From Halostella salina (lineage in GTDB: Archaea > Halobacteriota > Halobacteria > Halobacteriales > Natronoarchaeaceae), in assembly GCF_003675855.1 (NCBI RefSeq), contig NZ_RCIH01000004.1, positions 310,001-374,000 of the forward strand: a stretch of DNA of 64,000 nt. The letters run 5' to 3'. The translations under genes and the position numbers were made by a program. Shown here in pieces: positions 1-64,000 of the stretch. Under the pieces are notes generated by a model. It was not told the origin of the DNA. It did no database searches and saw nothing but the letters and a program-made list of their open reading frames with translations. Position 1 is the stretch's first letter; the number at the start of each line of letters is the position of its first letter.

Positions 1-67
1 AGAACGGCGACGGCCACACTTCCACGGTAACCCGGATTTAGTGTAAAACTTTTGGCCGATCTCCCCC

Positions 68-1564
68 TCAATCGCCCTTCTGACGGCCGATCCCGAACCG
101 GGCGGGCGGGAGGACGCTCCCGACCAGTTCGGCGGCGGCGTCGTACGGCGACTGTACCGGGGTGGGCGGGCGCTCGCCCTCGAACAGCGGGTCGACCAGC
201 GCTGCCCGGGCGGCGGCGCTGTCGAACAGGCCGTGGAGATAGGTCCCGAGGACGCTCCCGCGTGCGGCACCGCGACCGTCGAACGGCCGCTCGACGGGGC
301 CGACGGCACGGGTCTCGCCGGCGTGGATCTCGTACCCCTCGACCGTCGCGTTTGCGCCGGCGAGCGGCCCGACACCGTGGAGCCGGCGGGACACGCTGGT
401 CACCCGCTTTTTCCGCGAGAACTCGGTGACGACCGGCAGGAGGCCGAAGCCGGAGACGGCGTCCGCGCCGTCGGTCGCCCGCTCGACGCCTGCGTTCTCG
501 ATCCGCTCGCCGAGCATCTGGTAGCCGCCACAGAGGCCGACGACGGGGCCGTCGAACGCCGTCAGGGCCTCGCCAAAGCCCGCGTCGCGGAGCGTGAGCA
601 GGTCGTCGACGGTGTTTTTCGACCCCGGGAGAACGACCGCGTCGGCGTCGGTCAGTTCCGCGTCCGGTGGGACGTAGGCGACGCGGACGCCGGGTTCGCG
701 GGCGAGGGGTTCGAGGTCCGTGACGTTCGAGATCCGCGGCGTCCGTGGGACCGCGACGGTGACCGCCCGGGCGTCGGCGACGCCGTCGTCGGCCCCGCGG
801 ACCGCGCGCTCGCCGACGGGCGGCAGCGAGAGGCTGTCCTCGGCCGGCAGGCCGGGGTCCTCGTACGGGAGGACGCCGAGTATCGGGACGTCGGTGCGCT
901 CCTCGAACTCGTCGATCCCCGGGTCGAGCAGCGACTCGTCGCCGCGGAACTTGTTGATGACGCAGCCCACCACGCGCTCTCGCACGTCGACGGGGAGCAG
1001 TTCGAGCGTGCCGACGAGGCTGGCGAACACGCCGCCGCGCTCGATGTCCGCGACGAGGAGGACCTCGGCGTCGGCGAAGCGGGCGGTCTCGACGTTCGCC
1101 AGGTCGCGGTCGTGGAGGTTGATCTCGGCGATGGAGCCAGCGCCCTCCGCGACGACCACGTCGTGTTCGGCCGCCAGCCGCCGGTGGGACTCGACCGCGG
1201 CGCTCCGGGCGGTCTCCCAGTGATCCTCGTAGTAGTCGCCGGCCGCGTAGTGGCCGACCGCCTCGCCGTGGACGACGAGTTGGCTCTCGCCCTCGCCGCG
1301 GGGCTTCAGCAGGACGGGGTTGTGGTCGGTCGTCGCGGGCACCCCGGCGGCGCGGGCCTGCACCCACTGGGAGACGCCGACCTCGCCGTACCCGTCGGCG
1401 TCGTCGCCGGCGGTCGGCACCGCCCGGGCGTTGTTGCTCATGTTCTGGGCCTTGAACGGGGCGACGTCGATCCCGCGTTGCGCGAGCAGGCGGCAGAGGC
1501 CCGCAACGACCGTGCTCTTGCCGACGTGGGAGGCGGTGCCGGCGACGAGTATCGTCCGCGTCAT
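68..1564 (-). CDS. cbiP: Cobyric acid synthase CbiP/CobQ
   Basis: Glutamine- and ATP-dependent amidation of side chains b, d, e and g of adenosylcobyrinate a,c-diamide, giving adenosylcobyric acid in the cytoplasm. The 498-residue length is normal for the family. The N-terminal dethiobiotin-synthetase-like NTPase domain has the P-loop [10 protein letters not shown] at residues 9-18. The C-terminal type I glutamine amidotransferase domain carries the nucleophile Cys345 in GLCGGYQ and a catalytic His in GTYLHGLF near the end. It is the last gene of the cobalamin operon and starts with ATG 8 bp after the stop of the adenosyltransferase gene. Identification is firm from the two motif sets and the context. 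Confidence 0.96.
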
Positions 1565-1572
1565 TCCTCGGG

Positions 1573-2214
1573 TCAGTACTCGGTTCCCTTCCGGGCCGGT
1601 TGCCCGGCGTCGATGGGGTGTTTCTCCTTCCCTATCTCCGTCACCAGGTCCGCGTGGTCGACGACGTAGTCCGGATGCTCGTGGCCGCCCGTCAGCACGA
1701 GTTCGAGGTCGTCGGGCTTGCGCTCGATCAGGTCGACCACGTCCCCCGGGTCGACGAGGCCCCGGTTCGCCGCGTACAGGATCTCGTCGACGATCAGCAT
1801 GTGGACGCGCTCGCCGTCGATGACGGGGTCGTCGACCAGTTCCCGTGCCCGGGCGAGACCGCCCTTCGCGCGGGCCTCGTGTTCGTCGTCGTCGCTGGTG
1901 CCGAAGCCGTGCCAGCCGTAGTGGCCGCTGTTCTCGAAGGAGTACCGCGGCAGCTCGGCGATCGCGTTGTACTCGCCGCGCACGTCCTCGACGGTGCTCG
2001 TCCCGCCTTTCATCAGCTGGACCATGTGGACCCGGTAGCCGTGGCCGGCCGCCCGGAACCCCATGCCCATCGCCGCGGTGCTCTTGCCCTTGCCGTCGCC
2101 CCAGAAGACCTGGACCAGCCCGAACGAATCGGGGGCGGACGGTTCGATCGGCTGTGCGTCGACCGTGTCGGTTGCGTCGTCTCGTGTCATGGGTCGGATC
2201 TCGTCGGGTGTCAC
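1573..2214 (-). CDS. cobA: Corrinoid adenosyltransferase (CobA/CobO type)
   Basis: Transfers the adenosyl group of ATP to the cobalt of a reduced corrinoid, allowing both de novo synthesis and salvage of incomplete corrinoids. The P-loop GDGKGKST sits near residue 40, followed by the family's [13 protein letters not shown] and VDEILYAAN segments. A GTG start at 2214 shares GTGA with the stop of cbiA; an internal ATG at 2190 would remove eight residues, but the overlap is the rule in this operon. The ~35-residue N-terminal tail before the P-loop is poorly conserved. The family (BtuR/CobA/CobO) is clear. Confidence 0.93.
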
Positions 2215-3521
2215 AGTGCGTCGACGAATTCGTCGAACGCGCCGCTCTCCGGGTGGACGTGGGCGTACGTGCCGAGCGTCCGGTACTCGGTCAGCCCGTC
2301 ACGCTCGCCGTCGATCCCGTCGCCGCGAACCACCTCGAACGCGAACCGGGCGTCGCGGTCCGGGTCGCACTCCGAGTAGTGGAACTCGTGGCCCCGGAGC
2401 GCGTCGCCCGCGGCCGCGGTCAGCGTCCCCTCCCGCGCCCGGAGTTCGACGTGGTCCAGCGCCCGGTAGCGCTCGGACATCTCCACGTCCGCCGGGAGGA
2501 CGCCGGCCATCGTGTGCTCGTCGCCGTCCGCGGTCGTCAGCGAGCGCGCCAGGGCCATCAGCCCGCCGCACTCGCCGAACACCGGCAGGCCCTCGGCGGC
2601 GCGGTCGGCGAGCGCCGTCAGCGCGGGACTCGCCGCGAGGTCCGCCGCGTGCAGCTCCGGGTAGCCGCCGGGGAGGTAGACGCCGTCGCACTCGGGCAGG
2701 TCGTCGCCGGCTGTCGGCGCGAACGTGGTCACCTCGGCCCGCTCGCGCAGGCGCTCGACCGTCGCCGGATAGATGAACCGGAACACGTCGTCCCGCGCGA
2801 CGGCGACTGTGCGGTCGCGGGCGGGCCGCGCCGGCTCCGGGGACTCGGGACGGGGCGGCGTCCGCGCCAGGTCGACCAGCCGCTCCGCACGAACCGTCTC
2901 TGCGGCGGCGTCCAGCGCGTCCTCCGGGACCGTCACCTCGCGCCCGCCGTGCAGGCCGAGGTGGCGCTCGGGCAGTTCGAGCGCGTCGTCCGGCGGGACC
3001 CGGCCGAGATACGCCAGTTCGTCGGGCAGCGCCTCGCGGATCCCTGCCTCGTGGCGGCCCCCGTGGGCCTGCTGGGCGAGAACGCCCGCCACGTCCGGGT
3101 CCGCGTCCGTCCGCGCGGCGTACTCGCGGAACCCGAGCGCCGTGGCGGCGACGCTCTCCATGCCGGCCGACGCGTCGACGACGAGGACGACCGGGAGGTC
3201 GAGCGCCGCCGCGACGGCCGCCGTGCTCGCGGCGTCGCCGTCGTACAGCCCCATCATCCCCTCGACGACGCAGACCTCGTCGTCGCCGTCAGCGCCGCGC
3301 CAGTAGTTCCGGCGGAGGCCGTCCTCCCCTTCCAGCCACGGGTCCAGCGTCCGCGAGGGGCGACCCGTGACGGCCGCGTGGTGGCTCGGGTCGATGAAGT
3401 CCGGTCCGGCCTTCGCGGAGCGTGGGTCGTACCCCGCCGCGTCGAGCGCGCGGAGCGTCGCCAGCGTCGCCACGGTCTTGCCGACGCCCGAGGCGGTGCC
3501 GCCGAGCGCGACGCCTCTCAC
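2211..3521 (-). CDS. cbiA: Cobyrinate a,c-diamide synthase CbiA
   Basis: Amidates the a and c carboxylates of cobyrinic acid using glutamine and ATP. The protein is 436 residues: an N-terminal NTPase domain with P-loop GTASGVGKT and a C-terminal glutamine amidotransferase domain with the nucleophile Cys in FGECGGLMA and a late His in GTYAHVH. I place the start at the GTG at 3519-3521, which overlaps the TGA of cbiZ and puts the P-loop at residues 7-15, the family norm. A much longer reading frame exists upstream, but it would run antisense-style through cbiZ with no homologous content. It is followed by cobA with a GTGA overlap. Confidence 0.95.
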
Positions 3522-4237
3522 GGCTCGAACACCTCCGTCTCCCCGAGCGGTTCGACGCCGTGCCGGGCGTCGGCCACGGACTCCGGGGTCGCCTCGTCGG
3601 CGTACCGCGACTGGAGGCTCGCGCGGAGGGCGTCGCGGACGCAGGCCCGCGCGGCCCGGCCGACCTCGGTCCCGCTCCCGGAGAACGCGGCGCGCTCGCC
3701 GTCGGGGTCGCAGGCCGCGACGACGGCGTCCGTCGTCGTGCCGGGAAAGCCCGTCTCCCGCAGGAGCGTCGCCGCCTTGGCCTCCGCGGCGACGGCGACG
3801 AGGTTCGGGAGCGCGCCGGGCGCGAGCGAGCGCGCCGTGCCGACGACGACGTTGACGGTGCCCGTCGGCGGGGTGTCGGGGGCGTCGCCGTCCGCCGGTT
3901 CGGGATCCCTGCCTGTGCCGCTCCCGCCGACCAGCGGCGCGGGGTTCGACAGCCCCGCGGTGGCGACGGCCTCGACCGGGCCGGCCCGAGCACCGCGAGC
4001 GTGGCGCTGGGCGACGCCGGTCAGTAGTGCGGGGCCGTCTGCGTCCCCGTCGAACCCCGCCTCGGCGCGGCGCTCCGCGACGTAGGCCGCCAAGTCCGTC
4101 CGGTCCCACCCCTCCGGGACGGTCACGTTGTACGCGGCGTCGGCGACGCGCTCGCCGCCGTCGAAGCCGGTGCTGAGCCAGCGCGTCCCGGGCCGGCGGA
4201 GCCGCGTGACACCCTCGCTGACGGCCGTCTCAAACAT
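3518..4237 (-). CDS. cbiZ: Adenosylcobinamide amidohydrolase CbiZ
   Basis: Cleaves the aminopropanol tail off adenosylcobinamide, giving adenosylcobyric acid that re-enters the pathway through CbiB; this is the archaeal cobinamide salvage route. The 239-residue protein shows family segments such as TRWLSTGFDGG near the N-terminus, YNVTVP, GLSNPA in the middle and GTTTDAVVAACDPDG toward the C-terminus. The ATG start overlaps the end of cobD by 8 bp and the stop overlaps the GTG of cbiA by 4 bp. A Gly/Asp/Pro-rich insert at about residues 120-140 is not typical of the core fold. Having CbiZ inside a biosynthetic operon fits an organism that both makes and salvages corrinoids. Confidence 0.9.
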   Translation of the reverse strand: MFETAVSEGVTRLRRPGTRWLSTGFDGGERVADAAYNVTVPEGWDRTDLAAYVAERRAEAGFDGDADGPALLTGVAQRHARGARAGPVEAVATAGLSNPAPLVGGSGTGRDPEPADGDAPDTPPTGTVNVVVGTARSLAPGALPNLVAVAAEAKAATLLRETGFPGTTTDAVVAACDPDGERAAFSGSGTEVGRAARACVRDALRASLQSRYADEATPESVADARHGVEPLGETEVFEP

Positions 4238-5240
4238 CCCGCATCGCCTCCACTAGCAGGTCGTTCTCGTCCGGCGTCCGGACGGCAACGCGGACGTGCG
4301 AGTCCAGCCCGCGGAACGTCGTCGCGTCGCGGACGGCGACGCCCCGCTCGCGCAGCCCCGCAACCAGCTCCGCCACGTCGCGTTCGCCCACGTCGACGAG
4401 CAGGAACGGGGCCGCGGACGGCCGCACGTCGAACCGCTCGCCGAGCGCCCCGCGGAGTCGCTCCCGCTCGCGCTCGACGCGGTCCCGCGTCTCGGCGACG
4501 AACTCGCGCTGCCGCAGGCAGTGGGCCCCGACCGCCGCCGCGGGCGCGCCGAGCGTCCAGGCGCGGCGGGCGGCCGCCAGCCGGTCCAGCAGGTCGCCCG
4601 TCGCGACGGCGAAGCCGGCCCGGAGGCCGGGCGTCCCGTACAGCTTCGTCAGCGAGCGCGCGACGACGACGCCGTCGGTCCCGGCCAGCGACGGGCGCTC
4701 GGTGAAGCCGAGAAAGGCCTCGTCGACGAGCAGCGTCGTCCCGGTCTCGCGGCAGCGCGCGGCGTAGTCACGCAGGTCGGCGTCGTCGAACGCCTCGCCG
4801 GTCGGGTTGTTCGGGTTGCAGACGACCGCCAGCGCGTGGGGTGCGGGGTCGGCGTCGAGCACCGACTCGGTGGCGACGAACGACGGCTCCGCGCCCTGGA
4901 GCCGCACCTCGCGGGCGTACTCGCCGAAGCTCGGCGCGGGCACGAGGACCGAGTCACCAGCGCTCACGCTCGTCTCGACCGCCAGCCGGATCCCCTCCAG
5001 CCCGCCGGCGGTCGGCACGACGCGGTCCGGTTCGCAGCCGACGGCGTCGGCCGCGGCCGCGCGGAACGCCGGATACCCGTCGTCCGGGTAGCGCCCCACC
5101 TCGTCGAACGCCTCGCGGTAGGCCTCGACCGTGCCGGGCGGGCGCTCGGGGTTGACGTTCGCGCTGAAGTCCACGAGGTCCGGATCGTCGCTCCCGCCGT
5201 GTGGGACCCGACCGACCTCGGCCGCGGCGTCGGGGTTCAC
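4230..5240 (-). CDS. cobD: PLP-dependent aminotransferase-fold decarboxylase CobD (threonine-phosphate decarboxylase)
   Basis: Class I/II aminotransferase-fold protein of 336 residues. The PLP lysine lies in [14 protein letters not shown], preceded by [10 protein letters not shown] and VDEAFLGF, all diagnostic of the histidinol-phosphate aminotransferase/CobD group. In a cobalamin operon next to cbiB it is most likely L-threonine-O-3-phosphate decarboxylase, which makes aminopropanol phosphate for CbiB. A GTG start at 5240 overlaps the cobT stop by 4 bp. Histidinol-phosphate aminotransferase is the alternative, made unlikely by the neighbours. Confidence 0.9.
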
Positions 5241-6229
5241 GGCTCGCCCCCCAGTTCGTCGGCCAGCGTCTCGACGCGTTCCCGGACCTCGGCCATGGGC
5301 ACGCCGGCGCGGTCGGCCAGCGCGAGCGCGCCGCCCATCCCGACGCCCTCCTTGGCCTCGCCGGCGACGTAGCGCACCAGCGCGGCGTGGTCGCTCCGGT
5401 CGAACCCGGGGTCCGTGACGGTCAGGTCGAGGTCGAACGACGCGGCCGCGCCCGGCAGGTCGACCCCGTCGTCGTCGGCGACGAACGAGGTGGTCGAAAG
5501 CGAGAGCGAGGCGTCGACGCCCGCATGCCGAACCAGCGCCGCGGCGGCGAGCAGCTGGGTCCCGCCGGCCAGCGTGACGGGCGTGTCCGTCTCCAGCGCG
5601 CCCACGGTCAGCCCGGCGACGGTCGCCAGCACCGGGTCGCCGACGTACCGCAGTGCGCCCCGGGGGTCGCCCGCGAAGTCGCCGGGCGCGGCGTCGCTGG
5701 CGTCGAGCGCCGCGTCGACGACCGCGCGCTTGCGCTCGACCGGGTTCTCGGGGAGCGACGACGAGACGGCCACGTCCTCGCCGAGCGCGGTGAGGACGGC
5801 GAGCGCCGTCGTCGTTCCGCCGGGGATCGTCTCGCCGACCAGCAGTTCGTCGTCGGGGAGCGCCCGCCCGAACTGCCGCGCGGCGGCGAACGCGCCGGGA
5901 CCGGTCGGGACGGGGTCCGGCTCCCGGATGTCGTCGCCGGGCCGCGCGCCGACGGTGACAGTCGGGGCGGCGGTCGGCTCCGCCAGTCCCCCGTCGACGA
6001 CGGTGAGGTCGAAGCCCAGTACCTCCCGGACCGCGCGGGTGACGACCGCCGGCGTCGGACAGCCCGTCGGACTCACCGGGACGACCGGCGCGCGCACCGG
6101 TTCGCCGTAGGCGACGATCTCGGCGTCGGCGCTCGGCGTGTGGGCACGCAGGTCCGGGTCGGCCCCGGCGGCGCTCACCCCCTCGATAGCGGCCGTGCGG
6201 GTCGTCCCCGCGGCGAGGATCAGTCGCAC
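5237..6229 (-). CDS. cobT: Archaeal CobT-like nicotinate-nucleotide phosphoribosyltransferase
   Basis: 330-residue protein of the archaeal CobT family, proposed to activate the lower-ligand base to its alpha-ribotide for the CobS reaction. Visible family features: ILAAGTT at the N-terminus, SPTGCPTP near residue 55, VVDGG, a glycine-rich [12 protein letters not shown] mid-protein segment and [13 protein letters not shown]. The GTG start at 6227-6229 is chosen because residues encoded upstream are Arg/Gly-rich read-through of cobY. The start overlaps the cobY stop by 10 bp and the stop overlaps cobD by 4 bp. The family is recognised; the actual base substrate cannot be read from sequence. Confidence 0.88.
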
Positions 6230-6780
6230 AGCAGCGCCTCCGCGACCGCCGCGTCTCCCCGTCGGTTCACGTTCACCGCGAGCCGTGCGTCGTACGTCGT
6301 GTACACGTCGTCGCGTTCGTCCTCCCCGACGATATTTACCCCGGTCGGGGCGCGCCCGTCCGCCGCGGCGTCCGCGCTCACCCCGAGCAGTTCTTTCAGC
6401 GCGGCAGGCACGCAGACCGCCAGCGATCCGCCGTCGTGTGCCCGGAGCACCGCGTCGACCGCGTTGCCGTCGAGCAGCGGGAGGTCGGCCGCGACGGTGA
6501 GCACCGGCGACTCGACCCGGCTGTCGTCGAGGGCAGCGGTCAGGTCTGCGACGTAGCCGTCGCCCGGCGTCTCGACGGCCGTCAGCCCGCGCTCTCGGAC
6601 GTGTGTGGCCGTCGCCGGGGCGTGGGGTGAGGTGACGGCGTACGTCGTCTCGACCGCGCTGGCCGCGAGCGCGTCGGCGACGCGGTCGACCATCGCCCGG
6701 CCGCCGACCTCGAACAGCGGCTTCTCGCAGTCGCTGTCGAGCCGGGTTCCCTTCCCGCCGCAGATCAGGAGAGCGTCCAC
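6220..6780 (-). CDS. cobY: GTP:adenosylcobinamide-phosphate guanylyltransferase CobY
   Basis: Non-orthologous archaeal replacement for the bacterial kinase/guanylyltransferase CobU. The 186-residue protein is a nucleotidyltransferase with the signature [10 protein letters not shown] near residue 5, the KPL motif and the acidic metal-binding segment AADLPLLD. It produces AdoCbi-GDP for CobS. The GTG start at 6778-6780 is set by the N-terminal nucleotide-binding loop and overlaps cobS by 16 bp, the longest overlap of the operon. CobY itself is a marker that the genome is archaeal. Confidence 0.93.
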
Positions 6781-7544
6781 GCGACCACCCCCGCGTGCAG
6801 GCCGACGACGCGACCGACCTCGTTGACCGCGCCGAAGGCGTCGCCGCTGACACCGCCGAGCGCCCCCCTTGCCCACTGCAGGACCACCGCGGTCCCCGCG
6901 AGTGCGCCGCCGAGCGCGGCGGCGGGCGCGAGCGACGGCAGGGGGAGCAGGGCGGCGGGCGCGGCCAGCAGCGCCGGAAGCAGGAACGACCGCGGCGCGG
7001 CGTTCCGGGTGAGCGCCGACCCGAGCCCCTCGTGGGTCGCCGTCCCGACGCAGGCGACGGCGGCCATCCCCGTCTTCGCGCCGACCTCGGCGGCGACGAC
7101 GACGGCGACGACGGCCGCGAACGGCGCGCCGGCGAGCGCGAGCCCCCCGAGCGCCAGACCGAGGAGGACGACGCCGACCGCGCCGACCGCGCCGACGCCG
7201 ACCGTCGTGTCCCGCATGACCTCGCGGCGGTCGGCCGGGTCGCCGTGGACGGCCGCGGCGTCGCCCAGGTCCGCGACGCCGTCGACGTGGTTGATCCCCG
7301 TGACCGCGTACACCGCGACGACGTAGCCGAGCGCGACGGTCGCCGGCGGGAACACGGGGTTCGCGAGGAAGGGGACGGCGACCAGCGCGCCGACGAGGTA
7401 GCCGGCGACGGGGAACGCGGCGGGTGCCGCCCGGAACGCGGTCCACGCGCGCTCGTCGTGGCCGACCGGGAGCCGCGTCAGGAAGCCGACCGCGCCGCGG
7501 AGCGCGGCGACCCCGCGGTCGAGTCGGCCGGCCGGCCCGTTCAC
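6765..7544 (-). CDS. cobS: Adenosylcobinamide-GDP ribazoletransferase (cobalamin synthase) CobS
   Basis: Integral membrane enzyme joining AdoCbi-GDP to the alpha-ribazole (phosphate) lower ligand. The 259-residue protein has about six hydrophobic segments, the N-terminal FLTRLPV motif, and the metal-binding [14 protein letters not shown] motif near residues 90-105 that is diagnostic for the family. The GTG start at 7542-7544 shares GTGA with the cbiB stop. Ala/Val/Leu-rich composition is typical of haloarchaeal membrane proteins. Confidence 0.94.
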
Positions 7545-8443
7545 GCCCACGCGACCACCCCCGCGACGGCGTAGGCGAGCAGGCCCGCGCGGCCGACGAG
7601 GGCGACGCCGCGCCCGGCCGCCTCGGCGTCGGGCAGCGTCGCCATCGCGTTCAGGTCGTACGCGCCGGGCTTTTCGAGGCGGACCTGGAGCGCCGAGGCG
7701 ACGGTCCCCATCGGCCACCCCGAGTTCGGCGACGGCGGCGCGCGCGCCCAGCGCCGCGCGTTCAGCAGGGCGTCCGGGTTCGCCGCGGCGACGGCCAGCA
7801 GGACGGCGCTGGCCCGCGCCGGGAGCCACATCACGAGGTCGTCGAGGCGCGCGCTCGCCCAGCCGACCGGCTTCGAGCGGTAGCCGAGCATCGAGTCGAG
7901 CGTGTTCACGGCCTTGACCCACGCCGCGCCGGCGGCCGCGAGCGGGAGCGAGACCGTTGCGAGCGCGGCGAAGGCGAGCAGCGGCGCGACGAGGCCGTCA
8001 GCGAGGTTCTCCGCGGCGCTCTCGACGGCGGCGCTCCGCAGGTGGGCGGGCGAGAGGTCGGCTGGGTCGCGCCCGGCCAGCGCCGGCAGGCGCTCGCGCG
8101 CCGCGGTCGGGTCGCCGTCGCTCGCGCGGACGACGGCTCGCGCTTCCGACAGGAGCATCCGCAGGCTGGTCGCGACGAACAGGACGCCCCCGGCGACGAG
8201 CGCGGCGACCGCAGGGTGCGCGACGCCCGCCGCGCGGACGACGCCCCAGGCGACCGCCGCCGCGAGCAGGGGGAGCAGGACGGCGACGGCGACCCCCACG
8301 GCCCGCGGCGTCGGCCACTCGCGGTCGAACGGCGCGGCGAGGCGGCCGAACCACGCGACGGGGTGGAGCCGGTCCGGCGGCTCCCCGGCGACGCGGTCCA
8401 GCGCCGCGGCGACGGCGACGGCGGCGGTCCCGGTCAGGGGCAC
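7541..8443 (-). CDS. cbiB: Adenosylcobinamide-phosphate synthase CbiB
   Basis: Membrane protein of 300 residues that attaches aminopropanol (phosphate) to adenosylcobyric acid. Family signatures are DRVAGEPPDRLHPVAWFG near the N-terminus, ENLADGLVAPL in the middle, NTLDSMLGYR, and the C-terminal RRWARAPPSPNSGWPM. Several membrane segments are evident. The GTG start at 8441-8443 overlaps the upstream HAD gene by 10 bp. Together with CobD it completes the aminopropanol branch. Confidence 0.94.
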   Translation of the reverse strand: MPLTGTAAVAVAAALDRVAGEPPDRLHPVAWFGRLAAPFDREWPTPRAVGVAVAVLLPLLAAAVAWGVVRAAGVAHPAVAALVAGGVLFVATSLRMLLSEARAVVRASDGDPTAARERLPALAGRDPADLSPAHLRSAAVESAAENLADGLVAPLLAFAALATVSLPLAAAGAAWVKAVNTLDSMLGYRSKPVGWASARLDDLVMWLPARASAVLLAVAAANPDALLNARRWARAPPSPNSGWPMGTVASALQVRLEKPGAYDLNAMATLPDAEAAGRGVALVGRAGLLAYAVAGVVAWA

Positions 8444-9063
8444 GGGTGACCCTCCAGCCAGTCGGGGAACTCGGACAGCGGCACCTCGTCGGTGTGGACG
8501 AACGTCGCGCCGAGCGTCCGGACGCCGCCGTCCGATCGCGGGTCGTCACCGACGTGTATCAGGTCGGCCGGGTCGGCATCGAGTTGCTCCGCGACTGCCT
8601 CGAACGCCCGGTCGTGGGGTTTGCGCCAGCCGCAGGCGACGCTCGTGACGACGGCGTCGAACGCGTCGCGGTCGAACGCCGACCGGACCAGCGCCCGCCG
8701 GGCGAGTTCCGGCACCGAGCAGTTCGAGCAGACCCCGACGGGGCCGCGCTCCGCGGCCGCCCGAACCGCCTCGACCGCGCCGTCGCGGGTCCGCACCTCG
8801 GGGTCGAACGCGGCGACGACCGCGCGGCGGGGCGCGTTGTTCGGCGCGTTGACACCCCTGCTCGACAGCGCGGCGCTGACGTGTGCGGCCAGCGGTACCT
8901 CCGCGCCGCGGGGGGCGTCGACGTGCCCCTCGCGATACGCCTCGTCCCAGTCGTCGGGCACCGCGACGCCGCGTGCTTCCAGTTCGGCGGCGACTGCTGC
9001 GCCGGGGTCGTCGGGCCGGTCGGCGTCCACCAGCGTCCCGAAGAGGTCGAACGAAACTGCCAC
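8434..9063 (-). CDS. HAD-superfamily hydrolase heading the cobalamin operon
   Basis: 209-residue haloacid-dehalogenase-fold protein. Motif I is FDLFGTLVD near residue 6, motif III lies around GWRKPHDRAF and motif IV is HVGDDPRSD. Motif I has Phe where phosphatases usually have the second Asp (DxD), a form seen in dehalogenase-like members, so phosphatase activity is not assured. It starts with GTG at 9063, is the first gene of the operon and overlaps cbiB by 10 bp. No cobalamin-phosphate phosphatase (CobC/CobZ) is visible among the other genes, so position makes it a candidate for that step; this is inference only. Confidence 0.8.
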   Translation of the reverse strand: MAVSFDLFGTLVDADRPDDPGAAVAAELEARGVAVPDDWDEAYREGHVDAPRGAEVPLAAHVSAALSSRGVNAPNNAPRRAVVAAFDPEVRTRDGAVEAVRAAAERGPVGVCSNCSVPELARRALVRSAFDRDAFDAVVTSVACGWRKPHDRAFEAVAEQLDADPADLIHVGDDPRSDGGVRTLGATFVHTDEVPLSEFPDWLEGHPCP

Positions 9064-9191
9064 CTCTGTGTGGCTATTGCAATCTCACTTGAATCGCTCG
9101 GTGGGCACGCCGGATAGGCCGGGCTTTCGAGCGCTCCGAGGGGGCGGGAATCGAAGTAATCCCTTTCAACCGGGCCGTCGAACGCCCGCAC

Positions 9192-9584
9192 ATGTACCAC
9201 GTACTCGTGGCCGTGGACGAGGCGGAGGACCGGTCGGAGCGACAGGCCGAGGCGGTCGCGGACCTGCCCGACGCGCCAGGATCGGTGGAAGCGACCGTGT
9301 TCCATACTTTCACGGACAACCCCACCGGCGCGTCGGCGTCGCAGATCGCCGGCGTCCGCCGTGCGCGGGACTATCTGGAAGCGGAGGGGATCGACGTGAC
9401 CGTTCGGGAGGACAGCGGCGACCCGGCCGACAGCGTGCTCGACGCCGCCGCGGACCTCGACGCCGACCTGGTCTGCATGGGCGGCCGGAAGCACACGCCG
9501 ACCGGAAAGGCGCTGTTCGGCAGCGTCACGCAGGCCGTGATCCTCAACGCGGACCGGCCGGTGATGGTGCCGGGCTACGAGTGA
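9192..9584 (+). CDS. UspA-family universal stress protein
   Basis: 130-residue single-domain protein of the UspA family: N-terminal YHVLVAVDEAEDR strand-loop, and a C-terminal LVCMGGRKHTPTGKALFGS segment followed by VTQAVILNADRPVMV. The usual G-x2-G-x9-G-S ATP-binding loop is only partly kept, because the second glycine of the pattern is missing, so nucleotide binding may be weak or absent. It is transcribed divergently from the cobalamin operon across 128 bp that probably hold both promoters. Specific role unknown. Confidence 0.88.
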   Translation: MYHVLVAVDEAEDRSERQAEAVADLPDAPGSVEATVFHTFTDNPTGASASQIAGVRRARDYLEAEGIDVTVREDSGDPADSVLDAAADLDADLVCMGGRKHTPTGKALFGSVTQAVILNADRPVMVPGYE

Positions 9585-9600
9585 AAACGCGGGCGCTCGC

Positions 9601-10212
9601 TCAGTTCGCCAGCCGCGCGAACGCGAGGTTGCCGCTGATGTTCTTGATGTAGATATCGACGACCTGCCCCTCCTGCGTCCCGGGGACGAAGATGGTGTAC
9701 TCGCCCTTCTCGGCGACGCCGTCGCCCTTGCGGCCGGTGCCGGTGATCTTCACCTCGTAGGTCTGGCCCTCCTCGACCGCGTCGCGCTGCTGGGTCGTGT
9801 CGCTGGACTGGCGCTTCGTGACCGGGCGGAACGCGCCGCAGGCCTCACAGCGGAGCATGAGCGTCCGGTTCTCCGTCGTCAGCTTGGTGTCGGGCAGGCC
9901 ACACTGCGAGCAGGTGACGAACTCGTCGACGTAGCTGTCGACGGCGGCGTCGAAGTCGCTCCCGGTGAACGTCCCGTTGTAGCGCGCGCGGCCGTCGTCG
10001 AACTGGCCGGCGGTGCCCAGCTCGCGCTGGATCGAGCTGTGGAGGTGTTCGGGGTCCCGGGAGAGGGCGTCGGCGATCTCGCCGAGGTTCGTGAACCGCG
10101 TGAACGCGCCGTCCTTCTGGGCGTTCGCGTCGGGCACCGACAGTCGGTCGTCGGAGCCGGCGTAGTCGGGGACCGCGTCCATCGCGCGGTCGAGGCTGGC
10201 TTCGTAGTCCAT
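9601..10212 (-). CDS. Translation initiation factor aIF2 subunit beta with C-terminal TRAM domain
   Basis: Beta subunit of the heterotrimeric factor that brings Met-tRNAi to the ribosome. The 203-residue protein has the usual central alpha/beta region (residues ~30-100), the zinc ribbon with CSQCG and CEACG cysteine pairs (~residues 99-126), and then a ~60-residue TRAM RNA-binding domain (EEGQTYEVKITGTGRKGDG to GNLAFARL) found in haloarchaeal versions but not in eukaryotic eIF2-beta. It lies tail to tail with the USP gene (16 bp). Confidence 0.95.
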   Translation of the reverse strand: MDYEASLDRAMDAVPDYAGSDDRLSVPDANAQKDGAFTRFTNLGEIADALSRDPEHLHSSIQRELGTAGQFDDGRARYNGTFTGSDFDAAVDSYVDEFVTCSQCGLPDTKLTTENRTLMLRCEACGAFRPVTKRQSSDTTQQRDAVEEGQTYEVKITGTGRKGDGVAEKGEYTIFVPGTQEGQVVDIYIKNISGNLAFARLAN

Positions 10213-10477
10213 GGGTTCTCAACGGTCCGGGCAGGTAAAGGGAGTTCGCTTCGGCCGGGCGGCGGTGCGGCGGCGTGTCACCGTCCGAGCACGATGGCCT
10301 GACCGCCGGTGCGGTCCACGATTACCCGCCCGCAATCCCCGGGACTGCGACCGAGATGAACGTAACGGAACAGTTCGGATCGGTGAGCGAACCCCGGCGT
10401 AAGGCGGTGTTTACTGGCCGTTATCCGGCGTATAACTATACCCGTTCTGTGAGTGTCCCACGACTGGGTTCACGACA

Positions 10478-10639
10478 ATGCCAAAATGCAACAACTGTGG
10501 TTCGTTCGTGACGCCGGAGTTCGTCCGTGTGTTCGGGGGGAACGAGGACGAGGTGTACGGCTGCCTCGACTGCGTCGGGGCGACCGCGGTCAAGAACGGG
10601 GCCGGACTCGACAACGTGGAAGCGCGAACCGGCCTGTAG
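10478..10639 (+). CDS. Small haloarchaeal zinc-finger-like protein (DUF7563 type)
   Basis: 53 residues, MPKCNNCGSF at the start and a second pair YGCLDCVG about 25 residues later, i.e. two CxxC knuckles able to bind one zinc. It resembles the small haloarchaeal family I know as DUF7563; function not known. An AT-rich TATAACTATA box at 10431-10440 lies ~40 bp upstream of the ATG. The preceding ~265 bp up to the aIF2-beta gene contain no other supported gene. Confidence 0.75.
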   Translation: MPKCNNCGSFVTPEFVRVFGGNEDEVYGCLDCVGATAVKNGAGLDNVEARTGL

Positions 10640-10844
10640 CCTCGCCACCGCGTCCACCCGGCGGACGGGGACGCGAGCGTGGACGGGAAGCGACGGCGAG
10701 CCGAGCATCCGACGCGAGCCGGCAGCGGCCCCGCTGACGTGGAGGTGGGGGAGACGCCCCGATCCCCGGCGCAGTGTGTCGGTTGAACGAAGACCGCCAC
10801 TTTTGACGGCGGCGTTCCGATCGCCGAGTACGAGGTCCTCACAC

Positions 10845-11018
10845 GTGCGTCTGGTCGAACGACTCCGTCGCATCGTCGGCGACAGCACCGACGGGAGCGA
10901 CTCGCAGCCCTACCAGTGTCTGAACTGCGGCGAATCGTTCCAGTTACAGCGCCAGCGCTGTCCGACGTGTGGCGGCTACCGGATCGAGCGGGCGGCCTGG
11001 AGCGAGACCGCGGAGTAG
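10845..11018 (+). CDS. Small zinc-ribbon protein
   Basis: 57-residue protein from a GTG start. A basic N-terminus (RLVERLRRIVGD) is followed by a zinc ribbon YQCLNCGES...CPTCGGYRIE with two CxxC knuckles 12 residues apart, at residues ~23-42. Such ribbons in haloarchaea are nucleic-acid or protein binding; no function can be assigned. The start is chosen because it is the last start codon before the conserved-looking segment and sits after a plausible promoter region. Confidence 0.65.
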   Translation: MRLVERLRRIVGDSTDGSDSQPYQCLNCGESFQLQRQRCPTCGGYRIERAAWSETAE

Positions 11019-11121
11019 CGGTGCGCGTCCCGCCGGACTCGCCGTCCTGCTTTCGACTCGATGCCGCGGCGTCCCCGTTCGAAGTGAACAACTCTAAGAC
11101 ACCTCCGGCGTAGGTGAGGGT

Positions 11122-12549
11122 ATGAACGAACGATCGGGCGTCGGGGAGGCGTTCGACCGGGTACGGTCTGGTATCACGCGGCGACGCCTCCGCGTCGCGT
11201 GTCTCGTCGTCCTCCTCCTCTGCGGCGCGTACCTCGCGTACGGCGCGATGACCGGCATCACGACGGCGACGGAGGCGGGCGTCCCGGAGGCCCCGCCCAC
11301 CGAGAACCACACCGTCGTCACGGAGTCGGCCAAGTTCGGCACGATAATCGCCTACGCGCCGGACGGCAGCGTCGCCTACTACAACAACAGCCACACGAAG
11401 TACTTCGACGTCGACCCAGTCGAGAACGAGTCGCTGACCGTCGAGTACGTCGCGGTCGACACGATCCACACCGAGGGACCGAACTGCGCGAGTCCGCCGT
11501 GTTCCCGCAACGTCATCGAGCGGGCGAACATCTCGACCGGCGAGGTCGAACGGGTGCTCACCCGCTACGACCACCGCGAGAACGCCGCCGAGTGGCACGA
11601 CCACGTCCGCGTCGACGAGGACCACGTCGTCATCGCCGACATGGCGGACAACCAGGTGTTCATGCTGGACACCGAGACCGGCGTCCGCGAGTGGGCCTGG
11701 AACGCACAGAGCGACTTCCCCGTCGACGAGGGCGGTCCCTACCCCGGCGACTGGGCGCACATCAACGACGTGAGCATGCTCGACGACGGCCGCGTGATGG
11801 TGAGCCTGCGCAACCAGGACCAGGTCGTGTTCATCGACCCCGAGACCGGGTTAGACGAGTCGTGGACGCTCGGCGCGGAGGGCGCACACGACATCCAGTA
11901 CGAGCAGCACAACCCCGACTACATCCCCGAGGAGCGCGGCGGTCCCGCGGTCGTCGTCGCCGACTCGGAGAACGGCCGCGTCGAGGAGTTCCAGCGCGAG
12001 GACGGCGAGTGGGTCCGCACCTGGGAGTGGTCCGACGACCGGATGCAGTGGCCTCGCGACGCCGACCGCCTCCCCAACGGCAACACCCTCATCACCGACA
12101 CGAACGGCAAGCGCCTCATCGAGGTGAACCCCGAGGGCGAGATCGTCTGGGAGGTCGAGCTCTCCCACCCATACGAGGCCGAACGGATCGAGACGGGCGA
12201 CGAGAGCGCCGGCGGGCACAGCGCCCAGTCGCTCGGCTACGAGTCCCGGACCGGCGGCGAGAGCGGCGGCGGTGGCGGCAGCCTCGCCGCGGACGCCATG
12301 GCGGAGATCGCCGACGTGGTCCGGGGGCTGCTCCCCTCCCGCGTGACCAACGCGATCATCTACATCGGTCCGGTGTGGATGGGGCGGCCCGAGTTCGGCG
12401 CGGCGTCGATCGCCGTCCTCACCGGTCTGGCGTGGGGCGCTGCGGAAACCCGCTGGGCGCTCCGCTCGCGCGGCATCGGGTTCCGGCTGCCCGTCTACCG
12501 CGGCGAGTCAGCCGGCGAGGGTGACGGCGAAGAAACCGAAGCGGAGTAG
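11122..12549 (+). CDS. Arylsulfotransferase-like beta-propeller membrane protein
   Basis: 475-residue protein: one N-terminal transmembrane segment (residues ~25-43), a large extracellular-type domain (~60-380) with repeated strand motifs (WAHINDVSMLDDGRVMVS, GAHDIQ, WPRDADRLPNGNTLITD) typical of the arylsulfotransferase (ASST)/six-bladed propeller group, a Gly-rich linker and a C-terminal hydrophobic stretch (~405-445). Two Cys in NCASPPCSRN may form a disulfide outside the cell. Enzymatic ASST activity is not demonstrated for haloarchaeal members; the fold call is firmer than the reaction. Confidence 0.8.
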   Translation: MNERSGVGEAFDRVRSGITRRRLRVACLVVLLLCGAYLAYGAMTGITTATEAGVPEAPPTENHTVVTESAKFGTIIAYAPDGSVAYYNNSHTKYFDVDPVENESLTVEYVAVDTIHTEGPNCASPPCSRNVIERANISTGEVERVLTRYDHRENAAEWHDHVRVDEDHVVIADMADNQVFMLDTETGVREWAWNAQSDFPVDEGGPYPGDWAHINDVSMLDDGRVMVSLRNQDQVVFIDPETGLDESWTLGAEGAHDIQYEQHNPDYIPEERGGPAVVVADSENGRVEEFQREDGEWVRTWEWSDDRMQWPRDADRLPNGNTLITDTNGKRLIEVNPEGEIVWEVELSHPYEAERIETGDESAGGHSAQSLGYESRTGGESGGGGGSLAADAMAEIADVVRGLLPSRVTNAIIYIGPVWMGRPEFGAASIAVLTGLAWGAAETRWALRSRGIGFRLPVYRGESAGEGDGEETEAE

Positions 12550-12558
12550 CTTCCGGCG

Positions 12559-13212
12559 CTACTGGCTACTCCGACCGCTCCGGCCGGAGCCGAATGTTCT
12601 GCCGGCCTTCCGCAGCAGCACGTCCCGGGCGTCCTGGTCGTCGTCGACGTGGACTCGCAGATAGTACCAGACGGCGACTTGCGCGAGGATCCCGCCGCCG
12701 AACACGACCCAGTAACCCGTCGACAGCAGGTTCGACAGCGTCGCGTCCAGTTCGCCGGGCGACGCCGACAGCGACGCGCCGAGCGCGATCGAGACCAGCG
12801 TCGCGCCCCACGACGCGGAGACGAGGATCAGGATCGCGGTCTCCAGCAGCCACGCGGCGACGACGCCGGCGACCGCGCCGCCGGCCACCATCGGGTCGAG
12901 CAGGCTCGCCGGTTCGGCGAGCGACACGTCAGTGAGCAGTATCACGACCCCCACGCCGGTCAACACGCCCGGGACGACGACCAGCAGCGTCCGGATCGTG
13001 CTCGCGATCCCGATGCCGAACACCGCGCCGACGCCGGCGGCAACGAGCGTCATCGTCATCTCCAGCGCCAGCGTGTCCGCCGCCATCAGGCCGAGTCCAG
13101 CGCCGAGCAGCAGCCCGAACAGGTACAGCGCCGTCTTGAAAAACAGGAACCCACCCGCCGCCAGCGCTACCCCGACGACGAGCAGAAACCCGGTCGTGAG
13201 TGCGTTTGCCAT
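12559..13212 (-). CDS. Polytopic membrane protein (TMEM198/DUF4203-like)
   Basis: 217 residues with about seven hydrophobic helices, beginning MANALTTGFLLVVG and ending in a basic cytoplasmic tail. The glycine-rich helix pattern (FGLLLGAGLGLMAA, AGVGAVFGIGIAS) resembles the DUF4203/TM198 type. The start at 13212 is preferred over longer readings because upstream residues are Arg/Pro-rich and non-hydrophobic. Function unknown. Confidence 0.72.
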   Translation of the reverse strand: MANALTTGFLLVVGVALAAGGFLFFKTALYLFGLLLGAGLGLMAADTLALEMTMTLVAAGVGAVFGIGIASTIRTLLVVVPGVLTGVGVVILLTDVSLAEPASLLDPMVAGGAVAGVVAAWLLETAILILVSASWGATLVSIALGASLSASPGELDATLSNLLSTGYWVVFGGGILAQVAVWYYLRVHVDDDQDARDVLLRKAGRTFGSGRSGRSSQ

Positions 13213-13357
13213 GGGTATCGTGCGAAGTGTTCGCAGGTAACCCGCAAGTAACTGTCGGCTACGGTCCACCGTGGGGACACGCCCTCCCGTGTGGTTCGGA
13301 TCCCGCCTGTCCCGCCGGTAGCCGAACCGTTTTCGGGCGCTGGCTCCGACCTCCGAC

Positions 13358-14386
13358 ATGGACCTCTCGCTCGTCGACCTTTCGCCGGTCCCCGAGGGCG
13401 GCACCGCGACGGACGCCTACGCGAACACCGTCACCGCGGCGAAGCAGGCCGAGCAACTGGGCTACTCGCGGTTCTGGGTGGCCGAACACCACGGCATGGC
13501 CGACACGCTCGCCGGCACGACGCCGGAGGTGCTGCTCGGCCACCTCGCTGCCGAGACCGACGCGATACGCCTCGGCTCCGGCGCGGTGCTGTTGAACCAC
13601 TACAGCCCGTTCAAGGTCGCCGAGCAGTTCGGCGCGCTCGACGCGCTCGCACCCGGTCGCATCGACGCCGGGCTGGGCCGTGCGAACGGGTCGCCGGCGT
13701 CCGACCGCGCGCTCGGGACCGAACGGCACGTCGAGAACCCCGACGAGGACCACGCCGAGAAGGTCGAGGCCGTCATCAACCACCTCTACGACGACTACCC
13801 GGCCGACCACCCGTACGGCGACCTGTCGATCCCCCGGTCCGACGCCGCCGAGCCGGTGCCGTGGGTGCTCGGGTCGAGCACGTCGAGCGCGGCGATCGCC
13901 GGGGAACTCGGCCTGCGCTTCTGCTTCGCGGCGTTCATCCGACCGAGCTTCGCCGTCCCGGCGTTCGAGGCGTACCGCGAGCGCTTCGAGTCGTCCCGGC
14001 TGGCCGACGGCCTCGACGAACCCGAGGGGATGGTCGCGATAAACGCCGTCTGTGCCGAGACCGACGAGGGGGCGGCGCGACAACGCGCGGTGGCCGAGGC
14101 GTCGTACCAGCGGATGGCGCGCGGCGAGGTCGGCACCAGACCGTCGGTCGGGGAAGCGATCGACGAACTCGGCGGCGTCCCCGACCCGACGCCCGCGACG
14201 CTCGACGCCGACGAGTGGCCCCGCGCGATCTCCGGCAGTCCGGAGACGCTCGCCGACCTGCTCGAACAGCTCGCCGACCGCGTCGGCGTCGACGAGGTGA
14301 TGGTCCAGAACGTCGTGGCGGACCACGACGACGCGCTCCGCTCCCACGAACTGCTGGCCGACGCCGTCGGACTGGCGGGTCGCTGA
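13358..14386 (+). CDS. LLM-class flavin-dependent oxidoreductase (MsnO8-like)
   Basis: 342-residue bacterial-luciferase-like TIM barrel. Family marks: N-terminal SLVDLSPVPEGGTA, GYSRFWVAEHHGM near residue 40 and GSGAVLLNHYSPFKVAEQF near residue 85, then GRIDAGLGRA. This group binds FMN or F420; the EHH and LNHYSP motifs fit the MsnO8 group of putative alkanal-type monooxygenases. Substrate unknown. It is a monocistronic unit with about 145 bp upstream. Confidence 0.88.
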   Translation: MDLSLVDLSPVPEGGTATDAYANTVTAAKQAEQLGYSRFWVAEHHGMADTLAGTTPEVLLGHLAAETDAIRLGSGAVLLNHYSPFKVAEQFGALDALAPGRIDAGLGRANGSPASDRALGTERHVENPDEDHAEKVEAVINHLYDDYPADHPYGDLSIPRSDAAEPVPWVLGSSTSSAAIAGELGLRFCFAAFIRPSFAVPAFEAYRERFESSRLADGLDEPEGMVAINAVCAETDEGAARQRAVAEASYQRMARGEVGTRPSVGEAIDELGGVPDPTPATLDADEWPRAISGSPETLADLLEQLADRVGVDEVMVQNVVADHDDALRSHELLADAVGLAGR

Positions 14387-14438
14387 CGGGAGACGCTCCC
14401 GGAGTCACCGGAACACTGCACCCCACAGCCCGCAGCGC

Positions 14439-14720
14439 TCACCGCGGGAACGAGTCGACGAAAACCATCGCGTACACCGAGGCCGCGAGCAGCAGCGTTC
14501 CGACGACGAGCAACACGGTGCCCCCGAACCGGAACACCCACTCTCGCCGCTCGCGCAGGTCGTCGTAGTACTCGGGGTTCTCCGAGGGCGGCTTCCAGCT
14601 TACCGCTTCAGCGAACCGTTCCTGGAGGGCGAGCGCCACCTCGGCGCGGACGGCGAACACGCACCCGACGCCGAGGGTGAGCAGCGCCAGGACGCCGATC
14701 GTGATGGATTCGATCGACAC
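14439..14720 (-). CDS. Small two-helix membrane protein
   Basis: From a GTG start at 14718-14720 this gives 93 residues with two predicted membrane helices (IGVLALLTLGVGCVFAV near the N-terminus and TVLLVVGTLLLAASVYAMV near the C-terminus) separated by a charged loop rich in Glu/Arg. A longer reading from 14843 adds 41 residues without clear features. I do not recognise the family. Confidence 0.55.
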   Translation of the reverse strand: MSIESITIGVLALLTLGVGCVFAVRAEVALALQERFAEAVSWKPPSENPEYYDDLRERREWVFRFGGTVLLVVGTLLLAASVYAMVFVDSFPR

Positions 14721-14862
14721 TTTCGGGTGTCCCGTAATCGGGTCGCTAACTTGAAACCTCAGCTCCGCGCACGTCGGCATCGTTCGTGGGGCGAGCCGCT
14801 GCGGGATCGGGAGTTCCCGACTGCCGTAGTTCCGTATCTTCACGGTGTCCGTCGACCCGCGC

Positions 14863-15210
14863 TCAAACGAGCGTGTCGGACATCGTGCCCAGTACGACGA
14901 CGCTCCACAGAACCACGCCGAGCCCGTAGAACAGGAGGACGAGATGGCGGGCGGTCCCCGTACCCCGGGGTGACAGTGGCACCAGGCTCGAATCCCCGCT
15001 CTCTATCCAGTCCTCGCCCGAGTGCTCTGTCGGAGCGGTGTTCACCTTCCCTGCGGCTCCTCCGCCGACGGCAGCGAGTACGACTCCGACACCTGCTAAA
15101 ACGAGTATGTGTAGCCCCGACCGTGTTGCGAGATACGTTGCCCCGACCGTGAGAAGACCGAAGAGACCGGTGTAGAGCAGAAGCGGTTTCCAGAGGGTCT
15201 TAATATTCAC
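14863..15210 (-). CDS. Small membrane protein, unknown
   Basis: 115 residues from GTG at 15208-15210 (NIKTLWKPLLLYTG...). Two N-terminal hydrophobic helices, a polar loop (residues ~60-85) and a third C-terminal helix (LVLLFYGLGVVLWSVVVLG). No family recognised. It is collinear with the small membrane gene downstream on the same strand but 142 bp separates them, so an operon is uncertain. Confidence 0.55.
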   Translation of the reverse strand: MNIKTLWKPLLLYTGLFGLLTVGATYLATRSGLHILVLAGVGVVLAAVGGGAAGKVNTAPTEHSGEDWIESGDSSLVPLSPRGTGTARHLVLLFYGLGVVLWSVVVLGTMSDTLV

Positions 15211-15228
15211 ACCCGAACACCGTGGCAA

Positions 15229-15700
15229 AACTGTATCTAACCACCGATATATCTCTTTGGGACGCCGTACTCACCTCGTTGCGCGTAACTCACAACCTCA
15301 AATCGGATCTCGGGATGGACCTCTCGCTGCTCCCGTTGTTCCCAAGAGAAGGTCCGCCCTCCCCGATGTGAACAACTGTCAGACGGTCGCGCTCGCTTCG
15401 TTCGCGCGCTGCGGCTGGCGTGTTCGAATCGGGTCGGAACACCGAGAGACATCGTTTCGGGACGCTGTGCGGTTCTATACGAATATGCAATTGATACGCA
15501 GGGACATATTGTATGTTCAATCACAACACCCCCAGTTCAGTTTTCGTTTGTGAACCACCGTTCCCCTTCCTTCCTCATCGATAGCGGGACGCTCACCCAG
15601 TTTGATACCGGTACTTCTGGAGGTGCCACTGTCGTGTGCGCCCCACCCTCGAGAGCACATATGATTTATCTATAGGGGATGTATCCATACAAGCGTACAA
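15229..15700. other. Gene-free interval with T-arm-like element and leaderless promoter
   Basis: About 470 bp without a supported gene and visibly AT-richer than its surroundings. It holds the tRNA-Tyr-end-like element at 15353-15437 and, at 15665-15672, the box TTTATCTA some 30 bp before the ATG at 15701, which fits a TATA box for a leaderless transcript of the following oxidoreductase gene. Nothing else is evident. Confidence 0.6.
15353..15437. repeat. tRNA-Tyr 3'-end copy inside a ~72-nt inverted-repeat element (copy 1)
   Basis: Positions 15353-15373 repeat the last 21 nt of the tRNA-Tyr gene (tccgccctccccgat-g-tgaac, one mismatch). The T-arm-like part at 15362-15373 is paired at 15422-15433 by the inverted GTTCGAATCGGG, with a GC-rich hairpin (gtcgcgctcgcttcgttcgc core) between. 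Copy 2 at 16947 has the same plan and spacing. It may be an old attachment site or a palindromic repeat family that mimics a T-arm. Confidence 0.7.
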
Positions 15701-16750
15701 ATGAAAGCCTCTTTTGATCGGGAATTTTCACGGGCCGGGATCTGGAACTGGGAACAGCCCCGGATCGAGGACGAACTCCACTACGCACAGTATGCAGAAC
15801 GCAAGGGGCTGGACTCCGTCTGGCAGGGGGAGTCGCGGCTGGTTCGGGACGCGATGACGGTCATGGGGGCGTACACGCAGGTCACCGACGAGATCGACAT
15901 CGCTCCGGGGGTGACGAACTGCTATACGCGCAACGTGGCGCTGATGGCACAGACGTTCTCGACGCTCGATGAACTCTCCGGGGGACGCATGAAACTCGGT
16001 ATCGGGGCCTGGTGGGACCCGCTGGCCTCGCAGGTCGGGATCGAACGGGAGAACCCACTCCGGCGGATGTGGGAGTACTGTACCGTCACGAACCGCCTCC
16101 TCGAACTCGAAAACGTCACCTACGAGGGGCAGACACTGAGCGTCGACAACATCGAACTGGACCTCGTCCGGGGCGACCGGGAACCCAGAGACGTTCCCAT
16201 CTACGTGGGTGCGACCGGCGAAGTGATGCACAAACTCACGGGCGAACTCGTCGGCAAGGGTGTAGCGGGCGGCGTGTTCATGAACTACCTCATCCCACCC
16301 GAACACAACCTCCGGGGCCTCGAAATGCTGAAAGAGGGCGTCGAAAAACAGGGTGGCAGTCTGGCCGACGTCGACCGGCCCCAGCTGATCGCCGTCGCGA
16401 TGGACGAGGACCCCGACGAGGCGATCGACGCGGCACGCGGTCTCGCGACTCAGTACATCGGCCAGCAACCACACATCACGAAGGCGTGCGGCATCGACGA
16501 GGAGAAGGCCGACCGGATCAAAGCGGAGTTGGGAGGATGGCCGGCCTCCGCCGAGGACATTGAACGGGCCTCGCGCCTCGTCTCCGACGATGTCGTGACC
16601 AACATCGTGGCTGCGGGGACCAGGGACGACGTCGCCGAGCGGATCCGTGACTACTGTGCGGCGGGCTGTACCGAACCCGTCGTGTATCCCCTGACCGACA
16701 ACATGGAAGCGGTCATCGACGTTCTCGCCGAGATGAAAGCCGAGGCCTAG
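15701..16750 (+). CDS. F420-dependent-type LLM oxidoreductase
   Basis: 349-residue luciferase-like TIM-barrel protein related to methylene-tetrahydromethanopterin reductase and the TIGR04024-type haloarchaeal F420 enzymes. Visible marks: GLDSVWQGESRLVRDAMTVM near residue 40, GVTNCYTRNVALMAQTFSTLDELSGGRMKLGIG around residues 70-105 and VPIYVGATG near residue 170. Likely binds F420; substrate unknown. It is the only gene between two copies of the tRNA-Tyr 3' end (15353 and 16947), so it may have arrived with, or be left over from, an integrated element. Promoter appears leaderless. Confidence 0.88.
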   Translation: MKASFDREFSRAGIWNWEQPRIEDELHYAQYAERKGLDSVWQGESRLVRDAMTVMGAYTQVTDEIDIAPGVTNCYTRNVALMAQTFSTLDELSGGRMKLGIGAWWDPLASQVGIERENPLRRMWEYCTVTNRLLELENVTYEGQTLSVDNIELDLVRGDREPRDVPIYVGATGEVMHKLTGELVGKGVAGGVFMNYLIPPEHNLRGLEMLKEGVEKQGGSLADVDRPQLIAVAMDEDPDEAIDAARGLATQYIGQQPHITKACGIDEEKADRIKAELGGWPASAEDIERASRLVSDDVVTNIVAAGTRDDVAERIRDYCAAGCTEPVVYPLTDNMEAVIDVLAEMKAEA

Positions 16751-16946
16751 CCCGAACGACTCGGTCCGGCCCCCGGCGTAGGTAGCCGACGTCACGTACT
16801 AACCGGCTCCAGCCCGAGACGAACCTTTACCCGATGGATGCGCTCGTTCTCGCCGTCGACGCGACTGTGACTCACATGTCCAAATCGGGTCGGTTGGACG
16901 TGCTATCACTCACCGGTCGCTCCCTTTCGACGGGTCGCAGGAAAAG

Positions 16947-17027
16947 TCCGCCCTCCCCGATTTGAACAGATACCAGACGGTCGCGCTCACTCCGTTCGCG
17001 CGCTGCGTCTGGCGTGCTCAAATCGGG
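16947..17027. repeat. tRNA-Tyr 3'-end copy inside a ~72-nt inverted-repeat element (copy 2)
   Basis: 16947-16967 is identical to the last 21 nt of the tRNA-Tyr gene at 17085-17105. The T-arm part CCCGATTTGAAC (16956-16967) is matched in inverse orientation at 17016-17027 (GCTCAAATCGGG, one mismatch), and the interior carries a second stem, CCAGACG at 16973-16979 with CGTCTGG at 17006-17012. The outer repeat spans 72 nt, exactly as in copy 1. Likely an attachment-site relic or a T-arm-mimicking palindrome. Confidence 0.75.
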
Positions 17028-17043
17028 TCGGTTGTCCCTCACA

Positions 17044-17078
17044 TTCAACACCGTTCGCTACCGCTCACGGGTGTTGAA
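17044..17078. terminator. Hairpin just downstream of tRNA-Tyr
   Basis: TTCAACACC at 17044-17052 pairs with GGTGTTGAA at 17070-17078 around a 17-nt loop. On the minus strand it begins 6 nt after the tRNA 3' end. It could aid transcript ending or 3' processing; there is no T-run, so the role is uncertain. Confidence 0.45.
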
Positions 17079-17084
17079 GTTCAG

Positions 17085-17158
17085 TCCGCCCTCCCCGATT
17101 TGAACGGGGGACAAGTCGATCTACAGTCGACTGCTCTACCAGTCTGAGCTAAGGGCGG
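17085..17158 (-). tRNA. tRNA-Tyr (anticodon GTA)
   Basis: Full cloverleaf of 74 nt on the minus strand: acceptor CCGCCCT/AGGGCGG with discriminator A, D arm GCTC...GAGC, anticodon stem GTCGA/TCGAC with loop CTGTAGA (anticodon GTA at positions 34-36), short variable loop, and T arm CCCCG-TTCAAAT-CGGGG. No intron and no encoded CCA. Its 3' end is repeated twice upstream in window coordinates (15353, 16947), the pattern left by integration at tRNA genes. Confidence 0.97.
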
Positions 17159-17292
17159 GCAGGCGATTACACGTAGTCCCCGAGTCGGACTTAAGGATTG
17201 TTATTCGGGGCGACGCCGTCGGCGACAGACACGTGTCAGACAGCGCGGGAAGATTGAAATAGGTGGGGACAGATCGGTGGGACGAGCAGGCG

Positions 17293-17829
17293 ATGAGCAA
17301 GATCACGTTCCGCGCCGACGACGAACTCGTCGACGAACTCGACCGGTTCGACGCCTCCAAGAGCGAGGTGCTCCGCCGTGCGCTCCGGGCGTATCTGGAG
17401 GACCGGGAGCCGTCCGACGCTGACGACGACGGGGGCGGGCGCGGGACCGGCGGTAGCATCGACGAACTGGTCGCCGAGCGCGTCGACGCCATCGTCGAGC
17501 AACGGCTCGCGGAGCACACGCGGGACGCCGGACAGGACATCAACGTCAACATCTCGCTCGACGGGGCCGACGCGACGGACGACTCGGCGGTATCGACCGC
17601 GCGTAAGACGGCCACGCGAGAGCAGCCGGAGGCGGCCGACGACGCGAGTAATACGTGTGGCCAGTGCGGGGAGCACGTCGACGCGGAGCACGTGTACTGC
17701 CCGAACTGCGGCGAGAAGGCGACCCATCGGGTGTTCTGTGACTGCGGCGACGAGCTCCGGACCGACTGGGCGTTCTGCCCGAGCTGCGGGCGTCGGACGC
17801 CGGCAGCTGACGTGCTCGATTCGCCGTAG
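17293..17829 (+). CDS. cdrL: CdrL-like ribbon-helix-helix / double zinc-ribbon regulator
   Basis: 178 residues. The N-terminus (1-40, MSKITFRADDELVDELDRF...SEVLRRALRAYLE) is a ribbon-helix-helix DNA-binding domain. A charged Gly/Asp linker and a short amphipathic segment follow, then a C-terminal double zinc ribbon with four cysteine pairs (CGQCG, CPNCG, CDCG, CPSCG). In haloarchaea a long RHH protein with this layout, CdrL, is encoded next to cdrS-ftsZ2 and takes part in their regulation. The ATG at 17293 is chosen over an upstream one because the RHH strand begins there. It lies 218 bp before cdrS, separated by the operator region. Confidence 0.85.
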   Translation: MSKITFRADDELVDELDRFDASKSEVLRRALRAYLEDREPSDADDDGGGRGTGGSIDELVAERVDAIVEQRLAEHTRDAGQDINVNISLDGADATDDSAVSTARKTATREQPEAADDASNTCGQCGEHVDAEHVYCPNCGEKATHRVFCDCGDELRTDWAFCPSCGRRTPAADVLDSP

Positions 17830-17885
17830 AGGGCTAGATGGGGCCTGAGGCGACCGTTTACGGCCGTGTCATACGACCGTCGGTA

Positions 17886-17894
17886 CTTTTATTA
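17886..17894 (+). promoter_or_regulatory. TATA box of cdrS-ftsZ2
   Basis: The T/A-rich stretch TTTTATTAC at about 17886-17894 stands out in the GC-rich interval between cdrL and cdrS. A start site ~25-30 bp downstream (about 17915-17922) would place the palindrome at 17920-17937 over the transcription start. The position is inferred from spacing, not mapped. Confidence 0.5.
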
Positions 17895-17919
17895 CATTTG
17901 GTATGTTGTGTAGACCCGC

Positions 17920-17937
17920 GTAAGACGATCGTCTTAC
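17920..17937. promoter_or_regulatory. Perfect 18-bp palindromic operator upstream of cdrS
   Basis: GTAAGACGATCGTCTTAC is a perfect palindrome with half-site GTAAGAC. It sits ~25-30 bp after a TATA-like box, where a bound dimeric RHH protein would block transcription start. The same half-sites recur at 17988-18029. CdrL or CdrS itself is the natural candidate ligand. Confidence 0.65.
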
Positions 17938-17987
17938 ACTCCCGGCGTGCGTGGTCGGGTCCCGGTCCCGTACCGGGGTTACGAGGT

Positions 17988-18029
17988 GTAAGACAGTCTG
18001 CGTGTGAGATCATCACACGCGCGTCTTAC
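17988..18029. promoter_or_regulatory. Second, nested inverted repeat upstream of cdrS
   Basis: GTAAGAC at 17988-17994 and GTCTTAC at 18023-18029 repeat the half-sites of the upstream palindrome, now 28 bp apart. Nested inside is GCGTGTGA (18000-18007) with TCACACGC (18013-18020). It lies in the probable 5' leader of cdrS, ending 18 bp before the ATG, so it could act as a second DNA operator or fold in the mRNA leader. Confidence 0.6.
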
Positions 18030-18047
18030 CCAGAGGGGAACCCAACC

Positions 18048-18227
18048 ATGGAGCGTGTGACACTGCGAATCCCGAAACAGCAGATCGATGAGGTGGAACA
18101 GCTAGTCGAGACGGGTGAGTTTCCGAACCGGAGCGAGGCGATCCGGTCGGCCGTCCGCGACATGATCAACGAGCAGAGCGAACAGACCCAGGAGGGCTCC
18201 GGAAAGCGAACCTGGGCGAAGGTGTAA
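18048..18227 (+). CDS. cdrS: CdrS, short ribbon-helix-helix regulator of cell division
   Basis: 59 residues: [20 protein letters not shown] forms the RHH strand and first helix, [14 protein letters not shown]-like second helix follows (here [14 protein letters not shown]), with a polar tail. The gene ends 2 bp before ftsZ2, the conserved cdrS-ftsZ2 operon in which CdrS controls ftsZ2 and division genes in Halobacterium. Too short to be anything but the RHH domain. Confidence 0.92.
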
Positions 18228-18229
18228 CG

Positions 18230-19420
18230 ATGCAGGATATCGTCCAGGACGCACTCGAAAACGCCGAGGAGGAGCAACGGGAGATGAGCGTGGACGGCGA
18301 CGACGACGAGTTCGGGGACCCCCGGATCGTCATCGTCGGCGCTGGCGGCGCGGGCAACAACACGGTCAATCGCCTGTACAACATCGGCGTCGACGGGGCC
18401 GAAACCGTCGCGATAAACACGGACAAACAGCATCTGAAGATGATCGAGGCCGACACGAAGATCCTCGTGGGCAAGTCGCTCACGAACGGCCTCGGCGCGG
18501 GCGGCGACCCGTCGATGGGCGAGCGCGCAACCGAGATGGCCCAGGGGACCATCAAGGAAGTGCTCGGCGACGCCGACCTCGTGTTCGTCACGGCGGGCAT
18601 GGGCGGCGGCACCGGAACCGGCGCAGCGCCCGTCGTCTCGAAGATAGCCAGCGAGCAGGGCGCGATCGTCGTCGGCATGGTGTCGACGCCGTTCAACGTC
18701 GAGCGCGCCCGCACGGTGAAAGCCGAGGAGGGCCTGGAGAAGCTCCGCGAGGAGGCTGACTCCATCATCGTGCTGGACAACAACCGCCTGCTCGACTACG
18801 TTCCGAACCTCCCGATCGGCAAAGCGTTCTCGGTGATGGACCAGATCATCGCCGAGACTGTCAAGGGGATCAGCGAGACCATCACCCAGCCCAGCCTCAT
18901 CAACCTGGACTACGCCGACATGACGACGATCATGAACCAGGGTGGCGTCGCGGTGATGCTCGTCGGCGAGACCCAGGACAAGAACAAGACCCGCGAGGTG
19001 GTCAACGACGCGATGAGCCACCCGCTACTGGACGTGGACTACCGCGGCGCGAGCGGCGGGCTGGTCCACATCACTGGCGGTCCCGACCTCACGCTGAAGG
19101 AGGCCGAGGGGATCGCGGACAACATCACGGAGCGGCTGGAGGCCAGCGCCAACGTCATCTGGGGCGCGCGCATCCAGGAGAACTACAAGGGCAAGGTCCG
19201 GGTGATGGCGATCATGACGGGCGTCCAGAGCGCCCAGGTACTCGGCCCGACGACCCAGAAGCAGGCCAACAAGTCCCGGGAGAGCTTGGAGGGCGTCGAC
19301 GAAGCCGACTTCGATGCGAGTCAGAACGTCGACGGCGACAACGTCCACGGCACCGGCGCGCAGAGCGACGGCGGCCGTGCCGAGGTCGACCAGAACAACG
19401 GGCTGGACGTCATCCGCTGA
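18230..19420 (+). CDS. ftsZ2: Cell-division tubulin homologue FtsZ2
   Basis: 396-residue Fts[12 protein letters not shown] nucleotide loop near residue 40, the tubulin signature [10 protein letters not shown] near residue 126, and the T7-loop NLDYADM that completes the GTPase site of the neighbouring subunit. An acidic N-terminal extension ([19 protein letters not shown]) and a polar C-terminal tail flank the core. Linkage to cdrS identifies it as FtsZ2, the haloarchaeal paralogue needed for constriction, rather than FtsZ1. Confidence 0.96.
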
Positions 19421-19570
19421 ACCGGGCCGTCGTCCCGTGTCGCGGAGCGCCCCGGCCCGAGGACGGCGACAGCCGAATCCGACGGACGGCAGTCCGTCCG
19501 ACAGCCGTCGAAGCGCCGATGACCCGGGTCGGCGGAGATTTTATCACCAAAGACACCTGTCTTCGATAGA

Positions 19571-21001
19571 ATGAGTACGGTCGAGTCATCGCGGGATGGG
19601 GTGTGGGTCCGGAAGGCGTTCGACGCCGACCGGTTTTCGTCGCCAGTCGTCGTCTTCCGCGTCGAGTCGCTCCGCAACGACCCCGTTACGGTCACCGTGA
19701 GCGAGCCGATTCCGTCCGCCGTCCCGACGGACGCGGTCAAGTTTCACCCGGAGTTCGAACCGGAGAACTGGCGGGCGACGGGGGACCGGACGGTCGAGTA
19801 CGAGCGACACCTCGACGCCGGCGAGAAAGTCACGACGCTGTACGCGGCGACCGTCGACCCGGAGACGGCCCGACGCGTGCTCATGGACCCCCCGACGATC
19901 GCCGCGGTGACGCCCGACGCGGCGACGACGCAGGGCGGAGGGATGGCGGCCGACCGGACCGAGGACACACAGCGGGACCGTGGCCAGGCGGCCGCGGAAG
20001 CGAACGCCGACGACGTATCAACCGGCGCGACCGGACGCCGCGACGGCTCGCCACACGAGGAGCCGGCCCGCGACGAGTCACCCCGGGGTGGGACTCGCCG
20101 TGACGAAACGCCGCGGAACGATTCCGCCGCGGACCGCCGCGGTGGGGCAGACGAGAGCCGACAACGAAGCCAGCGGGAGCAGAACCGCAACGAGACGGGG
20201 CGGCGCGGGCGCGGCGGCGGGGGCGCTGACGCCGACGGCGGCCGCCGCGGCCACGGAACCGACCGCCGACGCGAGTCCGGCACGGCAGGGACGACGCGCC
20301 GGGCTGACCGGGAGGCAGCCCGCAGACGGACCGCTTCGGGGGGGTGGGCGACCCGGTACGGGTTGCCGCAGTCGCTCCCGCTCGCCGGAGTCGTGGCCGG
20401 TGCGGCGGCGTTCCTGCTTGGCTTCCTCGGGACGTACCTGCTCTCGGGCGACGCGCTCGACGGGGCGATGTCGTCGAGCGACCTTCTGTTCGTGCAGAAC
20501 CCGTCAGCGTCAGGCGGGATCGATCCGGAGTATCTCACGGAACTGGGCATCGAATCGCCCGGAACGGCCCAGCTCGTCGCGTGGCTCTACCACGACCTCC
20601 ACGCGATCAGCCTCGGCGGGACCTTCTCCGTCGAGGGGGGCGGTCAGTCCGTCTCCTACGACGTGGCCATGGAGTACGCCCCGGAAACGTTCATGTTCAT
20701 CGTGCCGCCGCTTGCGGTGGCCGTCGGCGGCTTCCTCGCGGCCCGGTATCTCGGCTACCGGGTCGAGAAGCGCGCGACGAAAGCGGGGCTAAGCGTCGCG
20801 CTCGGCTACGCGGGGCTGGCCGCGGCGAGCGCGGTCGTGCTGGCGTGGGAGTCGTCGGCCACCGTCCAGTCGGGTGGGCAGGCGGCCACCTACGCCGTCC
20901 AGTTCGGACCCGACCCCGTCTCGACGGTGCTGGTCGCCGGCCTGCTCTACCCGGCGCTGTTCGGGTCGGCCGGCGGGTACGTCGCCGCGCGGACGGCCTA
21001 G
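19571..21001 (+). CDS. Soluble domain plus Arg/Gly-rich linker plus membrane domain, unknown function
   Basis: 476 residues in three parts. Residues 1-115 form a beta-rich domain (FSSPVVVFRVESLRNDPVTVTVSEPIP...YAATVDPETA) of a type seen in several haloarchaeal proteins. Residues ~120-255 are low-complexity and highly charged, rich in Arg, Asp, Gly with several RG/RGG-like clusters. Residues ~260-476 hold about four to five membrane helices with a polar extracytoplasmic stretch after the first. It lies 150 bp after ftsZ2 on the same strand and ends convergently with ncsA, sharing a CTAG stop overlap. No family name assigned. Confidence 0.7.
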   Translation: MSTVESSRDGVWVRKAFDADRFSSPVVVFRVESLRNDPVTVTVSEPIPSAVPTDAVKFHPEFEPENWRATGDRTVEYERHLDAGEKVTTLYAATVDPETARRVLMDPPTIAAVTPDAATTQGGGMAADRTEDTQRDRGQAAAEANADDVSTGATGRRDGSPHEEPARDESPRGGTRRDETPRNDSAADRRGGADESRQRSQREQNRNETGRRGRGGGGADADGGRRGHGTDRRRESGTAGTTRRADREAARRRTASGGWATRYGLPQSLPLAGVVAGAAAFLLGFLGTYLLSGDALDGAMSSSDLLFVQNPSASGGIDPEYLTELGIESPGTAQLVAWLYHDLHAISLGGTFSVEGGGQSVSYDVAMEYAPETFMFIVPPLAVAVGGFLAARYLGYRVEKRATKAGLSVALGYAGLAAASAVVLAWESSATVQSGGQAATYAVQFGPDPVSTVLVAGLLYPALFGSAGGYVAARTA

Positions 21002-21969
21002 GCGAGCGCGTCGAGCAGCGAGCATTTCCGGCAGCGGTCCCGCGTCGTCGTCGCGCCGCACTCCTCGCATTCCTTGGTTTCGCGCTCGCCGCTGTCGCCG
21101 TACCGCTCGGCGGCCATCGCGGCGAGCTCCTCGTACCCGGCCATGATCGAGTGGCGCGCGCCGGGGTGGTTCTCCTCCAGTCCGAGCAGCAGGTCGCCGA
21201 TCTCGCCGCGGTACGCCTCGCTGGCGTGGGGACACTCCGTGATGTGGGCGGGCAGGTCGGCGAGGTGAGCGTACAGCGCTACCTCCTTCTCGGGCACGTC
21301 CCGGAGGGGCTTGGCCCGCGGGACGAAGTCGTCCCCCTCGGTGCGGGCGTCCGGACCGTCGCCGAAGGGGCCGAGGCTGGCGTCGTAGTGTTTGGCCATC
21401 TGGGCCACGTCGCCCTCGAAAAAGTTCATCAGCGCGGTCTGGGCCTCGTCGTCCAAGTTGTGGCCGGTCAGGAGCTTGTCCGCGCCGAACTCCTCGGCGT
21501 ACCGCGAGAGCAGGTCGCGGCGGAACACGCCGCAGTAGGCGCAGGCGGCCATGTTCTCGGGGTCGTCCTCGACCACGTCGTCCATCCGGACGCCGAACTC
21601 CTCGGCGTAGGACACTATCTCGTGACGGAGGTCGAGATCCGCGGCCAGTTCCTCGCAGGCGGCGACGCTCTCGTCGCGATACCCCTCGATCCCCTCGTGG
21701 ATCGTCAGCGCGATCATCTCGATCCGGGGGTCCTCGGCGAACGTCTCGTCGAGGATGTGCGTGAGGACGACGCTGTCCTTCCCGCCGGAGAGGCCGATCA
21801 CCCACGTCTCGGGGTCGTCGGGCGTCGCCGACCGCGGCAGGAGGTTGTCGTCGCGGATCCGGCTCCGGACGCGGCGCTCGACGGTCTCGGCGAAGTGGGC
21901 GTCACAGAGGTGCGACCCGGAGTAGGCCGCGTGCATCACCGCCTCGCGGTCGCACTTGTCGCAGTCCAT
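20998..21969 (-). CDS. ncsA: NcsA tRNA 2-thiolation enzyme
   Basis: 323-residue PP-loop ATPase of the TtuA/Ncs6 group that adenylates and thiolates the wobble uridine of tRNA, in haloarchaea using the ubiquitin-like SAMP2 as sulfur carrier. Motifs: N-terminal CDKC...CDAHF zinc knuckle, GLSGGKDSV PP-loop near residue 59, CAYCGVFRR catalytic cysteine segment, GHNLDDEAQT, and the C-terminal CEECG...CRKC zinc ribbon. It is convergent with and overlaps its neighbour by the 4-bp CTAG. Confidence 0.93.
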   Translation of the reverse strand: MDCDKCDREAVMHAAYSGSHLCDAHFAETVERRVRSRIRDDNLLPRSATPDDPETWVIGLSGGKDSVVLTHILDETFAEDPRIEMIALTIHEGIEGYRDESVAACEELAADLDLRHEIVSYAEEFGVRMDDVVEDDPENMAACAYCGVFRRDLLSRYAEEFGADKLLTGHNLDDEAQTALMNFFEGDVAQMAKHYDASLGPFGDGPDARTEGDDFVPRAKPLRDVPEKEVALYAHLADLPAHITECPHASEAYRGEIGDLLLGLEENHPGARHSIMAGYEELAAMAAERYGDSGERETKECEECGATTTRDRCRKCSLLDALA

Positions 21970-22064
21970 TGGCGGTCCCTTACCGAGCGCCGCTCAATAC
22001 GGTTTCGTCTCGGGCGGCCGCGCGAGCGTCGGACGAACGCAGGCGGCGCGTTCGTCGGTCGGGG

Positions 22065-22766
22065 CTACCCCTCCCGAACGGCCGCCGCGCCGTCCGCCAG
22101 CGCCGCGAGCAGCGTCGGGAGGTGGCGGTCCCGCGACGACGAGGAGAACAGCTCGTGGCCGCCGTCGTAGAGGACGACCCGGTCGGCCGGCACGCGTTCG
22201 CCGATTGCGCGGGTGCTGACGACCGAGTCCCGGAGGCTACAGAACACGACGGCGTCGTCGTCTATCGGCGGCAGGTTCCGCTGCGCGTCGAGACACTCCC
22301 GGATCCACGTCGGCGCGGCGGCGTCCGCGCCCGTCTCCAGCTGGCGGTCGGTCGCCAGCTCGCCGAGGGCCTCCCGGTCGGCGGTCCCCGCCGGAAGCAG
22401 TTCGGCGCTCACCGGGAGCTTCGCGAGCAGGTCGTACAGCGGCTCCTCGGGGCCCTCGGGGAACCCCCAGAACGGGCTGAGGTAGACGCGCCGCGTCGCG
22501 CCGTCCAGATACGCGCCGATCAGCCCGCCCGTGCTGTGGGTGAGCAGCCGGTAGCCGTCCAGCTCCCGGACGAACTCCGCGACGGGTTCGACGTACTCGC
22601 TCCGGAAGTCCGTGATCGTCGTCGGGATGCGGAACGCGTGGACCAGATAGCCGGCGTCGACGAGTTCGTCGACCAGCCAGCGGACGTTCTCGTGGAACAG
22701 CTTGTTCCCCCAGCCGAGGACGAACACCAGGTCCTCGCCGTCCTCGCCGAACGTGCGTCGCTCCAT
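22065..22766 (-). CDS. Alpha/beta-hydrolase-fold protein
   Basis: 233 residues from ATG at 22764-22766 (MERRTFGEDGED). The nucleophile elbow LLTHSTGGLIGAYL near residue 80 gives Ser, and a late GGHEL near the end can supply the catalytic His. The start LVFVLGWGNKLFHENVRWLVDEL is typical of haloarchaeal hydrolases of this type. Substrate unknown. A second ATG five residues upstream (22781) is possible. Confidence 0.75.
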   Translation of the reverse strand: MERRTFGEDGEDLVFVLGWGNKLFHENVRWLVDELVDAGYLVHAFRIPTTITDFRSEYVEPVAEFVRELDGYRLLTHSTGGLIGAYLDGATRRVYLSPFWGFPEGPEEPLYDLLAKLPVSAELLPAGTADREALGELATDRQLETGADAAAPTWIRECLDAQRNLPPIDDDAVVFCSLRDSVVSTRAIGERVPADRVVLYDGGHELFSSSSRDRHLPTLLAALADGAAAVREG

Positions 22767-22898
22767 GGCGAACTGTTCCACGGTAACTTACAAAAGCAGT
22801 CTGGTGGGTGCCGCCGGCCGGTCCCTCCCCCGTACCGCGCGCCGCCGGCCCGTCGCGGCACGAAGGCGTTTTGCGCGTCGGGCGGCTATGCGCCGACA

Positions 22899-23549
22899 AT
22901 GACCCTGGACCGCGACGACGCGCTCGACCGCGTCGAGGCGATCGTCGACGCCGTCGAAACCGAACCGATGCCCGTCCCCGTCCGCGAGGTGTGGGTGTAC
23001 GGCGACGCCGCCCTCGGCCTGGACCCCGTCGAACGGCTGGACGTGTACCTCACCAAGGACCTGCTCATGGACGGCGACGCCGACCGCGAGGCCGACTTCG
23101 TCGACTCCCACGGGATCCAGGGGGTCGGAAAGTCCGTCCGCGCCGAGTGGGCCGACGAGCACCCCGACCTGCTGCGCGCGAACCCGAACGGCCACGCCGC
23201 GCCGGAGAAGTGCCTCGCCGCCCACCTCGTCAACGACGACGAGCCGATCCACCTAGAGGTGTGCAACGCCAGCTTCGATGACAACGTCACCCAGCGCCTG
23301 CGGGGCGCGGTCGACCGCGGCGCGTACGAGGAGATACTCGACCCCCGCGGCGCGTGCCTGTGGGTCGACGGCACCAGAAGCGAGGACGCCTTCGAGAAGC
23401 TGCGGGCGAGCGAACTCCCCTTCCCGACGCTGTCCGAGTCGCTGGAGATGCTGGGGCTAGACCCCGACGAGGCTGAAACTGCCGCGGGCGAGATCCACGC
23501 CTGGCGCGAGCAGCAGGACGGCGCGACGGTGCGGGGCGACGTGGTGTAG
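22899..23549 (+). CDS. Conserved haloarchaeal protein (DUF7095 type)
   Basis: 216-residue soluble acidic protein, MTLDRDDALDRVEAIVD... with VREVWVYGDAALGLDPVERLDVYLTKD near residues 30-55, reminiscent of a nucleotidyltransferase-like substrate loop, though no catalytic acid pair is evident. It resembles the halobacterial family DUF7095. Function unknown. Divergent from the hydrolase gene across ~130 bp. Confidence 0.75.
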   Translation: MTLDRDDALDRVEAIVDAVETEPMPVPVREVWVYGDAALGLDPVERLDVYLTKDLLMDGDADREADFVDSHGIQGVGKSVRAEWADEHPDLLRANPNGHAAPEKCLAAHLVNDDEPIHLEVCNASFDDNVTQRLRGAVDRGAYEEILDPRGACLWVDGTRSEDAFEKLRASELPFPTLSESLEMLGLDPDEAETAAGEIHAWREQQDGATVRGDVV

Positions 23550-23570
23550 GAACGCCGGCCGCGCTGCCCG

Positions 23571-24566
23571 TCAGATCACGCGACCGTACACGTCCTCGTA
23601 CCGCTCGGCGACGTTGCCGACCTCGAACTGCTCGCTTTTCGCGGCGGCGTTCGCCCCGAGCCGGTCGCGCAGGTCGGCGTCGCGGAGCCGGTCCAGCGGC
23701 TCGGCGAAGTCCCGCTCGGCCTTGAGGCAGTGGGTGTCCTCCTCCAGCCACTCGAACGTGGGAATGTCCCGGACGACGGGCGGCTTGCCGCAGGCCATCG
23801 CCTCCAGCAGCGCCATCCCCTCGTTCTCGTTTTTCGTCGGGAAGAAGAAGGCGTCGCCCGCGGCGAACGCGCCGCGGATGTCCTCGACGTAGCCCGTGAA
23901 CGTGCAGTTTTCGGGAGCGTTCTCGACGGTCTTCGTCGTCGTCCGGCTCCGGAGCAGGCGGTCGACGGCACCGCCGCCAGTCGGGTCGAGGTAGCCGAAC
24001 CAGACGAACTCCACGTCCGGCATCTCGCGGGCCGTTTCGACGAACGCCGACAGGCCCTTGCGCTCGATGACGTGGCCGACCATGAACGCGACGAGGCCGT
24101 CGAGGTCGTAGCGGTCGCGGTACTCCGCGCGCAGGGACTCGAACCCGGTCAGCCGGTCCGGGTCGAACCCGTTGCTGACGACGACCGTCGGCACGTCGAC
24201 GTACCCCTCGATCACCTCGCGGTTGTGCTCGGAGGGACAGACCAGCAGGTCCGCGAGCGAGTAGGCGTACTCCAGATACGGCCGGAGCGGCCTGGCCAGC
24301 GCGTTCGAGAACGCGAAGCTCTCCTCGAAATCCTCGGCGGTCTGGTGGGCGTGGACGACGACCGGGAGGTCGCGCTGCCGGGCCTTCCGCGCGTAGTACA
24401 CCGACTTGGGCCCCATGTTGTTGAGGTGGAGCACGTCGGCCGTGAGATCCGGCTCCGTCGTGTAGTCGATGCCGAGCCGCTCTAAGATCTGGCGCTGCTG
24501 GCGCACCGACTGGGCGTGACCGCCAGTGATCTGCTCCTCCCACTCGAAGTAGTGGCTGACGCGCAT
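23571..24566 (-). CDS. Group 4 glycosyltransferase
   Basis: 331-residue GT-B retaining glycosyltransferase. The N-terminal domain carries VVVHAHQTAEDFEESF near residue 70. The C-terminal nucleotide-sugar domain has the EX7E motif in NENEGMALLEAMACGKPPV near residues 255-270 and GHVIERKG near residue 175. Probably decorates a lipid or S-layer-linked glycan; acceptor unknown. Tail-to-tail with DUF7095 gene. Confidence 0.88.
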   Translation of the reverse strand: MRVSHYFEWEEQITGGHAQSVRQQRQILERLGIDYTTEPDLTADVLHLNNMGPKSVYYARKARQRDLPVVVHAHQTAEDFEESFAFSNALARPLRPYLEYAYSLADLLVCPSEHNREVIEGYVDVPTVVVSNGFDPDRLTGFESLRAEYRDRYDLDGLVAFMVGHVIERKGLSAFVETAREMPDVEFVWFGYLDPTGGGAVDRLLRSRTTTKTVENAPENCTFTGYVEDIRGAFAAGDAFFFPTKNENEGMALLEAMACGKPPVVRDIPTFEWLEEDTHCLKAERDFAEPLDRLRDADLRDRLGANAAAKSEQFEVGNVAERYEDVYGRVI

Positions 24567-24647
24567 CCCTTATCCAGTCGTCCGACGCCGGGGGTTCAAC
24601 GCTTCCGGTTCGGAGCGCACTCCCCGGCGGCCAACGGTCCGGCCGGC

Positions 24648-25445
24648 TCACACCTCGCCGACCGTGACGAAGAAGGGAACGACCTCCCGGCGGCGGTAGT
24701 CGCCCGCCCGCATCTGCTCGACCACGTCCCGGCCCATCGCGCGCCACTCGCTCCGGAGCGCGTCGAACGCCTCCGGCGAGAGGTCGCCGTCGAGCATCGT
24801 CGCGCGGTCGTCGGCAAGCCCCGCGCCGCTTGCCTTGCGCTTGGCGTCGGCCAGCGCCGGCTCGGAGTACGGCGGCGCGACGGTCCGCTCGTGGTCGTAC
24901 CGGCGCGTCTCGACGCCGTCAAGCCCCGCCTCGTCGAACGCCTCCCGGGTGCCCGCGCCGCCCAGTGACACGTCCGTCGGTACGCCGTCGAGGTAGGCGT
25001 CGCGGGCACGTCCCTCCAGCCTGCTTTCCGCGTCGACCGTCGATTCGACGCTGACCGCGCCGTTGTCCGGTTCGACGGCGGCGACGCGGTTCCGCGAGAC
25101 GCGCGCGAACTCGCGGACCGCCGCCGACGGGTCGGGCAGGTTGATCAAAAGCGCCTGACAGGTCACGAGGTCAAAGGCATCGTCGGGGAAAGGTAGCCGC
25201 GTCGCGTCGCCCGCGACGACGGGGACGTGTTCGCCGGCGACCGCGAGCAGGTCCGGGTCGGCGTCGACGCCGACGACCTCGCCGGGGCACTCGTCGGCGA
25301 GGACGCGGGTGAGTTCGCCGGTGCCACACCCCACGTCGAGGACGCGGTCGGCGTCGGACAGGGCAAGCGGCGCCAGCGCCTCGCGGGAGTCGGCCCACAT
25401 CCCGCGGCGGGTGTGTTCGAGGTACTCGGCGTCGAACTGTCGCAC
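24648..25445 (-). CDS. Class I SAM-dependent methyltransferase
   Basis: 265 residues from GTG at 25443-25445. SAM-binding motif I VLDVGCGTGELTRVLADE near residue 37, acidic loop GVDADPD after strand 2, and post-motif DAFDLVTCQALLINLPDP near residue 95. This is the Methyltransf_11/UbiE-like type; substrate cannot be read. The same strand as the glycosyltransferase but 81 bp apart. Confidence 0.85.
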   Translation of the reverse strand: MRQFDAEYLEHTRRGMWADSREALAPLALSDADRVLDVGCGTGELTRVLADECPGEVVGVDADPDLLAVAGEHVPVVAGDATRLPFPDDAFDLVTCQALLINLPDPSAAVREFARVSRNRVAAVEPDNGAVSVESTVDAESRLEGRARDAYLDGVPTDVSLGGAGTREAFDEAGLDGVETRRYDHERTVAPPYSEPALADAKRKASGAGLADDRATMLDGDLSPEAFDALRSEWRAMGRDVVEQMRAGDYRRREVVPFFVTVGEV

Positions 25446-25542
25446 AGGCGGAATCGTGTCCGGGCGAGTAAAAACGAACTGGCTCGCGGCCGGCGCGACG
25501 CACCGTTCGGTCCGCGGCCCGGTTTGCGTGCCCCGAGCGGCG

Positions 25543-26373
25543 TCAGTCCTCGCGCAGTTCGCGGACGCGGTCGACGTTCCAGGCGAAGCCCTTGCCGTCC
25601 TCGTTGGGCGTCTCAAGCACGAGCGGCACGTCCGCGAGGTCTGGGTGGTTGATGAACGCGCGCATTCCCTCCTCGCCGATCAGGCCCTCGCCGATGTGGG
25701 CGTGTTCGTCCTTGTTCGTGCCGCACTCGTGTTTCGAGTCGTTGAGGTGGACGCAGTCCAGATGCTCCAGCCCGACGACATCGTCGAACTCCGCGACCGT
25801 CTCCTCGACGCCCTCGGCCGTCGAGAGGTCGTAGCCCGCCGCGAACATGTGGGCGGTGTCGAGACAGACGTCCAGGTCCTGCTCGGAACGGTCGAGCACG
25901 TCAGCGAGGTGCTCGAAGTCGCCGCCGAGTTTCGTCCCGCTGCCGGCGTCGCTCTCGACCAGCACGGTGACGCCGTCGGGGATATCGAGTTCGTCGAGCG
26001 CGCTCGCGGCGTTGTCGAGGCCGCCGTCGACGCCCGCGCCGGTGTGGGCACCGAGGTGGACGTTGACGTACTCGATGCCGAGTTTGTCAGCCGCGTCGAC
26101 TTCCTTCTGCATCGAGTCGATGGACTTCTCGCGGAGGTCGTCCTTGGGCGTACAGAGGTTGACGAGGTACGAGGAGTGGATCACCCACGGGCCGTCGAGC
26201 TGTTCGGCCGTCCCGGTCCGGAACGTTTCGGCCTCGTCGTCGCCGATGTTCGGGTCCTGCCACACCTGGGGGGAGTGGGTGAATATCTGTCCGCAGTTCC
26301 CGCCGACGTCGCGCTGTCGCTCGACGGCGTTGTCGACGCCGCCGGCGATGGATACGTGTGCTCCGACTCGCAT
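25543..26373 (-). CDS. nfo: Deoxyribonuclease IV (endonuclease IV, Nfo)
   Basis: 276-residue AP endonuclease acting in base-excision repair with three metal ions. Ligand-bearing motifs are in order: GAHVSIAGG at the N-terminus, [10 protein letters not shown] near residue 65, NVHLGAHTG near residue 105, [34 protein letters not shown] and a late LETP. The ATG at 26371-26373 gives the standard MRVGAHVS start; longer readings add only unconserved residues. Confidence 0.94.
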
Positions 26374-26467
26374 GTGTACGCGAAGCGACCGGACCGGCAA
26401 AGGTACTTCGTTCCGCCCGGGCCGGTGGAGGGAACGATACATATAGCCTCGGCGTCAATTCTCGTGC

Positions 26468-27001
26468 ATGACCGACCACGTGGGACTCGCACTCGGGGAC
26501 CGCGTGCCGGATGTCTCCGCCCCACTGGTGTTCCCGGGCGGCCGGCAAGAGGAGGTATCGCTCTCCGACCTCCTCGACGAGAAGCCGGTGTTGCTCTGCT
26601 TCTACACCAACGACTTCACCCCGGACTGTGTCGACCAGTGGTGTTCGTTCCGCGACTACGAGTGGTTCGAGGCGGACGACGCCGTACAGGTCGTCGGCGT
26701 GAGCAAGTCCCGTCCGTTCACCCACCGGAAGTTCATCGACTACCTCGACCTGTCGTTCCCGCTGTACGCCGACACCGACCTGTCCATGGCGTCGGCGTTC
26801 GACGTGGACTACCGCGTGTTCAAGGTCGCGCCCCGGTCCCGCCGCTCCTGTTTCCTGATCGACTCCGATGGGGTAGTGCGGTATCGCTGGATCAGTGAAC
26901 ACCCGCTCGACCCGACTCGCGACACGCCGTCGGTCGACGAGATACGGCGTGCCATCGTCGAGGAACTCGACGTTGGCGAACCCGACCCGCCGAGCCCCTA
27001 G
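26468..27001 (+). CDS. Peroxiredoxin, PrxQ/BCP type
   Basis: 177-residue AhpC/TSA-fold thiol peroxidase. Peroxidatic Cys54 is in the DFTPDC motif and a second Cys59 four residues further on (DCVDQWC), the spacing of the alpha2-type PrxQ resolving cysteine; FRDYEWF follows as usual. Reduces hydroperoxides using a thioredoxin-like donor. It ends head-on with the lipoate ligase gene, the two stops sharing CTAG. Confidence 0.88.
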   Translation: MTDHVGLALGDRVPDVSAPLVFPGGRQEEVSLSDLLDEKPVLLCFYTNDFTPDCVDQWCSFRDYEWFEADDAVQVVGVSKSRPFTHRKFIDYLDLSFPLYADTDLSMASAFDVDYRVFKVAPRSRRSCFLIDSDGVVRYRWISEHPLDPTRDTPSVDEIRRAIVEELDVGEPDPPSP

Positions 27002-27828
27002 GTCGGGTCCTCGCGGTGCCGGTTCCAGGACTCGCTCCCGTACTTCCGGTCGGCCCGAAGCCGCGCGTCGTCCAGTTCCTGGTCGCTCCAGCCCCCCTCG
27101 CGTGCGTCGGCCCACTCCGCCAGACACTGTTCCAGCGTCTCGACGGCTTCCGCCCGCGTCGCGTCGACGTGGTCCGTGATGCTCGTCACCCGGCCGGTGA
27201 ACTCCTCGGGGGTCGCGTCCGGGTTCGAGAAGACGCCGAGGTGGCGGGTGGTGTCGAGGTCGAAGCGCAGCGAGCCGTGCTGGATCACCGCGTCCTTCCG
27301 CCGGTACTGGGCGTTCCCGCTGATCTTCCGCCCGCCACAGAGCAGGTCGTGTGCCGGGTGGATCGCCCGGAGGTAGCAGGCCGGCTCGTGGATCGCCGGC
27401 AGGTCGTCCGCGGCGAACTCGGCGTACACGCCCAGCCGCCGGAACGCCTCGACCACGGGCGTACAGAGCAGGTCGTAACACTCCATCAGGTCCCCCGGAA
27501 GCTCGTCGGCGGGCGCGACGATGGAGTAGGAGATGTCCGCGACCGTGTCGTGGTAGATGCCGCCCCCGCCGGTCTGCCGGCGGACCACGTCCACGCCCGT
27601 CCGGTCGCAGTACGCCCAGTCGACGCTGTCGGGGTCCTGCCGGTAGCCCAGCGAGAGACAGCTCGGCTCCCACTGGTACACCCTGACCGTCCGCGGGCCG
27701 CCGGTCGAGACGGTTTCGGCGGCCACCTCGTCCAGCGCCATGTTCATCGCGCCCGTGCGGGGCTCCTCGCGGACGAGCCGCCAGTCCCTGTCCGCGACCG
27801 AAGAACGGAGTCCGGAGTCGGTGCTCAT
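26998..27828 (-). CDS. Lipoate-protein ligase A family protein
   Basis: 276-residue biotin/lipoate ligase-fold protein that attaches lipoyl groups to E2 or GcvH domains. Motifs: RRQTGGGGIYHDTVADISYS (ligand-binding RRxxGGG loop) near residue 85 and the lysine motif GGRKISGNAQYRRKDAVIQHGSL near residue 165. Start MSTDSG at 27828 preferred; ten further residues are possible upstream. It may modify the complex served by the E1 genes at 41402-43430, though those are far away. Confidence 0.88.
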   Translation of the reverse strand: MSTDSGLRSSVADRDWRLVREEPRTGAMNMALDEVAAETVSTGGPRTVRVYQWEPSCLSLGYRQDPDSVDWAYCDRTGVDVVRRQTGGGGIYHDTVADISYSIVAPADELPGDLMECYDLLCTPVVEAFRRLGVYAEFAADDLPAIHEPACYLRAIHPAHDLLCGGRKISGNAQYRRKDAVIQHGSLRFDLDTTRHLGVFSNPDATPEEFTGRVTSITDHVDATRAEAVETLEQCLAEWADAREGGWSDQELDDARLRADRKYGSESWNRHREDPT

Positions 27829-27973
27829 GGCCTTCGCTACGGCGGGTCGGGGCAAATGCGTTGTGTAGCGTCTCTACCCGCGCGACCGGGATTTGATATA
27901 GCGGTAACTACTTTACAAGTTGCGAGCACGCCGACGCACGGGGCTTAAACCCGCCCGTCCGCAACGACGTCCC

Positions 27974-28888
27974 ATGGTGCAGAACGTCGCCGCGATGCTC
28001 CCCGACCTCGAACCCGAGGATTTCCACCTGCTCTCGGGCGTCGAACAGGGGATGCGGTTCTCGGAGTGGGTACGGCGCGAGAAGTTGCCGGAGTTCTCGC
28101 GGTTGACACAGGAGGACGTGGACTACCGGCTCGACCGGTGTCTCGACCGCGACCTGATAGAGCGCAAGACGATCCAGTACGAGGGGTACCGGCTGAAGTT
28201 CGAGGGGTACGACGCGCTGGCACTGCATACGTTCGTCGAGCGCGACTCGATCTCGGGGTTCGGTTCCTCGCTCGGCGTCGGGAAGGAAAGCGACGTGTAC
28301 GAGGTGCAGTCGTTCGAACCGATGGCCCTGAAGTATCACCGCGAGGGGTTTACGAACTTCCGCGAGGTGATGAAAGAGCGGGATTACACGTCGGACCGGG
28401 AACACGTCTCTTGGCTGTACACCGCGCGCAAGGCGGCCGAACGCGAGTACGAGGCCCTGGAGGCGGTGTATCCGGACGTAGCCGTCCCCCGGCCCGTCGA
28501 CCAGAACCGTCACGCCATCGTGATGGAGAAGATAGACGGCGTCGAACTATCCCGGACCCGACTCGAAGACGAGCAGGTCGTCCCGGTGCTCGCGCTGATC
28601 CTCGACGAACTGGCCGAGGCGTACGAGCAGGGGCGAGTCCACGCGGACATGAGCGAGTACAACGTCTTCGTCAACGAGTCGGGGATCACGATCTTCGACT
28701 GGCCCCAGTCGGTGCCGACCGACCACGAGAACGCCGACGAGTTCCTCGAACGCGACGTCGAGAACGTGGTCGGCTACTTCCGGCGGAAGTACCCCCAGCT
28801 CGTCCCCGACGACGTGGACGTTCCGGGGCTTGCGGCCGCCGTCGCCACTGACGACCGGGACCGACGGCGGTCGTTGCTCGGCCTGTAA
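27974..28888 (+). CDS. rio2: RIO2 atypical serine/threonine kinase
   Basis: 304 residues: an N-terminal winged helix (~1-85), then the RIO kinase domain with the glycine-rich SSLGVGKESDVYE near residue 97, the catalytic-loop HADMSEYN near residue 218 and the metal-binding IFDWPQ in place of DFG near residue 235. Acts in small-subunit rRNA maturation and ribosome assembly. Start at the ATG 27974 gives the canonical MVQNVAAMLPDLEPEDF beginning. Confidence 0.95.
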   Translation: MVQNVAAMLPDLEPEDFHLLSGVEQGMRFSEWVRREKLPEFSRLTQEDVDYRLDRCLDRDLIERKTIQYEGYRLKFEGYDALALHTFVERDSISGFGSSLGVGKESDVYEVQSFEPMALKYHREGFTNFREVMKERDYTSDREHVSWLYTARKAAEREYEALEAVYPDVAVPRPVDQNRHAIVMEKIDGVELSRTRLEDEQVVPVLALILDELAEAYEQGRVHADMSEYNVFVNESGITIFDWPQSVPTDHENADEFLERDVENVVGYFRRKYPQLVPDDVDVPGLAAAVATDDRDRRRSLLGL

Positions 28889-28951
28889 ACCGCTTTTCGA
28901 TATACAAAATCCTGCTCGGCCTGTCGAACGCGAGATGCCGACGCTGCGTGC

Positions 28952-29707
28952 TTACAGGCTCGAACAGACCTGCTCGCCGCTGACGACTTCGGGAATCACG
29001 ACTTCGTCCGCGCCCGCGCGGCGGGCGAGCGCCTCGTCGCGCTGGTCGCCGGCGCGGACAACGAGCGTCACGGTCGGGGCGAGCTGGCTCGCCGCGATGG
29101 AGATCTGGATGTTCGCGTTCGAGTCGTCGATCGCGCCGACGACGGTGTCGGCCCGCTTGACGCCCGCGTCGACGAGCGTCTCCTCGCGCCTCGCGTCGCC
29201 GTTGACCGCGAGCACCCCGTCCTCGATCGCGCGCCGGTACTGTTCGTCCTGCTGTTCGACGACGACCACGTCGCGGTCCGACTCGCTGAGCCGTGACGCG
29301 ACGGTGCTCCCGAACGTGCCGTAGCCACAGATCACCACGTGGTCGTCGAGCGCCTCGATCTTGCCTTCGAGTTGCATGTCTCTGAGTTCCTCCTGTATCC
29401 GCCCGCCGAACGCCGCCGAAAGCAGTGTCTCGCCGATCCACAGGCCGGCGACGACCAGCCCGGAGATCACGACGATCGCGTACGCCTTGACCAGGGTCGC
29501 CGGCCCGTCGTGCGTCCGGAAGTGAAGTTCGATGCTCGTCGGGTCGAGCAGCCAGAACAGCGCGTCGACGACGCCGATGCCCTCGACGGTGCTGAACCCC
29601 GCGACTCCCGCCACGACGACGGTCGCGAACGCGACCACCGGCCGGAGCATCCGCCGGAGCAGCGACCGCTGTGCGAACGCCCCGAGGAGACTACCGGATC
29701 CGTTCAT
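28952..29707 (-). CDS. Two-helix membrane protein with TrkA-N (RCK) domain, channel-like
   Basis: 251 residues: membrane helices at about 24-42 and 72-95, then a Rossmann TrkA-N domain with the dinucleotide loop GYGTFGS at 128-134, QQDEQYRRAIEDGVLAVNGDA and ANIQISIAASQLAP. The layout matches MthK-like potassium channels, but the loop between helices (DALFWLLDPTSIELHF) has no TxGYGD selectivity filter, so it may not be a K+ channel at all. The C-terminal TrkA-C domain is absent. Confidence 0.78.
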   Translation of the reverse strand: MNGSGSLLGAFAQRSLLRRMLRPVVAFATVVVAGVAGFSTVEGIGVVDALFWLLDPTSIELHFRTHDGPATLVKAYAIVVISGLVVAGLWIGETLLSAAFGGRIQEELRDMQLEGKIEALDDHVVICGYGTFGSTVASRLSESDRDVVVVEQQDEQYRRAIEDGVLAVNGDARREETLVDAGVKRADTVVGAIDDSNANIQISIAASQLAPTVTLVVRAGDQRDEALARRAGADEVVIPEVVSGEQVCSSL

Positions 29708-30107
29708 CTACCTCCCGATCCCCCACCGTCCGCCGACCCCCGTGGACGAACTGCCGTACTTGGAATAATCGTTTGGGTACTTATTCATCTATTCTACGTC
29801 TGATCGATCAGAGTATTCCGGTAAAAATCTAATTGATATGCATTTTAGTGCTGAATTGTATATGATAATGAGGTTTGTCCCGGCGAGCGGTCCGTCCGAA
29901 CACGTGCGGCACCGGACTAACTGTCCAGTGGGTCGTACGCTCACCCGGCGGGACAGCCGTCCGGCCGCAGATCTCGCCAGGGGCACTGGTCGCGGCCCGG
30001 CCCGTCCCGCACGCCGATCTCCGACCGACCCCGGAGACACCCATTCTCAGATCTCTGGAATCCGGGTCGCCCTCTTTTACCGGGAGTTCTCACGTTCAGG
30101 TGTAATC
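29708..30107. other. AT-rich 400-bp intergenic region before the multicopper oxidase
   Basis: No supported gene. The left half is AT-rich, unusual here, and contains the 12-bp palindrome CTGATCGATCAG at 29800-29811. A CTCTTTTACC stretch at about 30070-30080 lies ~30 bp before the ATG of the oxidase and fits a TATA box for a leaderless mRNA. A reading frame continuous with the oxidase extends up to 29838, but its residues look like random translation of GC-rich DNA. Confidence 0.5.
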
Positions 30108-31247
30108 ATGACGGACATCGGTGCCCCTGGAGACGGTATGTCACGACGAGCGTTCCTCGCAGCGACGGGCGCGACCGGCGTCGGCGCGGTTGCCGGCTGT
30201 ACGGCCCCGGCCAGCAACCCACAGGCGACGGGGACGACGACGGCCGCCGCTGCGGCGCAGGATCTGCCGACCACCTCGCCGCCGGAAGTCGTCAACGTCG
30301 ACGAGCAGGGCAATCAGCTCACCCTTTCGTCGACCCCCGCGGTCCATCAGGCGCACCCCGGCGAGACGATGGGCGGCCCGGTCGAACTGCCGCAGGTGTG
30401 GGCCTGGCAGGCCGACGACCGCGACCCCAGCGTTCCCGGGCCGATCATCCGGACGACGGAGGGCGAGGACATGGAGGTGACGCTCGACAACACGGACGGC
30501 CGCCGTCCCCACACGGTCCACTTCCACGGCGTGCGCAAGACCTGGGAGAACGACGGCGTCGCGACGACGACCGGTATCACGGTCCCGCCGGGCGAGAAAC
30601 ACACCTACGAGATCCCCGCCAACGTCCCGGGCACGCACCTCTATCACTGCCACTACCAGACCCACCGGCACATCGACATGGGGATGTACGGCATCTTCCG
30701 GGTCGACCCCGAAGGGTACGAGCCGGCCGACCGGGAGTACTTCCTGACGGTCAAGGACTGGGACTCCCGGCTCAACCGGAAGTTCGCCGGCGAGGACGTG
30801 CAGTACAGCCCCCGGAACCGGAACCCCGACGTGTTCACGGTCAACGGGAAGGTCGCGCCGCGGACGCTCCACCCCGAGGACGGGTCGCCGCTCATCGTCT
30901 CGGAGGGCGACACCGTCCGGGTTCACATCGCCAACAGCGGCTACATGTCCCACCCGATCCACATCCACAACCACCGCTACCGGCGCGTGGCGAAGGACGG
31001 CGGGCAGATCCCGGAGGCCGCACAGCACCAGATGGACGTCACGAACATCGCGCCCGCGGAGCGACACACCATCGAGTTCGAGGCCGACGCCGACCCCGGG
31101 ATCTACCTGCTCCACTGTCACAAGGTGAGCCACGCGATGAACGGCGACGTGTACCCCGGCGGGATGGTCGGCGGCGTCGTCTACGAATCCGCGATGGACT
31201 CCGACATCTTCGCCGACCTGATGGAGTACGCGGGCTACGAGGGCTGA
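30108..31247 (+). CDS. Two-domain multicopper oxidase, Tat-exported lipoprotein
   Basis: 379 residues. A twin-arginine signal SRRAFLAATG with lipobox GAVAGC ends near residue 31, so it is probably exported folded by Tat and lipid-anchored. Both cupredoxin domains carry copper ligands: VHFHG and HCHYQTHRHIDMGM in domain 1, HPIHIHNH and HCHKVSHAM in domain 2, which suggests a type-1 centre in each domain and an inter-subunit trinuclear site, as in two-domain laccases. NirK is less likely because NirK lacks the HCHxxxH pair in domain 2. Physiological substrate unknown; copper or phenol oxidation is possible. Confidence 0.9.
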   Translation: MTDIGAPGDGMSRRAFLAATGATGVGAVAGCTAPASNPQATGTTTAAAAAQDLPTTSPPEVVNVDEQGNQLTLSSTPAVHQAHPGETMGGPVELPQVWAWQADDRDPSVPGPIIRTTEGEDMEVTLDNTDGRRPHTVHFHGVRKTWENDGVATTTGITVPPGEKHTYEIPANVPGTHLYHCHYQTHRHIDMGMYGIFRVDPEGYEPADREYFLTVKDWDSRLNRKFAGEDVQYSPRNRNPDVFTVNGKVAPRTLHPEDGSPLIVSEGDTVRVHIANSGYMSHPIHIHNHRYRRVAKDGGQIPEAAQHQMDVTNIAPAERHTIEFEADADPGIYLLHCHKVSHAMNGDVYPGGMVGGVVYESAMDSDIFADLMEYAGYEG

Positions 31248-31328
31248 TAGTGTTTGCTCTCGCCAATTACCGGTGGTCGACGATAACGGTGTGGTCGACC
31301 ACCGGTGAACAGTGAGAGCAAACACTAT
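31247..31328. repeat. 82-bp nested palindrome
   Basis: Outer arms of 15 bp (atagtgtttgctctc at 31247-31261 and its inverse at 31314-31328) and inner arms of 13 bp (accggtggtcgac at 31269-31281, inverse at 31294-31306) share the same centre. The 7-nt spacers between arms are not complementary. It begins on the last base of the multicopper oxidase stop codon. It may be a transcription terminator acting on both strands or a small inserted palindromic/MITE-like element. Confidence 0.8.
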
Positions 31329-31424
31329 GAGGCGGTTCGGTTTCGCCCCGGTTCCGGTTCGCGGACGGACAGGTACGATCGTCGGGAGTAGACGCCTTTT
31401 GCGCTCGGTCCCGTAGCCGTGCGT

Positions 31425-31682
31425 ATGGGACGCACCGTCAAGCTGAACGAGACCGACGCCCTGCTGGACGAACAGGAGTTCCCCCTCTCCCGCGCTGCGG
31501 CGGTCGAGGCGTACGACGACGTGACGCTCAGCCTCGCCGACGGCGAGGAGAACATGGGCGAGGTACTCGCCGACTCGAACGCCGACCGGTTCGACAGCCC
31601 GGACGAACTGGAGAGCGAACTGATGAGTCTCCTCCCACGGCACGCCGTCGGCGAGCCGTATCAGTCGGAGGGCGAAGGGTAG
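31425..31682 (+). CDS. Small haloarchaeal protein (DUF5789 type)
   Basis: 85 acidic residues, MGRTVKLNETDALLDEQEFPLSRAAAVEAYDDVTLSLADGEENMGEVL, a pattern I recognise from the halobacterial DUF5789 family. The repeated layout suggests a small alpha-helical protein. An in-frame GTG six bases upstream is possible. Function unknown. Confidence 0.75.
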   Translation: MGRTVKLNETDALLDEQEFPLSRAAAVEAYDDVTLSLADGEENMGEVLADSNADRFDSPDELESELMSLLPRHAVGEPYQSEGEG

Positions 31683-31709
31683 CGCGCTGCGACGGTCGGC
31701 CGCGCCGCA

Positions 31710-32504
31710 CTACCGGCCGTCGACTCGCTCCAGGAACTCCCGGACCGTCTCGGCGACGCGTTCCGGTGCGCTCGCCGGGGCGTTGTGCCCCAGCCCGTCG
31801 AACTCGACCAGTCGACCGTCCGGGACCGCATCGCGGACCGCGCGGACGCTGTCCCGGAGGTGGGCCGGTCCCTCGCTCCCGGTCAGCAGCAGCGCCGGCG
31901 CGTCGACCTCCAGTGTCTCCGGCAGGCGGTACGCCTCGATGACCCGGTTCATCCGGAGCGTCGTCTCGACGAAGTCGGCGTACCCGGGCCAGGCCGGCCA
32001 CTCGTCGAGCCAGCGTTCGAAGGCCTCGTCCCCGATGTCGCCGCCGTGCAGGACTTCGCGCAGGTGGAGCCGCATCGCGCCGCGACGGTCGCCGTCGTCG
32101 AGCCGTTCCTCCATCCGGGCGACGAGGTCGGCCTCGTCGCGGTAGTCGCCGACGAGCACTGCAGGTTCGTAGGCCACTACGGCTTCGACCGGCGCGACCC
32201 GCGCGGTCTCGATCGCCCGAAGCCCGCCGAAGGAGTGCCCGAACAGGACCGGGTCGCCGTCGACCGCGTCGACGACGGCGCGGGTGTCCGCGACCGCGAG
32301 ATCGAGGCTGTACGCGTCGCCGTCGCCGCTGTCCCCGCGCCCGCGCCGGTCGGGCACGACGACGGTGTGGTCGTCCTCGAAGTGGGGGACGACCGGGTCC
32401 CAGTAGCGTCGGGTGCCGCCCCCGTGGAGTAGCAGGAGCGGCGGCCCCTCGCCGTGTGTCTCGTACGCGATTCGCGTGCCGTCCGCGGAACTGACTGTCT
32501 GCAT
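31710..32504 (-). CDS. Alpha/beta hydrolase
   Basis: 264 residues: oxyanion-hole LLLHGGGTRRYWD near residue 24, PDRRGRGDS near residue 50, nucleophile elbow FGHSFGGLRA near residue 88 giving Ser, and a late GLGHNAP His. Typical cytosolic esterase/epoxide-hydrolase-like architecture; substrate unknown. Divergent from nothing immediate; lies 75 bp downstream of the HTH gene on the same strand. Confidence 0.85.
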   Translation of the reverse strand: MQTVSSADGTRIAYETHGEGPPLLLLHGGGTRRYWDPVVPHFEDDHTVVVPDRRGRGDSGDGDAYSLDLAVADTRAVVDAVDGDPVLFGHSFGGLRAIETARVAPVEAVVAYEPAVLVGDYRDEADLVARMEERLDDGDRRGAMRLHLREVLHGGDIGDEAFERWLDEWPAWPGYADFVETTLRMNRVIEAYRLPETLEVDAPALLLTGSEGPAHLRDSVRAVRDAVPDGRLVEFDGLGHNAPASAPERVAETVREFLERVDGR

Positions 32505-32579
32505 CGGACCGATAGATTGGGGGTCGACGGGAGTGGGCGTGTCTCTCAGTCGTGCGGCAGTTTATAACCCCTGCGCTAC

Positions 32580-33260
32580 TCACCCGTCCGAGAGGTCGGG
32601 CGCGGCGACCGTCGACTCGACGAGGCGGCTCTGAGCGCGCCGGAGCCGCTCGGAGCACGACGACGCCGTGATCCCGAGTTTGGCGGCCACCTCGTCCAGC
32701 GACGCGGCTCGCGGCACCTCGAAGTACCCCATCCGGTGGGCGGTCCGGAGCGCCGCGCGCTGCGGGGCGGTGAGGCCGTCGCCCGGGTCCCCGTCGCTCG
32801 CGGGGGTGAGCCGACGGAGGTCGAACTCGGCGTTGCGCTCCCAGAACGCCCGGAACCCGTCGACCGTCTCCCGGTCGGCGAACCAGCCGGCCTGGATCCA
32901 CCCCGTCGGCGTGACCCGGATGCGCTCGATGCTCGCGTCCGTCTCCGCGAGCGCCTGAAGTTCAGCCACGTCGTCGACGTGGTCGCCGAGCCGCGTCTCC
33001 ATGCTGACGGCCGGGTCGACCCAGTACCGGCTCGTTCCGTCGCCGCGCTCGACCGGGTCGTACGACGCCACGAACGGCGTCGACTCGAAGGCCCGCTCGA
33101 CCGCGTCCGTCGGCCCCTCGACCACGCTCACGACGAAGGCCGTGTACCACTCCTCGCTCGGGTGGAGCTCGACCGAAAGCGTCGCTTCCGGGACCGCGGC
33201 GGCGACCTCGACGAACGGCAGCGCCTCACAGACGATCTCGTACTCCGCGACCAGACCCAT
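32580..33260 (-). CDS. Bat-type (HTH_10) transcriptional regulator
   Basis: 226 residues. The N-terminal ~150 residues form a beta-rich ligand-binding-like region; the C-terminus carries the haloarchaeal bacterio-opsin-activator HTH (LTAPQRAALRTAHRMGYFEVPR...LDEVAAKLGITASSCSERLRRAQSRLV). Upstream of, and collinear with, the hydrolase; just downstream of the NosL-NosD fusion gene. The cysteine-rich N-terminus known from the denitrification regulator NarO is absent. Confidence 0.88.
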   Translation of the reverse strand: MGLVAEYEIVCEALPFVEVAAAVPEATLSVELHPSEEWYTAFVVSVVEGPTDAVERAFESTPFVASYDPVERGDGTSRYWVDPAVSMETRLGDHVDDVAELQALAETDASIERIRVTPTGWIQAGWFADRETVDGFRAFWERNAEFDLRRLTPASDGDPGDGLTAPQRAALRTAHRMGYFEVPRAASLDEVAAKLGITASSCSERLRRAQSRLVESTVAAPDLSDG

Positions 33261-33363
33261 ACCGGCGGAACGTTCCCGGTCGATACTGTGCGTTCCGGTG
33301 TCCCTCGACGTCGAGAGCGGCGAACCGTGGGGTTGCCCTCGTGGTCGGCGACGCGGCCGCGAC

Positions 33364-35310
33364 TCACTGCCGGAAATCCCACGGGTCGTCGTCCTCGTGG
33401 CGGCCGACGCCGTCGTACGCCGCCGTGACCCGGTCGACCGTCCCCGGGCGCGCCGGACGAGCGCGCGGGGCGTCGTCGACGACGCCGCCGGACCGGATCC
33501 CGGGAACGACCGACTGGAGCGCCCGGACGAACGTCACCGCGGGCGACCGGGCGAGTGTGGGTGTCCCCGGCACGTCCGCGAGCCGGCTGTCGACCGCGCC
33601 GGTCGGACGGTACGAGCGGGAGAGCCGGCCGTCGCCGTCGGCGTCGACTCCCGACACGCCCGCCCAGTAGTTTCCGCGCCAGACGTGCTGGACGTTGAAC
33701 TCGACGACCTGAACCGGACGCCCGTTGGCGACCACGTCGTTCCCGGTTACGCGGTTGGTTGGCAGGAACGACATCGCCCGGAACCCGCGGCGGTTGTACG
33801 CCAGCACGTTGCGCTCGTATCTGGAGAACGTCCCACGAACGCCGATCCCGTTGCGGTTGTGGAGGACCACGTTGTCGGCGACGTAGTTGGCCTGTCCCGC
33901 GACGAGGGCACCGTTCCGGTTGTTGTGCAACCGGTTCCCCGCGACGACCGCCCCGTACGACCGGTGCTCGACGTAGACGGCGTTCCAGGTGTCCTCGATC
34001 GCCGAGTCCACCACGGTCGTCCGGATGCCGTAGAAGTCGAACACGCCGACCATCATCCCCTCCATCCGAACGTCCGAGACCACCACGCCGTCGGACTCGT
34101 GGGCGTAGACGCCGACCTTCCCGCCGTAGAACGACGAGTCCCGGACGACGGCTCGCCCGCCGAGCGCGACCACGCCGATGAACCCGTCCTCCCACCGTTT
34201 CGTCCCGTACAGCGTGAGGTTCGACACGGTGACGTTCGGGCTGTTCCGTGCGATGACGCCGTTCGACGTGGTGTTGATACGGACCCGCGAGACGAGCGAC
34301 CGATCCGCGGTGTCGAACACGACGGCGGCGTCGCCGTAGCCGTGGACCTTCCAGATGTCGTAGTTCCACGCGTCCTCGGCGACGGGCACGTCGACGGGCC
34401 GGTCCGCCCCGCTCCGGTTCCCGCCGACGCCGGTGATCGAGAGGTCGACGACGGCGGTTCGGTTGGCCCCGACCGTGATCACGCTGCCGTTTCCGTTACC
34501 GACGACGTGAGTCTCGTTCTGTCCCGCCCCGCGGATCGTGAGCGGCTTGTCGACCCGGAGGTCGTCGACACGATGAGTGCCGGCCGGCACGCGGACCGTT
34601 GTGTTCGGCGGGGCCTGCTCGACGGCGTCGGCGAGCGTCGGCGCGTCGCGGCCGACGACAGTGGAGACCGGTCGGTCGCGCAGCGCCGTCGCGCGCTCGG
34701 CGGTCGCGTTCGCGCGGGCCAGCCGCCGGTCGACGGTGGCTTGCCACTCACTGGACGAGCGGTCGAGGCGGCCGACAGGAGCCGCCCGCGCGCCCGCCCA
34801 CTCCCGCACCTCGCCGCCGTATCGATCGGCGAACGCGGCGGCGTCGCGCCGCTCGGAGAACGGGACGATCGCCGCGTCGCGGGTCGGTATCGTCGCGTCG
34901 CTGTCGACGACGAAGTACGCCTCACGGGCCGGGACCCATTTCGTCGGTGCCGACTCCGGGGCGCGGAGGTGGCCCTCGTCGGTCAGCGACAGGTCGATCC
35001 CCGAGAAGTCCGAGACGTACACCCGCATCGGGGAGCCGAAGGCGTCCCCGCTTTCGGTCCGGAGGCTCGCGACGAGCGATGTGACTCCCCGGTAGCCGAC
35101 GACGTAGCGGTACTGCGAGTAGTACACCTCGGCTTTCGGGACCACGAGCGGGGAGCTGTCGGCCTCGCGGGCCACCTGATCCGGCAGCCCCGTCTGCTGG
35201 GTCCGCTCGAACGGCACCGCCGCGGTCCCGGTTTCGGGCGTGATCCAGAACGGCGCTGCGGCCAGGACGACGAGCAGGGCGAACGCGACGGCGAGGTGTC
35301 GCGAGCGCAT
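33364..35310 (-). CDS. nosD: NosL-NosD fusion, exported copper-maturation beta-helix protein
   Basis: 648 residues. An N-terminal hydrophobic signal/anchor (7-25), a NosL-like domain (about 55-175: PKAEVYYSQYRYVVGY, MRVYVSDFSG, WVPAREAYFVVDSD, IVPFSERRDAAAFADRYGG), then a right-handed parallel beta-helix (about 225-560) built of NosD-type repeats. NosD, with the NosF/NosY transporter encoded divergently 95 bp away, supplies the copper-sulfur cluster of nitrous oxide reductase. The CxxC of true NosL is missing and the whole protein has no cysteine. NosZ is not in the window. Confidence 0.85.
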   Translation of the reverse strand: MRSRHLAVAFALLVVLAAAPFWITPETGTAAVPFERTQQTGLPDQVAREADSSPLVVPKAEVYYSQYRYVVGYRGVTSLVASLRTESGDAFGSPMRVYVSDFSGIDLSLTDEGHLRAPESAPTKWVPAREAYFVVDSDATIPTRDAAIVPFSERRDAAAFADRYGGEVREWAGARAAPVGRLDRSSSEWQATVDRRLARANATAERATALRDRPVSTVVGRDAPTLADAVEQAPPNTTVRVPAGTHRVDDLRVDKPLTIRGAGQNETHVVGNGNGSVITVGANRTAVVDLSITGVGGNRSGADRPVDVPVAEDAWNYDIWKVHGYGDAAVVFDTADRSLVSRVRINTTSNGVIARNSPNVTVSNLTLYGTKRWEDGFIGVVALGGRAVVRDSSFYGGKVGVYAHESDGVVVSDVRMEGMMVGVFDFYGIRTTVVDSAIEDTWNAVYVEHRSYGAVVAGNRLHNNRNGALVAGQANYVADNVVLHNRNGIGVRGTFSRYERNVLAYNRRGFRAMSFLPTNRVTGNDVVANGRPVQVVEFNVQHVWRGNYWAGVSGVDADGDGRLSRSYRPTGAVDSRLADVPGTPTLARSPAVTFVRALQSVVPGIRSGGVVDDAPRARPARPGTVDRVTAAYDGVGRHEDDDPWDFRQ

Positions 35311-35405
35311 CAGTTGGACGTACGGACCGACGAAGTAAATCTACACCGCCGGGGGCTCTCGCACGGCAGCAGGCTTAGGCCGCCGGCCCGTGAAGGGTAC
35401 GCCGA

Positions 35406-36149
35406 ATGACTGGACCGAACCGCGAACCCGCATCGGCGGGCGGGCAGCTCCTCACGGCCGACGGCGTGAGCCTCGCCTACGGCGAGGTGTCGGTACTCGA
35501 CGACGTGTCCGTCCGGCTCGACCGGGGGACGGTGACGGCGGTCGTCGGGCCGAACGGGTCCGGGAAGACGACGCTCGCCGAGGTCGTCGCCGGCCTGCGC
35601 CGCCCCGACGCGGGCGACGTGTCGCTCGACGCGACGGGAGAGCGACCGGTGGGCTTCCTGCCGCAGGCCCCCCGATTCAGGCCGGCGTTCACCGTCGCCG
35701 AGACGCTCCGGTTCTACGCCGACCTCCTGTCGGCGTCGGTTGACGTGGCGGCGGCGATGGAACGGGTCGGTCTCGCCGACGCCGCCGACCGGCGAGTCGA
35801 CGCGCTCTCCGGCGGGATGCGGCGGCTGCTCGGGGTCGCGACGAGCTTCCTCGGCGACCCGGCGCTGGTCGTCCTCGACGAACCGACCAGCGGACTCGAC
35901 CCCCGGATGACGAGGCACGTCTTCGAGGCCGCCGCGACGCGTTCGGACGCCGGGACCGCCGTCCTTCTGACGACCCACGACATGGCCGCCGCCGCGGACG
36001 CCGACGAGGTGCTCGTTCTCCACCGGGGGGAGATCGCCGCCCGCGGTTCGCCGGCCGACCTCCGCGAACGGACGGGCACCGACTCGCTGTCGGCGGCGTT
36101 CTTCGAGGTGGTCGGCACGACCCCGACGGTGCAGACGGGGGTGGCCTGA
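35406..36149 (+). CDS. nosF: NosF-like ABC transporter ATPase
   Basis: 247 residues with Walker A GPNGSGKTTL near residue 50, Q-loop LPQAPRF, signature LSGGMRRLLG near residue 138, Walker B LVVLDEPTSGLD and H-loop TTHDM. The neighbours NosD and NosY identify it as the ATPase of the NosDFY complex, which is thought to deliver sulfur for Cu-site assembly of N2O reductase. Two base pairs separate it from nosY. Confidence 0.88.
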   Translation: MTGPNREPASAGGQLLTADGVSLAYGEVSVLDDVSVRLDRGTVTAVVGPNGSGKTTLAEVVAGLRRPDAGDVSLDATGERPVGFLPQAPRFRPAFTVAETLRFYADLLSASVDVAAAMERVGLADAADRRVDALSGGMRRLLGVATSFLGDPALVVLDEPTSGLDPRMTRHVFEAAATRSDAGTAVLLTTHDMAAAADADEVLVLHRGEIAARGSPADLRERTGTDSLSAAFFEVVGTTPTVQTGVA

Positions 36150-36151
36150 TA

Positions 36152-37000
36152 GTGGCCGACGGCGGGAACGACCTGACGGCGGCCGACCGGTTCACCACGG
36201 TGTTCGAGCGCGAGCTCGTGACCCTCCGCCGCAGTCGGACCGTGTGGCTGCTCGGCGGCAGCTTCCTCGCGGCCGTCGTCGGTATCGGCCTCGCGAGCGG
36301 TGCGAACGGATACGTGCCGCTCGTGCTGACGCTCATGACGCCCGTCGAACTCCTGGTGCCGGTGGTTTCGGCGGCGGCCGGCTACCGCGCGGTGCTGGCG
36401 GACCGGGTCCGCGGCGAGACGAGCGTCCTCAGGACGTACCCGGTCGGCTCCGGCACGTACGTTGCCGGCGTCTACTGCGGCAGGCTGGTGTGGGTCCTGG
36501 GGGTCGTCGTCGCCTCGCTGTTGGCGGCCGGGGCGACGGTGTCGGTCGCCGACCCGCCTGCGGACGTGCTTGCACAGTACAGCGGGCTCGACTCACCGGT
36601 GTACTACCTCCGGTTCGTCGTCCTGACGGCGGTGTTTGCTGCCGTCGTGCTCGCGCTGGTCGTCCTCCTCTCGTCGCTCGTCCGGACTGACCGACGGGGC
36701 GTCGTCGCTGCGCTAACGTTCGTCGTCGTGCTGTCGTTCGGGGCGGACCTGCTGGTCCTGTTCGGCGTGGCCGGCGGCGTCGTCGGCGGGAACGCTCTGC
36801 CCTGGTACCTCGCGATGACCCCTGCGAGTGCGTACCGCGGGCTGGTGACGGCGTACGTCGTCGCGCCGGTCGCCGAGACGGCCGTTCGGCCCGCTGCGCC
36901 GGTCGCAAGCGCCGTGGGTCTCGGGGTCTGGTTCGTCCTTTCGCTGCTTGCAGCCGGGGTCGTCGTCTGGGACGCGTCGCCGTACGGCCGAGTCGAGTGA
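36152..37000 (+). CDS. nosY: NosY-like ABC transporter permease
   Basis: 282 residues from a GTG start 2 bp after nosF. Six hydrophobic segments (WLLGGSFLAAVVGIGLASGA, LVPVVSAAAGY, VLGVVVASLLAAGATV, VLTAVFAAVVLALVVLL, FVVVLSFGADLLVLFG, VWFVLSLLAAGVVVWD) and the ABC-2 fold ER-ELVTLRRSRTVW start typical of NosY. Partner of NosF. Convergent with the qNOR gene. Confidence 0.86.
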   Translation: MADGGNDLTAADRFTTVFERELVTLRRSRTVWLLGGSFLAAVVGIGLASGANGYVPLVLTLMTPVELLVPVVSAAAGYRAVLADRVRGETSVLRTYPVGSGTYVAGVYCGRLVWVLGVVVASLLAAGATVSVADPPADVLAQYSGLDSPVYYLRFVVLTAVFAAVVLALVVLLSSLVRTDRRGVVAALTFVVVLSFGADLLVLFGVAGGVVGGNALPWYLAMTPASAYRGLVTAYVVAPVAETAVRPAAPVASAVGLGVWFVLSLLAAGVVVWDASPYGRVE

Positions 37001-37083
37001 TACCGTGGGACACTGGCTCCCGGCCGTCTCCTCCGGGGCCAACAGTTCAAAAACGGGCGGCGGTAGCGTTCCGCTGTGCCGAC

Positions 37084-39372
37084 TCAGTCGTCGCTCTCGG
37101 CGAACACGCGGTCGGAGATGGGGGTGCGCTGCTCGTCCTCGTCGGTGACCGGCGTGCGCTGGTGGCGCAGCTTCGCCGCCACGTCGTAGCCGAAGATGGC
37201 GGTACCGAGGATGATCAGCGTGTCCCCGGGCATCCGCGCCCAGAACAGCAACTGGATGAGCGACCCCTCGTAGAACGCCAGGCTCCGTGCGGCGTCGTAG
37301 TTGCCGGCGAAGGCGGCCTCCAGCTGGAGGAAGCCCACGGGGAGCAGGGAGATCAGGACCATCAGCGCGAGGCCGACGTTCCAGGTCCAGAACGCCCACC
37401 AGAGCCGGCGGCTGCTCCAGGCCTCGCTCCGGGTGGTGATCCGGAGCAGGTACGTCGACATCCCGATGGCGAGGAAGCCGAAGGCCCCGAACATCGCGGC
37501 GTGGGCGTGGGCGACGGTGAGGTAGGTGCCGTGCTCGTAGTAGTTGATGATCGGGAGGTTGATGAAAAACCCGAGCACGCCGGCGCCGACGAAGTTCCAC
37601 AGGCCGCTGGCGACGATGAAGGCGAAGGGGAGCGTGTAGGGGAACGACTCGCCCGCGCCCCGCATCGCGCGGTACTCGCCGAGCGCCTCGTAGAGGATGA
37701 ACACGAGCGGGATCAGCTCCAGCGTCGAGAAGACGCTCCCGAGGGGCAGCCACACGTCTGGCTGGCCGATCCACCAGTAGTGGTGGGAGACGCCGATGAC
37801 GCCGCTGCCCATCACCAGCAGCGCCTCGAACGCGACGGCCTTCTCGGCGGAGGACTTCTTCAACAGGTTCATCGACACCAGCGTCAGGCCGACGATGGCG
37901 ACGATGAAGAACTCGAAGGCCCCCTCGACCCACATGTGGACGACCCACCAGCGCCAGAACTCCGTGACGACGATGTTCGTCTCCGGGGTGTACAGCGTGC
38001 CCGCGACGAACAGCAGGGCGATGGAGCCGCCTGCGTAGAGGATCATGTGCGCCAGCCCGTACCGCGGCTCGCGGTCGAGCAGCGGCTTGAACCCGCGGGC
38101 GACCAGCGCCGCCCAGCCGAGGAAGCCGGCGAGCAGGCCGAACTGCCAGAGCCGGCCGACCTCCAGGTACTCCAGCCCCTCGTTGCCGATGATCCACCAG
38201 AGCTCGCCGTCGATGTAGCCGTTCGCGCCGAGCCAGATGCCCGACAGCCCGCCGACGACGACCACGACCAGCGCGACGAGCAGGCCCTTCACGTACGTGG
38301 CCTGGTTCCTGGGTTCGTACCCGGTCAGCAGCGCGGGGAGGAACAGGCCCGCCCCGAGCCACAGCGTGGCGATCCAGAGGATCCCCAGGTCGATGTGCCA
38401 CGTCTTCGCCATGGCGAAGGGGAGCAGGGAGAGGAAGTCGATCCCCAGCGCCTCCCCGATGCCGAAGAACGCGTCGCGCTCGATGTAGTAGTGGGCCAGC
38501 AGCCCCCCGAGCAGCACCTGTGCGAGGAACAGGCCCGCGGCGACGAGGACGAACTTCGAGGCGGCTATCTGGCTGGGGAACACGTCCACGTCGTCTGGCT
38601 GTGGCACCTCGATCCCCTCCGTGTCGGGTTCGGGCAGGTCGACCGAGCGGTAGAGCCAGACGCCGATCCCCGCGCCCGCGACCAGCAGGACGACGGAGAT
38701 GACGCTCCAGGTCATCGTGCCCGCGGTCGGCTCGTTGCCGGCGGCCGGCTGGTACGGCCACTCGTTCGTGTAGGTGTGGTCGCTCCCGGGCCGGTCGGTG
38801 TGAGCGATCCACGCCGTCCACAGCGCGAAGTCGGCGAACTGCCGGGCCTCCTCCTCGGACTGGATCATGCCCTCGGGGACGCCGCGCTCGGCGCTCCCCT
38901 CGTGATAGCGCTCGATGTACGTCTCGCGCACCTGCTCGTGGGCGTACGTCTCGGCGGCGGTGTACTCCCGCTCGGAGCCGTCGCCGTCAAGGTCCTGCTC
39001 GACGCGTTCGTCGATCGCGGCCTGCTGCTCGGCCGAGAGGTTCCCGTACGCCGCGTCGTGGCGCTCCCGGGCGTAGTAGTCCCGCATGTGCTGGACTTTC
39101 AGGTCCAGCGTGTCGGCGGTGTAGTCCACGCCGTAGTACGCGCCGTTGCCGAGGATCGACCCGTGGTTCATCAGGCCGTACTGCTGGAACGCCTTCTTGC
39201 CCTCGCGAACGCTCTCGTCGGTGACGACCGTCTCCCCGCTCTCGCTCTCGATGGTGTCGGGGATCGGCGGGGCCGCCTGGTATGAGAGCCACGCGCCGGC
39301 CCCCATGACGACCAGATTCGCCACGAAGACGACGACGAGTATCTTCGCGATGGTCTGTCGCTGTACCTTCAT
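37084..39372 (-). CDS. norB: Quinol-dependent nitric oxide reductase (qNOR)
   Basis: 762 residues from ATG at 39370-39372. It has an N-terminal helix and an extended extracytoplasmic domain (NHGSILGNGAYYGVDYTAD) without a c-type heme motif, which marks the quinol type. The catalytic core follows, with heme and FeB ligands in AKTWHIDLG, VHMWVEGAFEFF, SHHYWWIG and VAHAHAAMFGAFGF, including the Glu of WVEG. Reduces 2 NO to N2O in the membrane with quinol as donor. A downstream gene encodes a winged-helix protein that may regulate it. No cytochrome c subunit NorC is needed or seen. Confidence 0.95.
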   Translation of the reverse strand: MKVQRQTIAKILVVVFVANLVVMGAGAWLSYQAAPPIPDTIESESGETVVTDESVREGKKAFQQYGLMNHGSILGNGAYYGVDYTADTLDLKVQHMRDYYARERHDAAYGNLSAEQQAAIDERVEQDLDGDGSEREYTAAETYAHEQVRETYIERYHEGSAERGVPEGMIQSEEEARQFADFALWTAWIAHTDRPGSDHTYTNEWPYQPAAGNEPTAGTMTWSVISVVLLVAGAGIGVWLYRSVDLPEPDTEGIEVPQPDDVDVFPSQIAASKFVLVAAGLFLAQVLLGGLLAHYYIERDAFFGIGEALGIDFLSLLPFAMAKTWHIDLGILWIATLWLGAGLFLPALLTGYEPRNQATYVKGLLVALVVVVVGGLSGIWLGANGYIDGELWWIIGNEGLEYLEVGRLWQFGLLAGFLGWAALVARGFKPLLDREPRYGLAHMILYAGGSIALLFVAGTLYTPETNIVVTEFWRWWVVHMWVEGAFEFFIVAIVGLTLVSMNLLKKSSAEKAVAFEALLVMGSGVIGVSHHYWWIGQPDVWLPLGSVFSTLELIPLVFILYEALGEYRAMRGAGESFPYTLPFAFIVASGLWNFVGAGVLGFFINLPIINYYEHGTYLTVAHAHAAMFGAFGFLAIGMSTYLLRITTRSEAWSSRRLWWAFWTWNVGLALMVLISLLPVGFLQLEAAFAGNYDAARSLAFYEGSLIQLLFWARMPGDTLIILGTAIFGYDVAAKLRHQRTPVTDEDEQRTPISDRVFAESDD

Positions 39373-39453
39373 ACAGGCGGTGGTTTGTCGCTTCCGCCCT
39401 TGTAGCACCCGTGGCTTCCCACCGGCTGGCAACCCACACGAACGTGTTCGGGA

Positions 39454-39834
39454 TCAGCGGTCGGGCAGTTCCTGATGGGCGGCGTGTTCGGCGTACTCCT
39501 CGACGGTCGGCTGCCCCCGGAACCTGACGACGCCGGACCGCGGGTCGAAGTCGGCGACGTTCTCGGCGTCCAGCCGCGGGAGATGCGAGTGGTAGAGGTC
39601 CGCCCTGACCGACTCCAGTTGCGCCTCGGTCGGGTCCCCGTTTTCCTCCCAGGCGGCGACCTGTTCGGCGAGGGCACCGTACTCGATCGTCTCGGTCTCG
39701 GTATCGAGGAGGCAGTAGATGGCGTACCGACGACGGCGGTTCGACAGGAGTGAGAAGACGGTGTCGAGGGTGAGCGCCGCTCCGCCGTCACACACGATAT
39801 CGTCGGCAGGGTCTTCGGCGTGGTCGTCGCTCAT
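39454..39834 (-). CDS. Winged-helix protein (DUF7344 type)
   Basis: 126-residue haloarchaeal winged-helix protein: TLDTVFSLLSNRRRRYAIYCLLD is the characteristic first helix pair, followed by a wing-containing SVRADLYHSHLPRLD...DFDPRSGVVRF. Family DUF7344, usually putative transcription regulators. It lies 81 bp upstream of the qNOR gene on the same strand and may control it. Confidence 0.78.
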   Translation of the reverse strand: MSDDHAEDPADDIVCDGGAALTLDTVFSLLSNRRRRYAIYCLLDTETETIEYGALAEQVAAWEENGDPTEAQLESVRADLYHSHLPRLDAENVADFDPRSGVVRFRGQPTVEEYAEHAAHQELPDR

Positions 39835-39981
39835 CTCGGGGCGGCAACGGCTACACCGCCCGGGACAAAGAACGATGAGCCTAGACAGCTAGACCGAACG
39901 GGGTCGTCCACCCTGTTCCCGCGGCCACGGCGGGGTGGTTCGGCCGTCGAATTTATGCCCGACTACGGTCCAGTACGGGTA

Positions 39982-40260
39982 ATGACCGAGGCCGATGCCG
40001 AACTGTCGTCCGAGTGGCAGCCGAGTGAACGGGTCGTCGAGTCGGTCGCCCGAACCGAGGGGGTCGACCCGGTCGACCTCCAGCCACCGCTGAACGACGT
40101 CGTCGACCTTGACGCGCTGGACGCGCTGTTCGCCCCGGTCGGGGGCGTCCCGCGGACGGACGGCCGGGTCGAGTTCCGGTACGACGATTACCTCGTCGCG
40201 GTCGATGCGGACGGGACCGTCGCGGTCGAACCGGTCGACGCCACGTCCGCCGAGTCCTGA
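39982..40260 (+). CDS. HalOD1 output-domain protein
   Basis: 92 residues from ATG at 39982; the sequence ERVVESVARTEGVDPVDLQPPLNDVVDLDALDALF matches the halobacterial output domain HalOD1, thought to bind effectors or partners in signalling. FRYDDYLVAVDADGTVAVEPV forms the C-terminal strand pair. No partner evident nearby except the DUF7344 gene. Confidence 0.82.
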   Translation: MTEADAELSSEWQPSERVVESVARTEGVDPVDLQPPLNDVVDLDALDALFAPVGGVPRTDGRVEFRYDDYLVAVDADGTVAVEPVDATSAES

Positions 40261-40442
40261 CCCCGGCGGTCGCGCGACTGCCCGGAGCGACTGGCGTCGC
40301 CGCCCGTTTCGAAGGTCTTAAACTCCGAAGCCGAGTACGTCCGACAACTCGCTGGACGACGGGCACCAGCGGGCACCCGTGTACTCGGGACGGAATGTGG
40401 CCGGTTCGACCGGCTGAACCACAAGCGCCCGTGGTGATAACC

Positions 40443-41033
40443 ATGGCACGAAGCTTCTACTCACACATCAAGGAAGCGTGGAAGGACCCGGACGACGGCG
40501 ACCTCGCCGAACTCCAGTGGCAGCGAAAGCAGGACTGGCGCGACCAGGGCGCCATCGAGCGCATCGAGCGCCCGACCCGCCTCGACAAGGCCCGCGAACT
40601 GGGCTACAAGGCGAAGCAGGGCGTCGTCGTCGCCCGCGTGAGCGTCCGCAAAGGCTCGGCCCGCAAGGAGCGGTTCCGCGCCGGCCGCCGGACCAAGCGC
40701 CAGGGTGTCAACGCGATCACCCGCCGCAAGAACCTCCAGCGGATCGCCGAGGAGCGCTCCTCCCGGAAGTTCCGCAACCTGCGCGTCCTCAACTCCTACT
40801 GGGTCGGCGAGGACGGCAGCCAGAAGTGGTTCGAGGTAATCCTGCTGGACCCCGAACACCCCGCGATCGAGAACGACGACGACCTCAACTGGATCTGCGA
40901 CGACGCCCACAAGAACCGCGCGTTCCGCGGGCTGACCAGCGCCGGCACGAAGAACCGCGGGCTCTCCGAGAAGGGCAAGGGCACCGAGCACACCCGCCCG
41001 AGCAACTCCTCGGACCAGGGTCGCGGAAAGTAA
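40443..41033 (+). CDS. rpl15e: 50S ribosomal protein L15e
   Basis: 196 residues, basic overall, beginning MARSFYSHIKEAWKDPDDG, with RKGSARKERFRAGRRTKRQGVN and the C-terminal tail AFRGLTSAGTKNRGLSEKGKGTEHTRPS. Universal archaeal/eukaryotic large-subunit protein. The ATG at 40443 gives the conserved N-terminus. Confidence 0.97.
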   Translation: MARSFYSHIKEAWKDPDDGDLAELQWQRKQDWRDQGAIERIERPTRLDKARELGYKAKQGVVVARVSVRKGSARKERFRAGRRTKRQGVNAITRRKNLQRIAEERSSRKFRNLRVLNSYWVGEDGSQKWFEVILLDPEHPAIENDDDLNWICDDAHKNRAFRGLTSAGTKNRGLSEKGKGTEHTRPSNSSDQGRGK

Positions 41034-41093
41034 CGCGGTCGCGGACACCTGCGCGGACCAACTACTACGTTTTTCGCCCCCGTAGCTTCGGGT

Positions 41094-41408
41094 ATGCCCA
41101 CGATCAAATACCAGGGTGAGGTAGTCGAGTGCGAGGCCGGGGCGAACCTCCGAGCGGCGCTGCGCGACGCCGGCCTGTCGCCGCACAACGGCGCGTCGAG
41201 CTACCTGAACTGTGGCGGCCACGCGACCTGCGGGACCTGTGCCGTCGCCGTCGAGGGGGAGGTGAGCGACCCGACCGACGCCGAGCAGCGCCGGCTGTCG
41301 TTCCCGCCACACGACCCCGACGCGGGGCTCCGACTGGCGTGTCAGACCACGGTCGAGGGCGACGTGACCGTCCGAAAGGGGGACGGGTTCTGGGGGCAGC
41401 GTCAGTAG
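41094..41408 (+). CDS. Plant-type 2Fe-2S ferredoxin
   Basis: 104 residues with C-x5-C-x2-C in NCGGHATCGTC near residue 40 and the fourth Cys in LACQTT near residue 83, i.e. a standard [2Fe-2S] cluster. Low-potential electron carrier. It runs head-on into the E1 beta gene: the two coding regions overlap by 7 bp at 41402-41408. Confidence 0.9.
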   Translation: MPTIKYQGEVVECEAGANLRAALRDAGLSPHNGASSYLNCGGHATCGTCAVAVEGEVSDPTDAEQRRLSFPPHDPDAGLRLACQTTVEGDVTVRKGDGFWGQRQ

Positions 41409-42370
41409 TCCATCGCCCGTTCGATCCCCGCGCGGATCCGCTCGGGGTCGGGCATGTACGCCTCCTCGCGGGCGTACAGCGGGAACGGCACGTCGTACCC
41501 CGTCACGCGCTCGACGGGGGCCTCCAGATACATGAGCGCCTCGTCGTTGATCCGGGCGGTGATCTCGGCGGCCATCCCCGCCGTCTTCGGGGCCTCGTGG
41601 ACGACGACGCAGCGCCCCGTCTTCCGCACCGAGTCGAGGATCGCGTCGGTGTCCAGCGGTACGATCGTCCGGGGGTCGATCAGTTCGACGTCGGCGTCGA
41701 CGCCGTCGGCCGCGCGCTGGGCTTCCCGGCGCATCGCGCCCCACGCGACGACCGTCACGTCGTCCCCGGTTTCGACCACGTTCGCCTCGCCCAGCGGAAC
41801 GACGTGTTCGCCCTCGGGCACCTCGCCGCGGACCGCGCGGTAGAGCCGGGTGGGTTCGAGGAAGACGACGGGGTCGGGGTCCCGGATCGACGCGGTCAGC
41901 AGGCCCTTCGCGTCGGCCGGTGTCGACGGGTACGCGACCTTCAGGCCCGGCGTGTGCGCGTAGCCCGCCTCGAAGCTCTCGGAGTGGTGTTCGAGCGCCC
42001 GGATGCCGCCGCCGGCGGGCGCGCGGATCGTCATCGGACAGTTGAGCGTCCCGCGCGACCGACTCCGCAGGCGCGAGACGTGTTGCTGGATCTGGTGGAA
42101 CGCCTGGTGGGCGAACCCCGAGAACTGGATCTCGGGCACCGGCGTCAGCCCGTGGGCGGCGAGGCCGACGCCCGTGCCGACGATCGCCGCCTCCGCAACC
42201 GGGGTGTCGTATATCCGGTTCGGGAACTCGTCGATCAGGCCCTCCGTCGCCCGGAACACGCCGCCGTTCCTGCCCACGTCCTGCCCGTAGACGATCACGT
42301 CGTCGTCGCGCGCCAGCTCCGCGCGGAGCGTTCCCCGCACCGCCTCGACGATGTTTCGCTGGTCACTCAT
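41402..42370 (-). CDS. 2-oxoacid dehydrogenase E1 subunit beta
   Basis: 322 residues, transketolase-type beta subunit: EAVRGTLRAELARDDDVIVYGQDVG start, GVGLAAHGLTPVPEIQF, and the C-terminal transketolase_C part (VHEAPKTAGMAAEITARI). Forms the ThDP-dependent alpha2beta2 decarboxylase of a pyruvate- or branched-chain-type dehydrogenase complex with the overlapping alpha gene (8 bp). No lipoyl E2 or E3 gene is present here; substrate unresolved. Confidence 0.92.
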   Translation of the reverse strand: MSDQRNIVEAVRGTLRAELARDDDVIVYGQDVGRNGGVFRATEGLIDEFPNRIYDTPVAEAAIVGTGVGLAAHGLTPVPEIQFSGFAHQAFHQIQQHVSRLRSRSRGTLNCPMTIRAPAGGGIRALEHHSESFEAGYAHTPGLKVAYPSTPADAKGLLTASIRDPDPVVFLEPTRLYRAVRGEVPEGEHVVPLGEANVVETGDDVTVVAWGAMRREAQRAADGVDADVELIDPRTIVPLDTDAILDSVRKTGRCVVVHEAPKTAGMAAEITARINDEALMYLEAPVERVTGYDVPFPLYAREEAYMPDPERIRAGIERAMDY

Positions 42371-43430
42371 GGCGCTCGAACGCCTCCCGCTGGTCGGCGA
42401 GCCACGGCGACAGTTCGGCGAAGGCGTGGTCGAACATCTCGGCCGGATCGACGTCGCGCTCGCCCTCGCGGGCGCGCTCGATGGCCGCCTCTAGCTCCTC
42501 CTCCACGTCGTCCTCTATCTCCGCCACCGCGTCGTCGTCGAGCACTCCCTCCTCGCGGAGGTAGTCCTCGTAGCGGTCGATCGGGTCGCGCTTCGCCCAC
42601 TCGGCCTCCTCCTCGGGCGTCCGGTACACCGAGGGGTCGTCGGCGGTGGTGTGCATCGACCGGCGGTAGGTGAGCGCCTCGACGACGACCGGTTCGCCCT
42701 GCCGGGCCTGCTCCAGGGCCTCCGAGACGACTTTGTACGTGCCGAGCACGTCGTTGCCGTCGACCTGCACGCCGTCGATGCCGGCCGCGACCGCCTTCTG
42801 TGCGATCGTCTCCGCCCGCGTCTGGCGCTCGCGCGGGACGGAGATGGCGTACCGGTTGTTCTGACAGAGGAACACGGTGTGGGCGTCGAACACGCCGGCC
42901 ACGTTGAACGCCTCGTAGGCGTCGCCCTCGCTCGACGCGCCGTCGCCGAAGAAGACGAGCGAGGCGTCGTCGTCGCCGGTGATCGCCTGTCCCCAGCCCA
43001 GTCCCGCACCGTGGAGCGTCTGACTGCCGACCGCGATGGAGGGCGGCATCGTGTGCTCGCCCTCCGGCACCGCCGCGCCCTCCTCCATCCCCATCGCGTA
43101 CCACAGCAGGAGGTGGGGGTCGACGCCGCGCGTCAGGTAGGCGGCCGACTCGCGGAACGAGGGGACCATCCAGTCGCCCTCGGACAGCGCCGCCGCGCTG
43201 GCGACCTGAACGGCCTCCTGACCGATAGCGGGCGCGATAGTCCCTATCTCGCCGCGGCGCTGGAGCGCGACGGCGCGCTCGTCGAACCGCCGGGCGCGGC
43301 GCATGTTTCGGTACAGGTCGCGCAACTCCGCCGTCGACAGGTCCGGCAGCAGGTCGGGGTCCGCGTTCCCCGCCTCGTCGAGGGCCTGCACGTGGTCGAT
43401 CGTGAACTCCGCCGCCCGCTCTCGGGGCAT
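42363..43430 (-). CDS. 2-oxoacid dehydrogenase E1 subunit alpha
   Basis: 355 residues from ATG at 43428-43430 (MPRERAAEFTIDHVQ); an upstream GTG at 43442 would add four residues. ThDP/Mg motif GDGASSEGDAYEAFNVAGVF...QNNRYAISVP at about residues 165-205 and FRESAAYLTRG near residue 95. It is translated just upstream of, and overlaps, the beta gene. Known haloarchaeal OADHC E1 proteins have this layout. Confidence 0.92.
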   Translation of the reverse strand: MPRERAAEFTIDHVQALDEAGNADPDLLPDLSTAELRDLYRNMRRARRFDERAVALQRRGEIGTIAPAIGQEAVQVASAAALSEGDWMVPSFRESAAYLTRGVDPHLLLWYAMGMEEGAAVPEGEHTMPPSIAVGSQTLHGAGLGWGQAITGDDDASLVFFGDGASSEGDAYEAFNVAGVFDAHTVFLCQNNRYAISVPRERQTRAETIAQKAVAAGIDGVQVDGNDVLGTYKVVSEALEQARQGEPVVVEALTYRRSMHTTADDPSVYRTPEEEAEWAKRDPIDRYEDYLREEGVLDDDAVAEIEDDVEEELEAAIERAREGERDVDPAEMFDHAFAELSPWLADQREAFERHE

Positions 43431-43516
43431 GTTCTGACCCACAACGGAGAGCGACTTATGCGCCGGCCGGGGCTCCCGGGACCACGCTTATGTGACCTGT
43501 CCCCGTTACCGGCCGT

Positions 43517-43609
43517 ATGGACGGCGCTGATAGGTTCTTCCTCGTGATGCTGCTCCTGATCTTCGCGCTTATCGCCCTCGGTCTCGGTCTGGCGCTTTTC
43601 GGGACCTGA
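43517..43609 (+). CDS. Possible 30-residue membrane peptide
   Basis: ATG-initiated frame coding MDGADRFFLVMLLLIFALIA...LALFGT, a single hydrophobic helix with short polar ends, in the 250 bp between the E1 alpha start and the aIF1 gene. Small single-helix proteins are common in haloarchaea, but no homologue is known to me; this could be chance. Confidence 0.35.
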   Translation: MDGADRFFLVMLLLIFALIALGLGLALFGT

Positions 43610-43671
43610 CCCCCGCGGCAGTCCGTCCGAAACCGCCCGCCGCGGGGACAGGTCCCGACAGTGTTTAATAG

Positions 43672-43989
<318 letters not shown>

Positions 43990-44029
43990 TCACCTCCCCG
44001 GCAGCCCGCCCGCGCACCAGCCGGGCCGA

Positions 44030-44374
44030 TTAGAACGGCGCGTCGGGCGTCCCGTCCGTATTCTCCCGGTCGAGTTCCCCCTCCCAGGCCTCCAGACCGC
44101 CGGCCATGCTGTAGACGGCGGCGCCGACGGCCTCGTGTGACGCGACGAGCCGTGCGGCCCTGACGCTTGATTTCCCGTGCGGACAGACCGTCACCACGTG
44201 GTCCGCGTCCGCGAGGTCCGGGGCGGCCTCGGCCAGTTTCGGAAACGGCACGTTCCGGCTCCCCGGGACGTGCCCCCGACGGAACGCGGTCGGGGACCGG
44301 ATGTCGACGACTTCGACCGTCTCGTCCCCGTCGCGCAACTCCTGCACCCGTTCGGGCGGTATCTCGGCGTCCAT
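44030..44374 (-). CDS. Rhodanese-like domain protein
   Basis: 114-residue single rhodanese domain: VEVVDIRSPTAFRRGHVPGSRNVPF at the N-terminus and the active-site loop VVTVCPHGKSSVRAA with Cys near residue 66, then YSMAGGLEAWEG. May transfer sulfur. ATG at 44372-44374 chosen because the domain begins right after it. Convergent with the aIF1 gene. Confidence 0.85.
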   Translation of the reverse strand: MDAEIPPERVQELRDGDETVEVVDIRSPTAFRRGHVPGSRNVPFPKLAEAAPDLADADHVVTVCPHGKSSVRAARLVASHEAVGAAVYSMAGGLEAWEGELDRENTDGTPDAPF

Positions 44375-44458
44375 GCCCGCCAGTCCGCGAGCGCGCCGAA
44401 AAAGGCCACCGCTCCGCCGGGCGAAAGTTCCTTGTGAACATGGGGCATAGATTCGGCC

Positions 44459-44578
44459 ATGCGCCTGCACGAGGTCATCTCCGGCGCTGCACGCATGAGC
44501 GACCGACCCGCCGACGAGGGCGACCGGGACGACGCCGACGAGACGCGGGTCGGACCGCCGATACGCTGGCACCGCTAG
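44459..44578 (+). CDS. Small 39-residue frame, doubtful
   Basis: ATG frame MRLHEVISGAARMSDRPADEGDRDD...RWHR of 39 residues, charged and disordered-looking, reading into a stop that shares the CTAG with the NUDIX gene. The RWHR ending and the good haloarchaeal codon bias make it worth listing, but there is no recognised homologue. Confidence 0.35.
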   Translation: MRLHEVISGAARMSDRPADEGDRDDADETRVGPPIRWHR

Positions 44579-45156
44579 AGGTAGCCGTCCTCCTTCGCCA
44601 GCAGGATCCCCTCGACCGTCGCGTCGTTGGTCGGGGGGGTCCGCGCCGCCGTCAACGCCTCGTCGACGGAGAGCCGCCGGACGGAGAGGAACTCGTTGTC
44701 GTCCAGGTCCGCCCCCACCTCGGTCAGTCCCTCGGCCACGACGATGCCGCGCTCGTGGCGCATGAGGCCCGTCGCAACGTCGTACCGCTGGAGCAGGGTC
44801 GTCTCGTCGGGTGCGTAGCCGGTCTCCTCCTGCAGTTCCCGGGCGGCGGCGCTCTCGTAGCTCTCCCCGCCCTCCCGCGGGACCACGCCCTCGCCGTGGG
44901 CGTCGCCGTCGGTGTGGTCCTCGACGATCCCGGCGGGGAGTTCCAGCTGCGTCTCGCGGACGGTCGGGCGGTACTGCTCGACGAACACCACGTCGCCGTC
45001 GGCCACCGCGACGACGACCACCGCCGGCGGGAGTTCGGCCCAGTAGTAGCGCTTCCGGCTGCCGTCGGGCTGCTCGACGAGGTCGTAGCCGCCCTGATAC
45101 CACGGCGTGTCGTACTCCGTCTCCGACTCGATGACCGGCCAGTCGTGGTCGTCCAT
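44575..45156 (-). CDS. NUDIX hydrolase
   Basis: 193 residues with the NUDIX box GGESYESAAARELQEETGY at about residues 98-116 (G-x5-E-x7-REUxEExGU) and upstream strand PPAVVVVAVADGDVVFVEQYR. Resembles ADP-ribose pyrophosphatase-type NUDIX proteins. ATG at 45154-45156 begins MDDHDWPVIESET. Confidence 0.9.
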   Translation of the reverse strand: MDDHDWPVIESETEYDTPWYQGGYDLVEQPDGSRKRYYWAELPPAVVVVAVADGDVVFVEQYRPTVRETQLELPAGIVEDHTDGDAHGEGVVPREGGESYESAAARELQEETGYAPDETTLLQRYDVATGLMRHERGIVVAEGLTEVGADLDDNEFLSVRRLSVDEALTAARTPPTNDATVEGILLAKEDGYL

Positions 45157-45193
45157 GGTCGCGTCGTCGTGCCGATCGGAAAAAGCCGTTCCG

Positions 45194-45601
45194 CTACACG
45201 AGGTCGTCGTACAGCCGTCCGAACGCCTGCCGGCGGAGCGTCGCCACGGCGGCGTCCTCCTCGTCCTGGAACGTCGCGGCGACCGCAGTGTCGCCGAACG
45301 CGTGCCAGACGACGTTGTCGACGTTGTCGCTGCCGGTTTCGACGACCTCACCGTCGAACTCCTCGGCCCACGCCTCGAACTCCTCGCGCGTGCCAACGTG
45401 AACCTCCAGCAGCGAGGCGAACAGCGCGTCCCGTGCGGTCAGCACCACGTCGCCGGTCACCCGCTCGTCGTACTCCTCGCGGTCGAACGCCATGGCCTTC
45501 GCCGTCTCGCGGACGACGGTCTGTGCCGCCGGCCCCACGCTGTCGGCGATGTCGGTGACCTCGTCTTCGCTCTCCGGCGAGAGAAACCCGGTCGTTTGCA
45601 T
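45194..45601 (-). CDS. Conserved haloarchaeal protein (DUF5809 type)
   Basis: 135 residues, MQTTGFLSPESEDEVTDIADSVGPAAQTVVRETAKAMAF, acidic and probably globular; matches the DUF5809 family as I know it. It lies directly between a DUF5810 gene and the NUDIX gene, the usual haloarchaeal order. Function unknown. Confidence 0.75.
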   Translation of the reverse strand: MQTTGFLSPESEDEVTDIADSVGPAAQTVVRETAKAMAFDREEYDERVTGDVVLTARDALFASLLEVHVGTREEFEAWAEEFDGEVVETGSDNVDNVVWHAFGDTAVAATFQDEEDAAVATLRRQAFGRLYDDLV

Positions 45602-45626
45602 GCCCCCCACTCGCCGGAGGAGGTAG

Positions 45627-46097
45627 TTACTCCTTTCCGTCCGCGCCTGCCCCGCCGTCGTCCGCGCGGTCGCCCTCGCCGGCCGCCTCGCTGTCGTCGT
45701 CGGCCTCCTGTTCGCCGTCGTCGTGCATCCGTTCGGTCATCGCCCGGGCCTCGGCCAGAATGTCGCTCGCCTCGCCGGAGAGGTCGCCTCGCCCGGCAGC
45801 CCCGCGGCCGGCGGCGCCGCGTCCGCCGACCTGTCGCTCCAGTTCGTCCTCGAAACTGCCGTGGCCGTGGTCGTGGGTGCCGCTCTCCTCGAACACCTCG
45901 TGGTACTCGGTCTCCTCGGCGAACTCGACGACGCGCTCGCCGAGCGTCTCCGGGTCGTCGCCGTCCCAGCCGGGCGCGTGGTCGTCGAGCCACGCCTCGT
46001 GGTCGTCGCGGCCGAGCATCGCGGTGAAGGCGAGGTGGTTCGCGAGGTGCTCGGCGTCCGCCTGGGGGGTCTCGCAGACCGGACACGCGTATCCCAT
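45627..46097 (-). CDS. Conserved haloarchaeal protein (DUF5810 type)
   Basis: 156 residues. The N-terminal zinc-knuckle CPVCETPQADAEHLANH sits in a C2H2-like pattern, followed by a long acidic, His/Asp-rich tail that looks disordered. DUF5810 family; often next to DUF5809. Function unknown. Confidence 0.72.
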   Translation of the reverse strand: MGYACPVCETPQADAEHLANHLAFTAMLGRDDHEAWLDDHAPGWDGDDPETLGERVVEFAEETEYHEVFEESGTHDHGHGSFEDELERQVGGRGAAGRGAAGRGDLSGEASDILAEARAMTERMHDDGEQEADDDSEAAGEGDRADDGGAGADGKE

Positions 46098-46275
46098 ACC
46101 GGGGGGAGCGCCTCCAGATGCAAAACGCTTCATACGGATCGCCGGGTCAACCCCGCAGGTGACGGGACCGGCGTGTCGACGGGTGTAGAACCAACAGATA
46201 GCGTCCGCTCGGCGCGGAACTATCAGAAAATCGAAGTTGTTGTCTGCCGCTATGAGCGACAGGTGTGTTCCGGTG

Positions 46276-46482
46276 TTACTGTCGGACGACGTTCGATGCG
46301 CGAGGCCCCTTGGGGGAGGACTCGATGTCGAACTCGACCTCGGTCCCTTCCGTGAGGTCCTCGCCGCCGACGTCCTCCATGTGGAAGAACACGTCTTCGT
46401 CGTCGTCGAGGTCGCCGTCGTCAGTCGAGATGAAACCGTAGCCGCCTGTGTCGTTGAAGAAATCAACCTTACCGTTTGCCAT
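46276..46482 (-). CDS. cspA: Cold-shock-domain protein CspA
   Basis: 68 residues: RNP1 GGYGFIS at 13-19 and RNP2 DVFFH near 30, single OB fold for single-stranded RNA/DNA. An acidic DDGDLDDDED insert lies between the two motifs, a haloadaptation. ATG at 46480-46482. Confidence 0.92.
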   Translation of the reverse strand: MANGKVDFFNDTGGYGFISTDDGDLDDDEDVFFHMEDVGGEDLTEGTEVEFDIESSPKGPRASNVVRQ

Positions 46483-46728
46483 TACGACCAGACGGAGGGT
46501 CGTGTGGGGGATAACCCTTCCGAGAGTCGCGGTACCACGGCCCCTCGTGGTAGATCCGCCACGGCCATCGCTCCACCCGTTTCCGACCGCTCCGTCGGTT
46601 ACGTCGGCGCGAGGTGCCTGTAGCCACCGACGAAAACACTCGTGACCAGACGGCCACCCCTGGTGACCACGAACGGTTTCGAGACGTTGACTCCCCCGAA
46701 CGCGGGAACGTGGCGACATCGATCCCTG

Positions 46729-48141
46729 TCAGGACGTCGCCGTTCCGGCCTCGCCCGCCCCCGGGAGAACGATCGTGATCGTGTTGCCCGACCCGCTGCA
46801 GTCGAACTCGACGGTCCCGTTCGAGAGGTCGACGATCCAGTACACGAGCCACAGGCCGAGTCCGCTGCTGTGGTAGATGTCGTCCATCTCGTGGTCGCCG
46901 GTCAGCACGAGGTACTCGTACTCCGGAAGCGGCGGGCAGTCGTCGTGGACCGACACCGCGACCTGCCCGTCTCGGCGCTCCCCGGTGACTCGAACCCTCG
47001 GGCGGTCGCTGTCGCTGTGTTTCACCGCGTTCTCGACCAGTTCCGACAGCGCGGTCTCCACGTCCGGGATGGCACAGGCCGAAAGCGCGTCGGGCACCGC
47101 TGCCCGGCAGTCGGCGTCCGGGAACCGGCTCCGGGCTTCCTCGACCACGCGGTCGGCGACGAAGGGGAGGTCGATGACCTCCTTCCCGGCGGGTGCCGTC
47201 AACAGGTCGATCGTCTCGCGCTGTTTCTCGGCCTTGCGGAGGAGGTCCTCGCCGACTCCCCGGATCACGTCCGTCCGCTCCTCGACCGATCCGTCCGGAC
47301 CCTCGGCGATCAGTTCGGCCTGGCCGAGCACCGTGTTCAGGTCGTTGCGGAGGTTGTGTCGCAGGACGTTGTCGAGTACCGATAGCTGTCGCTCGCGGCG
47401 GCGGCGGTCGGTGATGTCGCGGCTGAACCCGACGATCCGGACCACCTCGCCGTCCTCGACGATCGGTTTGCCCTGGACCCAGACCCACCGGGTGAAGTTC
47501 TGCTCGGGGTTGACGCGGTACTCGATGTCGACCGGCTCACCGGCCGACAGTCGCGCCATCGCGTCCCGCACCATCGAGCGGTCGTCGGGGTGGGTGCAGT
47601 CGAGGAAGCTCCCCGGGTCCGCCTCTACCGCTTCGACGGACTGGCCGTACACCGCCTCGTACGCCGAGTTGAGGAACAGCAGTTCGTCCCAGTCGGCGCT
47701 GAACGTCCAGAGCACGTCGGCGGTCTTCGCGGCGATCTCCCGGAGGCGGTCCTCGGTCTCGTCGCGCTCCCGCTCGGCTTCGACCCGGTCGGACACGTCC
47801 CGCGAACTGATCACGTACCCGCCGACGTTCGGGTCGGTGGAGTTCGAGAACCGGCTCTCCAGATGCACCCACGACCCGTCGCTCGCCCGGTGGCGGTACT
47901 CGACGGACGCCTCGACGAACTCGTCGGTCGATATCGTCCGCTCGAACGCCGCCCGGACGCGCTCGCGGTCGTCGGGGTGGATGTAGTCGAACGCGTTCTC
48001 GCCGACGAGTTCCTCGGGGTCGAACCCGACCGTCCACTCCGCCGCGCGGTTCAAGTACGTGAACGTCCCGTCGGCGTCGACTACGGCGATCTTGTCCTGT
48101 GCGTAGTCGAGCAGCGCGTTCGTCTCCCCCGGTCCCACCAT
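46729..48141 (-). CDS. Double-PAS sensor histidine kinase
   Basis: 470 residues, no membrane helix: PAS-1 (~10-125) with FDPEELVGENAFDYIHPDD, PAS-2 (~130-250) with FLDCTHPDDRSMV and WVWVQGKPIVEDGEVVRIVGFSRDIT, H-box VLRHNLRNDLNTVLGQAE with the phospho-accepting His near residue 260, N-box ELVENAVKHSD and G-box SGLGLWLVYWIVDL. A soluble haloarchaeal HisKA-family kinase; partner regulator not in the window. Confidence 0.9.
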   Translation of the reverse strand: MVGPGETNALLDYAQDKIAVVDADGTFTYLNRAAEWTVGFDPEELVGENAFDYIHPDDRERVRAAFERTISTDEFVEASVEYRHRASDGSWVHLESRFSNSTDPNVGGYVISSRDVSDRVEAERERDETEDRLREIAAKTADVLWTFSADWDELLFLNSAYEAVYGQSVEAVEADPGSFLDCTHPDDRSMVRDAMARLSAGEPVDIEYRVNPEQNFTRWVWVQGKPIVEDGEVVRIVGFSRDITDRRRRERQLSVLDNVLRHNLRNDLNTVLGQAELIAEGPDGSVEERTDVIRGVGEDLLRKAEKQRETIDLLTAPAGKEVIDLPFVADRVVEEARSRFPDADCRAAVPDALSACAIPDVETALSELVENAVKHSDSDRPRVRVTGERRDGQVAVSVHDDCPPLPEYEYLVLTGDHEMDDIYHSSGLGLWLVYWIVDLSNGTVEFDCSGSGNTITIVLPGAGEAGTATS

Positions 48142-48209
48142 CGTATCAACTAACGTATTCGTCGGGAGGGCAAAAGGTTGCTGGTGGTCGCGGTAGCACG
48201 GATCGCGGC

Positions 48210-48752
48210 CTAGCGAAGCTCACGCACCAGTATTAGGGCATCCTCACCGTTGTCGTAGTACCGCGGTACCCGCCGAAGCGGCTGGAAGCCGAACTTCTCG
48301 TACAGCGACCGCGCCGCCTCGTTGCTCTCCCTGACCTCCAGTTTCACCGTCGCGGCGTCGTGGGCTGACAGCGTGCCCAGCGCCGTTGCGAGCAGCGACT
48401 CGCCGACGCCGCCGCCGCGGCGCTCCGGGTGGACCGCCAGGTCCTTGACGTGGCCCAGGCCCTCGCCGTGGTTCGGCACGAGGTCCGCCACGACGAAGCC
48501 GACCACGTCCGCCGTGTCGAGCGTGTCGTCGGGTCGCTCTCCGCGTTCGATGGCGACGAGGAAGCCGGGCGCGTCGAGGTAGCGCTCGAACGCGTCGTAC
48601 GGCCACGGCTGGGGGAACGACGCGTTCTCGATCCGCTTGACGGCGAGCAGGTCCGCGCGCTCGGCGTCCCTGATGTCGACGTTCCCGCGTGTCTCCGGTG
48701 CGGTCGTCACGTGCGGCGCTACGGGGTCACCCGTAATCAGTTGCGTGGCCAC
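48210..48752 (-). CDS. rimI: Ribosomal protein S18-like N-acetyltransferase RimI
   Basis: 180-residue GNAT acetyltransferase: motif A VKDLAVHPERRGGGVGESLLATAL with the Q/RxxGxG acetyl-CoA loop near residue 108, SFPQPWPYDAFERYL near the N-terminus and VRESNEAARSLYEKFGFQ. RimI-type N-alpha-acetyltransferase. Possibly starts at a later V/M codon; the mapped ATG gives a disordered 25-residue lead. Confidence 0.85.
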   Translation of the reverse strand: MATQLITGDPVAPHVTTAPETRGNVDIRDAERADLLAVKRIENASFPQPWPYDAFERYLDAPGFLVAIERGERPDDTLDTADVVGFVVADLVPNHGEGLGHVKDLAVHPERRGGGVGESLLATALGTLSAHDAATVKLEVRESNEAARSLYEKFGFQPLRRVPRYYDNGEDALILVRELR

Positions 48753-48804
48753 AGCCGACCGGACCGGCTGGAGCCGAACACCCGCGGCTCTCCGGGTGAA
48801 GACG

Positions 48805-48813
48805 AAAAAAAAA
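48805..48813 (-). terminator. T-run ending the aconitase transcript
   Basis: Nine consecutive A on the plus strand, i.e. a nine-T run on the minus strand, after the GC-rich CGGTCTGCGG. It is 60 bp upstream of rimI and follows the triple repeat after the aconitase gene; T-runs of this type end archaeal transcripts. Confidence 0.65.
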
Positions 48814-48835
48814 CCGCAGACCGCTAGATTCGCCG

Positions 48836-48963
48836 CCGATCAGTCGTCAGCGTGTCCTGCTGCGACTGCGGTCTCGGGATAAACCCTCGACCGATCAGTC
48901 GTCAGCATCATCCTGCCGCGACTGCAGCAGCGAGACAGGACTCGCTACCGATCAGTCGTCAGC
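48836..48963. repeat. Triplicated 16-bp motif from the 3' end of the aconitase gene
   Basis: CCGATCAGTCGTCAGC occurs at 48836-48851, 48891-48906 and 48948-48963, spaced 55 and 57 bp. The last copy includes the aconitase stop codon and the final Asp-Asp codons; flanking bases around copies 1 and 2 (tcctgcTgcgactgc / tcctgcCgcgactgc) are similar too. It looks like tandem duplication of a ~55-bp piece containing the gene's end. Confidence 0.85.
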
Positions 48964-50925
48964 AGGAGCCGCACCGCTACCGCCTTCCGCCTGCTCCTTC
49001 GTCCAGGCGAGCTTGCCGCCGGCCGAGAGGATGCGGCGCTCGCGCTCGGAGGCGTCGAGGTGGGCGGTCGCCTCCCAGTCGTCGTTGATGCGGACGGTGA
49101 ACTCCTCCTGCCCGCTCTCGACGGCCTCGCGGACGTCGTCGACGATCTCGATCTCGTCGCCCTGCTCGATCTGCTCGTAGACGTTCTCGTCGATGGTGAG
49201 CGGGATCAGGCCGAAGTTGAACAGGTTCGCCTTGTGGATGCGGGCGAAGCTCTGGGCCAGCACGCCCTCCACGCCGAGATACATCGGACAGAGCGCCGCG
49301 TGCTCGCGCGAGGAGCCCTGGCCGTAGTTCTCGCCGGCGACGAGGAAGCCGCCGTCGGCCTCCAGCGCGCGGTCGGCGAAGGAGTCGTCGACGCGGCTGA
49401 GGGTGTACTCCGACAGCTTCGGCACGTTCGAGCGGAACTTGAGGATGTCCGACGTGGCCGGGATGATGTGGTCCGTCGTGATGTTGTCCTGCATCTTCAG
49501 CAGGGCCTCACCCGAAAGCTCCGAGCTGAGCGGGTCCTTCAGCGGCACGTCGCCGATGTTCGGGCCCTTGATGAGTTCGTCGTCGATGGCCTCGTCGGGG
49601 CTGATGAGGTCGGCGTCGCTCCGGCCGTACTTGTCGCCCATCTCGAAGCCGGGGTCCTCGAGGTCGCCGAGTTCGTCGGCCAGGTCGCGCGGGTCGACGA
49701 TCTCGCCTTTGATCGCCGCGGCGGTGGCGACCTCCGGCGAGCAGAGGAACACGGAGTCGTCCTCGATGCCCGAGCGGCCCTCGAAGTTGCGGTTGAACGT
49801 CCGCAGCGAGACGGAGTCGCTGGCGGGGACGTGGCCGATGCCGATACAGGCACCGCAGGTCGCCTCGGAGAAGTTGACGCCGGCGGCCATCATCTCGGCC
49901 GTCCAGCCCTCGCGGGCGAGCATCTCGGAGGCCTGCTTGCTGCCGGGCGCGACGATCATCTCGGTGTGCTTGGCGACCTCGCGGCCCTCCAGCATCTTCG
50001 CCGAGGGGAGGATGTCCTCGTACGCGCCGTTGGTACAGGAGCCGATGATGACCTGCTCGACCTCCTCGCCCGCGACTTCGCTGACCGGGACGACGTTGTC
50101 CGGCATCGAGGGCTTGGCGATGAGCGGTTCGAGGTCCGAGAGGTCGACGACGATCTCGTCGGCGTACTCGGCGTCCTCGTCCGGGCCGATCTCGACGTAC
50201 TCGTCGCCGCGGCCGAGCGTCTCGAGGAACTCCTCGGTCTTCTCGTCGGTCGGGAAGATCGAGGTGGTCGCGCCGAGTTCGGTCCCCATGTTAGTGATCG
50301 TGGTGCGTTCGGGGACGGTGAGCGTCTCGACGCCGGGGCCGGTGTACTCCAGCACCTTGCCGACGCCGCCTTTCACGGAGAGGCGACGCAGCAGCTCGAG
50401 GATCACGTCCTTCGCGGTCGCCCACTCGGGCAGCTCGCCCTCGAGGCGGACGTTGACGACCTCGGGCATGTCGATGTAGTACGGCGCGCCGCCCATGGCG
50501 ACGGCCACGTCGATCCCGCCGCTCCCGATGGCGAGCTCGCCGAGGCCGCCGGGCGTCGGCGTGTGGGAGTCGCTGCCGAGCATCGTCTTGCCGGGCGCGG
50601 CGAAGTTCTCCTTGTGGACCTGGTGGCAGATGCCGTTGCCGGGTCGGGAGAAGTGCGCGCCGTAGGTGCCCGCAGCCGAGCGGAGGAAGCGGTGGTCGTC
50701 CGTGTTCTTGAAGTCGAACTGGTAGGTCTGGTGGTCGCAGTACTGTGCGGCGATCTCGGTCTGGACCTCGTCCAGCCCCATCGCCTCGAACTGCAGCCAC
50801 ACCATCGTCCCCGTCGTGTCCTGGGTGAGGACCTGGTCGATCTCGATGCCGATCTCCTCGCCGGGCGTCAGCTCGCCCTCGACGAGGTGGTCATCGAGAA
50901 TTTTCTCTGTAAGGGTTTGTCCCAT
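48952..50925 (-). CDS. acn: Aconitate hydratase
   Basis: 657 residues; citrate to isocitrate in the TCA cycle, [4Fe-4S]-dependent. Cluster ligands in GSCTNGAYED and ATCGACIGIGH; active-site SDSHTPTPGG, DNITTDHI and YGQGSSREHAAL. The start ATG at 50923-50925 lies ~30 bp from a TATA box, so the transcript is probably leaderless. The C-terminus is a polar EGGSGAAPADD tail whose last codons are repeated twice downstream. Confidence 0.96.
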   Translation of the reverse strand: MGQTLTEKILDDHLVEGELTPGEEIGIEIDQVLTQDTTGTMVWLQFEAMGLDEVQTEIAAQYCDHQTYQFDFKNTDDHRFLRSAAGTYGAHFSRPGNGICHQVHKENFAAPGKTMLGSDSHTPTPGGLGELAIGSGGIDVAVAMGGAPYYIDMPEVVNVRLEGELPEWATAKDVILELLRRLSVKGGVGKVLEYTGPGVETLTVPERTTITNMGTELGATTSIFPTDEKTEEFLETLGRGDEYVEIGPDEDAEYADEIVVDLSDLEPLIAKPSMPDNVVPVSEVAGEEVEQVIIGSCTNGAYEDILPSAKMLEGREVAKHTEMIVAPGSKQASEMLAREGWTAEMMAAGVNFSEATCGACIGIGHVPASDSVSLRTFNRNFEGRSGIEDDSVFLCSPEVATAAAIKGEIVDPRDLADELGDLEDPGFEMGDKYGRSDADLISPDEAIDDELIKGPNIGDVPLKDPLSSELSGEALLKMQDNITTDHIIPATSDILKFRSNVPKLSEYTLSRVDDSFADRALEADGGFLVAGENYGQGSSREHAALCPMYLGVEGVLAQSFARIHKANLFNFGLIPLTIDENVYEQIEQGDEIEIVDDVREAVESGQEEFTVRINDDWEATAHLDASERERRILSAGGKLAWTKEQAEGGSGAAPADD

Positions 50926-50951
50926 AGCGACCGTATGTCGTCCGTCCACGG

Positions 50952-50959
50952 ATATAAAT
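50952..50959 (-). promoter_or_regulatory. TATA box of the aconitase gene
   Basis: On the minus strand, ATTTATAT at 50959-50952 lies about 30 bp before the ATG at 50925, the spacing of leaderless haloarchaeal promoters. The 181-bp interval between aconitase and dut is AT-rich and probably holds both divergent promoters. Confidence 0.6.
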
Positions 50960-51106
50960 CCCGCGAGTTTCCATTGTATTCATCCGTGTACTTTCCGGTC
51001 CGCGGTGGCAATTTTCGCGCTATCTCCGCAGAATATCTTTCGTATGATCAATTAACGCCCGCCGAAAAGCAGAGGATTTAGTATCCGCCCACCGCGTACC
51101 GGTCCT

Positions 51107-51568
51107 ATGTTCCGCTCCGGAGCCTTCGTCGCCGACCACATCGAGCCGACCGACGACGAGCAGGTCCAGCCGAACGGGGTCGACCTGACGGTGGATGCCG
51201 TCTTCGAGCAGGTCGAACCGGGTCGGATCGGCCGCGACGGGAAGCGCGTCGGCGAGCGTGAGACGGTCGACGTCGAGGACGGCGCGTTTCACCTGCCGCC
51301 CGGCGGCTACGTCCTCCGGTACGGCGAGACGGTTCACATCCCCGACGGTCACGTCGGCTTCATCTACCCGCGGTCCTCGCTCATGCGGAACTCCTGCATG
51401 CTGAACACGGCCGTCTGGGACGCCGGCTACGAGGGTCGGGGTGAGGGCCTGCTTCAGGTCCACCACGCGATCGAGATCGAGCGCGACGCCCGGATCGCCC
51501 AGATCGTCCTCGCCGAGGCGAACCACGAGGACACGTACGACGGGTCGTATCAGGGCGAGAACCGCTGA
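51107..51568 (+). CDS. dut: dUTP diphosphatase / dCTP-deaminase-like protein
   Basis: 153-residue trimeric dUTPase-fold protein: PNGVDLTVDAVFEQ, the PRSSLMRNSCMLNTAVWDAGYEG core motif and GLLQVHHAIEIERDARIAQIVL. The family includes dCTP deaminase and dUTPase; haloarchaeal short forms like this are annotated as deoxyuridine nucleotidohydrolases. Sanitises the dNTP pool. Confidence 0.88.
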   Translation: MFRSGAFVADHIEPTDDEQVQPNGVDLTVDAVFEQVEPGRIGRDGKRVGERETVDVEDGAFHLPPGGYVLRYGETVHIPDGHVGFIYPRSSLMRNSCMLNTAVWDAGYEGRGEGLLQVHHAIEIERDARIAQIVLAEANHEDTYDGSYQGENR

Positions 51569-51750
51569 CCCGGTCGCGGACCCTCGATAGGCCGTCCGTC
51601 TCCAGCGATCAACGACAATTATGTATTTCTGACAAACTATCGGCGGGAGCTGATCAGGTCGTAGTACCCGTGTTTTCGGGCCAAACGACGATCGAACTGT
51701 ATGGGAACGAACCGAAAGGGCTACAAGTCGGACTGCCAGTTCGCCGACCG

Positions 51751-52245
51751 ATGGTGCCGCCGCTACTCTCGGGGTGGATCGTTCCGATCGCCGCCGTGAT
51801 CGCCACGTCGATCACGGTGTACAAGTTCTGGATCCAGCAGCCGTCGCTGATCGTCGACGCCGAGGTGTCCGACGTCGTCCGGACCGGCGACGGCGCGAGC
51901 CTGGACCTCCGGCTGTTCGTCGCCAACGTCGGCCGGGACTTCGCGGAGGACGGGTACGTCGCGTTCGCCCCGGAGGGCTGGTCGCTCGACGCCGTGCCGG
52001 TGGACGGCCAGCTATCGCTGACGGCGTTCGAGGGCGGGGACGGCGACACGGGCCAGCGGAAGACGTTCCTCGACGACATCGTGTATCAGGGCACCGGGTT
52101 CGAGCTGTGCGAGGGACGAGCGACCGTCCCCGGGAACGGGCGGTACCGGCTCGTCTACACGACCGCCTGTCAGTCCCAGCGCCCGAAAACGGACCACATC
52201 GACCTGGTCGTCGACGGCGACGAGGCGACGGTCGAGTCGGGCTGA
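51751..52245 (+). CDS. Membrane-anchored protein of unknown function
   Basis: 164 residues from ATG at 51751: one N-terminal helix (PLLSGWIVPIAAVIATSITVYKF), then a beta-rich extracytoplasmic-looking domain (LIVDAEVSDVVRTGDGASLDLRLFVANVGRDFAEDGYVAF...). An upstream start at 51670 would add 27 residues. No family recognised; the architecture is that of an anchored Ig-like domain. Confidence 0.6.
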   Translation: MVPPLLSGWIVPIAAVIATSITVYKFWIQQPSLIVDAEVSDVVRTGDGASLDLRLFVANVGRDFAEDGYVAFAPEGWSLDAVPVDGQLSLTAFEGGDGDTGQRKTFLDDIVYQGTGFELCEGRATVPGNGRYRLVYTTACQSQRPKTDHIDLVVDGDEATVESG

Positions 52246-52298
52246 TAGCCCCCGGGCCGTCGCCGACCCGTGACGCGGCCTGAAGCTACCGAGACGCG

Positions 52299-52547
52299 TC
52301 AGCCCGGCTGTTGGGTCTCGCCGGTCCGTTCCTCCCGCGCGATCTTCCGCCCCGCAACCCACGTAACGAGCGTGAGCAGGAGGGCGTGCCAGAGGATCAG
52401 CCCGAGCATCAGCGTCGTGAACAGCGGGTCCCAGCCCCACGGGGACACGACGATGAAGAGGACGAAAAAGAACGCCAGGATCCCGAGCGGGATGATGTTC
52501 ACCGTCAGATCCAGCAGCGTCTCGCGGTCGATGTAGCGCTCGGCCAT
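52299..52547 (-). CDS. Small two-helix membrane protein (DUF6684 type)
   Basis: 82 residues: MAERYIDRETLLDLTVNIIPLGILAFFFVLFIVVSPWGWDPLFTTLMLG fold with two helices separated by a PWGWD loop, then a polar GRKIAREERTG tail. DUF6684 resembles this. It is often near terminal oxidase or electron-transfer genes; here it is divergent from the sulfite-oxidase-like gene. Confidence 0.72.
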   Translation of the reverse strand: MAERYIDRETLLDLTVNIIPLGILAFFFVLFIVVSPWGWDPLFTTLMLGLILWHALLLTLVTWVAGRKIAREERTGETQQPG

Positions 52548-52659
52548 GTCCGAACCGACGCCAGCGACGGAAAAAGGCGTATTCCGCGGTTGGTTGCCCG
52601 GTAGTTGCGAGTCGGCGGCCGGCGTGTCGCTCTTGGTGCTGTGGGCCCCAGCGGTAGCC

Positions 52660-53748
52660 ATGGGCGAGCACCGCGGCCCGGTCCGACGCGTCGTCGAGCG
52701 GCTGCAGCCCCCGCCGCGGATCGTCGACTGGTCGCTGTTCGTGCTGGTCGGGTTCGAGGTGGCCTCCGGGCTCGTCTCCTTCACCCTCGGGACGCCGGAC
52801 TGGTGGCCCGTGTTCTGGGCCCACCGGATCGCCGGGCTGACGCTGATCCCGGTGCTCGGGTTCAAGCTCGCGCGCGTCCGGCACCGGCTGACCGACATCG
52901 GCCAGTGGCGGCCGTCGACCGCGCTGTCGGTCCTGACGCTCCTGGCCGCCGCCGGCGCGCTCGCCACTGGCATCGCGTGGGTGCTCGGCGTCGACGTTCG
53001 GCTCGCGTACTGGACGCTGCTGTCGGTTCACGTCGGCTTCGGACTCGCCCTGGTGCCGCTGCTCCTGTTCCACGTCGCCAGCCGGTTCCGGCCCCCGCGA
53101 CGGGCCGACTTCGAGGGACGGCGCACCGCGCTCCAGTACTCGGCCCTGCTCGTGGGCGGCGCGGTCGTCTACCGCGGGCAGGAGCTCCTGAACCGAGCGG
53201 TCGGCACCGCGGGGGCTGACCGGCGTTTCACCGGCTCCCAGCCCCGGGAGGGCGACGGCAACGCCGCGTTCCCCGTCACCTCGTGGGTCGCCGACGACCC
53301 CGACCCCGTCGACCGCGACGGCTGGTCGCTGACCGTGGACGGCGCGGCGGCGGAGCCGGTCGACCTCGCATACGCCGACCTCGACCCCACCGCCGAACGC
53401 GAGGCGCTGCTGGACTGCACGAGCGGCTGGTACACCGTGCAGCGCTGGCAGGGGGTCCGAGTCGGCGACCTGCTCGACGCCGTCGACCCGGACGGGGACG
53501 CGCGCTACGTCCGGTTCACGTCGGTCACGGGGTACCGCTGGAGCCTCCCGATCGACGAGGCACGCGACGCCCTGCTCGCGACCCGCGTCGGCGGCGAACC
53601 GCTGGCCCACGGTCACGGCGCGCCGCTCCGACTCGTCGCCCCCGGCCGCCGCGGCTTCCAGTGGGTGAAGTGGGTCGAGCGTGTGGAAATTCGGCGGCAG
53701 GGCGACCCGGCACAGTGGCTCGTGACGCTAATCAGCGGGTTCGACTGA
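52660..53748 (+). CDS. Molybdopterin-binding oxidoreductase fused to a membrane b-type domain
   Basis: 362 residues from ATG at 52660. Residues ~20-175 contain four membrane helices with His residues (HRIAGL, HVGFGLALVPLLLFHVAS) resembling a b-type cytochrome domain. Residues ~200-362 form a sulfite-oxidase-type molybdopterin domain with Cys in LDCTSGWYTVQRWQGVRVGDLLD. Likely an outward-facing molybdo-enzyme passing electrons into the membrane; substrate unknown (sulfite, or oxidised amino acids as in MsrP). Confidence 0.82.
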   Translation: MGEHRGPVRRVVERLQPPPRIVDWSLFVLVGFEVASGLVSFTLGTPDWWPVFWAHRIAGLTLIPVLGFKLARVRHRLTDIGQWRPSTALSVLTLLAAAGALATGIAWVLGVDVRLAYWTLLSVHVGFGLALVPLLLFHVASRFRPPRRADFEGRRTALQYSALLVGGAVVYRGQELLNRAVGTAGADRRFTGSQPREGDGNAAFPVTSWVADDPDPVDRDGWSLTVDGAAAEPVDLAYADLDPTAEREALLDCTSGWYTVQRWQGVRVGDLLDAVDPDGDARYVRFTSVTGYRWSLPIDEARDALLATRVGGEPLAHGHGAPLRLVAPGRRGFQWVKWVERVEIRRQGDPAQWLVTLISGFD

Positions 53749-53788
53749 GCGCCCCCGGACTTATCCAGTTCCTCGTCGTCGACCGAAC

Positions 53789-54574
53789 GTGACTGACAGC
53801 CCTCGAACGAACGCACTTCGGCAGTCCCTCGACGCGGACGAGGTCGCGCTGGGCGTCCTCGACGACACGTACAGCCCGAAACTCGTCGAACTGTACGGCG
53901 AACTCGGCCTCGATTTCGTCTGGATCGACCTGGAACACGCCGGGCCGAGCCCCTGGGACGGCGACCAGCTGGAGGACCTGCTCCGGGCCGCCGACGTGGG
54001 TGGGACCGAACTGCTCGTCCGGCTCCCCGAACCGAACCCCGCGCTGGTCCGGAAGGCGCTCGACGCCGGCGTTCGGACCCTGTTCGTCTCGCGGGTCGAG
54101 ACGGCCGACGAGGTCCGTCGCGCCGTTCGGGCGGCCCGGTTCGAGTACGACGGCGGCCCCGGGGAGCGGGGCTTCGCCAACCCCCGAGCGAGCCGGTGGG
54201 GGACGGCGGAGGAGTACGCCGCGACGGAGGACGAGGAGGTCGTCGTGGGGGCGACGATCGAGAACCCGACGGCCGTCGAGAACCTAGAGGAGATCCTCGC
54301 CGTCCCCGACCTGGGCTTTGTCTTCGCCGGCCCGCTCGACCTGGCCGTGTCGCTCGGCCACCCCGGCGAACCGACGCACTCGGCGGTTGAGGAGGCGGTC
54401 GAGGCGATCCGGGAATCCGCCGCCGACGCGGACGTTCCGCTCGGCGGACTCGGGTACGGCATGGACGACGCGAACGAGAAGGCCGCGAACGGGTATCAGC
54501 TCCTCAACCTCGGCAGCACGACCGCGGCGTTGCAGGGGGCGGTGTCGTCTTGGTTCGAGGCGTACGAGGGCTAA
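53789..54574 (+). CDS. HpcH/HpaI aldolase family protein
   Basis: 261 residues from GTG at 53789. (beta/alpha)8 class II aldolase with the metal-binding Glu in ATIENPTAVENLEEIL and Asp in FVFAGPLDLAVSLG, substrate-binding FVWIDLEHAGPSPWD and LVRLPEPNP. The family cleaves 4-hydroxy-2-oxoacids; physiological substrate unknown. Followed on the opposite strand by a flavodoxin. Confidence 0.86.
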   Translation: MTDSPRTNALRQSLDADEVALGVLDDTYSPKLVELYGELGLDFVWIDLEHAGPSPWDGDQLEDLLRAADVGGTELLVRLPEPNPALVRKALDAGVRTLFVSRVETADEVRRAVRAARFEYDGGPGERGFANPRASRWGTAEEYAATEDEEVVVGATIENPTAVENLEEILAVPDLGFVFAGPLDLAVSLGHPGEPTHSAVEEAVEAIRESAADADVPLGGLGYGMDDANEKAANGYQLLNLGSTTAALQGAVSSWFEAYEG

Positions 54575-54587
54575 GCGGGGCGGCGAG

Positions 54588-55157
54588 TCACTTCCCTGTC
54601 GGCACGTCATCAACGAGTTCCTCGACCACGGCCGCGAAGTCGGCGGCGAATGCCTCCACCTCGTCCCAGTCGGTGTACTCGTAGTCCCGCGAGGTGTCCG
54701 TGTCGCCCGTCGCGCGCTTTGCGATCCGCTGCATCACCAGTCGCATGAGGAAGCCGTACTCGGTGTAGCGGAGCGCGCCGCCGAACACGCCGACCCGGTC
54801 CGGATGCCAGTCTGCGGCCGCGAGGAAGTCCGTGACGTTCTGCGCCGCGATGGCCTGCCGCTCCGGATCGTCGACGGCCGCCGAGAGGCTGACCTGAAAG
54901 AACGCCGTCGGCCGTGCGCGGAGCGCCTCGCGGTTGGCGGCGACGAACTCGCGGACTGCCGGCTGATGTGTCCCACCGTGTACCGACGCGCCAACGAGCA
55001 CCGCGTCGAACGCGTCGACATCGCGGCCGCCGGGCCACTCCGTCGCGTCGACGGTCTCGGCGTCGTGGCCGCGGTCGGCGAGCACGGTCGCGATCCGGTC
55101 CGCGACCGTCGCGGTCTGTCCCTCCCCCGTTCCGTACAGCACGAGGATCGAAGCCAT
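54588..55157 (-). CDS. Flavodoxin-domain protein (HemG-like)
   Basis: 189-residue flavodoxin: FMN P-loop LYGTGEGQTATVA near residue 8, VLVGASVHGGTHQPAVREFV near residue 55 and AFFQVSLSAAVDDPE. The longer version with these motifs resembles menaquinone-dependent protoporphyrinogen oxidase HemG, but in haloarchaea it is usually only called flavodoxin. The start ATG at 55155-55157 fits the beta1 strand. Confidence 0.8.
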   Translation of the reverse strand: MASILVLYGTGEGQTATVADRIATVLADRGHDAETVDATEWPGGRDVDAFDAVLVGASVHGGTHQPAVREFVAANREALRARPTAFFQVSLSAAVDDPERQAIAAQNVTDFLAAADWHPDRVGVFGGALRYTEYGFLMRLVMQRIAKRATGDTDTSRDYEYTDWDEVEAFAADFAAVVEELVDDVPTGK

Positions 55158-55259
55158 CCCTCGGGATACGACGGCCGGACGGAAATGCCCCGCCGTGTCC
55201 GTCGTCGTGAGAAATCACATCCCATACTAATTTGTGGCCCTCGGCGCTACGCCCGGGTG

Positions 55260-56303
55260 ATGAACTCTCTGGAGATCGCCGCACGGGTGTTCGCAGGACT
55301 GTTCCTCATCCTGATCAACGCCTACTTCGTCGCCATCGAGTTCGCCCTGACACGGGCCCGACAGTACCCGGAGTCGGAGTTCGACACGCCGGGCCTCAGG
55401 CGGGCCTGGGAGATGACGAACGACCTCGAGATGTATCTGACGACCTGTCAGATCTGGATCTCGGGGACGAGCATCGCGCTGGGGATCGTCGCCGAGCCGG
55501 GGCTTGCGGCCCTCTTCGAGCCGCTGTTCGAGAACACGGTGCTCGCGTCGGTCGGGGCCGGCTCGATCCTCGGCTTCTTCCTCATCAACATGGTCCATCT
55601 GACACACGGCGAGCAGACGCCGACGTACCTCGGCGTCGAGCGCTCGAAGCAGGTCTGTCGGTACGGCGCGCGCCCGCTGTACTACTTCGCGCTGGTGATC
55701 TCCCCGCTGATCCGCTTCGGCGACTGGGTGGCGAAGGGGACGCTCAAGCTGTTCGGCGTCGAGATGACCGGCGCGTGGCGCGAAACCGAGGAGGACGTGA
55801 TCGAGTCGCGGGCCGACCTCCGGAACCGGCTGGGCTCCGTGCTGGAGGAGGGCGACCTCACCGACGAGCGTCGCGAGGAGGTGATGAACGCGCTCCACGT
55901 CGGCGAGCAGTCGGTCCGTGAGGTGATGGTCCCGCCGGAGGAGATCATCGCACTGTCGACCGAGGACGAGTTCGCGGAGAACGCACGCCGGATGGAGGAG
56001 AGCCCGCAGACGCGCTACCCGCTCGTCGGCTCGGACCTGACCGACTTCCGCGGGATCGTCTACTTCCCGGTGTTCGCCAAGCACCGGACCGAACTGGCAG
56101 ACGGCGAGGTGGACCTCGCCGAACTCGCCGCGCCGCCGATGACGCTCTCCCCGGACGTGGATGTCAGCGACGCGATCGACCAGTTCCAGGCCGAGGGGCA
56201 GGAGCTGGCGCTCGTCATGGAGGGCGGCGAGGTCGTCGGACTCGTCACCATCACCGACCTGCTGGAGGCGATCATGGGCGACATCGAGGACCCACTGGAC
56301 TAG
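55260..56303 (+). CDS. CNNM/hemolysin-C family transporter with CBS domains
   Basis: 347 residues: DUF21/CNNM membrane domain with three to four helices (FLILINAYFVAIEFALTRARQ, TTCQIWISGTSIALGIVAEPGLA, ILGFFLINMVHLTHGEQTPTYLG), then a CBS-pair (VREVMVPPEEIIALSTEDEF ... VVGLVTITDLLEAIMGDIEDP). Cation (Mg2+/Co2+) efflux is the family's role. The C-terminal CorC/HlyC domain of bacterial homologues is missing. A six-T run at 56362-56367 may end its transcript. Confidence 0.87.
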   Translation: MNSLEIAARVFAGLFLILINAYFVAIEFALTRARQYPESEFDTPGLRRAWEMTNDLEMYLTTCQIWISGTSIALGIVAEPGLAALFEPLFENTVLASVGAGSILGFFLINMVHLTHGEQTPTYLGVERSKQVCRYGARPLYYFALVISPLIRFGDWVAKGTLKLFGVEMTGAWRETEEDVIESRADLRNRLGSVLEEGDLTDERREEVMNALHVGEQSVREVMVPPEEIIALSTEDEFAENARRMEESPQTRYPLVGSDLTDFRGIVYFPVFAKHRTELADGEVDLAELAAPPMTLSPDVDVSDAIDQFQAEGQELALVMEGGEVVGLVTITDLLEAIMGDIEDPLD

Positions 56304-56361
56304 CTGCGACTGTCGGCCACACCGGGAGTGTGCGCTCCGCGGCTCCCCGGTCGGCTCCGTC

Positions 56362-56367
56362 TTTTTT
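56362..56367 (+). terminator. T-run after the CNNM gene
   Basis: Six T after a GC-rich stretch, 59 bp past the CNNM stop and 26 bp before the next ATG. It fits a short archaeal terminator, but a T-run in that place could equally be part of the next gene's promoter. Confidence 0.35.
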
Positions 56368-56392
56368 GCCGCTGGCGACACGACTAGCGGGT

Positions 56393-56824
56393 ATGTACGA
56401 CGACGTTCTCGTGGCGACCGACGGGAGCGACGCGAGCACCGCTGCAGTGGACCACGGCGTCGGGATCGCGGACTCACACGGTGCAACCGTCCACTTCCTC
56501 CACGTCGTCGACGTGGGGACGGAGATGTCGGCGTCCGGACTGGGGACGATCGCACCCGACCTCACGGAGTCGCTCGAACAGGCCGCCGAGGACGCGCTCG
56601 ACGCCGCCACCTCGCGAGCCGAGGCGGCGGGCGTCACCCACGAGCGCGTCGTCGTCGAGGGCGTGCCCCACGAGGCGATCGCCGAGTACAGTGCCGACAA
56701 CGACATCGACGTCGTCGTCATGGGCGCGAGCGGTCGCTCCGGGATCGAGGACTACCTCCTCGGGAGCACGACGGACCGTGTCGTTCGCTCGGTCGACACG
56801 TCGGTGCTCGTCGCGCGTCCCTGA
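56393..56824 (+). CDS. UspA-family universal stress protein
   Basis: 143 residues, full family length with the ATP-binding motif GASGRSGIEDYLLGS (G-x2-G-x9-G-S) near residue 110, so nucleotide binding is expected, unlike the shorter USP at 9192. Start MYDDVLVATDGSDAST. Confidence 0.92.
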   Translation: MYDDVLVATDGSDASTAAVDHGVGIADSHGATVHFLHVVDVGTEMSASGLGTIAPDLTESLEQAAEDALDAATSRAEAAGVTHERVVVEGVPHEAIAEYSADNDIDVVVMGASGRSGIEDYLLGSTTDRVVRSVDTSVLVARP

Positions 56825-57135
56825 ACCGCACAGGGGCGGCCAGTAAAATTCTACGGGAGAATCCCGAAATATACCTGATTGGAGTATCGCCCCGAGAGCG
56901 CTCGAAACGGCCGTTCAATCGCTCCTTGTGGATCGGATAGCGGCAACTTCGACTTAGATTGAAAATAAATCATTGGTTAGTTATAAGTACATCCGATGTC
57001 TCTGGAAAGCTGACACCGACCAGCACAGAACGGCGACGGCGCGGGGCTGGCTTGATCGCTCCCTCGCGCGTCAGTCATCTAATAGGGTGACTAACACTTA
57101 GTCGTTCTGTCTCGGCGGTGCGATACACTCAAACC
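56825..57135. promoter_or_regulatory. Upstream region of the pilin pair
   Basis: 310 bp without a gene. A/T-rich patch with TTATAAGTA at 56981-56989 (TATA-like) and, closer to the gene, the small inverted repeat GACTAACACTTAGTC at 57089-57103 (6-bp arms). If transcription starts ~25 bp after the TATA box there would be a ~125-nt leader, so the inverted repeat could be a leader structure or an operator. Confidence 0.5.
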
Positions 57136-57531
57136 ATGAACATCAAGACATTATTCAACAAAGACGACGAACGCGCGGTTTCGCCGGTTATCGGCGTGAT
57201 CCTGATGGTCGCTATCACGGTGATTCTGGCAGCCGTCATCGGTGCATTCGTGCTGGACCTCGGGCAGGGACAGCAGGGGAATGTTAATGCTGCTGTGAGC
57301 AACGACGGCGGTACCGTCACCCTTACCGACAAGGGGAATGCAGATGGCGTCAAGTTTGTCGGCCCCAGTGGCACTGTCGGCTCCCCGGCTACTCTTACTA
57401 CCGTCGGTGACAGCTACGATCTTAGTAGTGCATCTGGTGTAAGTGAAGGTGACAGTGTGGAGGTTGTTGCTTACCAGGGTAGTGCAAGCAGCCCCGATAA
57501 TGAAAACGTCATCCAAACTGTGGAGGCCTAA
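57136..57531 (+). CDS. Type IV pilin, PilA family (first of tandem pair)
   Basis: 131 residues from ATG at 57136. A short basic leader ending DERAV, then the invariant hydrophobic N-terminal domain [30 protein letters not shown] of haloarchaeal PilA pilins, processed by a PibD-type peptidase. The soluble part is beta-rich and Gly/Ser/Thr-rich ([21 protein letters not shown]). Forms surface pili for adhesion. It precedes its paralogue by 2 bp. Confidence 0.92.
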
Positions 57532-57533
57532 CG

Positions 57534-57902
57534 ATGGAAATTCAATTCAATAAGAACGATCGTGCGGTTTCGCCAGTTATTGGTGTTATCCTCATGGTTG
57601 CCATAACAGTAATTTTGGCAGCCGTGATTGGTGCATTCGTACTGGACCTTGGACAGGGCCAACAGGGTAACGTCAATGCAGCAGTCTCCTACGATAATTC
57701 AACCGGACAAGTTACCCTGACTGACATGGGTAACGCTGATGGAGTGAAATTTGAGGGTGGAGGCGGCAGTACCACGCTGACCTCGGTTGGTCAATCCACT
57801 ACGATCAGTGGTGAGGGAGCTGTGCAGGTAGTTGCTTATCAGGGTTCTGCTACCGACCCGGATAATTCAAACGTAATACAAACTCTACAGACTGGTAATT
57901 AA
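57534..57902 (+). CDS. Type IV pilin, PilA family (second of tandem pair)
   Basis: 122 residues; identical to the first pilin over the whole N-terminal hydrophobic domain and through [11 protein letters not shown], then divergent. Despite identical amino acids, about every second codon of that segment is changed at the third base, and the gene as a whole is AT-richer. Head group ends [10 protein letters not shown]. Translationally coupled to the first pilin. Confidence 0.92.
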
Positions 57903-58169
57903 ACCTTCTTAGGTTAATATAAGTATCAATTACATTCTTTTGAACATCGACTCTATCCACGTTAGCGCACGTAGTTGTGTCTCATAATAAATATTATTTT
58001 ATATATTATTAAATATATGGGTATATAATAACACTAACCTGCTACATGGTTCAGTTGTGACAGCAGCAGTTTATCCAGATCCATATCTTGGCAATTTACA
58101 ACTACTATGGCACCAGATCAAACCTGACATCAACATACTTATTCGCCGTTCATCGATACACCAATTCAC
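57903..58169. other. AT-rich intergenic region after the pilins
   Basis: About 267 bp that are far more AT-rich than the rest of the window (runs such as TTATATATTATTAAATATATGG around 57990-58020). No gene. It likely carries the promoter of the following secreted-protein gene. Confidence 0.55.
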
Positions 58170-58679
58170 ATGGTCGAGACCCGGGTCATGTCGCTACTCG
58201 TTATGGGGGCGATCATTACCACTACTCTCGCATCCGGTCCGGTCGTCCCGCTCGATTTCACGACCTACGACCATCCCTGTCAGGATGGGGTTTTTTCCAG
58301 TAACGGGAGCGCGACGATCGAGTCGCCGTCTCTCCCTAACTCGGGATCGCTCTCCAGGTCTGAATTCGGTGCTGACGTGTATCGTTTGACCGTCCCGGAC
58401 GCGGAGGTGACAGCGATGGATGTTCGGGGCTGTTCAAGAGTCACATACGAGATTAGCATCGACGTCCTCAACGTGAGTTCGTATGCCGTCACAACTATCC
58501 ACGACGGCTCTCCTGATACTATCCCCATTTCGTTGCCACAAACGTCGTTTAGCCCGGACCGTATAGCGGACGACAGCTACGACGCCGAACTCCGACTGGT
58601 GTACCACGGCGAGGAGAACGGTACGACCGTCGAACGAACGATAACCAGTCGTAACATCACTGTGAAGGTCTCGGAATGA
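58170..58679 (+). CDS. Secreted protein of unknown function in the pilin locus
   Basis: 169 residues. A signal-like hydrophobic N-terminus (MVETRVMSLLVMGAIITTTLASG) precedes a beta-rich, Ser/Thr/Asp-rich domain with two Cys (YDHPCQDG and RGCSRV) that may pair outside the cell. Overlaps the next membrane protein by 4 bp (ATGA), so they are co-translated. No homologue recognised. Confidence 0.7.
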   Translation: MVETRVMSLLVMGAIITTTLASGPVVPLDFTTYDHPCQDGVFSSNGSATIESPSLPNSGSLSRSEFGADVYRLTVPDAEVTAMDVRGCSRVTYEISIDVLNVSSYAVTTIHDGSPDTIPISLPQTSFSPDRIADDSYDAELRLVYHGEENGTTVERTITSRNITVKVSE

Positions 58680-60580
58680 CCCGCGTCTCGCGGTACCGGA
58701 ACCGTCTAGACAATGGCTGGGACCAAGTGGTCGCCACAGTCCGCCCATACGGCCGCCGCGTGTTCCGGGACTACCGGGGCCTGTTCGTGTTCCTGCTCAC
58801 CTGTACCGCGGCGATGCTGCTCTGGCGGACCACGTTCTCGATCAACGACAACCTGACCGTGGCCAACGGGCTGGTGGCGCTTAGTGACGGCCGCCTCCAC
58901 GTCGTCAAGGCGACGTACGGCAACACCCTCGTCACTCCCGGAATGGCCGAACTCGACGGCCGTGCGTATCCACGAAACTTCGCGCACATCGTCGTCGCAC
59001 TCCCGGTCCTCTGGGCGTTCGACCTCGTCGCCGCCGTTGCCGACGTTCGTATCGCTCTCGCCGCGCTGTGGTCCCTTTCGCTGTTCGCCACCGTCAGCGT
59101 CGGCGGACGGCTGGTCGGCCGCCACCGGACGGTCCACCTGCTCGGCGGTGCGCTCGCGCTCGCCACGTTCGCCGCCAGCGTGGCGACTGCGACGCCGTTC
59201 CCGTACGAGCACCTCGCCTACCCCGCGCTGCAGTTCGCGACGGTTCTCGCTGCGGCAGCGTGTGCGCTCGTCGTCTACCGGCTCCTCGCTCATGCCCACT
59301 CGACGGACATTGGACTCGCGGCCGGCGTCGCCGCCGGCGTCGCCTCGCCGGCGCTGCTCTGGGCGACGATTCCGAAACGGCACGTGCTCACGGCACTGTT
59401 CGCGCTCCTGACGCTCTACTGCCTCTACTGGAGTCGTACGGCCGACAATGACTCGACGTATCGCCGGTATAGAGCAGTCGCCTACGTACCGGTGGGACTG
59501 ACTGCTTGGCTGAACGCGTCGGAAGGGCTGGTGCTATTTGTCGCGCTCGTCGTCGCCGACTTCGTTACTGCTCGGGACAACAGTATCCGAACGGTTGCGA
59601 TCGTCAGTGTGGGGTTTCTCCTCTCGCTGATCCCGTTTCTGCTGACGAACTACCTCCTCTCGGGGGATCCGTTTGCCCCACCGCGAATGCTGGACCGATA
59701 CGGTGGTGAAGCGGTCGGAGGAACCGTGACCGAAGAGATTCCGGGCGCATCGGAGGGGAGTGGCGACACTGGTTCTCAATCCGGGGACGGCCTTCTCGAC
59801 GGTATTCGGACTGGCGTCTTGTCTCCGGTATTCAGCATACTCGACAGAGCGATGCTCTTTGTGACATTTCTCGAATACGGCGTGACTGCTTCGATTCAGG
59901 AACCACAGCGATTGTATCACACTTTCGTACGAAGTGGATACTTCGATTTCTCGTCGCGCGGTGCGACCGGGCTCGCGATCAACGTCGCGTTTCTGGAGGC
60001 GCTTCCGATCGCAGGTGCGCTGGTCGCTGCACCATTCGTCGTCGGTCGGTCGCTCTATCGTCGACTATCGGCGAGTGTCCCGCTGGAGTTTCGGTCTCGA
60101 CCGACCGCTACTGCCGACATCTTCGCCGTGGTGTACGTGATTCTGATCATGCTGCTCTACATTCATAGACTCCCACTCTACTCCATGCTGACCGTCCGGT
60201 TCATATACCCGCTGTTCCCACTTGCGGTCTACGGCGTCGCACGCCTGCCCGCTGTCCGGACGACGGTGGCCGAGTGGGGAACGTGGCTCAGCTTAACCTA
60301 CGCCGGGAGCGTCTTCATCGGTGGACAGTTGGCCGTACTCGGGGTCGCGCTGGCGAACTACACCGCCGACGAGGCGATACAGGGACTCGCACTGCTGGGG
60401 CTTGTCGTCGCGTCGGGGATCGCCGTCTGGAGCCTTTTAGGGGCCTTCGACCGCGTGGACGGTCGGGCCGGGGCCGTACTGCTCGGTGTCGGAAGCGGGT
60501 TAGCGACCGTTCTGATGATCACCTTTGCGGTTTCGTTTTTCGGTCCGACCGCCGATTTCGCCCTTCCGATCGTGCCCTGA
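58676..60580 (+). CDS. Large polytopic membrane protein, GT-C-like
   Basis: 634 residues with about 11-12 hydrophobic helices and a large loop at ~325-385 rich in Gly/Asp/Ser. The general layout, with an early extracellular acidic stretch (RTTFSINDNLTVANGLVALSDGRLHVVKATYGN) after helix 1, recalls GT-C/ArnT-PMT-type glycosyltransferases or their haloarchaeal relatives; no catalytic motif is certain. Co-translated with the secreted protein. Confidence 0.65.
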   Translation: MTRVSRYRNRLDNGWDQVVATVRPYGRRVFRDYRGLFVFLLTCTAAMLLWRTTFSINDNLTVANGLVALSDGRLHVVKATYGNTLVTPGMAELDGRAYPRNFAHIVVALPVLWAFDLVAAVADVRIALAALWSLSLFATVSVGGRLVGRHRTVHLLGGALALATFAASVATATPFPYEHLAYPALQFATVLAAAACALVVYRLLAHAHSTDIGLAAGVAAGVASPALLWATIPKRHVLTALFALLTLYCLYWSRTADNDSTYRRYRAVAYVPVGLTAWLNASEGLVLFVALVVADFVTARDNSIRTVAIVSVGFLLSLIPFLLTNYLLSGDPFAPPRMLDRYGGEAVGGTVTEEIPGASEGSGDTGSQSGDGLLDGIRTGVLSPVFSILDRAMLFVTFLEYGVTASIQEPQRLYHTFVRSGYFDFSSRGATGLAINVAFLEALPIAGALVAAPFVVGRSLYRRLSASVPLEFRSRPTATADIFAVVYVILIMLLYIHRLPLYSMLTVRFIYPLFPLAVYGVARLPAVRTTVAEWGTWLSLTYAGSVFIGGQLAVLGVALANYTADEAIQGLALLGLVVASGIAVWSLLGAFDRVDGRAGAVLLGVGSGLATVLMITFAVSFFGPTADFALPIVP

Positions 60581-60798
60581 TACGTCCCCTGTTCTCCGGG
60601 TGCCAGGCAAGACTGGACTATCGGGGACTGAGCCAGTCGGTCTGAGTGGTTGTCTCTCAATGGAACCGGGACTCGACGATCTGTGGCCACAGCACTCCGG
60701 TCCGTACCCGCGTGCGCTACTCCCGCAGATACCACGGAACCGTCCTCCCCACGTGACTGCGATGTAATGCTTCCCCCTTCGCTCGGCGCCGCGTCTCG
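60581..60798. other. Gene-free interval before the integrated element
   Basis: About 220 bp with short unsupported frames only (the one at 60659-60767 codes a Pro/Arg-rich 35-mer). It separates the pilin locus from the first recognisable sequence of the integrated element. Confidence 0.5.
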
Positions 60799-60873
60799 TT
60801 CAAATCCCGCGGCCGTTGCTATTCGTGCTCACTTCGTTCACACAGAATAGCGGGCGCGACGGGACTTGACCAT
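60799..60873. repeat. T-arm-like inverted-repeat element, candidate attachment site
   Basis: GTTCAAATCCCG (60799-60810) and its inverse CGGGACTTGACC region (60861-60872) enclose a hairpin with arms GCTATTC (60819-60825) and GAATAGC (60846-60852) and a loop containing ctcacttcgttc. The outer arms are 70 nt apart, the same architecture as the two elements near tRNA-Tyr. It lies 40 bp past the 3' end of the integrase gene, where the attachment site of a tRNA-targeting element is expected. Confidence 0.6.
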
Positions 60874-60913
60874 CGCGCTTGCTTCTACTTTTCTGGGTTC
60901 GTGATTCATGATT

Positions 60914-61957
60914 TTATCTCTGAATCTCACTCCATCGCCGATCTGCCTTCTCGCGCTTCGAAGCGCGGTCGTAGTGCTTATCGAGGATCTGCGTGGACGC
61001 GTCGAGGCGGTCCGACACGATCCCGCGGGCGATCCCGTCGTTGCGGTACTTCGTCACCCGTGCCTTTCGCAGGTCATGCGGGGACCGCGTCGACGGGCAC
61101 TTGCACGCCGTGTTGTAGCTCGTCCACTCGCAGGTGTCCGGGTCCTTGTCGTGGGGGCACTCGTCACCGATCTGGCACGGCTTCGTCCACCGATACACGA
61201 TATTCCGCATCGTCGACGGATTGACCCGCCCCTGCTTCGTCGTCACCAGCGGGTGCCGCCCCTCGTCGTCGGTCTGCCGCTCGCGGGGACCGTCGATGTA
61301 GTCCTGAAGCGTCTGCGCCACACGGTCGCTCACCCGGTTTACGCGCTCGCCGCCACCGTCGTTCTTCAGCGGCGTTCCCGACTCCGGGCGGTGAACGAAC
61401 TCGACCGTCGGCTTCCGGCCGTCGAGGTCGAGATCCCGCAAGTCGAGCGCCCGGACGCCGCCGAGTCGCGCGCCCGTGTGCCACAGCAGCAGGAAAACGA
61501 CGTGGTCCCGGCTCGCGTACTCGTACCGGTCCAGGTATTCGAGGATCGGCGGGATCCGCTCGGGGACCATCTGACTGTCGCTCACTTCGTCGCCCGGCGA
61601 CAGACTCGGCAGCGGGACCTTCAGGTACAGGTCCTCGTGGACCGCCTCGATCTCCCCGCAGAACCGCAGGAACGACCGGACAGTGGTCAGCACCGAATGC
61701 AGCGTCTTCGGGGCAATATCTTCGTCCTGCCCCTCGGAGTAACCCCCCTCACGCCGCCACACCCGGAAGTGGTACAGGTCGCGGCCGGTCAGCTCGTTCA
61801 TGTTGTCGATCCCGCCCTCCTCGCGGCACCACTCGACGAACGCCCGGAGGTGACTCCGGTGCGACTTCCGGGTCCACTCCGCTGAGTCGTCGCGCATCGA
61901 ATCGAGGTGGATCTCGACCGCCTGCTCGGGCGTGATCGGCTCCAGGTCGTCACTCAC
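60914..61957 (-). CDS. Tyrosine recombinase (integrase) with Cys/His-rich insert
   Basis: 347 residues from GTG at 61955-61957 (a second GTG at 61966 adds three residues). An N-terminal SAM-like core-binding domain (~15-115), then the catalytic domain with Arg in TGARLGGVRAL (~residue 170), Lys in the following hairpin, the HxxR box SPHDLRKARVT and the nucleophile Tyr in LDKHYDRAS. Between Lys and HxxR lies a cluster CxxxxxC-PH-...-C-...-CKC that may bind zinc. Oriented with its 3' end toward the presumed attachment site. It overlaps the preceding small gene. Confidence 0.93.
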   Translation of the reverse strand: MSDDLEPITPEQAVEIHLDSMRDDSAEWTRKSHRSHLRAFVEWCREEGGIDNMNELTGRDLYHFRVWRREGGYSEGQDEDIAPKTLHSVLTTVRSFLRFCGEIEAVHEDLYLKVPLPSLSPGDEVSDSQMVPERIPPILEYLDRYEYASRDHVVFLLLWHTGARLGGVRALDLRDLDLDGRKPTVEFVHRPESGTPLKNDGGGERVNRVSDRVAQTLQDYIDGPRERQTDDEGRHPLVTTKQGRVNPSTMRNIVYRWTKPCQIGDECPHDKDPDTCEWTSYNTACKCPSTRSPHDLRKARVTKYRNDGIARGIVSDRLDASTQILDKHYDRASKREKADRRWSEIQR

Positions 61958-62252
61958 GGCGACCACCCAGCACGTCGATCGCTTCCTGAAGCGTTTCCTC
62001 GTCAGCGCCGTTTGCCAGGTGTAGAACCTCGCGGACCAACCGATCGCGCTTACTCTCGTGGTCCGGCCACGGCCACGGCGTCCCGCGGACCTCCATCCAC
62101 AGGCGGTACATCGCGTGTTCGCCGAAACCGATGTCGACGCGCTCGCCGTCGGCCGTCGAGACCGCCAAGGTGAACTCGCCCGGTCGGTTCTTTCCTGCCG
62201 GACCGTAGCTCACGCACGGGTCCGTATCGCGGGCCTCCAACTCTCGGGTCAC
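61950..62252 (-). CDS. Small element-encoded protein, unknown
   Basis: 100 residues from GTG at 62250-62252. VSYGPAGKNRPGEFTLAVSTADGERVDIGFGEHAMYRLW suggests a small alpha/beta domain. The GTG shares bases with the previous gene's stop (GTGA) and its own stop overlaps the integrase start. Family not recognised; typical of small halovirus operon genes. Confidence 0.65.
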   Translation of the reverse strand: MTRELEARDTDPCVSYGPAGKNRPGEFTLAVSTADGERVDIGFGEHAMYRLWMEVRGTPWPWPDHESKRDRLVREVLHLANGADEETLQEAIDVLGGRRE

Positions 62253-62491
62253 GCTGATCCCTCCTCGCCGAGCGTCGCCTGATCGTCGTCGATCCCGCGG
62301 CGCTGGGTCGGCTGGATCTCCCGCAGGTCGTCGGCCCATCGCTCCAGGCGTTCCTGTACCTGCTGCATCTTTGCGTCGAGTTCGTCGACGGTGGCCGCCG
62401 ACACACTCGCCTTGATCTTGTCGCGGTCGTCCGTCGACGTGCCGCGGGTCATCTGCACCGTGATCTCGATCCCGTCGTCTTCGTCGCTCAT
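62249..62491 (-). CDS. Small coiled-coil protein (DUF7389 type)
   Basis: 80 residues, ITVQMTRGTSTDDRDKIKASVSAATVDELDAKMQQVQERLERWADDLREIQ, with a central amphipathic helix. Resembles the DUF7389 family seen in haloviral clusters. Overlaps its neighbours by 4 bp on both sides. Confidence 0.6.
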   Translation of the reverse strand: MSDEDDGIEITVQMTRGTSTDDRDKIKASVSAATVDELDAKMQQVQERLERWADDLREIQPTQRRGIDDDQATLGEEGSA

Positions 62492-62793
62492 GCCGTCACC
62501 TCCGGATCAGTCACGTACTTGAACCCGCGACTCGGCGGGTCATCGGGCAGCTCCTCGTCGGTCTCCTCCAGTGGGGTGAACACGATCCGGCCCTCCTCGA
62601 CGGTGCCGATGACGCCGCGGGCGATCACGCGCTCGCCGTCACTGAAAAGGACGGTCCGGCCCGGCTCCGTCCGCCGGGGCGTGCCGCTGACACGCCAGTA
62701 CGGCGCGTGGCCGACCACGACTTCGCCCTTCATCTTGTGCGCGAGCGTGTCGCGGTCGGCCTGAATCAGCACGTCGTAGGTGTCGCCGGTCAT
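62488..62793 (-). CDS. Small element-encoded protein, unknown
   Basis: 101 residues, beta-rich: YDVLIQADRDTLAHKMKGEVVVGHAPYWRVSGTP, then VLFSDGERVIARGVIGTVEEGRIVFTPLEE, a strand-turn pattern reminiscent of ASCH/PUA-like small domains, though no signature residue proves it. Translationally coupled to its neighbours (ATGA overlaps). Confidence 0.6.
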   Translation of the reverse strand: MTGDTYDVLIQADRDTLAHKMKGEVVVGHAPYWRVSGTPRRTEPGRTVLFSDGERVIARGVIGTVEEGRIVFTPLEETDEELPDDPPSRGFKYVTDPEVTA

Positions 62794-63032
62794 GCTGACC
62801 TCCCTTCGTACGGCCCGTACGGCGTCTCCAGTTCCACCTCGTCGCGCTCCCGGAGGTTCCCGGTCGCCCGGTTCCGGAGCTTGTGAAACACGCCGTCGGA
62901 CCCATCCCTACGAGCGCACTTCTGACACCAGAAGTGGTGATTCGTCGGCTCCCACGACCGATGACCGCGGGGACACACCCATTTCCACCGATCCGACTTA
63001 TCGTCCAACGCGATGGTCGCTCGACCAGTCAT
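62790..63032 (-). CDS. Small zinc-finger protein
   Basis: 80 residues from ATG at 63030-63032: WKWVCPRGHRSWEPTNHHFWCQKCARRDG contains CPxGH...CxxC, enough for one zinc site in a zinc-ribbon-like fold. The first gene of the five-gene minus-strand string including the integrase. The longer reading upstream runs through the structured region and is rejected. Confidence 0.68.
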   Translation of the reverse strand: MTGRATIALDDKSDRWKWVCPRGHRSWEPTNHHFWCQKCARRDGSDGVFHKLRNRATGNLRERDEVELETPYGPYEGRSA

Positions 63033-63125
63033 CACCGGCGACTGACGAACGGCATGGCAAAAGGCCGAAGCCTTACGGGGGTAGTGAAAGTGAAACTGAA
63101 CGTGTTGCGGCCCAAAGCCCACAGA

Positions 63126-63156
63126 TTCGACAGGTCGGTGTGCCGTACCTGTCGAA
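63126..63156. repeat. 31-bp palindrome
   Basis: TTCGACAGGT at 63126-63135 and ACCTGTCGAA at 63147-63156 are perfect inverse copies, with CGG/CCG extending the symmetry inward. It may be an operator or recombination-related site of the element. Confidence 0.7.
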
Positions 63157-63193
63157 CCGCGGTTTAGTAGGCGGGTGAAAGTGCTATGCTGTC

Positions 63194-63309
63194 GTGCCGG
63201 GGATTTTTCCCGGCGCGGACTGCTTGCTTGCATGGGTTTCTCGGAAACCCGCTCGGGCCGGTGCCCCAAACACCGGTCCGACTTTCCTTCGGAACCAACT
63301 GGCCCGAGC
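63194..63309. ncRNA. Candidate structured RNA or DNA hairpin cluster
   Basis: Four helices can be drawn: (a) GTGCCGGG/CCCGGCGC at 63194-63216 with a 7-nt AU-rich loop and one G-U pair; (b) GGGTTTC/GAAACCC at 63234-63250 with a TCG loop; (c) outer GCTCGGGCC (63251-63259)/GGCCCGAGC (63301-63309); inside (c), GGTG/CACC (63260-63274) and GGTCCG/CGGAACC (63275-63296). Helix (c) with its two inner hairpins forms a compact three-way junction. Strand and expression are unknown; it may equally be an origin or packaging site. Confidence 0.4.
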
Positions 63310-63341
63310 AGCGTCTCCGTCACCCGACAGTATCACCCTGG

Positions 63342-63394
63342 GGTAATAAAATTTGATACTGTATGGTATTACAAACGGCCCAAATAGTATTACC
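63342..63394 (+). promoter_or_regulatory. Promoter/operator region of the repressor-like gene
   Basis: GGGTAATAAAATTTGATA (63341-63358) is a good TATA-like tract. GGTAATA at 63342-63348, GTATTAC at 63366-63372 and GTATTACC at 63387-63394 share the same core in both orientations and look like binding sites for a dimeric regulator, perhaps the winged-helix protein itself. Confidence 0.5.
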
Positions 63395-63444
63395 TATCGG
63401 GATGTCACCCGGAGTTATGGCTGTTGAATGTGACTCTCGGGCGA

Positions 63445-63708
63445 ATGCGCCCGCTGGTGTCGTGGATGACTAAGTCCGATCCCGCGCTCCTCGAATTCTT
63501 CGAGGAGGTCGGTATTGCGATGCCGCCAGCGGTGGTTTCGTACAATATTGATGGGGTGTCTCACCCGACCGTGAAACGGCGGCTTCCGCTTCTGGAAGAA
63601 AACGGGCTGCTGGAAAAGGTTGACTCGGACCGGGGATACTACCGCATCACGGACCGCGGCCGGGCGTACCTCGCCGGCGACCTCGACGCCGACGATCTCG
63701 AAACGTAG
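63445..63708 (+). CDS. PhiH1-repressor-like winged-helix protein
   Basis: 87 residues from ATG at 63445: MRPLVSWMTKSDPALLEFFEEVG matches the start pattern of the phiH1 repressor family of haloarchaeal viruses (MRxxxxWMTxxDxxILEF). The DNA-binding wing follows: VSYNIDGVSHPTVKRRLPLLEENGLLEKVDSDRGYYRITDRGRAYL. Probably the lysogeny-type regulator of this element. A start at 63466 would cut the conserved N-terminus. Confidence 0.8.
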   Translation: MRPLVSWMTKSDPALLEFFEEVGIAMPPAVVSYNIDGVSHPTVKRRLPLLEENGLLEKVDSDRGYYRITDRGRAYLAGDLDADDLET

Positions 63709-63754
63709 TCGGATGAACGACCGAACCACGCCGACTGAAAGCGCCGCTGCTCGC

Positions 63755-64000
63755 TCACTCGTCGAGCGCCGGAACGTCGATCTCCTGTTTCGCCGTACTC
63801 CACTTCCCCCAGTAGTTGATGTAGGTCTGGTGTGAGAACCGGCCGTGTTCGTCCATCTCGGAAATTGTCGGTAGCTTGCCGAGTTCACGGACAACCCTGC
63901 GGAACTCCTCCCGAAGTTCGTCTTTCGTCACGCTGTCCTGTTGCCGGGGTTCGATCCCGGCAGCGCGTAGCATCCTGTTGTAGTTGCCAAACACGTTCAT
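63755..64000 (-). CDS. Homing-endonuclease-associated-repeat protein (partial)
   Basis: At least 81 residues; the 5' end may continue past 64000 although ATG at 63998-64000 is a possible start. One full repeat: VTKDELREEFRRVVRELGKLPTISEMDEHGRFSHQTYINYWGKWSTAKQE, the ~50-residue DNA-binding repeat found with homing endonucleases and in haloviral proteins; GNYNRMLRAAGIEP before it looks like the tail of a preceding repeat. No nuclease motif is visible in the part shown. Confidence 0.72.
   Translation of the reverse strand: MNVFGNYNRMLRAAGIEPRQQDSVTKDELREEFRRVVRELGKLPTISEMDEHGRFSHQTYINYWGKWSTAKQEIDVPALDE

Follow-up and report, generated by a model that had tools for sequence, protein, structure and literature searches.

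A covarying leader RNA at the start of haloarchaeal integrase operons and its probable role in a sense-antisense lysogeny switch

We analysed a 64,000-nt stretch of haloarchaeal DNA (hereafter the window), towards the end of which an integrated element carries an integrase operon on the minus strand and, diverging from it, a repressor gene on the plus strand. The genes of interest, and the signals next to them, are as follows (helices P1 and P4 belong to the RNA described below):

60914-61966, minus strand: SNJ2-type tyrosine integrase, at the end of the operon (PHROG 1, E=8e-26)
62790-63233, minus strand: first ORF of the operon, 147 aa, of which the C-terminal 80 aa are a zinc-finger protein
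63231-63233, minus strand: conserved start codon, immediately 3' of P4
63345-63351, minus strand: TATA box TTTTATT of the sense promoter (leader and integrase operon), about 30 nt before P1 (-31 to -26 from P1 in 53 dereplicated relatives)
63445-63708, plus strand: divergent winged-helix repressor of the PhiH1 RepR type, 87 aa (PHROG 2440, E=2.3e-26)

The integrase is 56.7% identical to SNJ2 Int and 57.4% identical to Halfgib1 Int; PHROG 36874 (152 aa) matches the zinc-finger part of the first ORF (positions 67-142); and homologues of the repressor, which lies 126 nt from the leader, are annotated as PhiH1-like repressor in HRPV-9 and HHPV4 and as repR in phiCh1. AT-rich repeats (GGTAATA / TATTACC, 86% inverted repeat pairs) at 63342-63394 overlap the sense TATA box and precede the repressor gene, and are probable operator sites of the winged-helix repressor. 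Convergent with the repressor gene is a minus-strand ORF at 63755-64000 that matches PHROG 22655 (unknown function, E=3.5e-11). At the other end, DNA at 60776-60900 adjoining the integrase resembles the 3' half of a tRNA (TTCAAATCCCG) and is a possible attachment site; no second copy of the integrase-side flank was found in the assembly, nor was the far end of the element, the contig ending 1.3 kb past the window. Within the operon, 63084-63096 and relatives carry the motif TTTCACTTTCAC, followed by CTTTTA-type sequence, some 50-90 nt before the zinc-finger start. A coding explanation of this motif (FHFH) was rejected, as the reading frame differs between elements; being conserved as DNA yet varying in frame, it is probably a second, internal promoter.

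A previous, sequence-only reading of this DNA had described a dense set of helices at 63126-63309, without a gene and between two divergent transcripts, and had offered a structured RNA, a replication origin or a recombination or packaging site in explanation. All of its structures were found where it had put them: a 31-nt palindrome (63126-63156, with 10-bp perfect arms), one hairpin around 63196-63218 and another of 7 bp at 63234-63250, and a three-way junction (63251-63309) closed by a perfect 9-bp stem, GCTCGGGCC/GGCCCGAGC. The divergent transcripts are likewise in place, with the winged-helix repressor on one side and the integrase operon on the other. The region is not free of genes, as a 147-codon open frame starting at the conserved AUG (63233, minus) crosses 63126-63233 and continues into the zinc-finger protein. 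The density of helices is real: on either strand, none of 200 dinucleotide shuffles folds as well as the region (z = -4.22 and -4.88), and the leader alone reaches z = -4.75. The conserved unit, however, is a different one, consisting of 63189-63320 on the minus strand plus the TATA box at 63345-63351 and leaving the 31-nt palindrome outside. In a second genome of the same genus (G003), the sequence at the palindrome is unrelated and the palindrome is not conserved; a different hairpin, CCTACGG-TTC-CGTAGG, was seen there at a similar place. Because both strands fold well, comparison was required to identify the strand of the RNA.

A blastn search with the window RNA against plasmids and phages gave no match, and relatives were reached through the genus relative and then through a consensus from other families. 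G003 is 83% identical over 63186-63328, and in both genomes the shared sequence is oriented on the minus strand, with a TATA box about 30 nt before its start and the same zinc-finger gene downstream of it. Further copies, with the loop GGTG-TTNGGGG-CACC, came from searching 394 Halobacteriales genomes. Two covariance models were built, R1 from 14 of these copies with the window excluded and R2 from 67 sequences with the window among them, so that R1 serves as the independent test of membership. Both match the window, and the parts of the RNA are:

63189-63319, minus strand: match to the RNA family models, covering the leader and first codons (R1, E=8.7e-11; R2, E=1.4e-15)
63320, minus strand: transcription of the sense leader predicted to begin here or at 63321, from alignment with the mapped start of phiH1 T4 (34556)
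63313-63319, minus strand: 5' strand of P1, CGGAGAC, partner of 63242-63248 in the sense RNA (sense MFE structure; covariation in 7/7 pairs)
63242-63248, minus strand: shared middle segment GTTTCCG, the 3' strand of P1 and for the most part also a strand of P4 (folding, covariation)
63251-63309, minus strand: three-way junction with its 9-bp stem, 63301-63309/63251-63259 (folding of the sense leader)
63277-63293: hairpin P2 inside the junction (folding of the sense leader)
63260-63274: hairpin P3 inside the junction, GGTG-TTTGGGG-CACC (folding of the sense leader; pairing in 96-99% of cells, with double changes)
63234-63250, plus strand: P4 hairpin GGGTTTC-TCG-GAAACCC, interpreted as the 5' end of a predicted antisense RNA (antisense MFE structure, covariation, wobble asymmetry)

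By model R1 the family is present in 180 of the 394 Halobacteriales genomes and in 53 of 95 genera, and all 30 positive genomes of a phylum sample belong to Halobacteriales; neither some 200 sampled genomes outside Halobacteriales nor the bacterial loci retrieved with the P4 pattern (Flavobacterium, Cohnella, Bacteroidales and others) gave a model match. Rfam returned no family for 60000-64000 at E<=1 and, for ten relatives at E<=0.5, one tRNA only, outside the RNA. Exact-pattern scans of IMG/VR gave five contigs, two through P4 patterns without a model match and three through the P3-loop pattern that carry the loop alone in otherwise unrelated sequence, and we therefore claim no IMG/VR member. 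Named carriers are plasmid pHK2, N. magadii pNMAG01, Halfgib1, SNJ2, HRPV-9 and Humcor2; matches are weaker in HHPV4 (E=5e-4) and phiH1 (E=3.6e-4, R2) and marginal in phiCh1 (0.013) and Harhisp1 (0.016), and in BJ1 and Humcor1 the architecture was recognised by eye only. Single genomes hold up to about 11 matches (G014, G030 and G017 are among those with 8-11); two of three copies inspected in G017 (L153, L154) lie without a repressor or integrase nearby. That the RNA family exists is close to certain.

In a rolling-circle-type virus, intergenic hairpins might be taken for a replication origin or for a packaging or recombination site of the element, as had been suggested from the sequence, but the mapped origin of SNJ2 lies at another place in its genome, where a DNA hairpin follows orf19/rep (PMC13107129), and the present element lies instead upstream of the integrase operon, beside the repressor. 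Tailed viruses with other replication systems also have the family: the myovirus phiH1 and, on a weaker match or on visual inspection, phiCh1, BJ1 and Humcor1. With nothing pointing to packaging or recombination either, we find explanations of this kind barely credible.

Genomic context was compared at 68 copies. A divergent winged-helix gene is present in 62/68, with 100-145 nt as the usual distance from its start to P1; in 44/68 the strand of the RNA carries a tyrosine integrase further downstream; and P4 is followed immediately by a start codon, AUG 63233 in the window and (C)ATG in 66/68. In SNJ2 the conserved AUG is where orf3, which opens the orf3-orf2-int operon (PMC8371274), is annotated to begin, and the RNA is thus a 5' leader of about 85-115 nt. 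Comparison of these contexts shows that the integrase operon of the window, in an integrated pleolipovirus-like element, begins with the predicted minus-strand RNA as its structured 5' leader. Haloarchaeal mRNAs are mostly leaderless, which makes a 5' leader notable. A free-standing small RNA acting in trans, processed off the leader before the AUG, would also fit the strong fold, the promoter of its own and the number of matches per genome; it is nevertheless very improbable given the constant distance directly upstream of the AUG (66/68 contexts) and the divergence from the repressor (62/68). At two loci (L075, 5154-5876, and L146) a TnpB-like protein (GVDIGEYNLYTACP...) follows the leader instead of the integrase operon, and in L146 this protein is fused in frame to the leader-encoded N-terminus.

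Across alignment A3 (67 matches), the 34 model pairs hold in 89% of cells, and both sides of a pair have changed in 246 cells against 75.5 in shuffles (0/500 shuffles as high), where the cells are sequences, not events, and the shuffle tests ignore shared ancestry. Sliding the partners by one to three columns removes the covariation signal. The sequence-only reading had staked itself on conservation and covariation in related elements; both were looked for and found, and its structured RNA is strongly supported. P1, the helix that closes the sense leader and contains the first bases of the RNA, shows 35 double changes by itself against 7.8 expected (0/500 shuffles), and P4, which stands outside the model, shows 37 against 11.4 (0/500). 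P4 uses the 3' strand of P1, so that the two helices are mutually exclusive within one molecule, and each has changes that are missing from the other: at columns 5-139 and 6-138 for P1, and at column 144-152 (AU in 34, GC in 21) for P4.

Non-canonical pairs were counted in 49 dereplicated rows. Inner P1 has 38 G.U and 2 A.C pairs, as expected for a sense RNA; P4 has 1 G.U and 42 A.C pairs, and these A.C pairs become G.U when read on the antisense strand, which is what folding of P4 in an antisense RNA would leave. T-to-C drift in GC-rich genomes could account for part of the A.C excess at two of the three P4 positions. Outer P1, whose 3' strand is shared with P4, is mixed (11:16 G.U:A.C). In predicted ensembles, P1 is preferred on the sense strand in 49/53 relatives, and in 42/53 the sense strand leans towards P1 rather than P4 more strongly than the antisense strand does (p=3.7e-7); on the antisense strand alone there is no clear preference, with P4 favoured over P1 in 27/53. 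In the window, P1 closes the junction and P4 is open in the sense MFE structure, and P4 is the 5'-terminal hairpin in the antisense one. The two exclusive helices are under strand-specific selection.

An alternative is a bistable, riboswitch-like leader that acts in cis without any antisense RNA, P1 and P4 alternating in the sense RNA to control translation. The sharing of a strand between two covarying helices is what such a device would show, and P4 abuts the start codon in the classical geometry of aptamer and expression platform. However, the sense RNA is predicted to hold P1 and only rarely P4 (the 49/53 above), the non-canonical pairs of P4 are A.C on the sense strand (1 G.U : 42 A.C) and weaken P4 there, and this explanation does not account for the AT-rich box in the ORF or the phiH1 antisense start described below. 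In view of the wobble asymmetry and the phiH1 antisense RNA Tant, we consider it unlikely.

Signals for an antisense promoter lie inside the first ORF:

63203-63208, plus strand: predicted antisense promoter TATA box ATTTTT, in codons 9-10 and between GC-rich palindromic arms (fixed spacing; codon bias)
63234, plus strand: base preceding the AUG, where the antisense RNA is predicted to start (analogy with phiH1 Tant)

An AT-rich box stands at a constant distance from the AUG across the family, reading TTYAW on the antisense strand at -30 to -26 relative to the base that precedes the AUG, which is the same spacing as that from the sense TATA box to P1; the box of the window, 26-31 nt from 63234, marks a putative promoter as a sequence signal. 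The third base of codon 10 is A or G in a ratio of 47:4, where codons of these types further along the genes have 79:128, and otherwise unrelated first proteins (for example the MarR-like SNJ2 Orf3, the TnpB-like protein and a 32-residue ORF) have their first 14 or so residues in common. This segment, P5, had been considered as an RNA hairpin, but its spacing and codon usage indicate constraint at the DNA level, and we read it instead as GC arms around an antisense TATA box; the P5 box deviates from the usual TATA consensus in many members (TTCAA). Constraint on DNA could be carried further, the repeats and the palindrome round the inner AT-rich box being operator half-sites and the RNA folding a by-product. 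The region does sit in a repressor/operator locus, the TATA-like box of P5 has palindromic arms, and half-sites co-vary between elements in the way that regulator specificity would; P5 alone may well be an operator. For the element as a whole we think this improbable: P1, P2 and P3 covary as nested helices with variable loops and lengths, slid controls lose the signal, and the 38 G.U against 2 A.C of inner P1 are favoured only by an RNA on that strand.

Mapped transcripts of phiH1 bear on both predicted starts. Its early lytic transcript T4, opposite repR, has a mapped start at 34556 in the phiH1 record, and the R2 match begins at 34557, one base past it. According to a review, Rep and T4 act against each other, Rep by shutting T4 off and T4, when transcribed, by repressing rep (PMC4284463). 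Like the window, T4 has a divergent RepR about 126 nt away and a match beginning one base after the start; unlike it, T4 has an expanded inner and P4 part and repH, not an integrase, downstream. Among phages with mapped starts T4 is the clearest model match, yet the record annotates no antisense transcript for it, and a distinct box is missing at the corresponding distance. A leader of 151 nt belongs to T1, the other early transcript, whose annotated start is 38582. The first bases of this leader, GAGCAGG, pair with CCTGCTC, the overlapping GCTC pairing with a GAGC that abuts the AUG; the first protein of T1 begins MPNHDSQGNKG, with AAA as codon 10. In phiCh1 the equivalent of T1 P1 is GAGCAAGCG/CGCTTGCTC, altered on both sides. 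The T1 leader and its antisense RNA, Tant, were reportedly described by Stolt and Zillig in 1993. The annotated start of Tant, 38732, is the base before the AUG of the T1 gene, and the RNA spans the whole leader and renders T1 susceptible to cleavage (review PMC4284463).

T1/Tant shares with the family a P1 at the transcription start, a shared middle segment, a last pairing strand set against the AUG, AAA at codon 10, a divergent immunity gene and an antisense start one base before the AUG. It differs from the window in its longer leader, in its other inner helices and in that its antisense RNA is experimental where that of the window is predicted; the covariance models do not detect the T1 leader, which is a member by architecture only. 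Mapping in phiH1 thus supports, on two different leaders, that transcription begins at P1 (T4) and that an antisense RNA begins at the base preceding the AUG (T1/Tant), and by analogy we infer that an antisense RNA is made in the window element and that it silences the operon there.

We consider it probable that these parts form a conserved sense-leader/antisense-RNA lysogeny switch at the start of the early or integrase operon of a temperate haloarchaeal virus-like element. On comparison, the conserved minus-strand RNA starts at P1 about 30 nt past its TATA box, folds the three-way junction and, as a leader, ends at the first AUG, opposite the PhiH1-type repressor. In such a switch, a second promoter buried in the first codons of the first gene would drive an antisense RNA from the base before the AUG back across the whole leader towards the repressor gene. 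P1 would close the sense leader and P4 would be the 5'-terminal hairpin of the antisense RNA; that both are built from one segment would account for the conservation of two mutually exclusive helices. If the two RNAs paired, the leader would become open to cleavage or its start codon would be masked, and the operon would stay silent in lysogens, as is reported for phiH T1/Tant; the repressor would shut the sense promoter. Antisense read-through into the repressor gene, in the manner of lambda PRE, is a guess.

The integrase operon leaders of SNJ2, pHK2, Halfgib1, HRPV-9 and HHPV4 are like that of the window in place, architecture and start codon, with an SNJ2-type integrase downstream and a PhiH1-like repressor divergent; SNJ2 differs in its first gene, the MarR-like orf3 in place of the 147-aa zinc-finger protein. 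Antisense RNAs lying over the leader or first gene of an opposing operon, with both partners folded, are known from lambda (PRE/OOP) and from plasmid R1 (CopA/CopT), whose working is similar to that proposed here; there is no sequence relation, and the promoters here are archaeal. In the open-access literature we found no description of a leader RNA of a pleolipovirus int operon and no transcript reported for any member's leader, and phiH T1/Tant was the single case of such a switch.

A broader proposal, towards which we lean only slightly, is that unrelated haloarchaeal temperate viruses (pleolipoviruses, myoviruses, siphoviruses and integrated elements) share one ancient leader/antisense lysogeny switch, in which a promoter embedded in coding sequence would force the same N-terminal peptide on unrelated first genes. 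To our knowledge, few RNA-based regulators of archaeal viruses are known, and nearly half of the haloarchaeal genomes sampled carry this RNA family, often in several copies. If the switch is real, the phiH antisense RNA of 1993 would be one example of a widespread device, exact promoter and start positions would be in hand for the tractable SNJ2 and pHK2, attention would return to which archaeal RNase cleaves the duplex of sense and antisense RNA, and the leader would serve as a marker for spotting integrated elements.
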